DNA of 64,000 bases from Thiobacillus sp. GTDB taxonomy: Bacteria > Pseudomonadota > Gammaproteobacteria > Burkholderiales > Thiobacillaceae. Under the pieces are notes generated by a model. The model ran no database searches. It was not told where the DNA came from and saw nothing but the letters and a program-made list of their open reading frames with translations. The position numbers and the translations under genes are program-made. This document shows positions 1-64,000 of the stretch, piece by piece (position 1 is the first letter of the stretch; every line of letters begins with the position of its first letter). The stretch spans positions 1-64,000 of the forward strand of contig JAIBFA010000036.1 of the NCBI GenBank assembly GCA_019459325.1. Direction: 5' to 3'.

Positions 1-708
1 GCGACTGGCAAGCCGAGCGGTCACATTCCGACGACCGCTTCTTGCGATACGTGCCACAGAACCAGTGCCTGGACACCTGCCACCTTCAGCCACACCGGCG
101 TCGCCCCGGGCACCTGCTCGACCTGCCACAACGGCACTGCGGCAACGGGTAAACCGACCACGCACATCCCGACCACACAGGCGTGCGACACGTGCCACAG
201 AACCAGCGCCTGGACGCCTGCCACCTTCAGCCACACCGGCGTCGCCCCGGGCACCTGCTTGACCTGTCATAACGGCACGACCGCGACCGGCAAGCCAACG
301 AGCCATATTCCCACCACAAAATCCTGCGACACCTGCCACAAGACCAGTGCCTGGACGCCGGCCACCTTCAGTCACACCGGCGTGGCCCCCGGCACCTGCT
401 CGACTTGCCACAACGGAGCCACGGCGACTGGCAAGCCGAGCGGTCACATTCCGACGACCGCTTCTTGCGATACGTGCCACAGAACCAGTGCCTGGACACC
501 TGCCACCTTCAGCCACACCGGCGTCGCCCCGGGCACCTGCTTGACCTGTCATAACGGCACGACCGCGACCGGCAAGCCGGGAGGACATATCCCGACTACC
601 GCCACCTGCGATTCGTGCCATAGGACAACGGTGCCATGGACCAGCCCGACCATGAATCACGCCGCGGTTGTCAGCGCCACCTGCGAGTCATGCCATGGCG
701 GGGCTTAC
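1..708 (+). repeat. Tandem 141-bp coding repeat of the multiheme cytochrome
   Basis: The period is 141 bp (47 codons, two hemes per unit). Copies run 1-141, 142-282, 283-423 and 424-564, then a degenerate copy from 565 to about 708. The first ~120 bases of copies 1 and 4 are identical or nearly so. The end of copy 2 running into copy 3 matches the end of copy 4 running into copy 5. This mosaic pattern indicates unequal crossing-over or gene conversion, and more copies may lie to the left. Confidence 0.93.
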
Positions 709-996
709 ACGGCGGCGGGGGCTCAGGCCAAACCGATCAATCACATTCCGACTGCTCTGGTGGGGGGCAAAGACTGCAAGGCCTGTCACACCAGTACTGC
801 CAGCTGGTCGGCGAAGATGGACCACAACAATATTCTGACTGGGTGCAAGACATGTCATGCCAGCGGAACGAGTTACCTGGGCAGCATGGAGAAGAAGAGT
901 GTGACACATGAATCAAGAACGGCCACCGACTGCTCCCAGTCGGGCTGCCACAGACCTTTGGGCAACAAGGGCGTGGCCTACGTTAAATGGGATTAA
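1..996 (+). CDS. Multiheme c-type cytochrome, 3' part (5' end outside window)
   Basis: The reading frame is open from base 1 to the TAA at 994-996, so only the C-terminal 331 residues are present. They contain twelve CxxCH heme-attachment motifs and one terminal CX4CH (C-SQSG-CH). Residues 1-188 are four near-perfect 47-residue repeats, each with CDTCH, a conserved FSH and CxTCH, plus conserved GHIPTT and GKP segments. A fifth, divergent copy and a non-repeated tail follow. Such proteins are periplasmic or outer-membrane electron carriers that need heme ligation by the Ccm system, which is encoded just downstream. Extra histidines in each repeat could be distal heme ligands (inference). Total heme number, signal peptide and N-terminal domain are unknown because the start is missing. 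The donor and acceptor cannot be named from sequence alone. Confidence 0.9.
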   Translation, partial: ATGKPSGHIPTTASCDTCHRTSAWTPATFSHTGVAPGTCSTCHNGTAATGKPTTHIPTTQACDTCHRTSAWTPATFSHTGVAPGTCLTCHNGTTATGKPTSHIPTTKSCDTCHKTSAWTPATFSHTGVAPGTCSTCHNGATATGKPSGHIPTTASCDTCHRTSAWTPATFSHTGVAPGTCLTCHNGTTATGKPGGHIPTTATCDSCHRTTVPWTSPTMNHAAVVSATCESCHGGAYTAAGAQAKPINHIPTALVGGKDCKACHTSTASWSAKMDHNNILTGCKTCHASGTSYLGSMEKKSVTHESRTATDCSQSGCHRPLGNKGVAYVKWD

Positions 997-1030
997 CAGG
1001 CGGCATTGCTGTTGGAACGTGCTGCCCGGC

Positions 1031-1044
1031 GGACAAGCTTGTCC
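1031..1044. other. Perfect 14-bp palindrome in the cytochrome-barrel gap
   Basis: GGACAAGCTTGTCC is self-complementary and is flanked by CCCGG and CCGGG, so the transcript could form a hairpin between the two genes. No T-run follows on the plus strand, so it is not a standard terminator. It may be a processing or partial-termination site that sets cytochrome:barrel expression (inference). Confidence 0.4.
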
Positions 1045-1081
1045 CGGGTAAGTTTTTGGCAACTCATTGACGGGGTAGGCA

Positions 1082-3520
1082 ATGTTTTTTACCACCAGGA
1101 ACACGCTGGTCGGGGCGTTGGTCGCGTGCAGCGTGGCGGCTCTCAGCCCGCAATCGGCAACGGCCCAGATTCTGGAAGAAATCCAGGTTCAGCCCGACAA
1201 TTTCGAGAATGTCGTGCGGCTGCAATTCAATGCCCGGATCCAGTTCTTGCGTGCTGTCCCGATCGGGAAGAGCAACACCATCGTGGTCTATTTCCGGCTC
1301 CTTCAGGGCGACGAGCGGATCGAGATCAAGGCGATTGAAAAGCTCAAGTCGAAAGCTTTTGAGCAACTTCCTGCGGTCAGCGCAACCCTTTCCCCCCAGG
1401 CCGCCCAGGTCAAGAAGCTGACCCTGCAGATCGGGAAAGGGGGGCAGCTTGCCAATATCAAGGTGCGCGCTGGGTTGGATGGCCGTAGCGTGGACCTCAT
1501 TTTTGGCGAGACGGCAAAACTGTATCAACTCGCTCCGGACAGCAAGCGCTATGCTCTGACACTGCAGAGTTCGACCTCCGCGAGCGAATTGAGTGGCAAA
1601 GTCGTTCCCCGGGAAGTTCAGGACTATGATGTCTTCACCTCCCAGCAGACGCAGGAAGGCAAGGTTCTGTATGAACTGAACCTGGGCTACTTTTCCACAC
1701 GCGAAGAGGCGGAACAGGTCCGTGCCAAGCTGCTCGCTCAATTCCCGGAATCCGTGATAACCGATCTGGCCAAGCGCAGGAAAAGCATGCTCAAGGCCGC
1801 CTCCGCCTCCGCCAAGGCAACGCCCGAAGCCCGGCAGGCGCAGGCCATGGCTCCGCTGCCCGAGGTGGAAGACCAGGCGGCCTTGCTCATGCCCAAGGCG
1901 CAGGAAGCCCTCAATGCCGGGAACTACGAACTGGCCACCAACACCTTCAACCAGATTTTGCTATTGCCTCCAAACAAATATTCGCAGGAAGCCCAGGAAT
2001 TGATTGGCGTGGCTCGGGAACGCAATGGCGAACTGGCCAAGGCCAAGGCCGAATATGAGCTGTATCTGAAACTGTTTCCGGATGGAGCGGGGGTTGATCG
2101 GGTGCGCAAGCAACTTGCCCAGCTGAAAGTGCCTGCTCCTGGCGCCCGCAAGGCAAGACCCCGGGACGAGACTGTCATCAAAACCGTTTCGGGCAGTTTT
2201 TCGCAGTTTTATTACGGCGGCAAAAGTCAGACACAGACGGCTTTCAATACCCCCGTCGCACCGGGAACGTCGACACTGTCGACCAGGAGCCAGTCCGAGT
2301 TGAAAAGCCAACTTGACCTTACGGGACGCTATCGGAATGCCGATGCGGATCAGAAGCTGGTCTTCCGGGATGACGATATCCGTAGATTCGTAGATGATCG
2401 CCCGGATCGGAATCGCGTTCTTTCCGCCTACTATGAATACAAAGGCTACCAGAACGGATTCAGCGCCAGAGTGGGGCGCCAGACCCCGTCATCCGCCGGC
2501 GTGTTCGGCCGGTTCGATGGTGCGCTGTTGGGTTACGAATTTGTACCTAATTGGCGGGCCAATATTGTTGCGGGTATGCCGGTGGATTTCCCGACCCTGG
2601 CAACGGATCGGACATTCTGGGGGGTGAGCCTGGATGCGGACCAGTTGACCGAGCGTTTGCGCGGCAAGACCTATTACATGGAGCAGACTGCAGACGGCAT
2701 TCTGGATCGGCGCGCCGTGGGCCTGGAACTGGGGTGGCACCTTGCGCGCGGTTCCGTCAGCACGCAACTGGATTACGACTTGAGCTATGACGTTCTCAAT
2801 ATTGCCGTACTGCAGGGCGACTGGCAGACCGAAGGGGGAAGCAGTTTCAACTTTCTGCTGGATCGCCGCCGCACCCCCCCGCTCGCCACTTCCATTGCCT
2901 TGTATAACGTCGCGGTCGGGGCCATATCGCCCCTTCCCGTCAGCATCAAGCAATTGCTTGCGACTGAATCGGAAGACCAGATACGCACTTGGGCTTTGGA
3001 CAGCAGCGCCGTCGTGGAACAAGTTTCCGTCGGGTTCCTGAAGCCATTGAACGAAACCTGGCAGGTAGGCGGGGATTTCAATCTGTCCAATACCGGCGCA
3101 TTGCCCGGACAGACCCTGGACGATGGAACGGTTATCGCCCCCACGCCTGCCACCGGCAATATTTACAGGTATTCCCTGCGGGCCATCGGTTCCAGCCTGC
3201 TGACAACGAACGATGCCCACGTGTTTTCCGTGTCCCTGAACCAGGGCGAAACCTTCCATGGTGAACAGTTTGTCTACAACAATACGACCCGGTTGGGTCG
3301 CTGGACGATTGAGCCTTCGCTGAAATACTACCAACAGCAAAACGACCCGGACACCGATCTGGTTCAGTGGGCGCCCGAGATTCGCCTGTCCTACCAGTGG
3401 AAAGACAACCTGTCGCTGGAGGCCGATTACATTTATGAACATATAGTGACACGCAGCCCAACTAGCCAGGATACTGACCAGGGTCATTTCTTCTATGTAG
3501 GTTACCGTTGGGATATTTGA
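1082..3520 (+). CDS. Outer-membrane beta-barrel protein with SPOR/TPR-like periplasmic region
   Basis: The protein has 812 residues. Residues 1-28 are a Sec signal peptide ending in SATA-Q. Residues ~29-155 form a beta-rich domain that resembles AMIN-type periplasmic domains. Around 195-225 a stretch reads YELNLGYFSTREEAEQVRAK, which looks like a SPOR motif. Residues ~265-345 are TPR-like helices. From ~375 to the end the pattern alternates as in a transmembrane beta-barrel and closes with YVGYRWDI. The gene starts 85 bp after a multiheme cytochrome and 25 bp before ccmA, all on the same strand. I infer that the barrel could house or anchor the cytochrome as an electron conduit, or act as a porin for that system. 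I recognise no named family over the full length. The domain calls are by eye, and a secretion or polysaccharide-export barrel remains possible. Confidence 0.75.
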   Translation: MFFTTRNTLVGALVACSVAALSPQSATAQILEEIQVQPDNFENVVRLQFNARIQFLRAVPIGKSNTIVVYFRLLQGDERIEIKAIEKLKSKAFEQLPAVSATLSPQAAQVKKLTLQIGKGGQLANIKVRAGLDGRSVDLIFGETAKLYQLAPDSKRYALTLQSSTSASELSGKVVPREVQDYDVFTSQQTQEGKVLYELNLGYFSTREEAEQVRAKLLAQFPESVITDLAKRRKSMLKAASASAKATPEARQAQAMAPLPEVEDQAALLMPKAQEALNAGNYELATNTFNQILLLPPNKYSQEAQELIGVARERNGELAKAKAEYELYLKLFPDGAGVDRVRKQLAQLKVPAPGARKARPRDETVIKTVSGSFSQFYYGGKSQTQTAFNTPVAPGTSTLSTRSQSELKSQLDLTGRYRNADADQKLVFRDDDIRRFVDDRPDRNRVLSAYYEYKGYQNGFSARVGRQTPSSAGVFGRFDGALLGYEFVPNWRANIVAGMPVDFPTLATDRTFWGVSLDADQLTERLRGKTYYMEQTADGILDRRAVGLELGWHLARGSVSTQLDYDLSYDVLNIAVLQGDWQTEGGSSFNFLLDRRRTPPLATSIALYNVAVGAISPLPVSIKQLLATESEDQIRTWALDSSAVVEQVSVGFLKPLNETWQVGGDFNLSNTGALPGQTLDDGTVIAPTPATGNIYRYSLRAIGSSLLTTNDAHVFSVSLNQGETFHGEQFVYNNTTRLGRWTIEPSLKYYQQQNDPDTDLVQWAPEIRLSYQWKDNLSLEADYIYEHIVTRSPTSQDTDQGHFFYVGYRWDI

Positions 3521-3545
3521 ACGAAATAAACCGCAAAGGCCGCTC

Positions 3546-4166
3546 ATGCTGGAAGTAAGCAGCCTCGGGTGCCTGCGTGGCGAGCGCCGTCTGTTTGCCG
3601 GCGTGTCCTTCAGCCTCAGGCCCGGCGGACTGATCTGGATACAAGGCGGTAACGGCAGTGGCAAGACCACCTTGCTGCGTACCTTGTGCGGGCTGACCCA
3701 CGCCATGGCGGGCGAAGTGCGCTGGAGTGGCACGCCCATCCAATTGCTGGGTGAGGAGTATCGGCGCGAGCTGACCTATATCGGCCATGCCAATGGACTG
3801 AAGGAAGACCTCAGCGCCCAGGAGAATCTGCTTGTCGCCGCGCATCTTGTCGGTCAGCCGGTGAGCCGCGCGGAGGTGGCCGGGGCCTTGCAAGGTAGTG
3901 GCCTGGCGGGTCGCGAGCACCTGGCGGTTAAATTCCTGTCCCAAGGACAGCGCCGCCGCGTCACGCTGGCCCGGTTGCGGCTCATGCCTCCACGCACGCT
4001 TTGGCTGCTGGACGAACCCTTCAACGCACTGGATACCCATGCGGTTGCCGGCATGCGGAAAATCATGGAAAACCACCTGTCTCAGGGAGGCATGATTGCC
4101 CTGACCACCCACCAGGATGTGGCGATCCAGGCGGCCGATGTCCAAACTCTGCGGCTGGATGCCTGA
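3546..4166 (+). CDS. ccmA: Heme exporter ATP-binding protein CcmA
   Basis: CcmA is the ATPase of the CcmABCD complex, which releases holo-CcmE from CcmC during cytochrome c maturation. The 206-residue protein has Walker A GGNGSGKT (34-41), an ABC signature LSQGQRRR, Walker B LWLLDEP and a switch histidine in TTHQD. The length is normal for the family. It is the first gene of a complete ccm operon; ccmB starts 13 bp after its stop. The gene follows the barrel gene by only 25 bp, so it may be read through from the cytochrome/barrel unit. Confidence 0.96.
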   Translation: MLEVSSLGCLRGERRLFAGVSFSLRPGGLIWIQGGNGSGKTTLLRTLCGLTHAMAGEVRWSGTPIQLLGEEYRRELTYIGHANGLKEDLSAQENLLVAAHLVGQPVSRAEVAGALQGSGLAGREHLAVKFLSQGQRRRVTLARLRLMPPRTLWLLDEPFNALDTHAVAGMRKIMENHLSQGGMIALTTHQDVAIQAADVQTLRLDA

Positions 4167-4179
4167 GGACGCGGGCGAG

Positions 4180-4848
4180 ATGATGCAAACCTTGCGTTAC
4201 GTGGTTTTCCGCGATGTGCTGCTCGCCATGAGGCGGCGCGCCGATGTGGCGACCACGCTGTTTTTTTTCGTCATCGTCGCCAGCCTGTTCCCGCTGGGCG
4301 TGGGGCCGGAGCCCAAGCTGCTGCGCGCCATGGCGCCGGGCATCCTGTGGGTGGCGGCGCTACTGGCCTCCATGCTGTCTTTGGGACGGCTGTTTGCCGA
4401 GGACTATGCCGATGGCAGCCTGGAACAACTGGTGCTGGTGCCGGAACCGCTTGCCCTGGTGGTGATCGGCAAGGTTGTGGCGCACTGGCTGGTGTCGGGT
4501 TTGCCGCTGGTGTTGATTTCGCCGGTGATCGCACTGCAATTCGATCTGCCGCGCGACGCGATAGTCACCCTGCTACTGGCGCTGCTGCTGGGCACCCCGT
4601 TGCTGAGCCTGATCGGCGCGATCGGCGCGGCGCTCACGGTTGGGGTGCGCGGCGGCGGGGTGCTGATCTCGCTGCTGGTGCTGCCCTTGTATGTGCCTGT
4701 GCTGATTTTTGGTGCAGGCGCGGTGGATGCCAGCGCCATGGGCATGGATGCCAGTGGCCACCTGTCCATACTCGGTGCACTGCTGCTGCTGGGAATGGTG
4801 CTGGCGCCGTGGGCGACTGCGGCCGCACTGCGGATATCGCTGGAATAA
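4180..4848 (+). CDS. ccmB: Heme exporter membrane protein CcmB
   Basis: CcmB is the membrane subunit that pairs with CcmA. The 222-residue protein begins MMQTLRYVVFRDVLLAMRRR and has about six hydrophobic helices, as expected. I chose the first ATG of the ATGATG pair at 4180. An in-frame ATG at 4117 lies inside ccmA and would add unrelated residues. The conserved SLGRLFAEDYADG-type segment typical of CcmB is present near residue 68. Confidence 0.94.
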   Translation: MMQTLRYVVFRDVLLAMRRRADVATTLFFFVIVASLFPLGVGPEPKLLRAMAPGILWVAALLASMLSLGRLFAEDYADGSLEQLVLVPEPLALVVIGKVVAHWLVSGLPLVLISPVIALQFDLPRDAIVTLLLALLLGTPLLSLIGAIGAALTVGVRGGGVLISLLVLPLYVPVLIFGAGAVDASAMGMDASGHLSILGALLLLGMVLAPWATAAALRISLE

Positions 4849-4873
4849 TGATCACCTTGGAATCTTCTGCCGC

Positions 4874-5614
4874 ATGAAATTGAACTGGTTCAAATACGCG
4901 TCCCCCGTCACGTTTTATCCGCTGGCGGGCAAGCTGATTCCTTGGTTCGCGCTGGCTGCCGCCATCCTCACGGTCGCGGGCCTGTATATCAGTTTTTTTG
5001 TCGCCCCCACGGATTTCCAGCAGGGCGAGTCGTACCGCATCATTTTCATCCATGTGCCCGCGGCCTGGATGTCGATGTTCATCTATATCGTGATGGCGGG
5101 TTGGGCTGCGGCCGGGCTGATCTTCAACACCCGCCTGTCGTCGATGATGGCCAGCGCGCTGGCGCCGACCGGCGCGCTGTTCACCTTCATCGCCCTGTGG
5201 ACCGGCGCGCTCTGGGGCAAGCCCACCTGGGGCGCCTGGTGGGTATGGGACGCCCGGCTGACCTCCGAACTGATTCTGCTGTTCCTGTATATGGGGTTTC
5301 TGGCGCTGCACGCCGCGATCGACGACCCGCGTCGTGCCGACCGTGCCAGCGCGGTGCTGGCTCTGGTCGGGGTGGTCAATGTGCCGATCATTTATTTTTC
5401 GGTCAAATGGTGGAACACCCTGCATCAGGGTGCCTCGGTCAGCATGACCATGGCGCCCAAGATGGCTGCCACCATGCTGCTGGGCATGCTCATCATGGCG
5501 CTGGCCTGCTGGATGTACAGCATCGCCGCGGCGTTGATGCGTTTGCGCTGCATCATCCTTGAACGCGAACAGCAGGCCGAGTGGGTCGCCAATCTGGCAA
5601 AGGAACCAACATGA
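4874..5614 (+). CDS. ccmC: Heme handling protein CcmC
   Basis: CcmC presents periplasmic heme to CcmE and belongs to the heme-handling protein superfamily. The 246-residue protein has six predicted helices and the tryptophan-rich signature TWGAWWVWDARLTSE. Heme-ligand histidines flank it (FIHVPAAW before; WWNTLHQGAS after). The start at 4874 (MKLNWFKYASP) matches family N-termini, and upstream in-frame codons lie in ccmB. Its stop overlaps the ccmD start in an ATGA. Confidence 0.96.
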   Translation: MKLNWFKYASPVTFYPLAGKLIPWFALAAAILTVAGLYISFFVAPTDFQQGESYRIIFIHVPAAWMSMFIYIVMAGWAAAGLIFNTRLSSMMASALAPTGALFTFIALWTGALWGKPTWGAWWVWDARLTSELILLFLYMGFLALHAAIDDPRRADRASAVLALVGVVNVPIIYFSVKWWNTLHQGASVSMTMAPKMAATMLLGMLIMALACWMYSIAAALMRLRCIILEREQQAEWVANLAKEPT

Positions 5615-5805
5615 TCTGGAAGAGCCTGGATGACTTCATCGCCATGGGGGGGTACGGCTTTTATGTCTGGGGGTCTTACCTGGTCACGGCCGCGCTTATC
5701 GGAGCCGAAATTTTGATGTTGCGCGCGCGTCGGCGTGCCGTCGAAAAAGCCCGCCACGTCCAAATAATCCTGTCCGAGCAGACGAAACATGAAACCACGA
5801 CATAA
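5611..5805 (+). CDS. ccmD: Heme exporter small membrane protein CcmD
   Basis: This is a 64-residue single-helix protein ([20 protein letters not shown]...), with one transmembrane segment at ~20-40 and a basic [11 protein letters not shown] tail. It stabilises CcmC-CcmE and is needed to release CcmE. It starts within the ccmC stop (ATGA at 5611-5614), and its 3' end overlaps ccmE by 17 bp. Confidence 0.93.
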
Positions 5806-6262
5806 ACGCATGGCGCTGATTGCCGCCGGTCTGACTGCCGTCGGCCTCGCCGCCGCCCTGGTGCTGAATGCCTTTCGCAGCAATCTGGTGTTCTTCTTCA
5901 CGCCCAGCCAGATCGCGGCCCACGAGGCCCCCACGGGCCGCGGTCTGCGAATTGGTGGACTGGTGGTGGCCGGTAGCGTGAAGCGAGAAGGCGTCACGGT
6001 GCATTTCACCGTGACCGATACCGCCCAGTCCATCCCCGTGGTGTACACCGGCATCCTGCCCGACCTGTTCAAGGAAGGAAAAGGCGTGGTCGCCCAGGGC
6101 GAACTGGACGCCAATGGCGTGTTCCAGGCCAGTGAAGTCCTGGCCAAGCACGACGAGAACTACATGCCGCCCGAGGCGGCCGAAGCGCTCCAGCGGGCTC
6201 AGGCCTCGAGCGACAGCACCGGCAAGACGCTGGTCATGGATACGGAAGGCACACCTCAATGA
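5789..6262 (+). CDS. ccmE: Periplasmic heme chaperone CcmE
   Basis: CcmE binds heme covalently and hands it to CcmF. The 157-residue protein has an N-terminal membrane anchor (residues ~8-28) and an OB-fold domain. The signature LAKHDENY is present, with H121 as the covalent heme ligand and Y125 as the axial ligand. The normal His form indicates classical System I rather than the Cys variant. The start lies inside ccmD; the stop overlaps ccmF (ATGA at 6259-6262). Confidence 0.97.
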
Positions 6263-8241
6263 TTCCTGAAATCGGGCACTTCGCCCTCATCGTCGCGCTC
6301 CTGATCGCCACGGCACTGACAGTTTTTCCCATCGTCGGCGCACAGCGCGGCATCGCGTCCTGGATGGCGATGGCGCGGCCCGCCGCGCAGGGGCTGTTCG
6401 TGTTCGTTACCCTCGCCATGGTCTGCCTGGCGTATTCCTTTGCCGTCAACGATTTCTCCGTGCTGAACGTCGCCAGCAATTCCAACTCCATGCTGCCGCT
6501 GCATTACCGGTTGGCCGCGGTGTGGGGTAGCCATGAAGGCTCCGTGCTGTTGTGGGTGTTCATGCTCACGCTCTGGATGGTCGCGGTGTCGTTGTTCAGC
6601 CGCCATCTGCCGCGTGAAATGGTGGCGCGCATTCTGGGCGTGATGGGTTTCATCAGCGTCGGCTTCCTGCTGTTCATGCTGCTGACCTCCAACCCCTTCG
6701 ATCGTCTGCTGCCCGCCGCGCCCGATGGCCGCGATCTCAATCCGCTGCTGCAGGACCCCGGTATGGTGTTCCATCCACCCATACTCTACATGGGCTATGT
6801 GGGGTTTTCCGTGGCCTTTGCCTTTGCCATCGCCGCCTTGCTGGGCGGCAATCTGGACGCGGCCTGGGCGCGCTGGTCGCGCCCCTGGACGACTGTGGCC
6901 TGGGTGTTTCTCACCCTGGGCATCGCACTGGGCAGTTGGTGGGCCTATTACGAATTGGGCTGGGGCGGCTGGTGGTTCTGGGACCCGGTGGAAAATGCTT
7001 CCTTCATGCCCTGGCTGGTCGGCACCGCATTGATGCACTCGCTTGCCGTCACCGAAAAGCGCGGCAGCTTCAAGAACTGGACCGTGCTGCTCGCCATCGT
7101 CGCCTTTTCCCTGTCGCTCCTGGGCACCTTCCTCGTGCGTTCCGGCGTGCTGACTTCGGTCCATGCCTTCGCCACCGATCCCAAGCGCGGCATCTTCATC
7201 CTGATGTTTCTGGCGATCGTGACCGGCGGCTCGCTCCTGCTGTTCGCCTGGCGCGCGGGCAGGGTGGGCCTGGGGGGGCGTTTCGACCTGGTGTCGCGCG
7301 AATCCATGCTGCTCGCCAACAATGTCATTCTGGTCGTGGCCGCCGGCTCGGTGCTGCTGGGCACCTTGTATCCTCTGGTGCTCGACGCGCTGGGGCTGGG
7401 CAAGATTTCAGTCGGCCCGCCTTACTTCGATAACGTGTTCGCCCCGCTCATGGCGCCCGCCATTTTTCTCATGGGCGTCGGCCCGCTGACCCGCTGGAAA
7501 TCGGCCAGCCTGCCGGAACTGGCCCTGCGGCTGCGTTGGGCGTTCGGCGTCAGTCTGGTCAGTGCCTTGCTGCTCCCCCTCGCGCTGGGTGAGTGGTCGC
7601 CCATGATCAGCTTTGGCCTGTTGCTCGCCCTGTGGGTGTTCACCTCCACAGCGCTCAACCTGTGGAACCGGGTCCAACCCACCGCGAGCGCCTCGCTGCG
7701 GCAGCGCTTCGGCAGCCAGTCGCGAAGCTATTACGGCATGCTGCTGGCGCATCTCGGCGTCGGTGTGTTTATCGTCGGCGTGACGATGGTCAAGGGCTAC
7801 CAGACCGAGAAAGACGTACGAATGGAAGTCGGCGACACGGTCAGCATCGGCGCCTATCAGTTTGTATTCAAGGGCGTGACCGAGGTGCCCGGACCCAATT
7901 ACATGGCATCGCGTGGCAGCGTCGACGTCCTGAAGCATGGCAGGCTGGAGCGAACCCTGGCGCCGGAAAAACGCATCTATTTCGCCACGCAGATGCCGAT
8001 GACCGAGGCGGCCATCAGCACCGGGTTTACCCGCGACCTGTATGTTTCGCTGGGCGAACCGGTCGATAACGGTGCCTGGGTGGTGCGCGTGTATGTCAAA
8101 CCCTTCGTCGACTGGATCTGGGGCGGTTGCCTGGTCATGGCGCTGGGCGGCGTGCTGGCGCTGTCCGACCGTCGTTACCGCCTGACCCGGCGGCGCGCGC
8201 AGACCGCGCCCGCTGCCGCTCTGGTTGCGGAGGCGGCATGA
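6259..8241 (+). CDS. ccmF: Cytochrome c heme lyase subunit CcmF
   Basis: CcmF is the large membrane subunit of the heme lyase that joins heme to apocytochrome CxxCH. At 660 residues with many transmembrane helices it has the usual length. The WWD domain is seen as [20 protein letters not shown] near residues 233-252, with flanking histidines ([24 protein letters not shown]). Overlapping ATGA junctions on both sides indicate translational coupling with ccmE and ccmG. Confidence 0.97.
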
Positions 8242-8768
8242 AAGCCTGGTATTTGATTCCCCTGGCGATCTTCATCGCCATGCTGGGATTTTTGGGCGTG
8301 GGCCTCAAGCTCGATCCCCGCGAGGTGCCCTCGCCCTTGATCGACAAGCCCGCGCCGGTGTTCCGCCTGCAAACGCTGGATTCGCCTTCCCGGCTGATGT
8401 CTTCCGAGGAAATGCGCGGCCAGGTCTGGCTGCTCAATGTGTGGGCATCGTGGTGCGCCGGCTGCCGTGAGGAGCATCCGATCCTGGTCGAATTCGCCAA
8501 AACCCGCACCGTGCCGATTTATGGGCTGGATTACAAGGATCAGCCCGACGATGCGCGCCGCTGGCTGGCCAATTTCGGCAATCCCTACGTGGCCAGCGTG
8601 TCCGACCCGGACGGCCGGACGGGGATCGAGTTCGGGGTGTACGGCGTGCCGGAAACTTTCGTCATCGACAAGGCCGGGATCATCCGCCACAAGCAGATCG
8701 GCCCCATCACACCCGAGGTGCTACGCGACACGATTCTTCCCTTGGTGAAAAAACTCAATGCTGCTTAA
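8238..8768 (+). CDS. ccmG: Thiol:disulfide interchange protein CcmG (DsbE)
   Basis: CcmG is a membrane-anchored, periplasmic thioredoxin-fold reductant of apocytochrome or CcmH cysteines. The 176-residue protein has an N-terminal anchor (~4-22), active site W72-CAGC-76 and a VPET cis-proline loop. CAGC replaces the more common CPTC/CxxC spacer residues but keeps both cysteines. The start at 8238 overlaps the ccmF stop; the 3' end overlaps ccmH by 11 bp. Confidence 0.95.
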   Translation: MKAWYLIPLAIFIAMLGFLGVGLKLDPREVPSPLIDKPAPVFRLQTLDSPSRLMSSEEMRGQVWLLNVWASWCAGCREEHPILVEFAKTRTVPIYGLDYKDQPDDARRWLANFGNPYVASVSDPDGRTGIEFGVYGVPETFVIDKAGIIRHKQIGPITPEVLRDTILPLVKKLNAA

Positions 8769-9234
8769 ACCTTTACTTGCCCTCCTGCTGGCGGCGGCGC
8801 TGCATCCTGCTTGGGCCAAAGAGGCCGCCCCGGTTGCCGCCGACCCCGTGGCCGAAGCAAGGCTGATGAAGCTCTCCAGCGAACTGCGCTGCCTGGTGTG
8901 CCAAAACCAGACCATCGCCGACTCCAACGCCGAACTGGCAGTCGACCTGCGCAACGAAATTCGCGAAAAAATCCAGACGGGCATGAGCGATGCCGAAATC
9001 AAGGACTTCATGGTCGCCCGCTACGGCGACTTTGTGCTGTATCGCCCGCCCGTCAAGAACACGACACTGGTGCTCTGGGTCGGCCCCTTCCTGCTGCTGG
9101 CGGTGGGCGGCGGCATTCTGGTTTTCAATCTGAGACGGCGTCGGCAGCATGCCGCCGAACCGGAATTGAGCCGCGACGAACAAGCACTGGCGGAATCCCT
9201 GCTGCACACCGACCCAACCAAGGAAACAACATGA
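8758..9234 (+). CDS. ccmH: Cytochrome c maturation protein CcmH
   Basis: CcmH is a membrane-anchored thiol oxidoreductase that holds apocytochrome for heme ligation. The 158-residue protein has a signal peptide (~1-20), the LRCLVCQNQ motif with C45 and C48, and one C-terminal transmembrane helix followed by a basic RRRRQ. It is the short CcmH form; the TPR part is encoded separately as ccmI, coupled by an ATGA at 9231-9234. Confidence 0.96.
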   Translation: MLLKPLLALLLAAALHPAWAKEAAPVAADPVAEARLMKLSSELRCLVCQNQTIADSNAELAVDLRNEIREKIQTGMSDAEIKDFMVARYGDFVLYRPPVKNTTLVLWVGPFLLLAVGGGILVFNLRRRRQHAAEPELSRDEQALAESLLHTDPTKETT

Positions 9235-10523
9235 CCGGATTTTTGATTGTGATGGGCGCGCTCATCGCCCTGGGGCTGGCCTTCGTGCTGCCCGCGCTGG
9301 TGAAGCAGCGTTCCGAGGATAACAAAACCTCGCGCGCGCAAGCCAACGTGGTGATCTACCGCGACCAGCTCAGCGAACTCGACGCCGACCTGGCAAACGG
9401 CACGCTCAGCGCGGAACAGTATGCGGTCGGTCGACGTGAACTGGAAAAGCGTGCGCTGGAAGACACCCTGGCCGCGGTCAATGACATCACCCCGATGCTG
9501 CCCGGACGAGGGCGCTGGGCGCCGGTTGCGCTGGCCGTGCTGATTCCCGTCGCCGCCGTGGGCCTGTATCTCAAGGTCGGCACGCCCGAGGCCATCGCAC
9601 CCCTGGCGTCGTCGCCCGCCCGGGAAGCGGGCGCGCCCGCCAGCGCGCAGGACGGCAGCCCGCACAGCACCTCCTTTGAGAGTATCCGGGCCATGGCCGA
9701 GAAACTCGCGGCCAACCTCAAAGACACGCCAGACGATGGCGCAGGCTGGGCCATGCTGGGACGCTCCTACAACGTGCTGGGCCGCTTTGCCGAAGCCGCC
9801 GATGCCTATGCCCGGGCTGAAAAGCTGCTGCCGCCCGATGCCCAATTGCTGGCCGATCACGCCGATGCGCTGGCCATGTCTCAGGGGCAGAAACTCGATG
9901 GCGAACCGATGGCTCTGCTCCAGCGTGCGCTTGAAATCGACCCCGCCAACCTCAAGGCGCTGGCCCTGATGGGCACCGCCGCCTTTGACCGCAAGGACTA
10001 CAAGGGCGCGATCATGCACTGGGAAAAAGTAGTCCAGATGGCTCCAGCCGACTCGGAATTCACTCAGTCGCTGCACGCCAGCCTGGACGAAGCCCGCGCC
10101 TTGGCTGAAGGGCGCACTCCGTCCGCCGCGCTGCCGGCCATCATGCCTGCCGTAGCGGCTGCGCCCCCACCTGTCGCTGGAGGCCAAGTCAGTGGCCAGG
10201 TCAAACTGGCGCCCGCGCTGGCTGCCAGCGTGGCGCCTGGGGATACCGTGTTTATCTTCGCACGTGCCGAAAAGGGCCCGCGCATGCCGCTGGCCATTCT
10301 CCAGTTGAAAGCAGGTGATCTGCCGGCGAGTTTCAGTCTGGATGACTCCAGTGCCATGTCTCCGGGGATGAAGCTGTCGGACTTTCCCTCGGTCATGGTT
10401 GTTGCGCGCATTTCAAAAAGCGGCAACGCGAGCGCACAAAGCGGCGACCTGGAAGGCAGTGTGGGTCCGATCAAGCACGGAACACAAAATATTCAGATCA
10501 ACGTCGACAGGGTGATTCCCTGA
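9231..10523 (+). CDS. ccmI: Cytochrome c maturation TPR protein CcmI
   Basis: CcmI chaperones apocytochrome to CcmFH. The 430-residue protein begins MTGFLIVMGALIALGLAF (first helix), has a second helix near 95-112, then TPR repeats (~140-270, e.g. AWAMLGRSYNVLGRFAEA). The C-terminal beta-rich region contains the GQVSGQVKLAPALAASV...FIFARA segment typical of CcmI. The start is fixed by the overlap with ccmH; upstream in-frame codons are not ccmI-like. It ends the ccm operon, 12 bp from the convergent ubiB. Confidence 0.94.
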   Translation: MTGFLIVMGALIALGLAFVLPALVKQRSEDNKTSRAQANVVIYRDQLSELDADLANGTLSAEQYAVGRRELEKRALEDTLAAVNDITPMLPGRGRWAPVALAVLIPVAAVGLYLKVGTPEAIAPLASSPAREAGAPASAQDGSPHSTSFESIRAMAEKLAANLKDTPDDGAGWAMLGRSYNVLGRFAEAADAYARAEKLLPPDAQLLADHADALAMSQGQKLDGEPMALLQRALEIDPANLKALALMGTAAFDRKDYKGAIMHWEKVVQMAPADSEFTQSLHASLDEARALAEGRTPSAALPAIMPAVAAAPPPVAGGQVSGQVKLAPALAASVAPGDTVFIFARAEKGPRMPLAILQLKAGDLPASFSLDDSSAMSPGMKLSDFPSVMVVARISKSGNASAQSGDLEGSVGPIKHGTQNIQINVDRVIP

Positions 10524-10535
10524 GCGCTGTCCGAA

Positions 10536-12056
10536 TTATCTCAACAGGGTCATCGCCATCGCCAGGGCGGCCAGGCCGATCGCGGCTGCCAGGAGCCAGG
10601 TGTTGCGGGTCTGACTGGCTGTAATCTGCGCCAGCTTTGCTTCGAACGCGCTCTGATCGCTGCTGCGGGAAAGATAGGTGTGTGCCAGCCGTGGCAGCTG
10701 CGGTAGCAGGACCGCCCACTTCGGCGCCTCGGTCTGCAGGTTGTTGACCAGCGCGCGCCAGCCCATCTGTTCGTTCATCCAGCGTTCCAGAAACGGCTTG
10801 GCGGTTTTCCACAGATCGAGCTCGGGATCGAGTTGCCGGCCAAGGCCTTCGATGTTGAGCAGGGTTTTCTGCAATAAAACCAGCTGCGGCTGGATTTCCA
10901 CGTTGAAGCGGCGCGAGGCCTGGAACAGCTGCAGGAGCACGCGGCCAAAGGATATGTCTTTCAGCGGGCGGTCGAACACCGGTTCGCACACCGCGCGCAC
11001 AGCGGCCTCGAGTTCGTCGATGCGAGTGTCGGCCGGCACCCAGCCGGACTCCAGGTGCGCCAGCGCGACGCCCTTGTAGTCGCGACGGAAGAAAGCGAGG
11101 AAGTTGCGCGCCAGGTATTGCTTGTCGACCTCGGTCAGGGTGCCCATGATGCCGAAATCGAGCGCGATGTACTGCTGCGATCCGGGACGTACCAGGATGT
11201 TGCCGGGGTGCATGTCGGCGTGGAAGAAACCGTCGCGGAACACCTGGGTGAAGAAGATTTCGACGCCGGTGGCGGCGAGTTTCTGAATGTCGACGCCGGA
11301 TTCGCGCAGGCGCTCGATCTGGCTCACGGGGATGCCGTCCATGCGGTCCATCACCATCACGTCGTGATCGCAGTAGTCCCAGTACACCCCGGGCACCAGC
11401 AGCAGCGGCGAATCCTTGAAGTTGCGGCGCAGCTGCGAGCAGTTGGCCGCTTCGCGCATCAGGTCCAGTTCGTCTGCCAGATGTTTCTCGAATTCCGCCA
11501 CCACTTCGCGCGGCCGCAGCCGACGGCCGTCGGCAAAGAGTTTTTCAACCATTCCCGCAGCGGCGTAGAGCAGCGACACGTCGTGCGCGATTACCGGCGC
11601 AATGCCGGGGCGCAGCACCTTCACCGCGACGGCAGTGCCGTCATGCAGGCGAGCGAAATGGACCTGCGCCACCGAGGCGGAGGCGACAGGCGTGGCGTCG
11701 AATTCGGCAAAGACTTCGGCCAGCGGTCTTTTGTAGGCGGCCTCCAGCGTGGCGATGGCTTCGCGCGAAGGAAACGGCGGCACCCGGTCCTGCAACTGGG
11801 CGAGTTCGTCGGCGATGTCGAGCGGCACCAGGTCGCGCCGGGTGGAGAGCATTTGCCCGAACTTGACGAAGATCGGCCCCAGCGCCTCCAGCGCGCGCCG
11901 CAGCCGCACGCCGCGCGGCTCAGAAAGGGGGCGCCAGAACAGGGTGGCGCGCACCAGCCAGCGCAGCGGCCGCACCCTTTCGTGGCCGAGGAAAAACTCC
12001 TCCAGTCCGAAGCGCAGGCCGACCGTGAGGATGCGGACGAGGCGCAGCAGCTTCAT
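10536..12056 (-). CDS. ubiB: Ubiquinone biosynthesis protein kinase-like UbiB
   Basis: UbiB is an atypical kinase/ATPase of the ADCK family needed for ubiquinone assembly. The 506-residue protein has the KxGQ-type motif [14 protein letters not shown] near residue 64, kinase-like [17 protein letters not shown] and ALDFGIMG motifs, and a C-terminal hydrophobic anchor. It is the third gene of ubiE-ubiJ-ubiB, and its ATG overlaps the ubiJ stop (12053-12056). Confidence 0.96.
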
Positions 12057-12631
12057 GAAACGTGTGTTTCCAGCAAGTGCAGGCGGGCATCCAGCCGTGC
12101 GGTGTCGTCGGCGAGCGTGTCGACGGCGTGGTTGAAGCGCGCGACGTCGACGCCGCGCGCCATCAATTCGGCTTCTTCAATCACGTATTCGCTTGCGTTG
12201 AGGCCGAGCGCGGTGGCCGTATGGGCGAGGCTGGCAAGCGCGTCGCGTCCGAACGTATGCAGGCGATGGGCGGCGATGTCGCCGACGACCGGCGCGAGAT
12301 CGGCCTCGACGTCCCAGCTCAACTGCTTGAACACACGATCGAGCGTGGCGAGCAGCGCCGGATCGCCGCTGTATTCGGCATGACGTAGCGCCTCGCGGCC
12401 AAAAAACGGCAGGCGGGCGAGGAGCGCCGGGGTGGGGCGGATGACGGCGTCGGGGGTGTCGACCACCGCCTCGGAAAAACAGCCGTCATCGGCGATACGG
12501 AAATCGAACTGCGCGAGCGTCAGGTCGAAGCGCACGCTGCCTCCGGCATGACGGCGCAGCGCGTCGGTCGCCCCTGGCGACTGCCGCAGCAGGTGGTTGA
12601 GGCTGCGCTCGAAAAGGGCTTCAGCGATCAA
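12053..12631 (-). CDS. ubiJ: Ubiquinone biosynthesis accessory factor UbiJ (SCP2 domain)
   Basis: UbiJ carries an SCP2 lipid-binding domain and organises the aerobic Ubi complex with UbiK. The protein of about 192 residues reads [12 protein letters not shown] at its start, followed by an SCP2-like domain and a helical C-terminus ([27 protein letters not shown]). There is no ATG at the family-consistent N-terminus. TTG at 12631 overlaps the ubiE TGA, a TTGA junction that fits coupled translation. A longer in-frame extension would run through ubiE in another frame. ubiK, its partner, lies at 49837-50103. Confidence 0.88.
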
Positions 12632-13362
12632 ACCTTGAAGCCCTTGTGCAGGGCCACCACGCCCGCTGTCATGTTGTGGTAGCTGACCTTGGCAAAGCCT
12701 GCAGCCTCCATCATGGCCTTCAACTCTTCCTGGCCCGGGTGCATGCGGATCGATTCGGCCAGGTACTGGTAGCTCGCAGCGTCCTGCGCGACCAGTTTGC
12801 CCATCAGCGGCAGCAGCTTGAAGGAATACAGGTCGTAGGCCGGTTCCAACGGCTTCCATACCTTGGAAAATTCCAGCACCAGCAGACGGCCGCCCGGCTT
12901 CAGCACGCGGTTCATCTCGGCGAGCGCCTGATCCTTGTGCGTCATGTTCCTGAGGCCGAAGGCCACGGAAACGCAATCGAAATAATCGTCTGGAAACGGC
13001 AGCCGTTCGCCGTCGCACTGCACCGTGGGCGGCGTTTTTCCCTCGTTCAGCATGCGGTCACGGCCTTCGCGCAGCATGGAGAAATTGATGTCGGTGAGCA
13101 GTACGGTGCCGGTCTCGCCGACCTCCTTCAGGAACAGCCGCGTCAAATCGGCAGTGCCGCCAGCGACGTCGAGCACACGCATTCCCGGCCGCAGGCCCGC
13201 CTGCGCCACCGCAAAGCGCTTCCATAAGCGGTGCAGACCGGCCGACATGAGGTCGTTCATGATGTCGTACTGCGCGGCGACCGAATGGAAGACCTCGGCC
13301 ACCTTGGCGGCTTTCTCGGATTCGGCGACCTGTTTGTAGCCGAAATGGGTGGTTTTATCCAT
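12628..13362 (-). CDS. ubiE: Ubiquinone/menaquinone C-methyltransferase UbiE
   Basis: UbiE is the SAM-dependent methyltransferase of the C2 (benzoquinol) step. The 244-residue protein begins [12 protein letters not shown] as family members do; a start further upstream at 13431 would add 23 unrelated residues. Visible motifs are [11 protein letters not shown] (SAM motif I), [16 protein letters not shown] and the C-terminal [17 protein letters not shown]. It is first in the ubiE-ubiJ-ubiB operon and divergent from phoB. Confidence 0.96.
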
Positions 13363-13434
13363 GGCAGAGGGGATGAGCGAATCAGCCTGTGATTCTACCA
13401 GCGCACGGGGGGCAAGGCCTGCATGGCGCATCGG

Positions 13435-13463
13435 CTGTCATAAATCAGTCATACTGCTGTCAT
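13435..13463 (+). promoter_or_regulatory. Pho box array (three 11-bp-phased half sites)
   Basis: CTGTCAT (13435-13441), CAGTCAT (13446-13452) and CTGTCAT (13457-13463) are separated by 4-bp spacers, giving exact 11-bp phasing. This matches the known PhoB site (7-bp direct repeats with 4-bp AT-rich spacers). It sits 36 bp before phoB, so PhoB autoregulation is likely. Confidence 0.88.
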
Positions 13464-13498
13464 AGGATGGCCCCCATCCAAACAAGCGTGGAATCACC

Positions 13499-14191
13499 AT
13501 GGCTGCCAATATTTTGCTGGTCGAAGACGAACCTGGAATTCAGGAGCTGCTGAAGTTTAATCTGGCGCAGGCGGGGCACCAGGTCACCGCCGCCGGCGAC
13601 GCCGAGCATGCGCTGAAATTTCTCAAGAACACCCTGCCCGACGTCATCCTGCTCGACTGGATGCTGCCCGGCATGTCGGGCATTGACTTGTGCAAGCGCC
13701 TGCGCAGCGACGAGCGCTACCAGCCGATCCCCATCATCATGCTGACCGCACGCGGTGAGGAGCGCGACAAGGTGCTGGGGCTGGATACCGGTGCCGACGA
13801 CTACATCACCAAGCCCTTCTCGCCGCGCGAGCTGGTGTCGCGCATCAAGGCCGTGCTGCGCCGCCGCGCCCCGCAGATGACCGACGAGCCGGTGGAAATC
13901 AACGGCCTGCGCCTCGATCCCACCAGCCACCGTGTGCAGGGGCGGGGCCAGGCGCTGGAACTGGGGCCGACCGAGTTCCGTCTGCTGCACTTCTTCATGA
14001 CGCATCCCGAGCGCGTCTATTCGCGCACTCAGCTGCTCGACCAGGTATGGGGCGACGACGTGTTCGTCGAGGAGCGCACGGTCGACGTCCACATCCGCCG
14101 TCTGCGGCTGGCGCTGGAACCCTCCGGCCATGCCGAGCTGATCCAGACCGTTCGCGGCTCGGGTTATCGCTTTTCGGCCGACGTGGGATAA
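13499..14191 (+). CDS. phoB: Phosphate regulon response regulator PhoB
   Basis: PhoB is an OmpR-type transcription factor. The 230-residue protein has a receiver domain with phospho-acceptor D53 (ILLDWMLPG), T/K switch residues ([18 protein letters not shown]) and a winged-helix C-terminus ([12 protein letters not shown]...[14 protein letters not shown]...RGSGYRFS). It is preceded by the phased Pho boxes and followed 31 bp later by phoR. No pst genes are in the window. Confidence 0.95.
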
Positions 14192-14222
14192 TTCGCTCAC
14201 CGGATTTTTGGGCAGGTAAAAC

Positions 14223-15575
14223 ATGGGCTTCTGGTGGCGTCCGCTCAGTGTGTTGGCCAGCGTCATGCTGGTGGCGCTGATTTTGTGGGCCGGCTCCGGC
14301 TGGGTGGCGGCCCTGGGATTTCTGGCCGGCATCCAGGCCTTCGTCATGCTGCGCCGCCTGTGGCAGGAATACCGTCTGGCGCGCTGGTTGGAAAATCCAG
14401 ATGAAGTGGATCCGCCTGACGCCACCGGCACCTGGGGCGACATTTTCTACCGCCTGCAAAAACTGCAGCGCCGGCAGAAAGCCAGCCGCGGCCAACTCAC
14501 CTCCGCACTCGAACAGTTCGAGCACGCCGCCATGGCGGTGCCCGACGGCATGGTCATCCTCAACGGCAACGAGCAGATCGACTGGTGCAACCCCGCCTCG
14601 CGCACCTACATGGGGCTGGACTGCGAGCGCGACCGCGGCCAGTTCATCCGCTATCTGCTGCGGCAGGCTCATTTTCTGGATTTTCTCGATGCGGCCGATT
14701 ATTCGCGGCGCCTGGTGTGCAAGTCGCCGATCAACCGCGAGACCACCCTGTCACTGCAACTGGTGCCGTTCGGCGAAGGCAAGAAATTGCTGGTTGCCCG
14801 CGACATCACCGACCTCGAGCGTGTCGATGCCATGCGGCGCGACTTCATCGCCAACGTCTCGCACGAACTTCGCACGCCCCTGACCGTGGTCGGCGGCTTC
14901 GTCGAAACCCTCGCCGATGCGCCCGAACTGCCCGCCGCTGAGAGCCGTCGCTATTTCGACCTGATGCTGGACCACACCCGGCGCATGCAGCATCTACTGG
15001 ACGACCTGCTGACCCTGTCGCGGCTGGAAAGTGCCGATCACACGCTGAAGGATGAACCCGTTAACGTCCCCGAGCTCGCGCATGCGTTGAAAGCCGAAGC
15101 GGATTCGCTGAGCCGTGGGCGGCATCGGCTCAGCCTGCAAATCGACAGCGGTGCCTGGCTGAAAGGCAATCTGCAGGAAATCCGCAGTGCGCTCGGCAAT
15201 CTGGTATCGAACGCTGTGCGCTACACCCCGGAAGGCGGCGAAATCACCCTTGCCTGGCGCGAGCGCGGCGGCGAAGGCGTGTTTTCCGTCACAGACACCG
15301 GCGAAGGCATCGCCGCCGAACACATTCCCCGTCTGACCGAGCGCTTCTACCGCGTCGACCGCAGCCGTTCGCGCGAAACCGGCGGCACCGGCCTCGGCCT
15401 TGCCATCGTCAAACATGTTCTCACTCGTCACGGCGCGCGGTTGGACATCCAATCCACCCCCGGCAAGGGCAGCACCTTCTCGGCCGTTTTTCCCGCCCAG
15501 CGCCTTCAGCAGTCCAGCGTGCAGGAAAGCGGCAAAGTCATCCCGTTTCCCGAACGCGAGCAAGCTGCCGGGTGA
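14223..15575 (+). CDS. phoR: Phosphate regulon sensor kinase PhoR
   Basis: This 450-residue membrane kinase has two N-terminal helices (~6-42) with almost no periplasmic loop, as in PhoR. A PAS-like region (~92-190) follows, then HisKA with H214 in FIANVSHELRTPL. The HATPase domain shows NLVSNAVRYTPEG (N box), VTDTGEGI and GGTGLGLAIVKHV. The small periplasmic part suggests sensing through the Pst/PhoU complex, known for the family. It is co-transcribed with phoB. Confidence 0.95.
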   Translation: MGFWWRPLSVLASVMLVALILWAGSGWVAALGFLAGIQAFVMLRRLWQEYRLARWLENPDEVDPPDATGTWGDIFYRLQKLQRRQKASRGQLTSALEQFEHAAMAVPDGMVILNGNEQIDWCNPASRTYMGLDCERDRGQFIRYLLRQAHFLDFLDAADYSRRLVCKSPINRETTLSLQLVPFGEGKKLLVARDITDLERVDAMRRDFIANVSHELRTPLTVVGGFVETLADAPELPAAESRRYFDLMLDHTRRMQHLLDDLLTLSRLESADHTLKDEPVNVPELAHALKAEADSLSRGRHRLSLQIDSGAWLKGNLQEIRSALGNLVSNAVRYTPEGGEITLAWRERGGEGVFSVTDTGEGIAAEHIPRLTERFYRVDRSRSRETGGTGLGLAIVKHVLTRHGARLDIQSTPGKGSTFSAVFPAQRLQQSSVQESGKVIPFPEREQAAG

Positions 15576-15579
15576 GCCT

Positions 15580-15609
15580 GGTTCTTGACGCTTAAGCGTC
15601 GTCAGAACC
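15580..15609. terminator. Hairpin between convergent phoR and HIT gene
   Basis: GGTTCT...AGAACC encloses the perfect palindrome GACGCTTAAGCGTC. It overlaps the HIT stop codon and lies just after the phoR stop. There is no T-run on either strand, so termination strength is uncertain. Confidence 0.4.
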
Positions 15610-16020
15610 ACGGCCTACTCCTTGCGAGTAAAGCGCAGCGCGTAATAAGGCGTCCAGATCGGCCGGCACGGCATGTGGCGTGTCGCGCTGCTTGCTGCCC
15701 CACACCGGATTGGGAAAATGGGGGTCGTCCGCAAAGCGCGGAATCACATGCCAGTGCAGATGCGGCACTACGTTACCGAGCGAGGCGAGGTTGACCTTGT
15801 CGGGCGCCATCACCTCGCGTAGCGCGGCTTCGCTCGCCAGCACCACCCGTACCAACGTCGCTTGATCAACCGCCGGCAAGTCGGTCATTTCCTTGACGTG
15901 GGCGTTGAGGATCACGCGCAGGAAGCCGGGGTAATCCGGCTCGTCGGCAAGCACGACGCGGCAGAAGTCGTCCTGCCACAGCAGCGTGCCGCCGGGCGTG
16001 TCGCACAGCGGACAACTCAA
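15592..16020 (-). CDS. HIT family nucleotide hydrolase
   Basis: This 142-residue histidine-triad protein has the motif H87-L-H89-W-H91 followed by VIPRF, and an N-terminal CPLC pair. Small HIT proteins hydrolyse dinucleoside polyphosphates or nucleoside phosphoramidates. It resembles the diadenosine-tetraphosphate hydrolase-like group common in betaproteobacteria. Its ATG overlaps the stop of the upstream Fe-S gene (16017-16020), so it is the last gene of that operon. Confidence 0.88.
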   Translation of the reverse strand: MSCPLCDTPGGTLLWQDDFCRVVLADEPDYPGFLRVILNAHVKEMTDLPAVDQATLVRVVLASEAALREVMAPDKVNLASLGNVVPHLHWHVIPRFADDPHFPNPVWGSKQRDTPHAVPADLDALLRAALYSQGVGRGSDDA

Positions 16021-17276
16021 AGCAGCACCCGCTCGATGCCCCCGTTGCCGACCCGCGCGAGGTAGCTCGCCATCCAGTTTTCACCCAGCAGTTTCTTGGC
16101 CAGTTCGATCACGATGTAATCAGGCTCGGTGTTCGCGTCGTCGCTGTAGCGTGCCAGGCCCTGCAGGCACGAGGGGCAGCTGGTGAGAAGCTTGACCGGA
16201 TGCGTGCCGTCGCCCAGCGCGGCGACGCCGGCGCGAATTTCCTCTTCCTTGCGGAAGCGGATCTGGGTGGAGATATCGGGGCGGCTGACGGCGAGCGTGC
16301 CGGATTCGCCGCAGCAGCGGTCAGACAGGGCCACTCCACCGCCCAGCAGCGCGTTGGCGACTTTCATCGGCGCGTGGGTCTTCATCGGGGTGTGGCAGGG
16401 GTCGTGGTAGAGATATTTCTCGCCGCTGACGTTGTCGAGCTTCACGCCTTTCTCCATCAGGTATTCGTGGATGTCGAGCAGGCGGCAGCCGGGAAAGATC
16501 TTCTCGAATTCGTATTTCAGGAGCTGGTCCATGCAGGTGCCGCACGACACGATCACGGTCTTGATGTCGAGGTAGTTGAGCGTGTTGGCGACGCGGTGGA
16601 ACAGCACGCGGTTCTGCGCGGTGATCGCTTCGCCCTTGTCGGCCTGGCCGCCCGCGGTCTGCGGATAGCCGCAGCACAGGTAGCCCGGGGGCAGCACGGT
16701 CTGCACACCGAGCTCGAACAGCATCGCCTGGGTGGCGAGCCCCACCTGCGAGAACAACCGCTCCGAGCCGCAGCCGGGAAAGTAGAACACCGCGTCGCTG
16801 TCTTCGCTGAGCTTGGCCGGGTTGCGCAGAATCGGGACGATCGAGGCGTCCTCCAGCCCCAGCAGCGCGCGCGAGGTTTTCTTCGGCAGTCCGCCCGGCA
16901 TCGGCTTGTTGACCAGGTGGATGACCTGCGCGACCAGCTTGGGCCGGCCCAGCGTGGCGGGCGGGTTTTTCGTCTGCGCCTGAATCAGGCCCATGCGCTT
17001 GAACAGGGTGTGCCCCATCCGCTGCGCGGCGTAGCCCCACTCGATCAAAGGCTTTCTCAACGCCTTGACGGTGGCGGGGTCGGTCGCGTTCAGGAAGGCC
17101 ATCGACGCCCAGGTGCCGGGGTTGAATTTCTTCTTGCCCTGTTTGCGCAGCAGGTTGCGCATGGCGATCGAGACGTCGCCGAAGTCGATGTCGACCGGGC
17201 AGGGGTTCTTGCACTTGTGGCAGATGGTGCAGTGGTCCGCGACGTAGCCGCACTCGTCGAAGTGTTTGAGCGACAC
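16017..17276 (-). CDS. Fe-S/CCG-domain half of split FAD/Fe-S oxidoreductase
   Basis: These 419 residues start at a GTG (MSLKHFDECG) that restarts five codons after the TAA ending the FAD half in the same frame. Near the N-terminus CTICHKCKNPCP is a complete 4Fe-4S motif. Two cysteine-rich CCG-type regions follow (FYFPGCGSER...YLCCGYPQT and YHDPCHTP...RCCGESGTL), as in GlcF/HdrB-like subunits. Related proteins known to me in betaproteobacteria are single chains of about 1,280 residues with the FAD domain, so this looks like the C-terminal part of one enzyme. It could be made separately from the GTG; no strong ribosome site is visible. Substrate is unknown; D-lactate, glycolate or 2-hydroxyglutarate-type hydroxy acids are plausible from the family. 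Confidence 0.82.
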   Translation of the reverse strand: MSLKHFDECGYVADHCTICHKCKNPCPVDIDFGDVSIAMRNLLRKQGKKKFNPGTWASMAFLNATDPATVKALRKPLIEWGYAAQRMGHTLFKRMGLIQAQTKNPPATLGRPKLVAQVIHLVNKPMPGGLPKKTSRALLGLEDASIVPILRNPAKLSEDSDAVFYFPGCGSERLFSQVGLATQAMLFELGVQTVLPPGYLCCGYPQTAGGQADKGEAITAQNRVLFHRVANTLNYLDIKTVIVSCGTCMDQLLKYEFEKIFPGCRLLDIHEYLMEKGVKLDNVSGEKYLYHDPCHTPMKTHAPMKVANALLGGGVALSDRCCGESGTLAVSRPDISTQIRFRKEEEIRAGVAALGDGTHPVKLLTSCPSCLQGLARYSDDANTEPDYIVIELAKKLLGENWMASYLARVGNGGIERVLL

Positions 17277-17291
17277 GCCGCCCCCGGTCAG

Positions 17292-19787
17292 TTACTCGTA
17301 CAGGAAGGCCTCGATGAGCAGCGAGGTGGCGAGGATCTTGTTGCGAGGCGAGTACAGCAGGTTGGCGCGCGGAATGTGGGTGTTGCACACCGGCTTGCAC
17401 TTGCCGCAGCGCAGGCAGTCCTTGATCGAATCGGCGATGGCCCCGGTTTCCGAGGCCTCGAGAATGATCGATTCGGCTTCCAGCAGACCGAACGACGGCG
17501 TGTAGGCATTGCGCAGGTCCGCGCCGGGCAGGAGCTTGCCCTTGTTGAAATGCTGCGCGGGGTCGACTTTCTGCTTGTATTCGGCGAACGTCGCAATTGT
17601 CGCGTCGTCGAGGAATTCCAGCTTGGTCAGCCCGATGCCGTGCTCGCCCGAAATCACCCCGCCCAGATCGGTGGCGAGTTTCATGATGCGCGCGACCGCG
17701 GCGTTGGCGGCCTGCAGCATGGCGTAGTCGTCGGAATTGACCGGGATGTTGGTGTGCACGTTGCCGTCGCCAGCGTGCATGTGCAGCGCCACGAAGACGC
17801 GGCTCTTCAGTATGTCCTGGTGGATGCGGTCGCAGGCTTCGAGCACCCGCAGGTATTCGCGGCCGATGAACAGCTGGTGCAGTTCGCGCCGCACCTCGCG
17901 CTTCCACGACACGCGAATGTGCTTGTCGCGCAGTGCGGTGAAGACTGTCCCATGCTCGTGCGGCGCATCGAGATCGTTCGCATAGCCCTGCCACCGGGCT
18001 TTCACCGCCTCGATCAGCGCCAGCGCGTGCTGGCGTTTTTCCTCCACCTGCGCCGGGTCGGCGACGGTGTCGTCGTCTTCCAGCAGCGGCAGCGGTGCGG
18101 CGAAGAATTCCGCCAGCGCATCCAGCAGCTTCAGTTTGTTAACGATCGACAGCTCGATATTGATGCGCTCGATGCCGTCGGTGTAGTCGCCCAGGCGCGG
18201 CAGCGGAATCACCACGTCCTCGTTGATCTTGAACGCGTTGGTGTGCGCCGCGATGGCAGCGGTGCGGGCGCGGTCGAGCCAGAATTTCCTGCGCGTCTCG
18301 GTCGACACCGCGATGAAGCCTTCGCCGCCGCGCGCATTGGCGAGCTGGACGATCTTCGAAGCGGCTTCGCCGACCGCGATTTCGTTGTCCGACACCACGT
18401 CGATCAGTAGCACCATGTTCGGGCGCGTTGCGCGCGGTGACTTGGTCGCGTAGCCGACGGCCTTCACGTAGCGCGCGTCGAGGTGCTCCAGGCCGGCCAG
18501 CAGAATGTCGGTGTGGGCGTCGCAGTAATCCTTGATCTCGACGATGGCCGGCGTGGCGTCGCGCGCCGTGCCGAAGAATTCCAGGCACACGGTGCGGGTA
18601 TGCGCGGGCAGCCGGTGCAGGATGAAGCGCGCCGAGGTGATCAGGCCGTCGCAGCCTTCCTTCTGGATGCCGGGCAGGCCGGCGAGGAATTTGTCGGTGA
18701 CGTCCTTGCCGAGCCCGGTCTTGCGGAAGCGACTGCCGGGAATGGTGAGGATGTCAGGCGAGCCCTTGGGCGTCTTGCCGTCGGCGGCAAAGCGGCGGAT
18801 TTCGAAGGTGGCCGAGGGGGCATCGTGGATCTTGCCGCGGTTGTGATTGAGGCGGGTGACTTCGATCCAGTCGGCATCCGGCGTGACCATGCGCCACGAC
18901 ACCAGGTTGTCGAGCGCGGTGCCCCACAGTACGGCCTTTTTGCCGCCTGCATTCATCGACACGTTGCCGCCGATGGTGGAGGCGTCGGCCGACGTCGGGT
19001 CGACCGCGAACACCAGGCCGGCCGCGTCGGCCGCGTCCATCACCCGCTTGGTGACGACGCCTGCGCCGCAGTGGATGGTGGGAACCTCGAATTCGCAGCC
19101 GGGCAGATGCAGCATCTCCACCGCACTCATCGCTTCGAGCTTCTCGGTGTTGATGACAGCAGCCTGGTCGGTGAGCGGCACCGCGCCGCCGGTATAGCCG
19201 GTGCCGCCGCCGCGCGGGATGATGGTCAGCCCCAGTTCGATCAGCCCGGCCACCAGCCCGGCCATCTCGGCCTCGCTGTCGGGGGTCAGCACCACGAAGG
19301 GATATTCCACCCGCCAGTCGGTCGCGTCGGTGACGTGCGAGACGCGCGCCAGGCCGTCGAACGCGATGTTGTCGCGGCGGGTGACCCCCGCCAGGCGGCG
19401 CAGGATGCGCGTGCGCAGGCTGGCGGTGTCGGCAAACCAGGCCTCGAATTCGCGCACCGCGCGCCCGGCGGCCTCCAGCAGTTGCCCTACCAGTTCGTTG
19501 CCCTGGCGCCGCACTTCGATCGCGTGCAGGCGATGCCGCAGCGCGTCGACCAGCATTTGCCGCCGCCTGGGGTTATCGAGCAAATCGTCTTCGAGATAAG
19601 GGTTGCGCCGAACCACCCAGATGTCGCCCAGCACCTCGAACAGCATGCGCGCCGAGCGTCCCGTTTTGCGCTCGCCGCGCAGCGTGTTGAGCACTCCCCA
19701 TGCATCCGCACCGAGCAGACGGATGACGATTTCGCGGTCGGAAAACGAGGTGTAGTTGTATGGGATTTCGCGCAGGCGTGCGGTCAT
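17292..19787 (-). CDS. FAD-binding half of split FAD/Fe-S oxidoreductase (DUF3683 + FAD_binding_4)
   Basis: This half has 831 residues. The N-terminal ~150 residues ([19 protein letters not shown]...) match the DUF3683-type domain found ahead of this enzyme in betaproteobacteria. A PCMH-type FAD domain follows ([12 protein letters not shown]...[17 protein letters not shown]), then the FAD-oxidase C-terminal domain with [16 protein letters not shown] and [13 protein letters not shown]. At the end [11 protein letters not shown] forms one 4Fe-4S motif. The chain stops at TAA (17292-17294) exactly between the first and second ferredoxin motifs, and the same frame continues in the next gene. It lies upstream of that gene and the HIT gene in one operon. 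Confidence 0.85.
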
Positions 19788-20026
19788 GCTGGGTTGGGCT
19801 CGGGGGGGGGGGGGGCGGGGCCCCCGCCCCGGGGCGCGCCCGAATCGATCTGCTTCAAAGCCGATATTTTACGGGATATGGCGGCGTTTCGGGCGGGCAC
19901 GCCGTGCCGTGGCGAATCGCCAACCCTGATCCCGCCGGGGTTACGCGCCTTCAGTTTGCACCGGACAAGCCGATAGACGAGTAACGGCAAAAGGTTTGCC
20001 GTACGGCCCCTTTCCAGGAGATCGAC
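19788..20026. other. Divergent intergenic region with a G14 tract
   Basis: This 239-bp stretch separates the divergent FAD oxidoreductase and GGDEF genes and must hold both promoters. It contains 14 consecutive G (19802-19815), then alternating G and C blocks to ~19840. Such a tract could form G-quadruplex or hairpin DNA and vary in length, or reflect assembly error. I could not identify clear -35/-10 elements. A Shine-Dalgarno AGGAG lies at 20016-20020. Confidence 0.6.
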
Positions 20027-21313
20027 TTGCGGTGTGGATTGAGCATCAAGCTCATGTGCTATGTCATGACTGGCGTGCTGATCACGTCGGCCGCCATTGG
20101 CGTGGTTCGAGTCCAGAACGAGCGCGGGCCTCTCAGCGAATTGATCGACAAGGCGGGTCAAAGTGTGGCCCATGCCACGGCCTCCGGTGCCGCTTCCCTG
20201 ATTGCCGGATACGACTATGGCAATCTGGAAATCCTCGCCGCCAATGTCGCACGGCAGGCCAACGTGATCCGCGTCGTCATACGCAACCAGAACGGACGCG
20301 TGATGACCCAGGCTGCCGGGGGCGAAGCCGGAACCTACAAACGTTTTGAGTCGCCTGTCATATTCGACGGCCGGACCATCGGCGGCGCAACCGTCGATAT
20401 GTCGACCGATGCGCTGGAAAAGGCGCTCAACGCGCTCTATTGGCGTGTTTTTGTCGAGCAAGTCATTTTCGGCGCGATTCTTGGACTGATTGTCTATTCG
20501 TTTACCGCGAGCGGCATCGTCTCCCCGATCCGCAGGCTGACGATGGCGATGGAGGAGGCGGTGGAAAAGGGCGACTCGTTCATCGCCCGCGATCTCGAAG
20601 TGAAAAGCGGGGACGAAATCGGGCGACTGGTGTCGGTGTTCAACACCCTGAACAAATCGCTCGCCAGTTATCACGGCAAGCTGCAAAGCAAGATCGACTT
20701 TGCCAACCAGGAATTGCGGGACAAAAACATCCAGTTGGGTGGACGCACGCGGGAGCTTGAGCATGCGCTCGATTTGCTCAGCACCATGGCCACGACCGAC
20801 TGGCTGACCGAGTTGCCCAACCGCCGCAAATTTGATGAAACCCTGTCCCGGATGTTCCATCAGTCCGAGCGTTTCGCGGAAGAGATCACGCTGGTGCTGT
20901 TCGACATCGATCATTTCAAGCTGATCAACGACAGCCATGGTCACGGCGCCGGGGATGACGTGCTGCGTGATATCGGCATTCTCATGCGTCTGCATGTCCG
21001 CAAGTCCGATCTGCCTGCGCGTCTCGGGGGCGACGAATTCGGCATCGTGCTGTATCACACGAATGCCGGGCAGGCCGAAATGTTCGTCGAGATCCTTCTG
21101 GAAAGTGTGCGGACGCATGCGTTCGACCACGATGGAAGCCGGTTGAATCTCAGCCTCAGTGTGGGCATTGCGCAGTACGACGATTCCATGGAAACGCCGC
21201 AGGCGCTCTACTATGCGGCCGACAAAGCCCTCTATCAGGCGAAGCATGGTGGGCGGAACCGTTACAGCGTGTATTCCGCAGCAGCCCGGTTCCAGGATAG
21301 AAAAACCTCATGA
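20027..21313 (+). CDS. Membrane diguanylate cyclase (GGDEF) with HAMP
   Basis: The protein makes cyclic di-GMP. It has 428 residues: helix 1 (~8-28), a periplasmic sensor region of about 120 residues, helix 2 (~145-165), HAMP (~165-220), a coiled segment, then a GGDEF domain. The catalytic GGDEF is intact at 334-338. An inhibitory I-site R325-KS-D328 sits five residues before it, so product inhibition is expected. The start is TTG at 20027, six bases after AGGAG; the next Met is inside helix 1. It overlaps the binding-protein gene by ATGA (21310-21313), suggesting the sensor reads that protein's ligand state. Confidence 0.9.
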   Translation: MRCGLSIKLMCYVMTGVLITSAAIGVVRVQNERGPLSELIDKAGQSVAHATASGAASLIAGYDYGNLEILAANVARQANVIRVVIRNQNGRVMTQAAGGEAGTYKRFESPVIFDGRTIGGATVDMSTDALEKALNALYWRVFVEQVIFGAILGLIVYSFTASGIVSPIRRLTMAMEEAVEKGDSFIARDLEVKSGDEIGRLVSVFNTLNKSLASYHGKLQSKIDFANQELRDKNIQLGGRTRELEHALDLLSTMATTDWLTELPNRRKFDETLSRMFHQSERFAEEITLVLFDIDHFKLINDSHGHGAGDDVLRDIGILMRLHVRKSDLPARLGGDEFGIVLYHTNAGQAEMFVEILLESVRTHAFDHDGSRLNLSLSVGIAQYDDSMETPQALYYAADKALYQAKHGGRNRYSVYSAAARFQDRKTS

Positions 21314-22164
21314 AACCGAAACCGGCATATCCAGCCCTGGTTGCGGCCGCTCTCCTGATGGGCGTGTCGTATCTGGCTGTCCAGGCAGCTCCGGCCCATG
21401 GCGCACAAACCAGCGAGGTGACCATGGGCTCGGTGGCAATGGATATCCCGGTCGAGATGATCAAACGCATGAGCGCGCTGACCAATCATCTGGCACTGCG
21501 CACCGATCTCAATATCCGCTTCCGGCCATCGCCCAATCTCGGGTCGGCTGTGGACGATCTGGGCACGGGGCAGACGCAGATTGCCTACCTCACGCCGGTG
21601 GCTTACATCGAGGCGCGCAGGAAATACGGCGTGGTCCCGCTGGTTGCCCCCACCACGGGGGGGCGCCCGCACTTCGCCTTGGTGATCGGCGTGAAGGCCG
21701 GATCCGGGATCACTTCGCCGGCCGGGCTCAGGGGAAAGCGCTTTGCCTTTGGAGATGAAAAGGCCCTGCTGCAGCGAGCGGCGGTCGAGTCGATGGGGCT
21801 GAAATCCAGCGATTTTTCGACGTTTGCCTATCTCAAGCATTACGACAATATTGCCAAGGCCGTGCTGGCGGGCGACTTTGACGGCGGCATTCTCAAGGAC
21901 TCCATCGCCGATGAGTTCAAGAGCAAAGGGCTGGTCGAGGTCGGCAGCACCGCTCCGCTGCCTTCGTATCTCTTCGCCGTCCATCCCGACATGCCGGTGG
22001 CAGTGCGCAACCAGTTGCGCGATGCGCTGTTGGCGCTGAATAAAACCACCCCTGAGCGGGCTGCCACGCTGGAAGCGTTCGACAAGGCGTACGACGGCTT
22101 TGTCGTGGTCGACGACCTCGCCTACGATTCGGTGCGCAAGCTGATCCAGCCGTTCCAGAAATAA
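21310..22164 (+). CDS. PhnD-like periplasmic binding protein
   Basis: The 284-residue protein has a signal peptide (~1-32, ending HGAQ). It has the phosphate/phosphonate-type periplasmic binding fold: LGTGQTQIAYLTPVAYIEAR, GLRGKRFAFGDEKALLQ and HYDNIAKAVLAGDFDGGILKDS are characteristic of PhnD-type proteins. No ABC permease or ATPase is nearby. Coupling to the GGDEF gene instead points to a sensory role. The ligand is unknown; phosphonate, phosphite or another oxyanion are options. Confidence 0.85.
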   Translation: MKPKPAYPALVAAALLMGVSYLAVQAAPAHGAQTSEVTMGSVAMDIPVEMIKRMSALTNHLALRTDLNIRFRPSPNLGSAVDDLGTGQTQIAYLTPVAYIEARRKYGVVPLVAPTTGGRPHFALVIGVKAGSGITSPAGLRGKRFAFGDEKALLQRAAVESMGLKSSDFSTFAYLKHYDNIAKAVLAGDFDGGILKDSIADEFKSKGLVEVGSTAPLPSYLFAVHPDMPVAVRNQLRDALLALNKTTPERAATLEAFDKAYDGFVVVDDLAYDSVRKLIQPFQK

Positions 22165-22174
22165 GCGGGCCGGA

Positions 22175-23095
22175 TTACCGGAACAGCCGCCGGGCGACCG
22201 TCACGCCGCCCAGAATCAGGGCACCCGCGACAATACCGGCCAGCGCATCGATGAGAAACGGGATGAGCATGGCCAGTGTGCCGCCGATCGCCGGCAGGGT
22301 TTCCGCGGCCTGGGTGGCGGCGTGGACCAGATCGTGCGTGCCCGGCACGCCGTGGACCAGGATGCCACCGCCGACCAGGAACATGGCCGCAGTGCCGATG
22401 ATGGCAAGGCTTTTCATCAGAACCGGCGCAGCGGCGAGGATGCGAAGCCCCAGCGCGCGAACCCAGCGGGCGGGGCGCTGGCTGAGGTAGAGCCCGGCGT
22501 CGTCGAGCTTGACGATGCCGGCGACCAGGCCATAGACGCCGACGGTCATGACCAGCGCGATGCCGGCGAGCACGGTGACCTGCTTGCCGAAGGACGCGGC
22601 CGCGACGGTGCCGAGCGTGATGACGATGATTTCGGCGGAGAGGATGAAGTCGGTGCGGACCGCACCCTTGATCTTGTCCTTTTCCAGCGCCACCAGATCG
22701 ACTGCCGGATCGGCCACCGCTTGGGCGAGTTCGCTGCGATGGGCCGCGGCTTCCTCGCGGTGCAGGAATTTGTGCGCCAGTTTTTCGAAGCCTTCGTAGC
22801 TCAGGAAGGCACCGCCCAGCATCAGCAGCGGTGTGATCGCCCAGGGCGCGAACGCGCTGATGGCGAGCGCCGCCGGCACCAGAATCGCCTTGTTGACGAG
22901 CGAGCCCTTGGCAACCGCCCACACCACCGGCAGTTCACGCTCGGCCTTCACCCCTGCCACCTGCTGGGCGTTCAGTGCAAGATCATCGCCCAGCACGCCG
23001 GCGGTTTTTTTCGCCGCGACCTTGGTCATCACCGACACGTCGTCGAGGATGGTGGCGATGTCGTCGATCAGCGCGAGCAGGCTGCTTCCGGCCAT
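22175..23095 (-). CDS. DUF808 (YedI-type) membrane protein
   Basis: This 306-residue membrane protein begins [42 protein letters not shown], the DUF808 signature N-terminus. It has about six hydrophobic helices and a charged central segment ([13 protein letters not shown]). The function of the family is not established. It is convergent with the PhnD-like gene (10 bp apart) and lies 13 bp downstream of nadA on the same strand. Confidence 0.9.
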
Positions 23096-23108
23096 GGTTT
23101 TAAGCGCC

Positions 23109-24173
23109 TCAGTCGCCGAGCTGGATCTGCCCGGCTTTTTCGGCCGCCGCGAAGTCCAGCATTTTCTGGATCGACAGCCGCGCGCGGACGCGGATGGATT
23201 CCTCGATATGGATTTCGTTGCCGCCGTTCTCCAGCACGGCGGCGAGTTTCCTCAGCCCGTTCATCGCCATCCACGGACAGTGCGCGCAGGACTGGCAGGT
23301 CGCGCCCTCGCCCGCGGTCGGCGCTTCCAGCAGGATCTTGCCGGGGGCGGCGGCGTGCATCTTGTGGAAGATGCCGTTGTCGGTGGCGACGATGAATTCC
23401 GGGTTGGGCAGGGTGCGCACGGCCTCGATCAGCTGCGTGGTCGAGCCGACCACGTCAGCCAGCGCGATCACCGCTTCCGGCGACTCCGGATGCACGAGCA
23501 CCGCGGCGTTCGGGTGTTCGGCGCGCAACTTCTTCAGGGCCTCGGCCTTGAATGCCTCGTGCACCACGCAGGAACCTTGCCACAGCAGCATGTCGGCGCC
23601 GCTGATGCGCTGCACGTAATCGCCCAGATGGCGGTCCGGTGCCCACAGGAGCTTGTGGCCCTGCTGGTGCAGGTATTTGACGATCTTGGCGGCGATGCCG
23701 GAGGTGACGACCCAGTCGGCGCGTGCCTTCACCGCCGCGCTGGTGTTGGCGTAGACGACCGACAGGCGGTCGGGGTGCGCGTCGCAGAAGGCGGCGAACT
23801 CGTCGGCCGGGCAGGCCAGGTCGAGCGAGCACTCGGCGCCGAGGTCGGGCATGATGACGCGCTTTTCCGGGTTGAGAATCTTGGCGGTCTCGCCCATGAA
23901 CTTGACCCCGGCGACGATCAGCGTTTTCCCCGGATGGGCATGGCCGAAGCGCGCCATTTCCAGGCTGTCTGACACGCAGCCGCCGGTTTCCTCGGCCAGG
24001 TCCTGCAGGTCGGCCGAGGTGTAGTAGTGCGCGACCAGCACCGCGTCTTGTTCCTTCATCAGCCGCTTGATGCGCGCCTTCAACTCGGCGCGCTCGTCGT
24101 CGCCGAGCACCTCCTCCACCATCGGGGGCGGCTGGATCACGGGTCTGACCGGAACGGGGAAGGCAAGGCTCAT
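23109..24173 (-). CDS. nadA: Quinolinate synthase NadA
   Basis: NadA condenses iminoaspartate with dihydroxyacetone phosphate to quinolinate in NAD synthesis, using a 4Fe-4S cluster. The 354-residue protein has [41 protein letters not shown] and [13 protein letters not shown], which hold the conserved cluster cysteines. Length and domain order fit the family. It is divergent from hda with 124 bp between starts. Confidence 0.96.
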
Positions 24174-24297
24174 CGGAGTGATTCGGGCGTCAAGTGCGAA
24201 AACGCCAAGTATAGCTGGGTGCGACAGGCGATTTCACCTGGCGGCGCCCGGGTTTTTCTGGAACCCCGCGGGGCTTTTGCCTTATCCTTGCGCCCCT

Positions 24298-24945
24298 ATG
24301 CAGCAGCTGCTTCTCGATATCCGCCCGCCCGCCCGGCCCGAACTTGCCCGTTTCGTGGCGGGGCGCAATGTTGAACTGATGGCGCAATTGCAGGCCATGC
24401 TCAACGGCAGCGCGGCGGAGCGCATGATCTATGTGTGGGGCGCGCCGGGCAGCGGCAAGAGTTATCTGCTGGCGGCCTGGGCGCACGCCTGTCAGGCGCG
24501 CGGGATGACGGTCGATTTGAGCGGCCAGCAGGCGGCGCAGGCGGTGATTGCGGACCAGGTGGAAACCTGGAACGAGGCGCAGCAGCACGCCGGATTTGCC
24601 GCGTTCAATCGGGTGCGCGAGGCGGGCGGGCTGTGGCTGGCGGCGGGCAATGTGGCGCCGGCTGAGCTGCCGGTCATGCCGGAATTGCAGACCCGGCTGG
24701 GCTGGGGCCTGGTGTTCCAGTTGCACGGCCTGGACGACGCCGAAAAGCGCGCCGCATTGAGCCAGCACGCAGAAACCCTGGGATTTCGGCTGGAGCCCCA
24801 GGTGGCGGACTATCTGATGAATCACACCGCGCGCGACATGCAGAGCCTGCTGCGGGTGCTGGAGGCGCTGGACCGGTTCAGCCTGGAAACGCGCCGTCCG
24901 ATCACGCTGCCGCTGCTGCGGCAGCTATTGTTGAATCAGGCCTGA
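24298..24945 (+). CDS. hda: DnaA-related regulator Hda
   Basis: Hda with the loaded beta clamp stimulates ATP hydrolysis by DnaA and limits re-initiation. The 215-residue AAA+ protein begins MQQLLLDIRPPARPELARFVAGRN, with a QLxL-type clamp-binding start. Walker A GAPGSGKS is present. The Walker B region reads VIADQVET, so the first acidic residue of the usual DD pair appears replaced. The start at 24298 follows family length; upstream in-frame sequence lies in the nadA promoter region. Its 3' end overlaps the convergent thioredoxin gene by 10 bp. Confidence 0.9.
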   Translation: MQQLLLDIRPPARPELARFVAGRNVELMAQLQAMLNGSAAERMIYVWGAPGSGKSYLLAAWAHACQARGMTVDLSGQQAAQAVIADQVETWNEAQQHAGFAAFNRVREAGGLWLAAGNVAPAELPVMPELQTRLGWGLVFQLHGLDDAEKRAALSQHAETLGFRLEPQVADYLMNHTARDMQSLLRVLEALDRFSLETRRPITLPLLRQLLLNQA

Positions 24946-25319
24946 CCCTGCTGGCTTTGCGCCTGCTGTTCGGCGATGTCCTTGTGGACCTGCGCCATGT
25001 CCAGTCCCATCACCTGTTCGATCAGCGAATCCAGCGCGTTGGCGGGCAGTGAGCCGGCTTCGGAGTACAGGATGACCTGTTCGCGGAACACCATCAGTGT
25101 GGGGATGGAGCGGATCTGGAAGTAGCCTGCCAGTTCCTGTTCGACTTCGGTGTTGACCTTGGCGAAGACGATGTTGGCGTGGTTCTCGGACGCAGCTTCG
25201 AAGATCGGGGCGAAACCGCGGCAGGGTCCGCACCAGGGTGCCCAGAAGTCAACGACGACAACGTCGTTGCCGTTGATGGTGGATTCGAAATTGTCCTTGG
25301 TGAGTTCGATGACGGCCAT
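24936..25319 (-). CDS. Thioredoxin-family protein
   Basis: The 127-residue protein has the classic active site W29-CGPC-33 and the cis-proline loop IRSIPTLMVF. The C-terminal ~20 residues (HKDIAEQQAQSQQGQA) are a Gln/Ala-rich extension beyond the thioredoxin fold. It lacks a signal peptide, so it is a cytoplasmic disulfide reductase. I cannot tell whether it is the main thioredoxin or a paralogue. Confidence 0.9.
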   Translation of the reverse strand: MAVIELTKDNFESTINGNDVVVVDFWAPWCGPCRGFAPIFEAASENHANIVFAKVNTEVEQELAGYFQIRSIPTLMVFREQVILYSEAGSLPANALDSLIEQVMGLDMAQVHKDIAEQQAQSQQGQA

Positions 25320-25361
25320 GCTGATTCCTGCGAAGTAGTGAAAACACCCTGAAGGGCATAA

Positions 25362-25393
25362 ATAAAAAGGCGCGAGGACGAATCCATCGCGCC
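25362..25393 (-). terminator. Rho-independent terminator/attenuator before thioredoxin gene
   Basis: On the minus strand GGCGCGA, an 11-base loop and TCGCGCC form a 7-bp stem followed by TTTTTATTT. It lies between the small hypothetical gene and the thioredoxin gene. It would end the former transcript or attenuate read-through into the latter. Confidence 0.75.
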
Positions 25394-25400
25394 TAGTGCC

Positions 25401-25500
25401 ACCCTATCACGGATGGCGGGCCCCCGACAATGCGGGGGCGACTTATAGGGTAGATCAGCCTGGCTGCCCCCTACCCCGGTCCAGTCGAAGCCGACTGGCC
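25401..25500. other. Cluster of nested inverted repeats in intergenic DNA
   Basis: ACCCTAT (25401-25407) pairs with ATAGGGT (25445-25451) around an inner stem CCCCCG/CGGGGG (25421-25426/25433-25438). A further hairpin CCAGTCG...CGACTGG lies near 25481-25499. With the terminator to the left, this 100-bp block could be a structured RNA or a leader of the thioredoxin gene. No known family is recognised. Confidence 0.4.
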
Positions 25501-25506
25501 TAGAAA

Positions 25507-25773
25507 CTATTTGGCGAAAGCCTGGTGGAACAGCCCCCGTTTTTGTTCGGCCGGCTGAGCGCCCCGCACCACGTTTTGGCTGTGCTTGAGGTTGCTGCGC
25601 ACTTCGGCACGGTTGACCGCCATGATGAGCTCAGTCGCCAGAACCCGTGCCTGATGCGGCGTGAGGTTGAGCACGCATCCGTGGGCCTGCAGTGTGAGCT
25701 CAACGCGGTCGCGACCCTGGGCATCTTCTTTCAGGCTGATATCCAGGGTGTTGCCGGGTTCAAGTTCGATCAT
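25507..25773 (-). CDS. Small hypothetical protein (88 aa)
   Basis: The predicted product begins MIELEPGNTLDISLKEDAQGRDRVELTLQAHGCVLNLT. The ATG at 25773 has GGAGAG six bases upstream, better than the ATG at 25821. The protein is soluble, mixed alpha/beta and has one cysteine (in HGCVLNL). I recognise no domain. It lies alone between the thioredoxin and RND genes, ending in hairpin-rich DNA. Confidence 0.6.
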   Translation of the reverse strand: MIELEPGNTLDISLKEDAQGRDRVELTLQAHGCVLNLTPHQARVLATELIMAVNRAEVRSNLKHSQNVVRGAQPAEQKRGLFHQAFAK

Positions 25774-25902
25774 GTCGGTCTCTCCTTGCGTTGTCTTTGC
25801 AAGGAATGCAGCAGGGTTCATGCCAGTCTCCCGTGACGCCGGATGGCGTGGAAAACCGCATTAAATCAGGCGGCTTTGACGGCTTGATGAAGACGTGCCG
25901 AT

Positions 25903-25932
25903 ACCGCCCTGACGAAGCCTCGTCAGGGCGGT
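25903..25932. terminator. 13-bp perfect hairpin downstream of the RND operon
   Basis: ACCGCCCTGACGA (25903-25915), loop AGCC, then TCGTCAGGGCGGT (25920-25932). The stem is perfect and lies 12 bp past the RND permease stop on the minus strand. No T-run follows on either strand, so it may stabilise the 3' end or act with Rho. Confidence 0.55.
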
Positions 25933-25943
25933 GGGCGAGTTCG

Positions 25944-28900
25944 TCAGTTCTGGGGGCTGGAGACGAGCGCTTGGGGCTCGCTGGCGGCGGCTGTGCGGTC
26001 GCGCGTCAGCAGGGTGTAGGCGACCGGGATGACGAACAGCGTCAGCAGGGTGCCGAGCAGCAGGCCGCCGACGATGACCCAGCCGATCGGCGAGCGCGAC
26101 TCCGCCCCCGCGCCCGTGGCGAGCGCGAGCGGCACCGCGCCCAGCACCATCGCGGCGGTGGTCATCAGAATCGGACGCAGGCGCAGGCTGGCCGCTTCGA
26201 TCACTGCTTCGACCTTGTGCTTGCCGCGTTCGCGCAGCTGGTTGGCGAATTCGACGATCAGGATGCCGTGCTTGGTGATCAGGCCGACCAGCATCACCAG
26301 GCCGATCTGGCTGTACACGTTGAGCGTCGCGCCGGTGAGTTTCAGTGCCAGCAGGGCGCCGGTGGCGGCGAGCGGCACGGTCAGCAGGATGATGAAGGGG
26401 GCAACGAAGCTTTCGAACTGCGCCGCCAGCACCAGATAGATGATGATCAGCGCCAGCGCGAAGGTGATCGCCAGCGTCTGCCCGGATTCGCCGAATTCGC
26501 GCGACTGGCCGTCGAGCGCGGTGCGGGTGCTGGGTGGCAGCGTTTCCTTTGCCGCCTGGTCCATGAAGGTCAGTGCCTCGCCCAGCGTGTAGCCGGGAGC
26601 GATGTTGGCCGAGATGATCGCCGCGCGCTGGCGGTTGAAGTGGTTGAGCTCCTTCGGCGCCACGGTTTCGGAGACGGCGACCAGGTTGGACAGCGGCGTC
26701 AGGCTGCCCTCGCTGCCACGTACGTACAGCGCCGTCAGGTCCTGCGGCGTGGCGCGCGCGGCGGGGTCGAGCTGGACGACGACGTTGTACTGCTCGCCTG
26801 CCTGCTTGAAGCGGGTGACCTCGCGCCCGCCGAGCAGGGTTTCCAGGGTGCGCCCGATGGTGTCGACGCCGACCCCCATTTGCGCCGCCTTGTCGCGATT
26901 GATGTCGACCTTGAGTTGCGGCTTGTTGAGCTTGAGATCGGTATCGGCGTTGACCAGCCCCGGATACTCGCGCACTTTCGCCATCAGTGCCTCCACCGCT
27001 TTGTCCAGTTCAGCGTAGCTCGGCGCCTGCACCACGAACTGCAGCGGCGGGTTGCGGAAGCTCTGGCCCAGAGAGGGCGGGTTGATCGGGAAGGCGAGCA
27101 CGCCCGGCATGCCCATGAACATCTGCGGTCCGAGGCTGGCGGTGATGTCCATCTGGCTGCGGCTGCGTTCCTCCCACGGCTTCAGCATCACGAATGACAG
27201 TGAGGAGTTGACCGGGTTGGGGCGCTCCAGGCCCGGCGCTACCACGACGAAGGCGGTATTCACCTCGGGCACGCGCTGATAAATGCCCTCCAGCTGGCGT
27301 GCGTATTCGTCGGTGTACTGCAGGGTCGAGCCTTCGGGGGCCAGCATGAAGCCGATGAAAAAGCCGCGGTCCTCGGTCGGCGCAAGCTCCGATTTCAAGG
27401 ATTTCAGCAGCCCGAAGGCGGCGACCGCGACCAGCACGAATACCCCCGCAACGATCAAGGGGTGCCGCACGACGCGCCTGAGGCCGCGGGTGTAGCCGCT
27501 GTTCAGGCGATTCAGCATGCGCTCACCGAAGTTGAAAAAAGCACCGTGGCGGGTTTCGTGGCGCAGCATCCTGCTCGCCATCATGGGCGTCAGCGTCAGT
27601 GCGACGAAGCCCGACACCAGCACCGCCGCGGCCACCGTCATCGCGAATTCGGTGAACAGTTTGCCGGTGTTGCCCTCGGCAAACGCCAGCGGGGCGAACA
27701 CGGCGACCAGCGTCAGCGTCATCGCCATCACCGCGAAGCCGATTTCCTTGGCACCCTTGATCGCCGCCTCGAACGGCGGCATGCCTTCCTCGATGTGGCG
27801 GTAGATGTTTTCCAGCATGACGATGGCGTCGTCGACCACCAGACCGATCGCCAGCACCAGCCCCAGGAGGGTCAGCACGTTGATGGTGAAGCCCATCGAA
27901 TACAGGAAGATGAAGGCGCCGATCAGCGACACCGGAATGGTGACGAAGGGAATCAGCGTGGCGCGCCAGTTGCGCAGGAACAGGAATATGACGCCGACCA
28001 CCAGCACCATCGCCTCGATCATCGTGGTGTAGACGGCATCGATCGATTTCTCGATGAAAATCGAGCTGTCGAAGCCCACTTTGAGCTGCATGCCTTCGGG
28101 CAATGCCGTTTCCAGTCGCGGCAGCTCGGCTTTCACCGCGCGGGCGACTTCTAGCGTGTTGGCGGTCGACTGCTTGACGATGCCCAGACCCACGGCCGCA
28201 CGGCCGTTGACCCGCACGATGTTGCGCTCGTCCTCGGCGCCGATCTCGGCGCGGCCGATATCGGCCAGCCGCACCAGCACGCCGCCGCTGTCGCGGAGGA
28301 TGACGCGCTCGAATTCAGCCGGGGTTTTGAGGTCGGTTTCGGCCAGCACGGAAAATTCGCGCGTCTGGCTCTCGATGCGGCCCGAAGGCAGTTCGGTGTT
28401 CTGGCTTCTGAGCGCGGTCTCCACGTCCTGCACCGTCACCCCCAGCGCCGCCATGCGGTCCGGGTCGAGCCAGATGCGCATGGCGTAGCGTCGCTCGCCG
28501 CCGATGATGACCGAGGCCACGCCGGGCAGGGTCTTCAACTGGTCGGCCACCACGCGATCGGCGTAGTCGGTGATCTCCAGCGGCGACTGGCGGTCGCTGG
28601 AGAAGGCCAGCCAGATGATGGCCTGGGCATCGGCCTCGATCTTGGCCACCACCGGGTCTTCCGCCTCGTTGGGCAGCACGCCGCGCACCCGCGCCACGCG
28701 GTCGCGGGCATCGTTGGCGGCGGCCTCGGGGTCGCGCGACTGCACGAATTCCACCGTGATCTGGCTGACTTCCTCGCGGCTCACCGACTTGATGGTGCGG
28801 ATGCCCTCGATGCCGGACAGCGAGTCTTCCAGCGGTTTGGTGATCTGGCTTTCCATCACCTCGGCCGAGGCGCCGGGGTAGACCGTTCGAACCGACACCA

Positions 28901-29030
28901 CCGGGGCGTCGATGTTGGGGTATTCGCGTACCGGCAGGCGGTCGAATGCAATCAGCCCGATCAGGATGATGAGCAGGCTCATCACCGTGGCCAGTACCGG
29001 GCGGCGGATGGAAATGTCGGAGAGGATCAT
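25944..29030 (-). CDS. RND efflux pump permease (HAE1/AcrB type)
   Basis: This 1028-residue inner-membrane proton antiporter has twelve helices and two large periplasmic loops. It starts MILSDISIRRPVLATVMSLLIILIGL. The proton-relay pair is seen in GLVVDDAIVMLENIYRH. RND motifs such as GLLTKHGILIVEFANQ-like VGLITKHGILIVEF and the C-terminal FVIPVAYTLL are present. It forms an operon with the adaptor 25 bp upstream. No outer-membrane channel gene is adjacent, so a TolC-like protein elsewhere is expected. The substrate cannot be inferred. Confidence 0.94.
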   Translation of the reverse strand: MILSDISIRRPVLATVMSLLIILIGLIAFDRLPVREYPNIDAPVVSVRTVYPGASAEVMESQITKPLEDSLSGIEGIRTIKSVSREEVSQITVEFVQSRDPEAAANDARDRVARVRGVLPNEAEDPVVAKIEADAQAIIWLAFSSDRQSPLEITDYADRVVADQLKTLPGVASVIIGGERRYAMRIWLDPDRMAALGVTVQDVETALRSQNTELPSGRIESQTREFSVLAETDLKTPAEFERVILRDSGGVLVRLADIGRAEIGAEDERNIVRVNGRAAVGLGIVKQSTANTLEVARAVKAELPRLETALPEGMQLKVGFDSSIFIEKSIDAVYTTMIEAMVLVVGVIFLFLRNWRATLIPFVTIPVSLIGAFIFLYSMGFTINVLTLLGLVLAIGLVVDDAIVMLENIYRHIEEGMPPFEAAIKGAKEIGFAVMAMTLTLVAVFAPLAFAEGNTGKLFTEFAMTVAAAVLVSGFVALTLTPMMASRMLRHETRHGAFFNFGERMLNRLNSGYTRGLRRVVRHPLIVAGVFVLVAVAAFGLLKSLKSELAPTEDRGFFIGFMLAPEGSTLQYTDEYARQLEGIYQRVPEVNTAFVVVAPGLERPNPVNSSLSFVMLKPWEERSRSQMDITASLGPQMFMGMPGVLAFPINPPSLGQSFRNPPLQFVVQAPSYAELDKAVEALMAKVREYPGLVNADTDLKLNKPQLKVDINRDKAAQMGVGVDTIGRTLETLLGGREVTRFKQAGEQYNVVVQLDPAARATPQDLTALYVRGSEGSLTPLSNLVAVSETVAPKELNHFNRQRAAIISANIAPGYTLGEALTFMDQAAKETLPPSTRTALDGQSREFGESGQTLAITFALALIIIYLVLAAQFESFVAPFIILLTVPLAATGALLALKLTGATLNVYSQIGLVMLVGLITKHGILIVEFANQLRERGKHKVEAVIEAASLRLRPILMTTAAMVLGAVPLALATGAGAESRSPIGWVIVGGLLLGTLLTLFVIPVAYTLLTRDRTAAASEPQALVSSPQN

Positions 29031-29055
29031 GGGTCAGTCCTTGCGCCGGTTCGGG

Positions 29056-30099
29056 TCAGCGCTTGCCGGCCGGCATCTTCTTCATCATCTGTGCCGCCTG
29101 GTCGAGTGTGACCACCGGCACGCCGGGGCGCAGCTTGATCTGGCCGTCGAGGATGACTGTGTCACCCGCCGCGACCCCGGAGACGATTTCGACCCGTCCC
29201 GGTTCACGCTTGCCCAGCGTGACCTTGCGCAGTTCTGCCTTGCCGTCGACCGCCAGGAAAACGTAGTTGCCGTCCGCACGCGGAACGATGACCTGCTCGG
29301 GCAGCAGAATCACGCTGGTCTTGCCGCCGAGGTCGGCGGTGGCGCGGGCGAACATGCCGGGCTTGAGTTCTCCTCTGGGGTTGGCGATGCGCGCGCGAAC
29401 GCGGACATTTCGGCTCACCGGATCGACCACGGGATCGATGGCGTGCACCTTGCCGCTGAAGCGCTGCCCCGGCAGGGCATCGACGGTCAGGTTGATCGGC
29501 TGGCCGATGCGCACCAGCGGCAGATACGTTTCGGGCACCGGCACTTCCAGTTTCAGGTTGCCGAGCGCGTCCAGCCGCACGAGGTCGTCGCCCTTGCTGA
29601 CGTAGGCGCCGGGGCTGACCTGGCGAAGGCCGGCCACCGCGGCAAACGGTGCGCGGATCGCGGTCTTGTCGAGCGCGACCTGCTCCTGCCGCAGGCGCGC
29701 GCGCAGGATGTCGAGGTTGGCACGTGCTTCGTCGAGCGCCTGCCGGGAAATGAAGTTCTGCGCGACCAGTTCCTCGCTGCGCCTGAAACGGCTTTCCGCC
29801 AGCTTCATGTCTGCCTGGGCGGCGGCCAGGCGGGCGCGCTGCTCGGCGGCGTCGAGCACCACCAGGACCGCGCCTTTCCTCACCGGCTGACCTTCCTTGA
29901 ACAGCAGTCTGTCGATGCGACCATCGATTTCCGGACGCAGCATCACGCTGTCCTCGGCAATCAGCGCGCCCACCGCATTGACCGTATTCGACATCGGCGT
30001 GGCGGCGACTTTCATCATGTTGACGGGAATAAAAGGCGGGCCGCCCGCCTGGGCAAAAGCGAGTGCGGGAACGAACAGCAGGAGGAGCAAGGCGCGCAT
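29056..30099 (-). CDS. RND periplasmic adaptor (MFP) subunit
   Basis: The 347-residue protein has a signal peptide (~1-17). The lipoyl-like motif is split around a short coiled hairpin: PVRKGAVLVVLDAAEQ ... TAIRAPFAAVAGLRQVSPGAYVSKGD. Beta-barrel and membrane-proximal domains follow. It links the permease to an outer-membrane channel. No lipobox cysteine is seen, so it is likely soluble. It is first in the two-gene operon. Confidence 0.92.
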   Translation of the reverse strand: MRALLLLLFVPALAFAQAGGPPFIPVNMMKVAATPMSNTVNAVGALIAEDSVMLRPEIDGRIDRLLFKEGQPVRKGAVLVVLDAAEQRARLAAAQADMKLAESRFRRSEELVAQNFISRQALDEARANLDILRARLRQEQVALDKTAIRAPFAAVAGLRQVSPGAYVSKGDDLVRLDALGNLKLEVPVPETYLPLVRIGQPINLTVDALPGQRFSGKVHAIDPVVDPVSRNVRVRARIANPRGELKPGMFARATADLGGKTSVILLPEQVIVPRADGNYVFLAVDGKAELRKVTLGKREPGRVEIVSGVAAGDTVILDGQIKLRPGVPVVTLDQAAQMMKKMPAGKR

Positions 30100-30263
30100 G
30101 ACGGATTCCGCAAAAATAACAATGACGTACGAGAGGCTCGCACCTTATCAGTTCCAGGGGGAAACAAAAACTGCGCGTCGGGGTCAATTTGAAATGCGGA
30201 TATGTAAGGATTGCGCGGGCAATCCGACTGTTCCGATATGCCACTTCCAACAAGGACTCAGCC

Positions 30264-31202
30264 ATGCTGATACGCCAGAGCGCCGACATCCTCGCGTCTG
30301 AAATCACGCCGCCCGACATTTACCGCGAACGCCGCCGCTTCATGCAGGGCATGGGCGTGCTGGCCGCCGGTGCCGTCTTGGGGGTGGCATCCGAAGCCGA
30401 GGCCGGCGCTAGGCTGGCCGGCGTGCGCGCCAGCGCCTACAGGCTGAACGAAGACAAAACACCCTACAAGGACGTCACCCGTTACAACAACTTCTATGAA
30501 TTCGGCACCGGCAAGGGCGACCCGGCCGAGCGTGCCGGCAGCCTGAAAACCCGCCCATGGACGGTTGCGATCGAGGGCGAGGTGGCCAACCCCAAGACCT
30601 GGGACATCGACGCGCTGCTGAAACTCGCTCCGCTGGAGGAGCGCGTCTACCGGATGCGCTGCGTCGAAGGCTGGTCGATGGTGATTCCGTGGGTGGGGTT
30701 CCCCCTGAGCGAACTCATCCGCCGCGCAGCGCCCACCGGCAATGCCAAATATGTCGAGTTCGTGACGCTGAACGACCCCAAACAGATGCCTGGGCAGCGT
30801 TCGCGCGTGCTCGACTGGCCGTATGTCGAAGGCCTGCGGATGGACGAGGCGATGCATCCGCTCACACTGCTGGCGGTCGGACTGTATGGGGAAGTGTTGC
30901 CCAACCAGAACGGTGCGCCGATCCGTCTGGTGGTGCCGTGGAAATATGGATTCAAGAGCGCCAAGTCCATCGTCAAGATCCGCTTCGTCGAAAAGCCACC
31001 GCTCACCGCCTGGATGGCGGCTGCGCCGCGGGAGTATGGCTTCTATTCCAACGTCAATCCTCAGGTCGATCATCCGCGCTGGAGCCAGGCGAGGGAGCGT
31101 CGCATCGGCGAGTTTCGCAAGCGCGACACGCTGATGTTCAATGGCTACGGAGCCCAGGTCGCCGAGTTGTACCGCGGGATGGACCTGAAAAAGTTCTTCT
31201 GA
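30264..31202 (+). CDS. msrP: Methionine sulfoxide reductase catalytic subunit MsrP
   Basis: MsrP (YedY) is a periplasmic molybdopterin enzyme that repairs oxidised methionines. The 312-residue protein has a Tat signal with RRRFMQGMG (23-31), the molybdenum-ligand C133 in [11 protein letters not shown], and the [20 protein letters not shown] segment typical of the sulfite-oxidase fold. I chose the ATG at 30264, which gives a normal Tat leader. The stop overlaps the msrQ start by one base. Confidence 0.95.
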
Positions 31203-31822
31203 TGGGCGAGTTTCTGCGCAACCCCAAACTCTGGGTGTTTGGGGTATGTCTGTTGCCGTTGTTGCGATTGATCGTTCTTGGCAGCATTGACGGTCTGGGG
31301 GCGAATCCCATTGAGTTCATCACCCGTTCCACCGGCACCTGGACGCTGACCGGGCTGCTGGTGACCCTGTCGGTCACCCCGTTACGGCGATTGACTGGAC
31401 GAAGCGACCTCATCCGCTACCGGCGCATGTTTGGGCTGTTCACCTTTTTCTATGCGGCGCTGCATTTCGTGACCTATGTCTGGCTGGATCAATTCTTCGA
31501 TCCCGCGGCCATTGCCAAAGACGTCGTCAAACGGCCTTTCATCACGGTTGGCTTCACGGCCTTCATGCTGCTCATCCCGCTTGCCGCGACCTCGACCCAT
31601 GCCATGATGCGCCGCCTCGGTCGCCGCTGGCAGCAATTGCACCGTCTGGTTTATCCGATTGCCCTTCTGGGCGTGACTCACTACCTGTGGCTGGTGAAGA
31701 AAGACCTGACTGAGCCGCTGATCTACGGGGCCGTGCTGGTCGTGCTGTTGGCCCTGCGTTTGCCGTGGGGGGTGGCCTTGCTGCATACCGCCCACAGTCG
31801 CCTCGCGCCGGCCAAGTCTTGA
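31202..31822 (+). CDS. msrQ: Heme-binding membrane subunit MsrQ
   Basis: MsrQ passes electrons from the quinone pool to MsrP. The 206-residue protein has six hydrophobic helices and conserved histidines in YAALHFVTYVW, THAMMRRLGRRWQQLHRLVYP and GVTHYLWLVKKD, as in YedZ ferric-reductase-like proteins. The TGATG junction at 31200-31204 couples its translation to msrP. Confidence 0.95.
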   Translation: MGEFLRNPKLWVFGVCLLPLLRLIVLGSIDGLGANPIEFITRSTGTWTLTGLLVTLSVTPLRRLTGRSDLIRYRRMFGLFTFFYAALHFVTYVWLDQFFDPAAIAKDVVKRPFITVGFTAFMLLIPLAATSTHAMMRRLGRRWQQLHRLVYPIALLGVTHYLWLVKKDLTEPLIYGAVLVVLLALRLPWGVALLHTAHSRLAPAKS

Positions 31823-31860
31823 ATTCGGCGAAACGAGGCGCCAGAAAGGCGCAATAAAAG

Positions 31861-31946
31861 ACCGGGGCATATCCCCGGTCACGGCAATAAAAAACGGGGG
31901 ACAAGCCCCCGGCCGCGCCAAATAAAAAACGGGGGACAAGCCCCCG
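31861..31946 (-). terminator. Three stacked rho-independent terminators
   Basis: Hairpins at 31861-31879 (ACCGGGG/CCCCGGT), 31895-31911 and 31930-31946 (both CGGGGG/CCCCCG with a 5-base loop) are each followed on the minus strand by a T-rich run. The last two share an exact 26-bp unit at 31886-31911 and 31921-31946, repeated every 35 bp. They lie 27 bp beyond the stop of the Lys/Ala-rich gene and also shield msrPQ from antisense transcription. Confidence 0.85.
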
Positions 31947-31972
31947 TTTCAGATTGGGCAGTGCCCGACCTG

Positions 31973-32365
31973 TTAGAGCCCGAAAGGCTTGATGACCGGT
32001 ACCGCCGGTGCGGGGGCAGGTGCTGCCGCAGGAGCTGGCGCGGGCTTGGCGGCGGGCGCCTTCTTCGCAACAGGCTTCTTGGCAGGTGCTGCTTTTTTCG
32101 CAACCGGTTTAGCAGCCGGCTTCTTGGCTACCGGCTTGGCGGCGGCTTTCTTGGCGACGGGTTTTTTGGCTGCCGGCTTGGCCACGGGCTTTTTGGCCGG
32201 AACTGCCTTCTTGGCCACGGGCTTTTTGGCGGCGACTGCCTTTTTGGCTACGGGCTTTTTGGCTGCCGGCTTGGCGGCTGCCTTCTTGGCTACGGGCTTG
32301 GCGGCAGGTTTGGCTGCTGCCTTCTTGGCCGCCGGTTTGGCGGCGGGTTTTTTCACTGTTGCCAT
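31973..32365 (-). CDS. Histone H1-like Lys/Ala/Pro-rich protein
   Basis: This 130-residue, strongly basic, low-complexity protein is built from repeats of KPAAK, KPVAKKA and AAKPA, ending in an Ala/Pro-rich stretch and PVIKPFGL. Similar proteins (AlgP/histone H1-like) bind DNA without sequence preference. A ribosome site AAGGAG lies six bases before the ATG. The gene is single, with dedicated stacked terminators. The repeats make its length prone to change by slippage. Confidence 0.85.
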   Translation of the reverse strand: MATVKKPAAKPAAKKAAAKPAAKPVAKKAAAKPAAKKPVAKKAVAAKKPVAKKAVPAKKPVAKPAAKKPVAKKAAAKPVAKKPAAKPVAKKAAPAKKPVAKKAPAAKPAPAPAAAPAPAPAVPVIKPFGL

Positions 32366-32665
32366 CTAACACTCCTTAGAAGTTGAACACATTCACTCAT
32401 CACTACAGCTTGAAGCCACGTGCAGTCAGAATTTGCACTTCCAAAGCGTGGTACCGACAGGCGACCGACTTGCCCGAAACCCGCTTGAGACGGGCGATAC
32501 CGAGGCTCCGCTTGGTGAGCCTCATTCTAGTTACTTTTCCCAGGGGTTCAACGAATAGTCAATGGCTTGCGAAAATAATTCGATAAAAAATGTAGCGGTC
32601 AAGCAAAATGTATTGATCCGACACTAAATTTCATCAGGCGGACACTTTGGGTGTCCACTGGAAAG
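32366..32665. other. 300-bp gap between H1-like gene and lysA
   Basis: No convincing ORF is present. The left part must hold the minus-strand promoter of the H1-like gene. A hairpin GAGGCTC...GAGCCTC lies near 32501-32523. The AT-rich stretch 32565-32630 is unassigned. At 32640-32656 GGACAC/GTGTCC forms a small hairpin just past the lysA stop, without a clear T-run. Confidence 0.5.
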
Positions 32666-33910
32666 TCAATCAACAAGCCGTTCTCCGGCCATCAGGCCGG
32701 TTTGTTTTTCTCGTTCACGGATGAGGTGAATTTCATTCTTGTCGATCATGACCTCGGCCGCTCGAGGGCGTGAATTGTAGTTCGACGCCATGCTCATGCC
32801 GTAGGCGCCGGCCGAAAGCAGGGCCAGAAGATCGCCTTCCTCGATCGAGAGATCGCGCGCAAAGCCAAGAAAATCGCCGGTCTCGCAGATCGGACCGACG
32901 ATGTCGTAGCGTTGTGATGGCACGTTTCTTTCGTTGACGGCGACGATCTCGTGATACGCCTCGTACAGCGCGGGACGCATCAGATCGTTCATCGCCGCGT
33001 CGACAATGGCGAAATTCTTGTCCTCGCCCGGCTTCAGGTACTCGACGCGGGTAAGCAGCAGACCGGCGTTGCCGACCAGCGATCGGCCCGGCTCCAGCAG
33101 CAATTTCTCGCGGCGGCCGGCAAAGCGTGCAGCCAGCGCACGGCCGTAGGCGGCGAGATCGGGCGGGGTTTCGTCGCGATAGCGGATGCCGACGCCGCCG
33201 CCGAGGTCGATGTGATGCAGCGTGATGCCGTCGGCTGCCAGCGCATCGACCAGCGTCAGCACGCGGTCGGCGGCGTCCGCCAGCGGCGACAGCTCGGTCA
33301 GTTGCGAGCCGATGTGGCAGTCGATGCCGGTGACGGCGAGGTTCGGCAGGCTGGCAGCCAGACGATACAGCGCGGGCGCCTCGGCAATCGGCACGCCGAA
33401 CTTGTTTTCCTTGAGCCCGGTGGAGATGTAGGGGTGCGTCTTCGGATCGACGTCGGGGTTGACGCGGAACGACACCGGCGCGACCTTGCCGAGTTCGCCA
33501 GCCACGCGGTTCAGACGGTGGAGTTCGCTGGCCGACTCGACGTTGAAACAGAGGATGCCGGCATCGAGCGCGGCGCGCATCTCGTCCGCCGTCTTGCCGA
33601 CGCCGGAGAACACCACCTTGCCGGGGTCACCACCGGCCGCCAGCACACGGGCGAGCTCGCCGCCGGAGACGATGTCGAAGCCGGCGCCGAGCCGGGCGAA
33701 CAGGTTGAGGATCGCCAGGCTGGAATTGGCCTTCACCGCGTAGCAGATCAGGTGGGGGGTTTCGGCAAAGGCGTCGGCATACGCCTGGTAGGCGCTTTCG
33801 AGCGCCTGCCGGGAATAGACATACAGTGGCGTGCCGAAACGTTCGGCGAGGGTGTCCAGCGCCACGTCCTCAAGATGGAGGCGGCCATCGATGCGATTCA
33901 GGGTGTTCAA
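32666..33910 (-). CDS. lysA: Diaminopimelate decarboxylase LysA
   Basis: LysA makes L-lysine from meso-diaminopimelate using PLP. The 414-residue protein has the PLP lysine K60 in ICYAVKANSS, HIDLGGGVGIRY, LLEPGRSLVGNAG and GPICETGDFL (cysteine from the partner subunit's active site). Length is typical. Its ATG overlaps the lptM stop (33907-33910), forming the lptM-lysA pair common in proteobacteria. Confidence 0.96.
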   Translation of the reverse strand: MNTLNRIDGRLHLEDVALDTLAERFGTPLYVYSRQALESAYQAYADAFAETPHLICYAVKANSSLAILNLFARLGAGFDIVSGGELARVLAAGGDPGKVVFSGVGKTADEMRAALDAGILCFNVESASELHRLNRVAGELGKVAPVSFRVNPDVDPKTHPYISTGLKENKFGVPIAEAPALYRLAASLPNLAVTGIDCHIGSQLTELSPLADAADRVLTLVDALAADGITLHHIDLGGGVGIRYRDETPPDLAAYGRALAARFAGRREKLLLEPGRSLVGNAGLLLTRVEYLKPGEDKNFAIVDAAMNDLMRPALYEAYHEIVAVNERNVPSQRYDIVGPICETGDFLGFARDLSIEEGDLLALLSAGAYGMSMASNYNSRPRAAEVMIDKNEIHLIREREKQTGLMAGERLVD

Positions 33911-34032
33911 TTGGAAGTCCGTTGCGGTGCGGGAGGATTTTCGGGAAGATACAGGTCACCCTTGGAGCCGCAGGCCGTCAGACCAAGCCCGCACAGCAAC
34001 AGGGACACTATATATAGGGTGCGCAGTTTCAT
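33907..34032 (-). CDS. lptM: LPS-assembly lipoprotein LptM (YifL-like)
   Basis: This 41-residue lipoprotein has signal sequence MKLRTLYIVSLLLCGLGLTAC with lipobox LTAC (C21), then GSKGDLYLPE, the conserved family motif. LptM helps mature the LptD/E outer-membrane translocon. The ATG at 34032 is chosen because longer starts break the lipoprotein signal. It diverges from cyaY with only 25 bp between the start codons. Confidence 0.9.
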   Translation of the reverse strand: MKLRTLYIVSLLLCGLGLTACGSKGDLYLPENPPAPQRTSN

Positions 34033-34057
34033 GCGCGAAATGTTAGCACGGGACATC

Positions 34058-34381
34058 ATGACGAAAAGCGAATCAAGCGAGGCCGAATTCAATCAGGCCG
34101 CCGGCACGACCCTGGCCCGCATCGAACAGGTGCTGGAAGACGCCGACCTGGATTTCGAGACGCCGGCCGACGGCATCATCGAGGTCGAGTTCGACGACGG
34201 CAGCAAGATCATCATCAACCGCCACGGCGTCGCGCGCGAAATCTGGGTGGCCGCGCGCTCGGGCGGCTTCCACTTCAAGCCGCAGGACGCCGGCTGGATC
34301 GACACTAAGAGCGGCGAGCCGCTTTACGACAAGCTGGCTGCGCTGATCGCCGCGCAGGGTGGCGTCATGGTCCGCTTCTGA
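34058..34381 (+). CDS. cyaY: Frataxin-like iron protein CyaY
   Basis: CyaY regulates iron supply and IscS activity in Fe-S cluster assembly. The 107-residue protein has the acidic first helix (EAEFNQAAGTTLARIEQVLED) and the frataxin beta sheet (IEVEFDDGSKIIINRH...EIWVAARSGGFHFK). In-frame ATGs also occur at 34031 and 34040. I chose 34058 by family length and the GGGA upstream. Its promoter must lie within lptM. Confidence 0.93.
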   Translation: MTKSESSEAEFNQAAGTTLARIEQVLEDADLDFETPADGIIEVEFDDGSKIIINRHGVAREIWVAARSGGFHFKPQDAGWIDTKSGEPLYDKLAALIAAQGGVMVRF

Positions 34382-34397
34382 TTTCATTCTCTGAACC

Positions 34398-34987
34398 TTG
34401 AAAAGCCAGGCGCTCACCCTGTTTGATCTGGTCGAGCGGCTGTCGCTGCTGACCCGGGCAGACTTGCGGCAGGCGGGTACGGCGCAGGGGCTGCAGCCCG
34501 TGCATCTGCAGGTGCTGTTTTATCTGAATCAGGCCAACCGCTTCAGCAACACGCCGCAGGCGCTGACCGAATACCTCGGCCTGACCAAGGGCACGGTGTC
34601 GCAGACGGTGCTGGTGCTGGCGCGTCGCAGATTGATATCGCGCTACGCCGACCCCCGCGATGGCCGGGTGGTGCGGCTGATCTTGGCCGAAGGGGGCACC
34701 ACGTTGCTGAAGACACTGAGCGCCGGAAGCGCCTGGCGCGATATCGTGCAGACCGCCAGCCCGGCCCGGGTGACGTCGGCGATGGTGGTCTTGCGGCAGG
34801 TGCTGGCCCAGGTGCAGGCGCAAAGCGGCAAGCGTACCTTCGGCGTGTGCGCCACCTGTCACCACAATCAGCGCCTGGGCCCGCGCAGCTATTTTTGCGG
34901 CTTGATGCAGGAAAAGCTCAGCAGCCCAGAGGTGCGGCGGATCTGCCGCGAGCATGCCCCGCCGCCCGCGCGGCTTGAACCCCCTGC

Positions 34988-34991
<4 letters not shown>
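34398..34991 (+). CDS. MarR-family regulator with C-terminal cysteine cluster
   Basis: The 197-residue protein has a MarR winged helix ([40 protein letters not shown]). It is followed by a C-terminal extension with C151-AT-C154-HHN, C167 and C183 (RRICREH). Four cysteines in this spacing could bind zinc or an Fe-S cluster (inference). The start is TTG at 34398, with an in-frame stop two codons upstream. No good ribosome site is seen, so coupling to cyaY, which ends 16 bp earlier, is possible. It converges on argH with a 4-bp overlap. Confidence 0.8.
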
Positions 34992-36376
<1,385 letters not shown>

Positions 36377-36392
36377 GGGGCAGGAACGGGGA

Positions 36393-37439
36393 ATGAAAAG
36401 AAAGAATCATAACAACCGGCAGGTCGAATTGCCGAACTTCTGTCACCTGGGGGTGAACCTGCGCATCGCGCTGACGGTGGAAGCGGCGCTGGTGGCCGGG
36501 GTCGTGGTGCGTGCCGCGGATACGCAGGCGTTCTGGGCAGAATTCATCGCGCTGTCGGCGCTGGCACAGCCTGCCCTGTTGCTGACCCTGCTGGCCTTGT
36601 GCGCGGCGGGCCGCTGGCTGCGCAGCCAGCCTTATCGGCTGGGCGTGGGATTCACCCTGGTGCTGGGTATGGCGGTACCGGTGTTGGCCACGCTATGGAT
36701 GGGCCCGCTGCTGGCCGGTTCGGCGGAGATTCCGCTGGGCGGGGTGGCGCTGTTTTCCTTGCTGATCGGCGCAGGCCTGCTGGGCTATTTCAACCTGCGC
36801 GCCCGCGCGCTGTCGCCGGCCATCACTGAGGCGCGCCTGCAGGCCTTGCAGGCGCGCATCCGGCCACATTTCCTGTTCAACAGCCTCAATGCTGTGCTGT
36901 CGCTGGTGCGCAGCGATCCGCGCCGCGCCGAGCGGGCGCTCGAAAACATGGCCGAGCTGTTCCGCGCGCTGATGGGCGATGCCCGCCACCTGGCCCCGCT
37001 GGAAGACGAAGTGGCGCTCACTCGCGCCTATCTGGAACTGGAGCAGCTGCGCCTGGGCGACCGCCTGCAGGTGGCTTGGCACATCAAAAAAATGCCGGGC
37101 GACGCGCTGATTCCGCCGCTGCTGATCCAGCCACTGGTGGAAAACGCGGTCTACCACGGTATCGAGCCGCTGGCGGAAGGGGGAGAAATCAGCCTCAACA
37201 TTTATCGCAGTGCCGACAAGGTGCATATCGTGGTGCGCAACCCGATTGCGACCGACGTCAGCCATCACAAGGGCAACCGCATCGCGCTGGCCAACATCCG
37301 CGAGCGGCTGCTGCTGCACTTCGATCTCGACGCCCAGCTCAAGTTGGAACCGCTGGGTGCCGTTTATCAGGTGCACATCGTCATCCCCTACACCCGTGAA
37401 CGCACCCAGCCCGCCCCTGCGCGTCCTCATCGTCGATGA
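36393..37439 (+). CDS. algZ: LytS-type sensor histidine kinase AlgZ
   Basis: The 348-residue protein has four hydrophobic helices (~25-130), then a His_kinase domain with H159 in [12 protein letters not shown] and an HATPase region [19 protein letters not shown]. AlgZ/FimS pairs with AlgR to control surface traits. I chose the ATG at 36393, with AGGA seven bases upstream. An in-frame ATG at 36375 overlaps the argH start. The 3' end overlaps algR by 44 bp. Confidence 0.9.
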
Positions 37440-38160
37440 CGAGGCGCCCGCGCGCCATCGTTTGCGCGACGTGCTGGCAGATTGTTCGGCGGATCTGAGG
37501 GTCGACATCGTGGGCGAAGCCGACAATGGGCTGACTGCACTGACGCTGGTTCAGGAACAGCCGGTCGATGCGGTGCTGCTCGATATCCGCATGCCCGGCA
37601 TGGACGGCCTCGAATGCGCCGCTCACCTCAATCGCTTGTCGACCCCGCCCGCGATCATTTTCAGCACCGCCTACGACGCCTATGCCTGCCAGGCATTCGA
37701 TCTGAATGCCGTCGACTATCTGCTGAAACCGGTGCGAGCCGACCGTCTGGTGCGTGCCTTGTCGCGGGCTCACCGGCTGACTGCGGCCACCCTCGATCAC
37801 CTGCGGGAGGTGCTCCCCAAGGCGCGCACGCACCTGTCGGTCAACGAAAAGGGCCGCATCGTGCTGATCCCGGTGGCGGATATTCTCTATCTCAAGGCGG
37901 AACTCAAATACGTCAGCGTGTACACCGCTGCGCGCGAATTCCTCATCGAGGAATCGCTCACCCGCCTGGAAAGCGAGTTTGGCGACGCCTTCCTGCGCAT
38001 TCACCGCAACTGCCTGGTCGCCCGCGCGCGTATCCGCGAAATCGGCAAGCTGCCCGGTGACGACGAAGGCCATTTCCTGCGCCTGGACGGCTTGGGTGAG
38101 CGGCTGATGGTGAGCCGGCGCCAGTACTCCACCCTGCGCGAAAAGATCAAGTCCATTTGA
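37396..38160 (+). CDS. algR: LytTR response regulator AlgR
   Basis: The 254-residue protein has a receiver domain ([11 protein letters not shown]; phospho-acceptor D63 in LLDIRMPGMDG; K in LLKPV) and a LytTR DNA-binding domain (ILYLKAELKYVSVYT...FLRIHRNCLVARARI). The start is GTG at 37396 inside algZ; no ATG lies before the receiver core. The overlap suggests translational coupling to algZ. Confidence 0.93.
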   Translation: MNAPSPPLRVLIVDDEAPARHRLRDVLADCSADLRVDIVGEADNGLTALTLVQEQPVDAVLLDIRMPGMDGLECAAHLNRLSTPPAIIFSTAYDAYACQAFDLNAVDYLLKPVRADRLVRALSRAHRLTAATLDHLREVLPKARTHLSVNEKGRIVLIPVADILYLKAELKYVSVYTAAREFLIEESLTRLESEFGDAFLRIHRNCLVARARIREIGKLPGDDEGHFLRLDGLGERLMVSRRQYSTLREKIKSI

Positions 38161-38466
38161 TGTCACGGGCGGACGCTCTAGCGGCGCCCGGCTCGTGAAA
38201 TCCTAGGCGAAAAGCACGCCAAATCCATGGAAAGACCGGATTTCCCGCCGGCGCACTAAAATAAATTCCTTGTTTATCAAATAGATAGTGCGCGCCTACA
38301 ACTAAAGTTGTATAGCCAAATTTTGCGCGCCTTCGTAGGATGACCGGGCTTGTTGTTTTCTAGCGGCAAGCTGGAAGTTCTCCGCAACGAGGGGCATGTC
38401 TCCTCCGTTCTGCCGGGTTCGCAAGAACCCGGCATTTTTTTGCCCGCGCTCGGTATCATCGCGGAC
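38161..38466 (+). ncRNA. Candidate noncoding transcript or leader upstream of Nudix gene
   Basis: No ORF is convincing in this 306-bp gap. It contains a 16-bp dyad TACAACT-AA-AGTTGTA (38297-38312), a direct repeat GCGCGCC (38290 and 38325), and a textbook terminator at 38412-38441. A transcript of roughly 110-150 nt would end there, 25 bp before the Nudix ATG. Either it is an independent small RNA or a leader whose terminator controls the Nudix gene. I do not recognise 6S, SRP or tmRNA motifs. No confident promoter was found. Confidence 0.4.
38412..38441 (+). terminator. Strong rho-independent terminator with GCAA tetraloop
   Basis: GCCGGGTTC (38412-38420), GCAA loop, GAACCCGGC (38425-38433), then ATTTTTTT. 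The 9-bp perfect stem with U-run is a canonical plus-strand terminator. Its position before the Nudix start, not directly after algR, implies a transcript ending here. Confidence 0.92.
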
Positions 38467-39024
38467 ATGAAAAAAGCTATCCCCGACCTCACCGAAACCG
38501 AACTGGCGAGCGAAACCGTCTTCAAGGGACGGCTGATGCACGTCAAATGCGACCGCGTGCGCCTGCCCGACGGACGCGAATCGACGCGCGAATACATCGT
38601 CCATCCCGGCGCCGTCGTCGTCATTCCGGTGTTCGACAACGGCGACCTGCTGCTGGAACGCCAGCACCGCTACCCGCTGCACCGAGATTTCATCGAACTG
38701 CCGGCCGGCAAGATCGACCCGGGCGAGGACGACCTCGCCTGCGCCAAGCGCGAACTCGAAGAGGAAACCGGCTACACCGCCGCCGAGTGGCGCGAAGTCA
38801 CCACCATCTATCCCTGCATCGGCTATTCGGACGAGCGGCTGGCGTTCTATCTGGCGAAGGGGCTCAAGGAAGGCAACCATGGCCGCGATCACGACGAATT
38901 TCTCGAAATCTTTCGTCTTCCATTTGCCGAAGCGATGCAATGGGTGCGCGACGGCCGCATCTGCGAAACCAAGACCGTGATCGGGCTGTTCTGGCTGGAG
39001 AAAATGCTGCAGCAGGGCTGGTAA
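38467..39024 (+). CDS. nudF: Nudix hydrolase, ADP-ribose pyrophosphatase type
   Basis: The 185-residue protein has a full Nudix box at residues 81-103 (G81...E87...R95-E96...E99-E100...G102). Upstream REYIVHPGAVVVIPV and the RQHRYPL segment are typical of ADP-ribose pyrophosphatases. The start MKKAIPDLTETEL at 38467 lies downstream of the terminator; a longer frame from 38350 would run through it. It converges with metH. Confidence 0.88.
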   Translation: MKKAIPDLTETELASETVFKGRLMHVKCDRVRLPDGRESTREYIVHPGAVVVIPVFDNGDLLLERQHRYPLHRDFIELPAGKIDPGEDDLACAKRELEEETGYTAAEWREVTTIYPCIGYSDERLAFYLAKGLKEGNHGRDHDEFLEIFRLPFAEAMQWVRDGRICETKTVIGLFWLEKMLQQGW

Positions 39025-39069
39025 GCCCTGCCATTCAGGGCCAGCTGACAGCCCCGGCCCGGCAAGCCA

Positions 39070-42756
<3,687 letters not shown>

Positions 42757-42785
42757 GGCGGTCGGCAGGATCAGGGGAACGCCAC

Positions 42786-42791
42786 ATTATA
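42786..42791 (-). promoter_or_regulatory. Candidate metH -10 element
   Basis: On the minus strand TATAAT lies 30 bases before the metH ATG. No good -35 is seen at 17 bp (GCAGGC instead), so this would need an activator such as MetR. The rest of the gap to 43026 holds only GC-rich inverted repeats. Confidence 0.45.
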
Positions 42792-43026
42792 TAAGGTCTG
42801 GCGGCACGGCCTGCTGTCCGCGGAGGGGGCTAACGAGTTTCTGCCGCTGCAGTCCGTCTTTCGACAGTCGACGGGCAGGCGTGGCAAGGGTGGGGTGTGG
42901 AAACCCGCGCCATGCGGCACGACGCCCCGGCCGAGGCGATGGGTACGGTATTTGCGCTTGATCTGCTGTCTGGCGATGGCGGTCAACGCCCATCGTCTCC
43001 TGTTCGACGAGCGAGACCCTGATTCA

Positions 43027-45729
43027 ATGCTGAAACCTATTCTGATGGCCGGCCTGCTGGGGGGATTGATCCTGTCGCCGCTGGTGCAGGCCGATCGCGC
43101 TGCCGACGCCGCGCGTTATTACGAGGATGCGCTTTCCCGCTACGAACGTCGCGACGACGCCGGCGCGATCATCCAGCTGAAAAATGCACTGAAGGAGGAC
43201 GCGCGCATGCTGCCCGCCCTGGTGCTACTGGGGCAGGCGCATCTGCGGCGCGGGGAGTTCGCGGCGGCGGAGCGTGTGTTCGCCGATGCTGAACGTCTGG
43301 GCGCGGCGCGCGGCCAGATCGTGACGTATCAGGCACAGGCCTACTTCGAACAGGCGAAATACAAGCCGCTGCTGGAAAAGTTCGGCGCCGACGGACTGCC
43401 GCCCGCGCCGCGTCTGGAAATCCTGTTGCTGCGGGCACAGGCGCAGATGGCGCTCAGCCAGTTCGACGCGGCCCTGAGTTCGGCGCAGCAGGCCGAGCAG
43501 ATGCCAGGCGGCGCCGGGCGCGCACTGGCGTTGCAGGCACGCATCCACCTCAATGCCGGCCGCCCGCAGGAGGCGCGGGTGAGTGTGACGCGGGCATTGC
43601 AACTGGCGCCGAATGACGCCGATGCCTGGACGATGAAGGCGTCGATCGCGCATGCCGAAGGCAACCTGAATCAGGCACTGCAGGATTATTCGCGTGCCCT
43701 CGCCAACCGCCCCGGCCACCTCGATGCGCGGTTGGCGCGTGCCGGCCTGCTGCTGGACCTGAAACGCGATTCCGAAGCCAAGCCCGATCTCGATTATCTG
43801 CAGAAGCAGTTTGCTTACGACCCGCGCGGCGCCTATCTGCGCGCGCTGTATCACGGCCGCCGCGGGGACGAGGTGCAGGTACGCGCCGCGCTCGTCGAAG
43901 TCACCCGCACGCTGTCGCAGCTGTCCCCCGAATTCGTGGCCAGCCGCGACCAGCTGCAACTGCTGGGCGGGCTGGCGCATTACGCCCTGAACGAGTTCGA
44001 GCGCGCCAAGGGCTATCTGACCCAGTATCTCAATGTGCGCCCCCGCGAAACCGGCGCACGCAAGGTGATGGGCGCGATCTACCTGGCCGAACAGCAGTAT
44101 GAACGCGCCATCGCCATGCTGGAGCCAGCCTTGAGAGAGCAGCCCGACGACGCACGCATCCTTTCCATGCTTGGCTCGGCGCACATGGGCAAGGGCAACC
44201 ACGTCAAGGCGTCGTCGCTGTTTCAGGATGCCGCGCAGGCCAAGGACAGCCCGGATGTCCAGTTGGGCCTGGGCCTCAGCCTGATCGGTCGCGGCCAGCA
44301 GGATGCGGGGTTCGCCGCCCTGCAACGCGCCTATCAACAGGACCCGGGACAGGCGCAGACCGGCGCGCCGCTGGCGATCACCTACCTCAAGCGCGGCGAG
44401 CCGGCCAAGGCGGTGGCCCTGGTGGAGGCCGTGCTCAGGCGCGAGCCGGACAACCTGTCTGCACGCAATCTTCTGGGGGTGGCCAAGCTGGCTGCGGGAG
44501 ACCGCGCCGGTGCGCGCGCCGCTTACCAGGCAGTGATCAAGGCTGCTCCGGCGTTCCACGCGGCCCAGCTCAACCTGGGGCGATTGGACGAGGCCGAGGG
44601 GCAGGCGCCGCGTGCGCGCCAGCGTTATCTCGGCGTGCTCAAGGCCGATCCTAAGCACGTGAGTGCGATGATGGAGCTGGCGCGGCTGGAAGAAGCATCC
44701 GGCCGCCCCGGCGAGGCGATCCGGTGGCTGGAAAAGGCGCGCAGCCTGCAGGCGCGCGACCTGCGTCCGCTGCTGGCCCTGAGCGGACTCTATCTGCGCC
44801 AGGGCAATGCCCAGCAAGCGCTCAATACCGCCAAGGATGCGCAGGCCATCGCCCCCGACCAGGCCGGCACCCTGATGACCCTGGCGCTGGCGCAAATTGC
44901 AGTCGGCAACACCGAACTGGCGCGTACTTCGCTGCGCCGCATCAGTCAGCTGGCCGCCTTCGATGCAGCCTGGCTCAACCAGGTCGCCGCCCAGCAGATG
45001 CGCATTGGAGACACCGAATCCGCACGCTACAGCCTGAGCAAGGTACTGCTGGCCGATCCGCAGCACCTGCCCGCGCACCTGTTGCAAGCCCGCATCGACC
45101 TGCAGACCGGCAAGCTGGCCGACGCCGAAAAACGCATCGCCGAACTGTTGGCAAGGCCGGATGCCCGGGGCGAAGCGCATGGATTGCTGGGCGAACTTCG
45201 CATGCGGCAGCAGCGCTATGCCGATGCATACCAGGCTTTCCGCGTTGCACACGCCAGCCTGAACACGAGCGACAGCCTGTTTGGACTGTACCGCGCCCTC
45301 CTGGCGTCAAACCAGGCGGGCGAAGCGGCCAGGCTGATGGCGGACTGGAGCAAACGCAACCCGCGCGATCGACTTAGCCGGCATGCCCTCGGCGAGGCCT
45401 ATCTTGCGCTCAAGGACTGGCCGCGGGCGCGCACGGTATTCAGCGAACTCATACGCACCGACTCCAGCGATGCGCGTGCCCATAACAACCTGGCCAATGT
45501 GTTGTTGCAGCAGCGCGATCTGGCCGCGGCGCTCAGCCATGCCGAACGCGCGCATGCGCTTGCACCGGGCGTGCCGCAGGTCGACGACACTCTGGGCTGG
45601 GTGCTGGTGCAACAGGGGCAGACCGAAAAGGGGCTGCGCTATCTGCGGGAAGCTGCCCTGCGTGCCCCCGACGATCCCGAAATCCGGTCGCATCTGAATG
45701 CGACGCTGCGCAAACTGGGCAAGCGCTGA
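43027..45729 (+). CDS. prsT: PEP-CTERM system TPR protein PrsT-like
   Basis: The 900-residue protein has a signal peptide (MLKPILMAGLLGGLILSPLVQA) followed by about twenty TPR units across the whole length (e.g. ALNEFERAKGYLTQYLNVRPRE, HNNLANVLLQQRDLAAALSHAERAHALAP). This architecture and the neighbouring PEP-CTERM gene match PrsT, a periplasmic protein found with exosortase/EPS systems. The ATG at 43027 gives a clean signal peptide; upstream in-frame codons belong to noncoding DNA. No exosortase or EPS gene is in the window. Confidence 0.82.
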   Translation: MLKPILMAGLLGGLILSPLVQADRAADAARYYEDALSRYERRDDAGAIIQLKNALKEDARMLPALVLLGQAHLRRGEFAAAERVFADAERLGAARGQIVTYQAQAYFEQAKYKPLLEKFGADGLPPAPRLEILLLRAQAQMALSQFDAALSSAQQAEQMPGGAGRALALQARIHLNAGRPQEARVSVTRALQLAPNDADAWTMKASIAHAEGNLNQALQDYSRALANRPGHLDARLARAGLLLDLKRDSEAKPDLDYLQKQFAYDPRGAYLRALYHGRRGDEVQVRAALVEVTRTLSQLSPEFVASRDQLQLLGGLAHYALNEFERAKGYLTQYLNVRPRETGARKVMGAIYLAEQQYERAIAMLEPALREQPDDARILSMLGSAHMGKGNHVKASSLFQDAAQAKDSPDVQLGLGLSLIGRGQQDAGFAALQRAYQQDPGQAQTGAPLAITYLKRGEPAKAVALVEAVLRREPDNLSARNLLGVAKLAAGDRAGARAAYQAVIKAAPAFHAAQLNLGRLDEAEGQAPRARQRYLGVLKADPKHVSAMMELARLEEASGRPGEAIRWLEKARSLQARDLRPLLALSGLYLRQGNAQQALNTAKDAQAIAPDQAGTLMTLALAQIAVGNTELARTSLRRISQLAAFDAAWLNQVAAQQMRIGDTESARYSLSKVLLADPQHLPAHLLQARIDLQTGKLADAEKRIAELLARPDARGEAHGLLGELRMRQQRYADAYQAFRVAHASLNTSDSLFGLYRALLASNQAGEAARLMADWSKRNPRDRLSRHALGEAYLALKDWPRARTVFSELIRTDSSDARAHNNLANVLLQQRDLAAALSHAERAHALAPGVPQVDDTLGWVLVQQGQTEKGLRYLREAALRAPDDPEIRSHLNATLRKLGKR

Positions 45730-45760
45730 TGCGGGACCACTCGCAGAACTGTCGCTTTTT

Positions 45761-45791
45761 TTTACACTTGCAGCGGCAGACCGAGTGTAAA
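45761..45791. promoter_or_regulatory. Inverted repeat, candidate activator site
   Basis: TTTACACT (45761-45768) and AGTGTAAA (45784-45791) form an 8-bp inverted repeat centred about 60 bp upstream of the candidate sigma-54 promoter. This is a sensible place for an enhancer-binding regulator such as PrsR (inference). Confidence 0.45.
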
Positions 45792-45828
45792 TTTTGTAAC
45801 TTGTTGATTTAAAAGGTTTGTTGTTGTC

Positions 45829-45844
45829 TGGTATCGATATTGCT
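45829..45844 (+). promoter_or_regulatory. Candidate sigma-54 promoter of the PEP-CTERM gene
   Basis: TGGTATCGATATTGCT has GG and GC at the -24/-12 spacing of sigma-54 promoters. It lies 45 bp before the ATG. PEP-CTERM genes in related bacteria are tied to a sigma-54-dependent regulator family (PrsR), which supports the call. Confidence 0.6.
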
Positions 45845-45889
45845 TGTTTGTCGTTAACCAATATCAAGCCCTTTCAGGAGCAAAATAAA

Positions 45890-46687
45890 ATGAAAATCAT
45901 GCGGACTCGATCAGCCCAAAAGCTCGCTAGCCTGCTGGCAGGCGTAGCCCTGTGTGGCGCGGGCAGCGCAATTGCTGCCACCTGGACCTTCACCGGCAGC
46001 TCGCTTGAACAGCCGGCGGGTTATGGTGCGGCGCAGGACACGGTCGGCGGTGTGACGGCCACTGCCACGGCGTGGGCGAATACCGCTAATGGTTCCGGAG
46101 GCAGCAACACCGTGCTGGCAAGTGCCTACCTGACCCCGCAAGGCAACAGTGGTCTGGGTACCCGGCACGCTGACAATGAGAGCACCAGTTCGCCCCAGCA
46201 TGCGGTTGACAACTACGAGCGCAAGGAATCCATCCTCTTCAGCTTCACGGGCGACAAGGTCAACCTGACGTCCAGCTACTTCGGCTGGATTGCCAACGAC
46301 TCCGACTTCTCGGTCTACGCCTATACCGGGGCAGGCGCAGGTTCCGTGAGTGGCCTGACCTATGGCAGCCTCACCAGCAACGGCTGGACCCTGGTCGGTC
46401 ATTACAACGAGGCCAGCCAAAGCAACAACAACGGCGACAATAAGGACTTCGCCAACAACATTTTTTCCAGCTACTGGCTAATCGGCGCATACAACGGCGC
46501 GAGCGCGGACAGCAAGAGCGATTACTTCAAGCTTAAAACCGTGTCGGGTCTCACCTGTGCGGACAATCCGGGCGGCCAGGGATGCGGCGGGGGCGGCAGT
46601 CAGGTTCCCGAGCCGGGCACCTTGCTGTTGCTGGGCATTGGCCTGCTGGGCCTGACCCGCGTGACGGGCCGCCGCTCGGTACGCTGA
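45890..46687 (+). CDS. PEP-CTERM exosortase substrate (XDP1-like surface protein)
   Basis: The 265-residue protein has a signal peptide (~1-29), a beta-rich, Ser/Asn/Gly-rich body beginning ATWTFTGSS, and a C-terminal sorting signal: VPEPGTLLLLGIGLLGLTRV followed by basic RRSVR. The only cysteines of the mature part form a CADNPGGQGC loop next to a Gly run. Exosortase would cut at PEP and release or anchor it to the surface. The start at 45890 has AGGAG nine bases upstream. It resembles the exosortase-dependent XDP1 group, but I am not certain of that assignment. Confidence 0.85.
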   Translation: MKIMRTRSAQKLASLLAGVALCGAGSAIAATWTFTGSSLEQPAGYGAAQDTVGGVTATATAWANTANGSGGSNTVLASAYLTPQGNSGLGTRHADNESTSSPQHAVDNYERKESILFSFTGDKVNLTSSYFGWIANDSDFSVYAYTGAGAGSVSGLTYGSLTSNGWTLVGHYNEASQSNNNGDNKDFANNIFSSYWLIGAYNGASADSKSDYFKLKTVSGLTCADNPGGQGCGGGGSQVPEPGTLLLLGIGLLGLTRVTGRRSVR

Positions 46688-46706
46688 GCGTCCCGACACC
46701 CAGCCC

Positions 46707-46730
46707 ACCCCGCTGTCGCGGGGTTTTTTT
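46707..46730 (+). terminator. Rho-independent terminator after PEP-CTERM gene
   Basis: ACCCCGC, loop TGTC, GCGGGGT, then a T-run (46724-46730). A canonical terminator 20 bp past the stop. Confidence 0.9.
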
Positions 46731-46808
46731 CGCCCTGGCGGAGCGTCACGCGGGCTGGATGGGCAAGTGCTGCTATGGTGAAAACTACGATCACGCACGG
46801 AGCCCCGC

Positions 46809-47195
46809 ATGAAGCAGTTCAGCCCGACCGAAGCCCACGCCTTTTTACAGTCGCACCCCGAAGCGGTCTTCATCGATTGCCGTTCGGAAATCGAATATCT
46901 GTTTGTCGGCCACCCTGTGGGGGCGATCCACATTGCCTGGCAGGACGGCCCGGACTGGGACGTGAACCCCGATTTTCTCGGCCACGCGCGCAAGGCCGCA
47001 TCGGCCAACCGCCCGGTGGTGCTGATCTGCCGCTCGGGACGGCGCTCCGCGGATGCCGGACGCTACCTCGAGAAATATGGCTTTCCCGAGGTGTACAACG
47101 TCGAGCACGGATTCGAAGGCGACATGGACGACACTCGACGCCGCAGCACGAAAAACGGCTGGCGTTTCGATGGGTTGCCGTGGGAACAGACCTGA
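46809..47195 (+). CDS. Rhodanese-like sulfurtransferase
   Basis: The 128-residue single-domain protein has active-site loop C74-RSGRRS and the N-terminal FIDCRSEIEY motif. It has no signal peptide, so it acts in the cytoplasm. The loop of this type fits thiosulfate or persulfide sulfur transfer. It is a single gene between terminators. Confidence 0.9.
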   Translation: MKQFSPTEAHAFLQSHPEAVFIDCRSEIEYLFVGHPVGAIHIAWQDGPDWDVNPDFLGHARKAASANRPVVLICRSGRRSADAGRYLEKYGFPEVYNVEHGFEGDMDDTRRRSTKNGWRFDGLPWEQT

Positions 47196-47201
47196 GTCGT
47201 T

Positions 47202-47304
47202 TATCCGCGAAAATCGCGCAGGCAAGCTTGAATAGGATTTCAGAGGACGGCGGAGCGCGCCTTGCGTGATCTCCGCTTCGCGTTTTTGGCGTTCTTCGCG
47301 GATA
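47202..47304. repeat. 103-bp element bounded by 10-bp perfect inverted repeats
   Basis: TATCCGCGAA (47202-47211) and TTCGCGGATA (47295-47304) bound the gap between the convergent rhodanese and VIT1 genes. An inner GCGGAG/CTCCGC pair (~47250-47274) extends the possible structure. It may be a bidirectional terminator or a small palindromic repeat. No coding sequence is present. Confidence 0.5.
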
Positions 47305-47310
47305 GAAAAC

Positions 47311-48345
47311 TCAGCCCAGCGTCACGCCCAGCCAAGCACCGATGAAATAGGTGGCCAAGCCTGCTGCGCCGCCGATGGCCAACATGCGTAGCCCGCTGAA
47401 CAGGGCATGGCGGCCGGTGAACAGGCTCATGCTGGCGCCGACGGCGAACAGGCCGAGCGCCGTCAGCATCACGGACTCAAGCAGCGCCACGCTGCCGCTG
47501 CCAAAGAGAAAAGGCAGCAAGGGCAAGGTGGCGCCAGCGGAGAAGGCGGCAAACGAGGAAGCGGCCGCCACCCACGGCGAGCCGAGTTCGTCGGGGTTGA
47601 GTCCGAGTTCTTCACGGGCCAGCGTGTCCAGCGCGCGCTCCGGATCCTGCATCAGCGTATCGGCCAGCCGCCTCGCCTCGGCGGGATCCATGCCCTTGGC
47701 GGCGTAGATCAGCGCCAGTTCGGCGGCTTCCTCGTCCGGGTAGGTTTCCAGTTCGTCGCGCTCGAGTCCGATCTGGTATTCGAACATCTCGCGCTGCGAG
47801 CGCACCGACACGTATTCGCCCGCCGCCATCGAGAAGGCGCCCGCCAGCAGGCCGGCCACGCCGGTCAGCACGATAATCGATGGTTCCGGCGCCGCCCCGG
47901 CGACGCCGTAGATCAGCGCGGCGTTCGACACCAGGCCGTCGTTGACGCCGAACACGCCGGCGCGCAGGGCATTGCCGGCGCCGCCGCTCTGATGGCGCTT
48001 GCCGATGTCGTCGCGTTTGAGCGGCATGGGATGCGGCGGCGTATGCGAATAAAGCACCATGCCGCGCACCTTCATCGCTGCCAGCACGCCGCGCATCGCG
48101 CGCGGCCCAAAGATACGGGTGAGGCGGGCGACGATGCGGGTGCGCAGGTCGGGGTGGAAGGGCGCGGGTGGCGGGCCGCCTTTTTGGGTGATGGCGGCGA
48201 GCCAGATCCCGGCCTGATCGTCGGCAGCCTGCGCAAGTTCGTCGAACAGCGCCGCACGCGGCGTGCCGTGTTCGCAGTCTGCCACCACGCGGTAGAGCCA
48301 GGCCGATTGCTTTTCTTCCTGCCAGGATTCGTAGGGATCGCTCAT
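47311..48345 (-). CDS. VIT1/CCC1-family metal transporter with ferritin-like N-terminal region
   Basis: The 344-residue protein has an N-terminal ~130-residue helical, Glu-rich region (YESWQEEKQSAWLYRVVADCEHG...FDELAQAADDQAGIW) like rubrerythrin/ferritin-type extensions. A VIT1 domain follows with GVFGVNDGLVSNAALIYG, AAGEYVSVRSQREMFE and C-terminal helices. Such proteins export Fe(II)/Mn(II) and have been linked to iron tolerance (MbfA-like). The ATG at 48345 overlaps the comM stop in ATGA; upstream in-frame sequence lies inside comM. Confidence 0.87.
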   Translation of the reverse strand: MSDPYESWQEEKQSAWLYRVVADCEHGTPRAALFDELAQAADDQAGIWLAAITQKGGPPPAPFHPDLRTRIVARLTRIFGPRAMRGVLAAMKVRGMVLYSHTPPHPMPLKRDDIGKRHQSGGAGNALRAGVFGVNDGLVSNAALIYGVAGAAPEPSIIVLTGVAGLLAGAFSMAAGEYVSVRSQREMFEYQIGLERDELETYPDEEAAELALIYAAKGMDPAEARRLADTLMQDPERALDTLAREELGLNPDELGSPWVAAASSFAAFSAGATLPLLPFLFGSGSVALLESVMLTALGLFAVGASMSLFTGRHALFSGLRMLAIGGAAGLATYFIGAWLGVTLG

Positions 48346-49832
48346 GCGGCGCCCCGGCGGTACTGGATGGCCTCGGCCAGATGGGCGGGGGTAATGGCGT
48401 CGCTGCCGGCCAGATCGGCCACACTGCGCGCCAGCTTGAGCACGCGGTGGTAGGCGCGCGCCGACAGATTCAATCGAACGATCGCCTGTTTCAGCAGGGC
48501 TTCGCTGGCCGCGTCCAGCGTGCAGTGCAGGTCGATCTCCTGCGTGCCGAGCGCGGCGTTGGGTTTGTCCTGGCGCGCAATCTGACGCTCGCGCGCAGCC
48601 TGCACGCGAGCGCGGATGGCAGTACTGGGTTCGCCCGCGCCGGCCTGCATCAGTTCGTCCTGTGTCAGCGCCGGCACGCTGATCTGGATGTCGATGCGGT
48701 CGAGCAGCGGCCCGGAAATGCGCCCGCGGTAACGGGTGATCTGGTCCGGTGTGTCGCGGCACGCCTGGGTGGGGTGGCCGAGATAGCCGCAGGGGCAGGG
48801 GTTCATCGCGGCGACGAGTTGGAAGCGCGCCGGGAAATCGGCCTGCCGCGCCGCGCGCGAAATCGTGATGTGGCCGGTCTCCAGCGGTTCGCGCAGCACT
48901 TCCAGCACCTGCCGCGAAAACTCCGGCAGCTCGTCGAGGAACAGCACGCCGTGGTGCGCCAGCGAAATCTCGCCCGGGCGCGGATTGCCGCCGCCGCCGA
49001 CCAGCGCCACCGCCGAGGCGGTATGGTGCGGCGCGCGGAAGGGACGACGCTGCCAGTGCTCAAAACGAAAGCCGCCGTTGAGCGACTGCACCGCCGCGGC
49101 TTCCAGCGCCTCGGTCTCGTTCATTGCCGGCAGGATGCCGGGAAAGCGCGCGGCGAGCATCGACTTGCCGGTGCCGGGTGGCCCTGCCATCAGCACCGAG
49201 TGGCCACCCGCTGCGGCGACTTCGAGCGCGCGCTTGGTGGCGGCCTGGCCTTTGACGTCAGCGAAATCGGGATAGTCCGGCACCGCAGACGCGGGATCTG
49301 ATACGGGTTCGAGGAGGCTGCCCTGACCCGCCAGCCACGCGCAAACGTCCAGCAGGCTGGTCGCGCCGAGCGTCTCGACCCCGCTGGCGAGCGCGGCTTC
49401 GCCGGCCGACGCCGCGGGCAGCACCAGCAGCCGGCCGGCGCTGCGGGTGGCGAGCGCCATCGCCAGCGCGCCGCGCACCGGGCGCAGTTCGCCGGTGAGC
49501 GCGAGCTCGCCGGCGAATTCAGCGTGCTTGAACTTGTCTGCGGGAATCTGCCCCGAGGCGGCCAGGATCGCCAGCGCGATCGGCAGGTCGAAACGCCCGG
49601 ATTCCTTGGGCAGGTCGGCCGGCGCGAGGTTGACCGTGATGCGCCGCGCCGGAAATTCGAAGCGCGCGTTCTGGATCGCCGCACGCACGCGGTCGCGCGC
49701 TTCCTTCACCTCGGTTTCCGGGAGCCCCACCAGGGTGAATGCTGGCAGCCCGTTGGCCAGATGCGCCTCGACCACCACCTCAGGCGCATCCATGCCGTTC
49801 AACGCCCGGCTTTTGACGACGGCGACGGCCAC
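48342..49832 (-). CDS. comM: ComM/YifB AAA+ helicase (Mg-chelatase-like)
   Basis: ComM is a hexameric helicase that aids branch migration during natural transformation. The 496-residue protein has the N-terminal ChlI-like domain (MAVAVVKSRALNGMDAPEVVVE), Walker A AGPPGTGKS, Walker B GVLFLDELPEF and the C-terminal Mg-chelatase domain. It is downstream of ubiK and overlaps the VIT1 gene. Confidence 0.94.
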   Translation of the reverse strand: MAVAVVKSRALNGMDAPEVVVEAHLANGLPAFTLVGLPETEVKEARDRVRAAIQNARFEFPARRITVNLAPADLPKESGRFDLPIALAILAASGQIPADKFKHAEFAGELALTGELRPVRGALAMALATRSAGRLLVLPAASAGEAALASGVETLGATSLLDVCAWLAGQGSLLEPVSDPASAVPDYPDFADVKGQAATKRALEVAAAGGHSVLMAGPPGTGKSMLAARFPGILPAMNETEALEAAAVQSLNGGFRFEHWQRRPFRAPHHTASAVALVGGGGNPRPGEISLAHHGVLFLDELPEFSRQVLEVLREPLETGHITISRAARQADFPARFQLVAAMNPCPCGYLGHPTQACRDTPDQITRYRGRISGPLLDRIDIQISVPALTQDELMQAGAGEPSTAIRARVQAARERQIARQDKPNAALGTQEIDLHCTLDAASEALLKQAIVRLNLSARAYHRVLKLARSVADLAGSDAITPAHLAEAIQYRRGAA

Positions 49833-49836
49833 GTGT

Positions 49837-50103
49837 TCAGTCTTCTTCTTCGCGCTGCTGCTTTTCCAGTTCGGCCAGGCGCGCTTCCAGCTGGGCCAGC
49901 TTCTCGCGTGTGCGTGCCAGCACTTCGGTCTGCACGTCGAATTCCTCGCGGGTCACCATATCCAGCTTGCCGAGCATCGAGGTCACCCCGGCCTTGAGGT
50001 TCTGTTCGATGTCCTTCGCGGGCGACTGCTTCAACACCTCGCCCAGCTTGCTGACCAGATCGTTAAGGAAAGCAGGGTTGGGAAATTTGGGATTCGGATT
50101 CAT
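49837..50103 (-). CDS. ubiK: Ubiquinone biosynthesis accessory factor UbiK
   Basis: The 88-residue BMFP/YqiC-type protein has an amphipathic N-terminus (FPNPAFLNDLVSKLGEVLKQ) and a C-terminal coiled coil (LARTREKLAQLEARLAELEKQQREEED). UbiK binds UbiJ to support aerobic ubiquinone synthesis; ubiJ is encoded at 12053-12631. The ATG at 50103 is preceded by GGAGG. It lies 4 bp before comM. Confidence 0.9.
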   Translation of the reverse strand: MNPNPKFPNPAFLNDLVSKLGEVLKQSPAKDIEQNLKAGVTSMLGKLDMVTREEFDVQTEVLARTREKLAQLEARLAELEKQQREEED

Positions 50104-50186
50104 GGCAACCTCCAATTGATGAAGCGAGTGTAGCAAGCACCACGTTGCGGCGCGTAGCCCAAAGAGAGTGCATGAAGTTTTCATGG

Positions 50187-50203
50187 CGCACCACGAGAGT
50201 GCG
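50187..50203. promoter_or_regulatory. NtrC-like binding site
   Basis: CGCAC-N7-GTGCG matches the NtrC dyad TGCAC-N7-GTGCA at eight of ten half-site positions. It is ~75 bp upstream of the sigma-54 promoter. A second dyad, CATGAA-GTT-TTCATG, lies at 50171-50185. Confidence 0.6.
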
Positions 50204-50264
50204 GGCTATGCTGGATTTGGTGGGGCTAAAAACATAAGTTGCTGTTATTTAATGAAATATTAAT

Positions 50265-50280
50265 TGGCACGGCTTGTGCT
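50265..50280 (+). promoter_or_regulatory. Sigma-54 promoter of the TorF-glnK-amtB operon
   Basis: TGGCACGGCTTGTGCT matches the consensus TGGCACG-N4-TTGC with one mismatch and exact -24/-12 spacing. It lies 47 bp before the porin ATG. Confidence 0.88.
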
Positions 50281-50326
50281 GAACGAGTAGTGCGATTTTG
50301 CGCGACTTCTTAATTCGGAGAAACTC

Positions 50327-51100
50327 ATGAAAAAACTTGTACACGCTTTGGTTCTGACCGGTTTGGTGGGCGTTCCCGCTTTTGCAATGGCTGCTGACGA
50401 GCCCGCTTCGCCGCATACCCTGAGCGCCAACATCACACTGACTTCGGATTACGTCTTCCGCGGTGTATCGCAGAGCCAGAACGGCCCGGCCATCCAGGGG
50501 GGTGTCGATTACAGCCACGCCAGCGGATTCTATGTGGGCACCTGGGCCTCCAACGTGGGTTGGGTCGAAGAGGGCGGGTTCAAAGAAGACAGCAGCATGG
50601 AAATCGACCTCTATGGCGGCTATCGTGGCACCGCTGGCGACTTTGGCTATGACGTCGGCGTCATTACCTACTATTACCCGGGTGACCAGATTGCAGCCGC
50701 GAATGATCCGGACACCACCGAAATCTATCTGGGTGCAAGCTGGAAGTTCCTGAGCGCGAAGTACAGCTACGTCGTATCCGATCAGTTTATCGGCTGGGGC
50801 ACGGCTACCGATCCCGCCGGCGACACTGACGGCAGCTACTACGTCGAACTGAATGCCAATTATGGTCTGGCCAACGGCTGGGGCCTGATTGGTCATGTCG
50901 GCTATCAGGACGTCAAGGACAATGATCTGGTTTCCTACACTGACTGGAAAATCGGCGTCAGCAAGGACATCGGTTTTGGCGTCGTCACGCTGGCCTACAG
51001 CGACACCGATGCTGATACGGCTTCCTACACCGTGCCGGCTGTCACCGGCGAGCAAATTGCTGACGGTCGCGTGTTCGTGTCCTTCTCCAAAACCTTCTAA
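50327..51100 (+). CDS. TorF-family putative porin
   Basis: The 257-residue protein has a signal peptide (MKKLVHALVLTGLVGVPAFAMAA) and beta-strand alternation to a terminal phenylalanine (VFVSFSKTF), typical of outer-membrane barrels. LTSDYVFRGVSQSQNGPAIQGG is the signature start of TIGR02001/TorF proteins. It is first in an operon with glnK and amtB behind a sigma-54 promoter. A role in uptake of ammonium or a nitrogen source across the outer membrane is inferred. Confidence 0.88.
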   Translation: MKKLVHALVLTGLVGVPAFAMAADEPASPHTLSANITLTSDYVFRGVSQSQNGPAIQGGVDYSHASGFYVGTWASNVGWVEEGGFKEDSSMEIDLYGGYRGTAGDFGYDVGVITYYYPGDQIAAANDPDTTEIYLGASWKFLSAKYSYVVSDQFIGWGTATDPAGDTDGSYYVELNANYGLANGWGLIGHVGYQDVKDNDLVSYTDWKIGVSKDIGFGVVTLAYSDTDADTASYTVPAVTGEQIADGRVFVSFSKTF

Positions 51101-51520
<420 letters not shown>

Positions 51521-51531
51521 GGAGCACAAAC

Positions 51532-53019
51532 ATGAAAAAACTATTTGCTTCGTTGGGCCTGATGTTTGCCCTGTTGTCTCCCGGACTGACGCTGGCGCAG
51601 GATGCGACCGCTCCGGTGGAAGACACCGCCGTGGTCGAAACGATGGACGCCGTTGCGGTAGAAGCACCGGTCGCGGTTGAAGATGCAGCGCCAGCTGAAG
51701 CCGCGCCTGCCGAGGAAGTTGCCGCTCCGGTCCCCGACAAGGGCGACGTCACCTGGATGCTGATTGCGACCATGGTGGTGGTTCTGATGACCATTCCCGG
51801 TCTGGCGCTGTTCTACGGTGGCCTGGTGCGCACTAAAAACATGCTGTCGGTTCTGACCCAGGTATTCGCGGTGTTCTGTCTGATCGCCATCCTGTGGGTG
51901 ATCTACGGCTACAGCCTGGCATTCACCGACGGCGGCGGCCTGAACAGCTTCATTGGTGGTCTCTCCAAGATGTTCCTGGCCGGGGTCGACACCAGCATCA
52001 CGGTGGAAACCTTCTCCAAGGGCGTGGTGATTCCCGAAATGCTGTTCATGGTGTTCCAGCTGACCTTCGCTGCTATTACCACTGCCCTGATCGTCGGTGG
52101 CCTGGCCGAGCGCGTCAAGTTCTCCGCTCTGCTGGTGTTCTCCGCGCTGTGGTTCACCTTCTCCTACCTGCCGATGGCGCACATGGTGTGGTTCTGGGGC
52201 GGTCCGTCTGCTTTCGACGCACCGGCCGGATTCCTGTTCGCCAAGGGCGCGCTCGACTTCGCCGGCGGCACTGTAGTGCACATCAACGCGGCCATGGCAG
52301 CGCTGGTGGGTGCGTTCGTGATCGGCAAGCGCATCGGTTACGGCAAGGAAGCGATGGCGCCGCATAACCTGACCTTCACCATGATCGGCGCCGGCATGCT
52401 GTGGTTTGGCTGGTTCGGTTTCAACGCCGGCTCCAACCTGGAAGCCAACGGCACCACGGTGCTGGCTCTGCTGAACACCGTGCTGGCTGCGGCTGCGGCA
52501 GCGCTCGCCTGGATGTTCACCGAGTGGATGATCCGCGGCAAGCCCTCCATGCTGGGCGCGGCTTCGGGTGCTGTCTCCGGTCTGGTGGCGATCACCCCGG
52601 CTGCCGGATTCTCCGGCCCGATGGCGGCAATCGTCCTCGGTGCGGTGGCGGGTGTGGCCTGTCTGTGGGGCGTCACCGGCCTGAAGAAGGCGCTGGGCTA
52701 TGACGACTCGCTCGACGTGTTCGGCGTGCACGGAATCGGCGGCATCATCGGCGCCATCGGCACCGGCATCGTCGCCAACCCGGCTCTGGGCGGTTCCGGT
52801 GTGTACGACTACGCTGCCGGCGCAGTGGCCGAGTTCAACGCCACGGGGCAGATCATCAGCCAACTGTGGGGCGTGGGCACCGTGATCGTGTGGTCGGGCG
52901 TGGTGAGCTTCGTGCTCTTCAAGCTGGTCGACCTCACCATGGGGCTGCGCGTGCCGGAAGAACAGGAGCGCGAAGGTCTGGACACCGCTTCTCACGGCGA
53001 ACGGGCCTACACGATGTAA
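51532..53019 (+). CDS. amtB: Ammonium transporter AmtB
   Basis: The 495-residue protein has a signal peptide (~1-24, ending LAQ). A ~45-residue Ala/Glu/Pro/Val-rich linker follows (longer than usual), then eleven helices. Twin pore histidines lie in PHNLTFTMIGAGMLWFGWF and VFGVHGIGGIIG. It forms the ammonia channel regulated by GlnK. The acidic periplasmic extension is unusual. Confidence 0.95.
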   Translation: MKKLFASLGLMFALLSPGLTLAQDATAPVEDTAVVETMDAVAVEAPVAVEDAAPAEAAPAEEVAAPVPDKGDVTWMLIATMVVVLMTIPGLALFYGGLVRTKNMLSVLTQVFAVFCLIAILWVIYGYSLAFTDGGGLNSFIGGLSKMFLAGVDTSITVETFSKGVVIPEMLFMVFQLTFAAITTALIVGGLAERVKFSALLVFSALWFTFSYLPMAHMVWFWGGPSAFDAPAGFLFAKGALDFAGGTVVHINAAMAALVGAFVIGKRIGYGKEAMAPHNLTFTMIGAGMLWFGWFGFNAGSNLEANGTTVLALLNTVLAAAAAALAWMFTEWMIRGKPSMLGAASGAVSGLVAITPAAGFSGPMAAIVLGAVAGVACLWGVTGLKKALGYDDSLDVFGVHGIGGIIGAIGTGIVANPALGGSGVYDYAAGAVAEFNATGQIISQLWGVGTVIVWSGVVSFVLFKLVDLTMGLRVPEEQEREGLDTASHGERAYTM

Positions 53020-53047
53020 CACGAAACCCTTTCTCCGAAGGAAACTG

Positions 53048-53074
53048 GGGCGCCCTGCAGGGCGCCCTTTTTTT
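53048..53074 (+). terminator. Rho-independent terminator after amtB
   Basis: GGGCGCCC, loop TGCA, GGGCGCCC, then TTTTTTT. A strong canonical hairpin 28 bp after the amtB stop. Confidence 0.95.
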
Positions 53075-53465
53075 CGTTCGGAATTTTGATGAAGAAACTG
53101 CTGCCGGCGCAGCGTTTTACGCCGAACTTCCTGCTCTTGAAACGGGGTGTCGTGGGCGGCTATCGACCTACAGCGGAAGGTAAGGTGGTCTGTGGCGAAC
53201 GTCTCATGTTCGGCCGAAGCGGACGCTCGAAGCGCTAGACCACAACGACCGCTATCGGCCAGAAACCGTCCTTCGTGAATGCCACAGAGCAGCCATTCGA
53301 CTGACGTCATTAACGTCTGTAAAGGAAGTATCTTTGTTTATCAACCAAGAAACTGTTCCGATCGGCGGCTTGTATTTCTGAAAAGTTGTGGAATCTGCAT
53401 GATGTGTTCCGATAGATTGAGGTGATTTATTTTCTGCTGGTCAGGTGTTATCGAAGTCATTGCGG
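53075..53465. other. 391-bp gene-free region with decayed repeat-like DNA
   Basis: No convincing ORF is present. The stretch ~53165-53310 contains GACCGCTATCGGCCAGAAAC and short motifs shared in order with the gap at 56460-56660. It looks like a degenerate intergenic repeat or pseudogene remnant. 53320-53465 is AT-rich and lies downstream of the kinase gene. No terminator for the kinase gene was identified. Confidence 0.5.
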
Positions 53466-54533
53466 TTAGAGGGGCAAGCGCATGTGCACTGCGAAGCCGG
53501 ACTCGCCAAGGTTCTCCGCCCGCACGCTGCCGCCATGGAGTCTGAGCACTTGCCGGGTGATGGTCAGTCCCAGTCCGTAGCCTTCGAAAGGCTTGGTATT
53601 GGCCGCGCGATAGAACGGCTCGAAAATGGCCTCCAGATCCGCAGGGGCAACACCGCTGCCCTGATCCTCGATGGTCAGATGGGCGAAACCACTCTCCTTG
53701 TCGACCTTCACCTGAATGGAGCGACCAGCCGGCGAATGCCGCACGGCATTGCGCAACACGTTCTCGACGGCGCGCCGCACCAACTCGATATTGCCGTCGA
53801 CGGTCAGGGATTCGGGCAGGTCGAGGGCGATGCTACAACCCTTCGGGTCGGCCTCGAAGCGCGCATTCTCGGCAACATCGTGGATGAGACTGGCGAGGTC
53901 AAATGGCTCGCGCGCGAGTTGGCCCACGCCGGTGTCGAGACGGGACAGCGTAAGGAGTTCGTCGACCAGATCGTCGATTCTGCCGATATCGCGCTGAATG
54001 CGGCCAGTGAGTTCGGCCATGCGTTCCGGCTGCTGATGCATCAGGTCCGAGGCGGCCTGAAGACGCGCCAAGGGGGAGCGCAGCTCGTGAGAGACGTCAT
54101 GGAGCAGGCGGCGGTGGCCCTCCACAAGATTCTGCAAGTGTTCCGCCATGCGATCGAAGTCGTGTCCCAAGTCGGACAGCTCGTCCCGGCGTTTGCCCAT
54201 CGCCGCGCCGACTCTTGTTGCGAGCTTGCCGTCGGCTTCCGCTTCGAAGGCTTCTTGCAGCGTCCGAATCGGGCGGGCGAAGTACAACGCCAACAACCAG
54301 GCAAAGATCAGGCTGACGATGCCCCCCGTTGCCACGGGCACCAATGGAAACAAGAGACGAGGCGGATGGGGAGGCAGCGCGGTTTCTTGTGGATGCTCCC
54401 GCGCATGACGAGAAAACGGCGCTGGCGGATCCTGATGCAAGGCCCAGATCGTGACGCCGACGCCGATTGCAGTGACGATCTGAGCCAGCCAGAACATCAG
54501 GAAGAACTTCCAGAAGAGACGCCCGAGTTTCAT
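53466..54533 (-). CDS. CpxA-like sensor histidine kinase
   Basis: The 355-residue protein has helix 1 (~10-32), a short ~30-residue periplasmic loop, helix 2 (~63-85), HAMP, HisKA with H149 in LLHDVSHELRSPL, and HATPase (NVLRNAVRHSPAG, EDQGSGVAP, GYGLGLTITRQV). The loop is rich in His and Pro (H33, H43, H47, H56), suggesting metal or pH sensing (inference). It is 10 bp downstream of its response regulator. It is not true CpxA, whose sensor domain is much larger. Confidence 0.9.
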   Translation of the reverse strand: MKLGRLFWKFFLMFWLAQIVTAIGVGVTIWALHQDPPAPFSRHAREHPQETALPPHPPRLLFPLVPVATGGIVSLIFAWLLALYFARPIRTLQEAFEAEADGKLATRVGAAMGKRRDELSDLGHDFDRMAEHLQNLVEGHRRLLHDVSHELRSPLARLQAASDLMHQQPERMAELTGRIQRDIGRIDDLVDELLTLSRLDTGVGQLAREPFDLASLIHDVAENARFEADPKGCSIALDLPESLTVDGNIELVRRAVENVLRNAVRHSPAGRSIQVKVDKESGFAHLTIEDQGSGVAPADLEAIFEPFYRAANTKPFEGYGLGLTITRQVLRLHGGSVRAENLGESGFAVHMRLPL

Positions 54534-54543
54534 GGTGACTCCC

Positions 54544-55254
54544 TTATTCAGCCATGAGCAGATAGCCCTTGCGGATGACCGTCTGGATGCGTGACCGTCC
54601 GTCGGCGCAGGGCTTGAGTTTGTTGCGAATACTATGGATATGCACGTCGATGCTGCGGTCGAAGCGGGCCAGGGGCCGGCCGATGGCTTCCTCGGACAGT
54701 TGTGGCTTGCTTACTGGGCGGCCCGCATGGCGCGCGAGCACTTCAAGCAGACTGAATTCCGTGCTGGTGAGTTCGAGCAGCTGGCCATCGTCCTCGGCAC
54801 GCCGCTGGCCCGGCCAGAGCGTCAGGGTGCCGACCGTGATGGTCTGGCCGGTTTGCCCCTCCTTACCCTTGGGGCGCTTGAGGATCGCGCGCAGGCGGGC
54901 CGCCAGTTCCCTCGGGCTGCAGGGTTTCGGCACATAGTCGTCCGCGCCGTGTTCGAGGCCAGAAATCCGGTCGGCATCGTCGCCTCGCGCCGTCAACATG
55001 ATGACAGGGATCGCACTTGAGGCACGGATTTTGAGCAGGGCCTGGAAACCGTCCAGGCCCTGCATCATGACATCCAGCACGGCGATGTCGTGCTGTCCCG
55101 TCAGTGCCGCTTCCACCCCGCTGAGACCATCGTGGCAACTGGTGACGTTAAACCCGTCGCGTTCGAGGTAGTCGCGGAACATGTCGACCAGTTCGATATC
55201 GTCATCGACCAGGAGGACATTCGGCCTGGTGGGGAGTGGGGGTGCGTACTGCAT
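54544..55254 (-). CDS. OmpR/CpxR-like response regulator
   Basis: The 236-residue protein has a receiver domain (VLLVDDDIELVDMF, phospho-acceptor D61 in AVLDVMMQGLDG, PKPCSPREL) and a winged helix (EFSLLEVLARHAGRPVSKPQLSEEAIGRPLARFDRSIDVHIHSIRNKL). It resembles CpxR closely. A CpxR-type box lies 41 bp upstream. It is divergent from an EF-hand gene. Confidence 0.92.
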   Translation of the reverse strand: MQYAPPLPTRPNVLLVDDDIELVDMFRDYLERDGFNVTSCHDGLSGVEAALTGQHDIAVLDVMMQGLDGFQALLKIRASSAIPVIMLTARGDDADRISGLEHGADDYVPKPCSPRELAARLRAILKRPKGKEGQTGQTITVGTLTLWPGQRRAEDDGQLLELTSTEFSLLEVLARHAGRPVSKPQLSEEAIGRPLARFDRSIDVHIHSIRNKLKPCADGRSRIQTVIRKGYLLMAE

Positions 55255-55560
55255 GGCGCAATCCTATGGCAAGCCAATCGCCGCGACAGCAACTTTTACA
55301 AGAATTAACTACATCCCGACCGGCAAGGGCTTGCTACCACCTGGGCGGCAATTGTTGCCACCTAAGCCAAACAATATCTTGTGGAGGCGGATGCAGCGGA
55401 ATCGAACCGGAAATCCGACTTGCTTTCTTAACAGCAATTAACCCAGATTTACACCTAACAATATGAATTAATTGGGTTTGTGGCCGTTTGTATTGCGTAA
55501 GCACCTTGATGTACGACTGCAGGGTGCCGTACCGACCATTTCATTTAAAGGGAGCAAATC
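55255..55560. other. Divergent promoter region of the two-component and EF-hand genes
   Basis: The 306-bp AT-richer gap carries a CpxR-type box (55295-55309), a palindrome GGCAA-TTG-TTGCC near 55347-55359, a tmRNA-3'-end-like segment (55380-55416) and TTTAC near 55450. GGGAG precedes the EF-hand ATG. Promoter -10/-35 elements are not clear. Confidence 0.55.
55295..55309 (-). promoter_or_regulatory. CpxR-type box
   Basis: On the minus strand GTTAA-N5-GTAAA matches the CpxR consensus GTAAA-N5-GTAAA with one or two changes. Its position upstream of the CpxR-like gene suggests autoregulation and perhaps control of the divergent EF-hand gene. Confidence 0.55.
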
Positions 55561-56331
55561 ATGAGCAGCATTAGCGGTATCGGGGGCGGTTATGGTTCGA
55601 TGACGATGCAGGGGATGGGCGGCATGCAGGGCATGCGAGGCATGAAACGCCCCGATCCGACGGAGATGGCCAATGACCTCTTCTCCAAATTGGACACTTC
55701 AGGACAGGGGTACATCGAGAAAGCCGATCTACAGAACGCCTTCGATCAAGCGTCGTCGAAGGTCAATGCTTCTGGCAGTTCGACCAGTGCCGATGAGCTT
55801 TTCTCGCAACTGGATAACGATGGCGATGGCAAGCTCACCAAGCAGGAATTCTCGGACTCAGTGAAGAAGCTTGCCGAAGGGCTGGAACAGCAGTTCCAGA
55901 GCGGCCGCATGCAGCGCGCGATGCCTCAGATGGACGGCATGAGCGGGATGCCGCCCGGGCCTCCGCCCGGCGCCGTGTCGGACCAGGGCATGACCCAAGA
56001 GGAACTCGCCAGCGCAGCCAAAGAGACCAGCGGTAGCGACAGCAATCTCTCCAGCATGCTAAATAATATCGTCCAGAATTTCGACTCTGCTGACACGAAC
56101 AAGGATGGCAAGGTGACTATGCAGGAGACCCTCGCCTATCAACAGTCACAGAGTACGTCGGGGTCGGGCAACTCGACGACCGCAACTTCGGAGAATGCCG
56201 GAACGAAAGCCGCCGGTAGCGATAGCTTCGAAGCCCAGGTGATGATGCAGATCATGAAGCTGGCCCATGCCTATGGAATCGGCCAAGAAAGCGGCTCCGA
56301 GGCGACTTCTTCCTTGCGGGCCACTGCGTGA
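55561..56331 (+). CDS. EF-hand calcium-binding protein
   Basis: The 256-residue protein has no Sec signal. It has a Met/Gly-rich N-terminus (MQGMGGMQGMRGM), then EF loops: DTSGQGYIEKAD (degenerate, Asp at position 12), DNDGDGKLTKQE (canonical) and DTNKDGKVTMQE (canonical). A Met/Pro-rich linker and Ser/Thr-rich C-terminal part separate and follow them. It probably binds two Ca2+ ions. It is divergent from a CpxRA-like system. XopAW-like EF-hand proteins have similar layout (from memory). Export route is unknown. Confidence 0.85.
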   Translation: MSSISGIGGGYGSMTMQGMGGMQGMRGMKRPDPTEMANDLFSKLDTSGQGYIEKADLQNAFDQASSKVNASGSSTSADELFSQLDNDGDGKLTKQEFSDSVKKLAEGLEQQFQSGRMQRAMPQMDGMSGMPPGPPPGAVSDQGMTQEELASAAKETSGSDSNLSSMLNNIVQNFDSADTNKDGKVTMQETLAYQQSQSTSGSGNSTTATSENAGTKAAGSDSFEAQVMMQIMKLAHAYGIGQESGSEATSSLRATA

Positions 56332-56339
56332 AGCCTCGG

Positions 56340-56372
56340 AAGCTGACAGAGCGGATTCCGCTCTGCCAGCTT
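56340..56372 (+). terminator. Hairpin terminator after EF-hand gene
   Basis: AAGCTG-a-CAGAGCGG, loop ATT, CCGCTCTG-c-CAGCTT: a 14-bp stem with one mismatch starting 8 bp past the stop. The following bases (GCTTGCCTTGTTT) are only moderately T-rich. Confidence 0.7.
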
Positions 56373-56819
56373 GCTTGCCTTGTTTACTCATGAGGCGCCT
56401 GGCTAGAAGACCACCCTTGGTGGTTTCCTTTCTTAGTCAATCAATGCGGTAACGAAAGCAACGGGGCGGAAGTCCGTGTTCGCCAGATCGCGAAGCCGCC
56501 ATTCACCGCAATTCCCGATGAATGGCCGGCATCAGTCGCATTGCTGACGGAGTTCGTCTCATGGCTCAATGTCGGCTAAGGCCGAGCATCCGGCATCCGC
56601 GGGCACCAACCCGACCGCCCGTTTCTGGCCGGTTACTGCCATTCAAGCGCCCGATTGTTGAAAACCTAAGTGCGTCCGGTGAATTGGACTTTGGGGGCAT
56701 ACCTGTGCGAAACGCTAGCCTGGGAGGGGGGCGGCACGTTGATCGTCGCTCAGGGCGTGAAGCCAGGCCAGGTGGAATCAGGATCGACGGCGTTGGTGGG
56801 ACGAATTGACGAATGGGGC

Positions 56820-56850
56820 AAAAACGGTTCCCGGCGACAGCCGGGAACCG
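56820..56850 (-). terminator. Rho-independent terminator of the mgd-gmaS-mgs operon
   Basis: On the minus strand CGGTTCCCGGC, loop TGTC, GCCGGGAACCG is followed by TTTTT. The 11-bp perfect stem lies 18 bp past the mgsC stop. Confidence 0.93.
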
Positions 56851-56868
56851 CGGACAGTTTAGGCAGGA

Positions 56869-58233
56869 TCAGAACCCGGACACGCCCGGAATCCAATTGG
56901 TTCCCGCCAGCGGCACCCGCGCCATCGCCGCCGCTTCCAGCGTCAGCGCCACCAGGTCCTCACGCTCGAGGTGGTGGACATTCTGCTTGCCGCAGGCGCG
57001 GGCGATGGTGGTGAGCTCCATGTTCAGCGTCTTCAGATAATTCTTCAGATGCCGTGCGCCGACCTTGGGGGTGAGGCGCTGCTCCAGCACGGCGTCCTGG
57101 GTGGTGATGCCGACCGGACACTTGCCGGTGTGGCAGTGGTGGCAGTAGCCGGGCGCGGTGCCAAGGGCGGCGTAATCTGCTGTGGCGTCGTGGTGAGCAC
57201 CATCCCGGTAATAGCTGTCGTGGTTGCAGCCCAAGGCGATCAGCACGCCCTGGCCGATCGACACGGCATCGGCACCCATCGCCAGGGCTTTGGCGACGTC
57301 AGGGCCGCTGCGGATGCCGCCGGAGACGATGAGCTGCACCTTGCCCTTCATGTCGAGGTCTTCCAGTGCATCCACCGCCTGGCGCACTGCCGCCAGCGTC
57401 GGGATGCCGACGTGCTCGATGAAGCAGGTCTGGGTCGCCGCGGTACCACCCTGCATGCCGTCGACCACCACGACGTCGGCGCCGGAGTGGACGGCGAGCT
57501 TGACGTCGTTGAAGGTACGGGTGGCGCCGACCTTGACGTAGATCGGCTTCTCCCAGTCGGTCAGCTCGCGCATCTCGTGGATCTTGATCGCCAGGTCATC
57601 GGGGCCGGTCCAGTCGGGGTGACGACAGGCCGAGCGCTGGTCGATGCCGGCCGGCAGCGTGCGCATGGCTGCGACGCGCGGCGACACCTTCTGCCCGAGC
57701 AGCATGCCGCCGCCGCCCGGCTTGGCGCCCTGGCCGATCACCATCTCGATGGCGTCGGCGCGGCGCACGTCGTCCGGGTTGAAGCCGTAGCGCGACGGCA
57801 GGCACTGGTAGACCAGGGTCTTCGACGACTGCCGCTCCTCTTGGGTCATGCCGCCGTCGCCGGTGGTGGTCGAGGTGCCGACCTCGCTCGCGGCACGCCC
57901 CAGCGCTTCCTTCACGTTGGCGGACAGTGAGCCAAAGCTCATGCCGGCGATGGTGATCGGGATGTCGAGCTCGATCGGCTTCTTTGCAAAACGGGTGCCG
58001 AGCACGGTTTTGGTCGAACACTTCTCGCGATAACCCTCGAGCGGATAGCGTGACAGCGAGGCGCCGAGGAAGACCAGATCGTCGAAATTCGGCAGCCGGC
58101 GCTTGGCGCCCATGCCGCGGATTTCGTAGAGACCGTGGGCCGCCGCGTTGCGGATGTAGTCGATGGTCTTGCGGTCGTAGCCGAAGGATTCTTCCTTGAC
58201 GACAGGTTTGGCGGGATGTTCGTTGCTGCTCAT
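56869..58233 (-). CDS. mgsC: N-methylglutamate synthase FMN subunit MgsC (glutamate synthase-like)
   Basis: This 454-residue homologue of the FMN domain of glutamate synthase has VVVDGMQGGTAATQTCF, LIVSGGIRSGPDVAKALAMGADAV and a cluster motif YCHHCHTGKCPVG. In the N-methylglutamate pathway MgsABC converts methylamine and glutamate equivalents to N-methylglutamate. GlxD of other bacteria is similar, so the name rests on the whole cluster (mgsAB, gmaS, mgdCD). It is the last gene of the operon, 1 bp after mgsB. Confidence 0.87.
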   Translation of the reverse strand: MSSNEHPAKPVVKEESFGYDRKTIDYIRNAAAHGLYEIRGMGAKRRLPNFDDLVFLGASLSRYPLEGYREKCSTKTVLGTRFAKKPIELDIPITIAGMSFGSLSANVKEALGRAASEVGTSTTTGDGGMTQEERQSSKTLVYQCLPSRYGFNPDDVRRADAIEMVIGQGAKPGGGGMLLGQKVSPRVAAMRTLPAGIDQRSACRHPDWTGPDDLAIKIHEMRELTDWEKPIYVKVGATRTFNDVKLAVHSGADVVVVDGMQGGTAATQTCFIEHVGIPTLAAVRQAVDALEDLDMKGKVQLIVSGGIRSGPDVAKALAMGADAVSIGQGVLIALGCNHDSYYRDGAHHDATADYAALGTAPGYCHHCHTGKCPVGITTQDAVLEQRLTPKVGARHLKNYLKTLNMELTTIARACGKQNVHHLEREDLVALTLEAAAMARVPLAGTNWIPGVSGF

Positions 58234-58234
58234 G

Positions 58235-58924
58235 TCAGTACTCCTGATCCGCGTCGGCGTTCCAGTGATAAAGGCTGCGGGCCGAGGCCACGCGCTTGAA
58301 GTCGTGCGGGTCGTGCTGCATGCCGGCTGCGGCCAGCAGTTCCTTCACGGTGGCGATGTCGGCCTCGGTCATCGGCTCGATCTGTGCGTCGGCGCCGAGC
58401 GACTTGATGTTGCCGCGCACATAGAGCACCGCCTCGTACAGCGAGTCGCCCAGCGCATCGCCGGCATCGCCGCAGATCACCATGCGCCCGGCCTGCGCCA
58501 TGAAGGCGGAAAAGCTGCCGACCGAGCCGCCGACGACGATGTCGCCGCCTTTCAACGAGATGCCGCAGCGCAGGCCGGCGTCGCCGTCGATGACCAAGAG
58601 GCCGCCGTGCATCGAGGCGCCGGCGCCGTTGGAGGCGAAGCCCTTCACATGCACGCGGCCGGACATCATGTTCTCGGCGACCCCGGTTCCGGCGCTGCCG
58701 AAGATCGTGACCGTACCGGTCTTGTTCATGCCGCCGGCGTAGTAGCCGGCGTGCCCGTGCACCTCGACGTCGACCGGACAGTCGAGGCCGACGGCGATGT
58801 TGTGGGCCCCGTCCGGATTGGTCACCACGACCTGGAGAACGCCCCTGGATGGCGCGTCCTTGTGAAGAAACGTGTTCACCTCGCGCAGCGGAACCTGGGC
58901 GAGGTCGAAGCTCATGCGTTCCAT
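58235..58924 (-). CDS. mgsB: N-methylglutamate synthase GXGXG subunit MgsB
   Basis: The 229-residue protein corresponds to the beta-helical GXGXG domain of glutamate synthase as a stand-alone subunit. Repeats such as HGHAGYYAGGMNKTG, IFGSAGTGVAENMMSG and VDGDAG-like VIDGDAGLRCG show the pattern. It overlaps the mgsA 3' end by 13 bp and precedes mgsC. GlxC is the alternative name in other contexts. Confidence 0.87.
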   Translation of the reverse strand: MERMSFDLAQVPLREVNTFLHKDAPSRGVLQVVVTNPDGAHNIAVGLDCPVDVEVHGHAGYYAGGMNKTGTVTIFGSAGTGVAENMMSGRVHVKGFASNGAGASMHGGLLVIDGDAGLRCGISLKGGDIVVGGSVGSFSAFMAQAGRMVICGDAGDALGDSLYEAVLYVRGNIKSLGADAQIEPMTEADIATVKELLAAAGMQHDPHDFKRVASARSLYHWNADADQEY

Positions 58925-59820
58925 ACGTACATCTCCTCAGGGGCCGGCTCGAACACCGTGGCGTGCTTGATGTCCGGCAGATGCGCGAGCGAACGGAATT
59001 CGGAGGCGATCGCCACGTAGTCATCGGTTTCCGCCACCACCGCCGGCTTGCAGGCGAAGGGGTCGCGGATCAGCGCCAGCTTGTCGGCCGTGCCCATGAG
59101 GAAGGTGTAGAAGCCGTCCAGCGCCTCGAACCCTTTCTGCAATGCGGTTTCCAGATCGTCGCCCTCGCGCAGACGCCATTCGAGAAAACGGCAGGCGGCC
59201 TCGGTGTCGTTGTCGGTTTCGAAGCGGATGCCGTGCGGCTCCAGCATGCGGCGCACGCCATAGGGATTCGACAGCGAGCCGTTGTGCACCAGGCAGAAAT
59301 CCTCGCCGGCGGTGAACGGGTGGGCGCGGTCCGGCGTTACCGCCGACTCGGTCGCCATCCGCGTGTGGCCGACCAGATGGCTGCCGGCAAGCCCGCTGAA
59401 GGCATAGCGCGCGGCCACCTCGGCCGGCGTACCGATGTCCTTGTATAGATCGATCGCGCGCCCGGTGGAGAGGATATGCAGCTTCGGATGGCGCTCCATG
59501 ATCCAGCGCTTGACCGGCTCCGGCGCGATGACGGCGGTGAGGATCGCGTGGTTGCCCTGCGACGTGATCGTGGCATCAATACCCAGGTGTTCCTTCAGTT
59601 CATGGCCGAGGCCGAGCCAGTTGAAGTCCGCGCCTTCCTCGCACATTCCGGAGTACAGGCTGATCTTGCGCGCGTTCTGCGCCAGCGGTTCGGTGAACAC
59701 GGCGAGCCCGGCCGAATCGGGGCCACGCTCGGTCATGCCGATCAGCATCGGTACCATCAGCTCGCCGAGGCGGGGTCTCAACGCCGGTTTCTTCACCAGC
59801 AGTCCAACAATTCCACACAT
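58912..59820 (-). CDS. mgsA: N-methylglutamate synthase amidotransferase subunit MgsA
   Basis: The 302-residue class-II glutamine amidotransferase starts MCGIVGLL with the N-terminal catalytic Cys2. It has MTERGPDSAGLAVF, VGHTRMATESAV and FCLVHNGSLSN. It resembles the GATase domain of glutamate synthase, and GlxB. It starts 12 bp after gmaS. Confidence 0.88.
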   Translation of the reverse strand: MCGIVGLLVKKPALRPRLGELMVPMLIGMTERGPDSAGLAVFTEPLAQNARKISLYSGMCEEGADFNWLGLGHELKEHLGIDATITSQGNHAILTAVIAPEPVKRWIMERHPKLHILSTGRAIDLYKDIGTPAEVAARYAFSGLAGSHLVGHTRMATESAVTPDRAHPFTAGEDFCLVHNGSLSNPYGVRRMLEPHGIRFETDNDTEAACRFLEWRLREGDDLETALQKGFEALDGFYTFLMGTADKLALIRDPFACKPAVVAETDDYVAIASEFRSLAHLPDIKHATVFEPAPEEMYVWNA

Positions 59821-59832
59821 GGCAAAGTCCTT

Positions 59833-61161
59833 TCAGAAAAATTCCAGGTAGCTGTCGACTTCCCACTCGGAGACGTGGCGCATGTATTCGACCCACTCCA
59901 TGTGCTTGAGCTTGAGGAATTCGTCGGCGACCGGGCCCAGCGCGTCGCGGATCACCTTGTCCTTTTCCAGCGCCAGCAGCGCCTCGTGCAGGTTCTGCGG
60001 AAGGATGGAAATCTTTTCCTTCTTCAGCTCGGCGTCGGAGAGCTCATAAAGATTCATGTTGTGCGGCTCGCCCGGGTCGAGCTTGCGCTCGATGCCGTCG
60101 AGGCCGGCGGCGATCACCGCGGCGGTGGCGAGATAGGGGTTGCAGGCGCCGTCGGGCAGGCGCAGTTCCAGCCGGCCGCCGGGGATGCGCACCATCGACG
60201 AGCGGTTGTTGTCGCCGTAGCTGATGTAGGCCGGCGCCCAGGTCGCGCCGGTCAGCGAGCGGCCGACGACCAGGCGCTTGTAGGAGTTCACCGTCGGCGC
60301 ACAGATCGCGGCCAGTGCCGGACCGTGCTTCAGCAGGCCGGCGGCGAACTGGTAGGCGAGCGGCGAGAGGTCGAGGCCGCGCCTGTCCTTCTTGTCGAGG
60401 AACAGGTTCTTCTTGCCGTCCGACAGGCTCATGTGCATGTGCATGCCGTTGCCCGGCCGGTTGGCGAAAGGCTTGGGCATGAAGGAGCAGATCAGCCCCA
60501 TCTCGCTGGCAATCTCGGCGGCCGCCATCTTGAAGAAGATGTAGTGGTCGCACGAGGTCAGGCAATCTTCGTAGGTGTAGTTGATCTCGAACTGGCCGTT
60601 GGCGTCTTCGTGGTCCACCTGGTAGACGTCGATGCCGACCGCGACCAGGCTGTCCACCAGCTTGTCGAGGAAGGCGCGCGAGCGCGACAGGCCCTTGTAG
60701 TCGTAGCAGGGCTTGGCCAGGGTGTCGCTGTCCTCGCACGGCACGATCTGGCCGGCAACGCTGCGCTTCAGGAGCGAAAACTCGGGCTCGAGGCCGGTCA
60801 TGAAAGTCATGCCCAGCTTGTCGAGGCGGGCGATCTGTTTTTTCAGCGTGACGCGTGCATCAAAATCCCAGGGCTTGCCGTGCACGTGGCCGTCGCAGAC
60901 GATGCGCGCGTAGCCGGGCTGCCACGGCACCAGCGACAGCGTATCGAGATCACCGACCGCCATGTAGTCGGGGCCGTGCGGCTCGATGCCCAGCCCCCAC
61001 ACCGCGAAGCCGGCAAAGCCGGCGCCGGCGTTGAGGATGTCCTCGAAGTGCGAGGCCGGCACCGACTTGGCCTTGGCCGTCCCATGAATGTCGACGAACT
61101 GGGCCAATACCGACTTGACGTTATTCTTGACGAGGAATTTTTTGGCTTCTGCAAGATTCAT
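59833..61161 (-). CDS. gmaS: Glutamine synthetase-like ligase, probable gamma-glutamylmethylamide synthetase
   Basis: The 442-residue GlnA/GlnT-fold enzyme has [30 protein letters not shown] and the ATP-site segment [20 protein letters not shown]. In methylamine users this position encodes GmaS, which joins methylamine to glutamate. Standard glutamine synthetase activity cannot be ruled out from sequence. The ATG at 61161 overlaps the mgdD stop, so the longer start at 61182 is rejected. Confidence 0.82.
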
Positions 61162-61676
61162 GCTGTGACCCCCTGATTGCATGGATGACCGGGTTGCTCA
61201 AGTTCGCCGGCGACGCCGGTCAGCGTTTCGACAAACCATTCGCCGTACGTGCTGTCGCACCAGATGCGGCAGCACGGCATGCCGCCTCCCTCGCCCGGGA
61301 TGACGGTGACACCGACGCCGGCCATCGACGTCAGCACCACCGGACGGGTGGACAGATTCAGCGCGCGGAAGTCGACGCTGCAGGTTTCCAGCAGCAGCTC
61401 GTTGAGACGCGCGCCGTGCAGCACCAGCGCCGTGTCCTGACGCAGCACCGGGTAGACGCCGGGCGAGAGCGGCGCGGCGAGCTTCGCAGCCTCCGATCCC
61501 TCGACGAGGAATTCAGTGAGGCCAAGGCGCGCGATGAGTCCGCCGGGCAGCGGCAGCCAGCTGTTGGGCGCGCGCGGCACCGGCAGGTCGAGTGCGGCGA
61601 TCCAGGCGGCGGCGCCCGGGCCCTTCACCCCGGCGCGCGGCGTGCGCGAGACGTTTTCAAAAGCGATCGCGCTCAT
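61158..61676 (-). CDS. mgdD: N-methylglutamate dehydrogenase gamma subunit MgdD (SoxG-like)
   Basis: The 172-residue protein resembles sarcosine oxidase gamma subunit: [34 protein letters not shown] and [13 protein letters not shown]. It is part of the heterotetrameric enzyme that oxidises N-methylglutamate to glutamate and formaldehyde. It overlaps mgdC (ATGA at 61673-61676) and gmaS. Confidence 0.85.
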
Positions 61677-64000
61677 GTCGTTTCTTTCTGGCGCAGGTTG
61701 TCGGGATCGTAGAAAGGCGTCTTCACCACTTCGGCGGTGACCAGCGATCCATCCGAAAGACGAATCGTGAGGGTATTGCCTACAGCGGCCATGCCCGATT
61801 GCACGTAAGCAAGCCCGATGTGACGAGACAGCGACGGCGACCAGGCGATGCTGGTGACGCGGCCGGCGATGTCGCCGTTGTCGATCACCAGATGGCATTC
61901 CTTCGGCGCGTCGCCTGCATGCCCGGCGGGCAGCATGAAACCCACCAGTTGCTGGCGACGCGGCTTGCCGGCGATGGCCTGCAGGCTGCGCTGACCGACG
62001 AAGAAGGGCTTGTCCATCTTCACCGCCCAGTCGAGCGCCGCCTCGCCCGGCGTGGTGAGGCCGTCGGTGTCCTGACCGATGATGAGGTGGCCTTTCTCCA
62101 GCCGCAGCAGGCGCTGCGCCTCGACGCCGAAGGGACGGATGCCGTGGGCTTGGCCGGCTGCCATCAGCGCATCCCACACCGCCGCGCCGTGCTCGGCGGG
62201 CACGTGGATCTCAACGCCCCATTCGCCGACGAAGCCGACCCGCATCAGCCGCGCCGGCACGCCGGCGACGGTGCCCTCGCGCACCGCGAGGTAGGGGAAG
62301 GACAGGTCGACGTCGGTGAGGCCAGCAAGCACCGCCCTGGCCTTGGGCCCGGCGAGGTTCATCGCCGCCATCGCGCCGGTCAGGTTGACGATGCCGCAGT
62401 CCAGCTTCCACAGCGTGTTCCAGCGCGACAGTTCGCGGTAGATCAGCGCCGCGCCCGAGGTCGTGGTGGTGAAGTAGAAATGGTCGTCGGCGAGCCGCGC
62501 AACGACGCCATCATCAATGACCACGCCGGACTCGTCGCACATCACGGCGTAGCGCGTCATGCCGACCTTGAGCCCGGCGTACTTCGAGATGTACACGCGC
62601 TCGAGGAACTCAGCCGCCTGCGGGCCGCGGATTTCCAGCTTGCCGAGGGTGCCGACGTCGATCAGGCCGACGCCGCTGCGCACCGCCATCGCTTCGCCCT
62701 CGATGCACTTGCTGCGCGATTGCCCTGCGATCGCGTAGTACTCGGGTCGTTGCCACACGCCGGCAGGCATCCACACCGCGCCGGCTGCGGTGTGAAGAGC
62801 GTGCATGGGCGTGCGCCGCTCCGGTGTGAAGCCGCGGCCCGCCAGATGCGACATCGGCACCGGATGGAAGAAGGGGCGCGCGGTGGTGGTGCCGACCTCG
62901 CCCGGCGTCGACCCGGTGGCGCGCGCCAGCACCCGCAGGGCGTTCATGTTGGAATGTTTGCCCTGGCTCGGCCCCATGCCGACGGTCGAGTAGCGCTTCA
63001 TTAATTCGATGTTGTCGAAGCCCTCCTGGATCGCGTTCTCGAGGTCGGCGAGCTGCAGGTCTTCGTCGAAGTCGATGAAGTTCTTGCCTTTGGGGTGGGA
63101 CACGATGGGCCAGGGGTGGGTCGGCGATTCCATCTCGGCGGGCACGCTAATCGCCTTCATCGTGCCGAAGCCACAATGCGCCGCCGCCGCGCTGCCGGCG
63201 CGCTCGCCGTCGAGCAGGCGCGCGGCCGGCGTGTGGATACCGTTCACCCGGCCGCAGGCAAAGACGCCGTCGGGCAAGGTGTCCGGGACGAACTGGTGCA
63301 CGCCGTCGTCGTAGCGCATTTTCGTCCCGGCTTGGTAGAGCAGCGGCGCGGCAGGCGCCCAGCCGACGCTCATGAATACGCCGTCGCAGGTAATGTTGGT
63401 GGCTGGCGCTGGCGCACCCACCGCTGCGACGCGCACCGCTGCGACGCGCTTGCCGTCGTTGGCGGGCAGCGCCTCGACGATGCAATGTCCCGTATGCAGC
63501 GGGATGCGCAGCGCGGCCAGCACAGATTGCTGGTCGGCCGGCACGTCGTCGCGCAGGTCGATCACCGCCGCCACCTCGATGCCCGCATCGATGAACGCCT
63601 CCAGCGCCCGGTAGGCGTCGGCATTGGCGGCGAGCACGACGACACGCTGCGCCGGGCGCACGGCATAGCGCCGGATCAGGCGCTGCGCCGCCGTGGCGAA
63701 CATGATCCCCGGCAGGTCGTTGTTGCGGAACACCGCTGGCTGTTCGTAAGCGCCGGCCGCGACGACGACGGCACGGGCACGCATTTTGGTGATGCGGTCG
63801 CGCTCGACCAGCGGCACCCAGTGGTCGGCGTAGTAGCCGGCGGCGAACGTGTCGGTGAAGACGCGGATACGCGGATGCGCCGTGACCTGGTCGACGAGAT
63901 CGGAGGCACCGTGCGTGCTGCCGCCGAGGCGGGCATGCTCGTCGACCAGCACCACGTCTGCCCCTTGCTCCGCCGCCGCCAGCGCGGCGTTCAAGCCGGA
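61673..64000 (-). CDS. mgdC: N-methylglutamate dehydrogenase alpha subunit MgdC (SoxA-like), 5' end outside window
   Basis: The frame is open to the right edge, giving 775 residues of the C-terminal part. The truncated N-terminus lies in a FAD/NAD Rossmann domain (AALAAAEQGADVVLVDEHARLGG; VVVAAGAYEQPAVFRNNDLPG; GVFACGRVNGIHT). The C-terminal half is an aminomethyltransferase (GcvT)-like, folate-binding domain (AEFLERVYISKYAGLKVGMTRYAVMCDESG...). This is the SoxA/MgdC layout. mgdA and mgdB are expected to the right. Confidence 0.88.
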   Translation of the reverse strand, partial: SGLNAALAAAEQGADVVLVDEHARLGGSTHGASDLVDQVTAHPRIRVFTDTFAAGYYADHWVPLVERDRITKMRARAVVVAAGAYEQPAVFRNNDLPGIMFATAAQRLIRRYAVRPAQRVVVLAANADAYRALEAFIDAGIEVAAVIDLRDDVPADQQSVLAALRIPLHTGHCIVEALPANDGKRVAAVRVAAVGAPAPATNITCDGVFMSVGWAPAAPLLYQAGTKMRYDDGVHQFVPDTLPDGVFACGRVNGIHTPAARLLDGERAGSAAAAHCGFGTMKAISVPAEMESPTHPWPIVSHPKGKNFIDFDEDLQLADLENAIQEGFDNIELMKRYSTVGMGPSQGKHSNMNALRVLARATGSTPGEVGTTTARPFFHPVPMSHLAGRGFTPERRTPMHALHTAAGAVWMPAGVWQRPEYYAIAGQSRSKCIEGEAMAVRSGVGLIDVGTLGKLEIRGPQAAEFLERVYISKYAGLKVGMTRYAVMCDESGVVIDDGVVARLADDHFYFTTTTSGAALIYRELSRWNTLWKLDCGIVNLTGAMAAMNLAGPKARAVLAGLTDVDLSFPYLAVREGTVAGVPARLMRVGFVGEWGVEIHVPAEHGAAVWDALMAAGQAHGIRPFGVEAQRLLRLEKGHLIIGQDTDGLTTPGEAALDWAVKMDKPFFVGQRSLQAIAGKPRRQQLVGFMLPAGHAGDAPKECHLVIDNGDIAGRVTSIAWSPSLSRHIGLAYVQSGMAAVGNTLTIRLSDGSLVTAEVVKTPFYDPDNLRQKETT

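Follow-up and report, generated by a model that had tools for sequence, protein, structure and literature searches.

Gene content of the locus

The window, meaning the whole stretch of 64,000 nucleotides of Thiobacillus DNA that was analysed, begins with the first base of contig C112. At its left end lies the right half of a PCC3 gene cluster, whose remainder is on contig C100 of the same genome. A frame that leaves the left edge encodes the end of a multiheme cytochrome and is followed by a porin-like gene and a ccm operon (Table 1). The gene next to the porin is taken to be ccmA, and the names of the remaining ccm genes are likewise our assumption.

Table 1. Coordinates of the features at the left end of the window
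Feature	Position	Strand	Basis or remark
Giant second PCC3 cytochrome (multiheme), 3' end	1..996	+	truncated by contig edge
Tandem array of 141-bp units, two hemes per unit	1..620	+	4.4 copies, 79% matches
PCC3 porin, 812 aa: signal-like N-terminus, SPOR, TPR, barrel-like C-terminal region	1082..3520	+	ORF, profiles, relatives
SPOR domain, residues 181-225	1622..1756	+	Pfam 22.5 bits (cut-off 21)
TPR region, residues 266-346	1877..2119	+	Pfam TPR models below cut-offs; CpoB profile match, E 6.8e-6
C-terminal region, residues 365-812, putative outer-membrane beta-barrel, ending GYRWDI	2174..3520	+	sequence signature
ccmA (presumed)	3546..4166	+	starts 25 bp after porin stop
ccmB, ccmC, ccmE, ccmF, ccmG/dsbE, ccmH (presumed; rest of ccm operon)	4180..9234	+	ORFs; collinear in relatives by tblastn

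The 331 residues encoded by the truncated frame contain 12 CxxCH motifs and one CX4CH (CSQSGCH), in agreement with the minimum count given in an earlier, sequence-only reading of this DNA, and the spacing of the motifs is mainly 23 and 24 in alternation. The tandem array is the likely cause of the assembly break at the contig edge. Extension to the left, which the same reading had recommended, leads to the 5' end of the gene on the other contig (G000:C100:11860-13470; 21 CxxCH), and the two parts together give at least 34 hemes for this second cytochrome. A complete homologue in a relative (L023:6385-9912) has 1175 aa with 46 CxxCH and one CX4CH, that is, 47 hemes, and across the relatives the number ranges from 12 to 144. 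The giant cytochrome is presumed to be extracellular, a placement taken from the prediction of He et al. (PMC5566968).

A PCC3 cluster in Thiobacillus

PCC3 (porin-cytochrome c complex 3) was described by He et al. (2017, PMC5566968) in Proteobacteria that include Sideroxydans and Leptothrix; Slit_0867 and Slit_1449 are among the porins named for it. In the features tested the locus matches PCC3: a porin-like protein, a giant and a periplasmic-type multiheme cytochrome, an inner-membrane protein (IMP), large heme numbers and few residues per heme. The very many hemes and sequence repeats expected of PCC3 are found in the giant cytochrome (at least 34 hemes here, 47 in L023), and the L023 protein, with 25.0 residues per heme, falls inside the PCC3 range of 22-39. 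The first cytochrome of this genome (G000:C100) carries 24 CxxCH, a heme count in keeping with the second, periplasmic cytochrome of PCC3, for which the reported median is 21 (PMC5566968). Its heme number is 18, 21, 24 or 27 in all 38 loci counted; these are what remains of 41 IMP loci after L094 and L095, which show no such cytochrome, and the truncated L087 are set aside, an ORF being regarded as uncut when it does not touch the end of its stretch.

The IMP of PCC3 was described as a protein of ~300 aa with five TM helices, SGXXG on TM4 and WX3HX13H on TM3 and TM5 (PMC5566968). That of L023 has five hydrophobic segments by hydropathy, WX3HX13H at 95 and 277 and SGIIG at 136; that of the present genome has the same two WX3HX13H motifs and an SGXXG-type motif. 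Two WX3HX13H and [SAG]GxxG are found in 40 of 41 IMP ORFs; the remaining one, in L095, is partial. A multiheme cytochrome gene stands beside the porin-like gene, whose putative barrel nature is deduced from its C-terminal signature and single relatives' matches. The cytochrome-porin pair is conserved in synteny, whereas a lack of such conservation would have refuted the proposal of the sequence-only reading: of 36 relatives' loci in the class sample, 22 show the full series IMP-cytochrome-cytochrome-porin, 11 run off their contig and three depart from this order (L084 without a porin match, L093 with one cytochrome, L095 without a cytochrome). Among 72,556 plasmid records the IMP found no match at 1e-10, a limit that also misses the Emticicia IMP in that collection.

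What sets the locus apart from PCC3 as described is the Thiobacillus host and the adjoining ccm operon, as well as the SPOR and TPR parts of the porin, of which the available text of PMC5566968 makes no mention. The earlier suggestion of a possible new electron conduit is upheld in part: a conduit is the best reading, and its type is a known one. PCC4 also has an IMP with the same motifs and further redox-active proteins in the cluster, but it differs in having cytochromes with 4, 5 or 10 hemes and no extracellular one (He et al., 2017, PMC5566968). Membership of the MtrAB/PioAB/MtoAB conduits, which have the same general parts (a porin adjoining a multiheme cytochrome) and towards which DmsE-family profile scores of the cytochrome repeats point, below cut-off, is hardly conceivable. 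The MtrB_PioB HMM gives no match to the porin but does detect an MtrB-like gene at another site in the genome (G000:C69); an MtrB/PioB-family porin was rejected by this test, in line with the earlier remark that parts of this barrel are unfamiliar from those families. The two cytochromes carry 24 and at least 34 hemes, against 10 in the decaheme MtrA type. In the literature, the cluster of a Methylobacter anode study (2026, PMC13322032), at first sight relevant, is of the MtrA/MtrB type as far as the accessible text goes, and the term PCC3 is absent from PMC11475568.

The SPOR/TPR porin

The sequence-only reading had described the 812-aa product as a signal-bearing protein with AMIN-, SPOR- and TPR-like parts and an outer-membrane barrel at its end. 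Its N-terminus is signal-like (signal peptides and topology were assigned by inspection and with a hydropathy window). The SPOR and TPR parts are supported by Pfam and profile matches, and in a profile search of solved structures the SPOR region matches that of DamX (E 1.2e-6); AMIN is not supported, there being no Pfam match to it in this protein or in 23 aligned porins. Nor are SPOR and TPR peculiar to this protein, since TPR_16 is matched in 16 and SPOR in 13 of the 23 (Pfam, E 0.01). This alignment (A2) comprises the window protein and 22 of 26 listed porins (ORFs of at least 600 aa that reach the end of the profile), leaving out L025, L067 and L096 as near-duplicates and L074 for its poor start. 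The porins of IMP-anchored clusters are homologous to one another; of 35 genomes of the same genus, four contain a full-length relative of the present one, and more distant relatives are encoded by G058 and G059.

The C-terminal region is a putative barrel on account of its aromatic signature, the gene context and the outer-membrane barrel families that are matched by single relatives, though not by the window protein itself. The profile search of solved structures with the porin returned SPOR, TPR and designed-helix relatives and no outer-membrane barrel. AlphaFold runs on the whole porin and on its C-terminal part, with five sequences each (the window protein and L023-L026), reached a mean pLDDT of 35 and 30 and yielded no usable model, the best-modelled part being residues 261-300 (pLDDT about 70-79).

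An architecture of TPR and barrel resembles that of export proteins such as Slam or PgaA, which raises the alternative that the protein is an export channel placing the giant cytochrome on the surface, and not a conduit that holds a cytochrome. By inspection, the giant cytochrome of this genome has no canonical lipobox, which would suit such a route, though a Cys is present within its hydrophobic stretch. We regard this alternative as improbable: the Pfam matches of the 23 porins (E 0.01) include no Slam or exopolysaccharide-export family, and the single TPR_Slam match has an E of 0.13 and is located in the barrel part.

The ccm operon

The earlier observation that ccm begins 25 bp past the porin agrees with the coordinates, and a scan of this gap (porin stop 3520, ccmA ATG 3546) found no terminator-like site. 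The proposal of the sequence-only reading that heme supply could be tied to the conduit is strengthened by the ccm genes found beside the PCC3 cluster in G141, G147, G272, G466 and six genomes of the genus, and by an Emticicia operon whose first gene is ResB/CcsA. Against it, 33 of 36 class-sample loci have no ccm match within the stretch, a count that excludes the CcmC query and is based on stretches no longer than 20 kb that reach about 4 kb upstream of the IMP, from which distant ccm genes could escape. Rather than reflecting a joint acquisition of PCC3 and ccm, the PCC3-positive members may simply form a clade.

A fifth gene accompanies the IMP

Divergent from the cluster lies a fifth gene, whose product has an N-terminal hydrophobic (membrane) helix, two [4Fe-4S] clusters and an FAD/NAD(P) domain, the flavin part being nearest to YpdA and to thioredoxin-reductase-like ferredoxin-NADP reductases. 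In the class sample without the own genome, 32 genomes have both the IMP and the fifth gene, one the IMP only, two the fifth gene only and 238 neither (Fisher p 3.5e-38), so that 32 of 33 IMP-positive genomes have it. The two genes occur in the same 7 of 56 genomes of the genus, and likewise coincide in 4 of 349 genomes of the phylum sample; the own genome is counted in both sets, and one of the four is also in the class sample. Of 36 non-own IMP matches in the class sample, 25 have a divergent fifth gene at <1.5 kb, five have it on the same contig at <11 kb, five on another contig and one has none. The match limit was stricter for the fifth gene (1e-60) than for the IMP (1e-10), and the co-occurrence lists and linkage coordinates were compiled by hand. 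Three fifth-gene matches contain an in-frame TGA (G093, G323, G005).

Outside the Proteobacteria, the pEMTOL02 operon of Emticicia oligotrophica (Bacteroidota) consists of ResB/CcsA, an IMP with the same motifs, a fifth gene 46% identical to the present one, two multiheme cytochromes with 23 and 40 CxxCH and a 538-aa protein. It differs in using ResB/CcsA in place of Ccm and in that the 538-aa protein is unmatched by the PCC3 porin profiles.

As a nearly constant companion of the IMP the fifth gene appears to be new: it is not named for PCC3 in the available text of PMC5566968, PMC10734462, PMC12442390, PMC8788666, PMC12016527 and PMC13386937, whose supplements may list the gene or a Thiobacillus host, and the Rnf and ferredoxin clusters of iron oxidisers in PMC10734462 are not tied to PCC3 in its available text. 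The fifth gene offers a further marker for the annotation of PCC3, and it hints at a possible connection of the wire to the cell's NAD(P)H pool, and not to membrane quinones alone. Co-occurrence also fits an accessory role, and the fifth protein need not touch the IMP.

If the parts work as their sequences suggest, they would resemble NADPH oxidases and ferric reductases in combining cytosolic NAD(P)H and flavin with two HX13H heme-b sites in the membrane. The differences are that here these functions reside in separate proteins, with added Fe-S clusters and a flavin domain of the TrxR/YpdA type. The likeness of the IMP lies in the His spacing alone, the L023 protein having no Pfam match at E 0.1, the ferric reductase transmembrane domain (PF01794) included, and no NCBIfam match at E 0.01.

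Proposed electron path and direction of flow

PCC3 figures among the candidate iron oxidases of many genomes and has been called functionally unverified; the literature, in its available text, contains no experimental demonstration of electron transfer by any PCC3. The explanation that best accommodates the observations, and that is probably correct, is a trans-envelope wire with cytosolic NAD(P)H and flavin at one end, heme b as intermediate and the cell surface at the other end. Electrons would be exchanged between cytosolic NAD(P)H (or ferredoxin), the FAD and the Fe-S clusters of the fifth protein, then between these clusters, the heme-b pair of the IMP and the 24-heme periplasmic wire, and lastly between this wire, the porin-held cytochrome and a partner outside the cell. 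The SPOR and TPR parts would anchor the porin to peptidoglycan and provide a docking site for the periplasmic wire, and the ccm operon would serve heme attachment. A net flow outward, from NAD(P)H to the outside, is the more likely direction.

More tentatively, and with somewhat less than even confidence, PCC3 in general could be a five-part, NAD(P)H-linked trans-envelope line, in which a split entry resembling NADPH oxidase (the membrane-anchored Fe-S/FAD/NAD(P) protein and the diheme-b IMP) feeds a wire that spans the periplasm and whose length is quantised, mostly at 7 or 8 triheme modules, and a surface wire extendable to about 144 hemes, at times with a ccm operon of its own. Such a line would bypass the quinone pool and may discharge reductant outward instead of oxidising iron. 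The link to NAD(P)H, if true, changes the assumed direction and energetics of PCC3, and the nearly constant flavoprotein partner turns the question of the electron pool behind it into a testable claim.

He et al. (PMC5566968) proposed the opposite direction, namely that PCC3 takes electrons from an extracellular donor, e.g., Fe(II), and that the IMP passes them to the quinone pool; on this model the flavoprotein would be an accessory. PCC3 hosts do include iron oxidisers, and in strain CL21 one PCC3 IMP is significantly up by the time the cells oxidise iron, which speaks against a role in export only. RuBisCO (PF00016, whose matches include RuBisCO-like proteins) is mildly enriched in PCC3 hosts (23/33 vs 118/240 in the others, p 0.04), an enrichment that fits uptake as well as export; the match is absent in 10 of the 33. 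In Sideroxydans lithotrophicus ES-1, on the other hand, both PCC3 clusters are down-regulated on Fe(II)-citrate relative to thiosulfate, and in its magnetite proteome the PCC3 values, taken as percentiles, are at most 63.4, compared with >99 for Cyc2_1. A quinone-only model also leaves the nearly constant NAD(P)-type partner unexplained. Uptake is rather unlikely, though more probable than the other alternatives.

That the cluster is mainly a periplasmic or surface store of electrons, a capacitor and not a through-going wire, would suit the highly variable heme number of the second cytochrome, and electron storage was suggested in PMC10734462. This seems very improbable, given that porin and IMP are retained in most clusters and that the nearly fixed heme number of the first cytochrome fits a span.

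Identity of the gene cluster

At the edge of its contig (C112), the window carries a cytochrome with 12 CxxCH motifs and one CX4CH motif beside an 812-residue protein, with ccmA 25 bp beyond, an observation of the sequence-only reading that is sound. The cytochrome is truncated because the window begins at base 1 of the contig; the heme motifs in the 331 residues present have spacings that mostly alternate between 23 and 24, and the underlying DNA is a tandem array of 141-bp units. The further suggestion of a possible new electron conduit has to be withdrawn, given that the gene cluster is an already known system, porin-cytochrome c complex 3 (PCC3). In the available text of its description, PCC3 comprises a porin, cytochromes of very high heme number, both extracellular and periplasmic, and an inner-membrane protein (IMP) of approximately 300 residues with five transmembrane helices, SGXXG on the fourth, and WX3HX13H on the third and fifth (He et al., 2017; PMC5566968).

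The start of the window's cytochrome, sought to the left, was located on a 13,470-bp contig of the same genome, C100, where a 5' part with 21 CxxCH motifs comes after a gene homologous to the 24-heme cytochrome of the relatives. In a relative (L023), a single contig holds the genes for an Fe-S/FAD protein, the IMP, the 24-heme cytochrome, a giant cytochrome (1175 residues, 46 CxxCH and one CX4CH), the porin and CcmA, and this IMP has five hydrophobic segments and both motifs at the places that PCC3 predicts. Since C100 holds its start and the whole cluster is contiguous in L023, the giant cytochrome of the Thiobacillus genome would have at least 34 hemes, summed over the two unjoined contigs.

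Features of the PCC3 cluster in the Thiobacillus genome and in its relative L023
Feature	Location	Strand	Remarks
Multiheme cytochrome, 3' end	window 1-996		331 residues; truncated by contig edge
Porin	window 1082-3520		812 residues; after cytochrome; putative barrel
Fe-S/FAD protein	C100 7491-8777	minus	divergent from IMP
IMP	C100 9016-9921		after Fe-S/FAD protein in gene order
24-heme cytochrome	C100, ends 11863		after IMP
Giant cytochrome, 5' part	C100, from 11860		first 21 CxxCH; truncated by contig end
IMP of L023	L023 3541-4449

IMP matches occur in 34 of the 274 class-sample genomes, own genome counted. In the stretches around all 36 matches outside the own genome, the conserved synteny of the cytochrome-porin pair, which the earlier reading had wanted checked, was borne out in 22, where the pair lies within the complete order IMP, cytochrome, cytochrome, porin. 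The contig runs out in 11 (L062, L064, L071, L072, L077, L079, L081, L082, L087, L089 and L094), and three depart from the order: L084 has four cytochromes and lacks a porin match, L093 has a single cytochrome, and L095 has a partial IMP and no cytochrome. No report of PCC3 in the genus Thiobacillus was found in the literature searched, supplementary files being outside its scope.

Porin and cytochromes

Four genomes with close relatives of the window's putative porin (G016, G025, G032 and G005) all belong to its own genus. Its SPOR and TPR parts are supported in the family, with TPR_16 matching 16 and SPOR 13 of 23 aligned porins (E 0.01), so that both are common, yet undetected in some; the N-terminal domain, earlier called AMIN-like, matches no Pfam family. 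A separate small ORF ahead of the porin matches this domain in seven loci (L061, L063, L073, L074, L082, L085 and L096), and in L063 and L085 the porin too matches that part of the profile. Membership of the MtrB/PioB families was ruled out by profile search, which gave no match to the porin, though one profile finds another gene in the same genome. Because of this MtrB/PioB-family gene (G000:C69:61-1647; L100, L101), the genome may hold a second conduit type beside PCC3. In stretch L028 (8892-13474), a 12-heme cytochrome precedes the porin and a 13-heme one follows it.

The first cytochrome, presumed periplasmic, was uncut in 38 cases, with 18 hemes in one, 21 in 26, 24 in ten and 27 in one; the Gallionellaceae numbers in the available part of a published account, 21, 24 and 27, agree (PMC10734462). 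In the own genome its repeated 16-18-32 spacing corresponds to triheme modules. The second cytochrome ranges from 12 to 144 hemes over 29 uncut cases. These counts, from related sequences, suggest that the first cytochrome spans the periplasm with an almost constant length and that the outer piece is free to grow. The longest (L069 6477-18737; G272:C17) has 144 CX2-4CH motifs, 133 of them CxxCH, in a 4086-residue open frame, with no obvious assembly artefact, since repeated 60-mers number only 30 of 12,201. The largest heme number of which He et al. knew in 2017 was 85 (PMC5566968).

A fifth gene accompanying the IMP

The Fe-S/FAD protein gene (fifth gene) adjoins that of the IMP, usually divergently. 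With the own genome set aside, 32 genomes of the class sample have both, one the IMP only (G250, with a 107-residue fifth-gene match beside it), two the fifth gene only (G157, G237) and 238 neither (Fisher p 3.5e-38, only a guide because the genomes are related; RuBisCO against IMP, as comparison, p 0.04). Identical sets of genomes have both genes in the genus (7 of 56, all divergent and close by coordinates) and in the phylum sample (4 of 349: the own genome, G145, which the class sample had covered as well, and two new ones, G563 and G466). Around the 36 class-sample matches, the fifth gene lies within 1.5 kb in divergent orientation in 25, elsewhere on the contig in five, on another contig in five and absent in one.

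Rearranged loci retain the linkage: in G563 the fifth gene comes after the porin, both being on one strand, and on plasmid pEMTOL02 of Emticicia oligotrophica it is flanked, all genes pointing the same way, by an IMP with the motifs (25% identical) and by a cytochrome whose 23 CxxCH motifs depart from the multiple-of-three pattern. This survival of the linkage suggests a shared function of the two proteins. The PCC3-like row in this member of the Bacteroidota (L126 8058-20642; NC_018749.1) opens with a ResB/CcsA protein and holds two multiheme cytochromes besides the IMP and Fe-S/FAD protein, but its 538-residue protein is unlike the PCC3 porin.

Two 4Fe-4S motifs are present in 33 of 35 fifth-gene ORFs, an FAD motif in 29 and an NAD(P) motif in 31, counts that depend on the motif patterns written for this analysis; the ORFs missing most motifs are the halves of a split copy (L076) and a fragment (L093). 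The flavin domain is closest to YpdA and thioredoxin-reductase-like ferredoxin-NADP reductases, and CxxC after the FAD motif occurs in none of the 29. A simple hydropathy test gave an N-terminal hydrophobic helix in 29 of 32 homologues of at least 400 residues, and three matches (G093, G323, G005) contain an in-frame TGA. The words ferredoxin, FAD and pyridine are absent from the available text of He et al., whose model stops at the quinone pool (PMC5566968); the fifth gene is a candidate for a missing PCC3 subunit.

Direction of electron flow

Beyond the gene content, motifs, order and co-occurrence of the PCC3 parts, which are established, a five-part NAD(P)H-linked system can be proposed tentatively, at somewhat below even chances. 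The Fe-S/FAD protein would lie on the cytosolic side and pass electrons to heme b, from which they would continue through the porin to an outer cytochrome in a presumably extracellular position. The energetics of NAD(P)H, together with the membrane potential, in general favour outward flow. Inward flow is favoured by a mild RuBisCO enrichment among PCC3 hosts and, as far as the available source describes it, by the CL21 IMP result; RuBisCO matches are nevertheless absent in 10 of 33 hosts (some genomes being incomplete), and ES-1 PCC3 transcripts are, in the available account, lower on Fe(II). With energetics, transcripts and RuBisCO-negative hosts taken together, outward flow is the more likely direction.

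Cytochrome c maturation genes

Of the seven genus members with an IMP match, six, among them the own genome, have the ccm operon after the porin. PCC3 likewise has neighbouring ccm genes in G141, G147, G272 and in G466, a member of another class. This linkage is recurrent rather than general, because 33 of the 36 class-sample stretches lack CcmB, CcmE, CcmF and the DsbE-like protein. In the seventh member (G672), a 46% identical CcmA lies on a different contig, the PCC3 contig ending early. At E 1e-50 or better, CcmA was found in four of the 49 IMP-negative genus members and in none of the other 45. A distinct ccm type accompanies the PCC3 cluster: CcmA in the six members (window 3546-4166; L102-L112) is 79-100% identical to that of the window, against 47-49% in those four.
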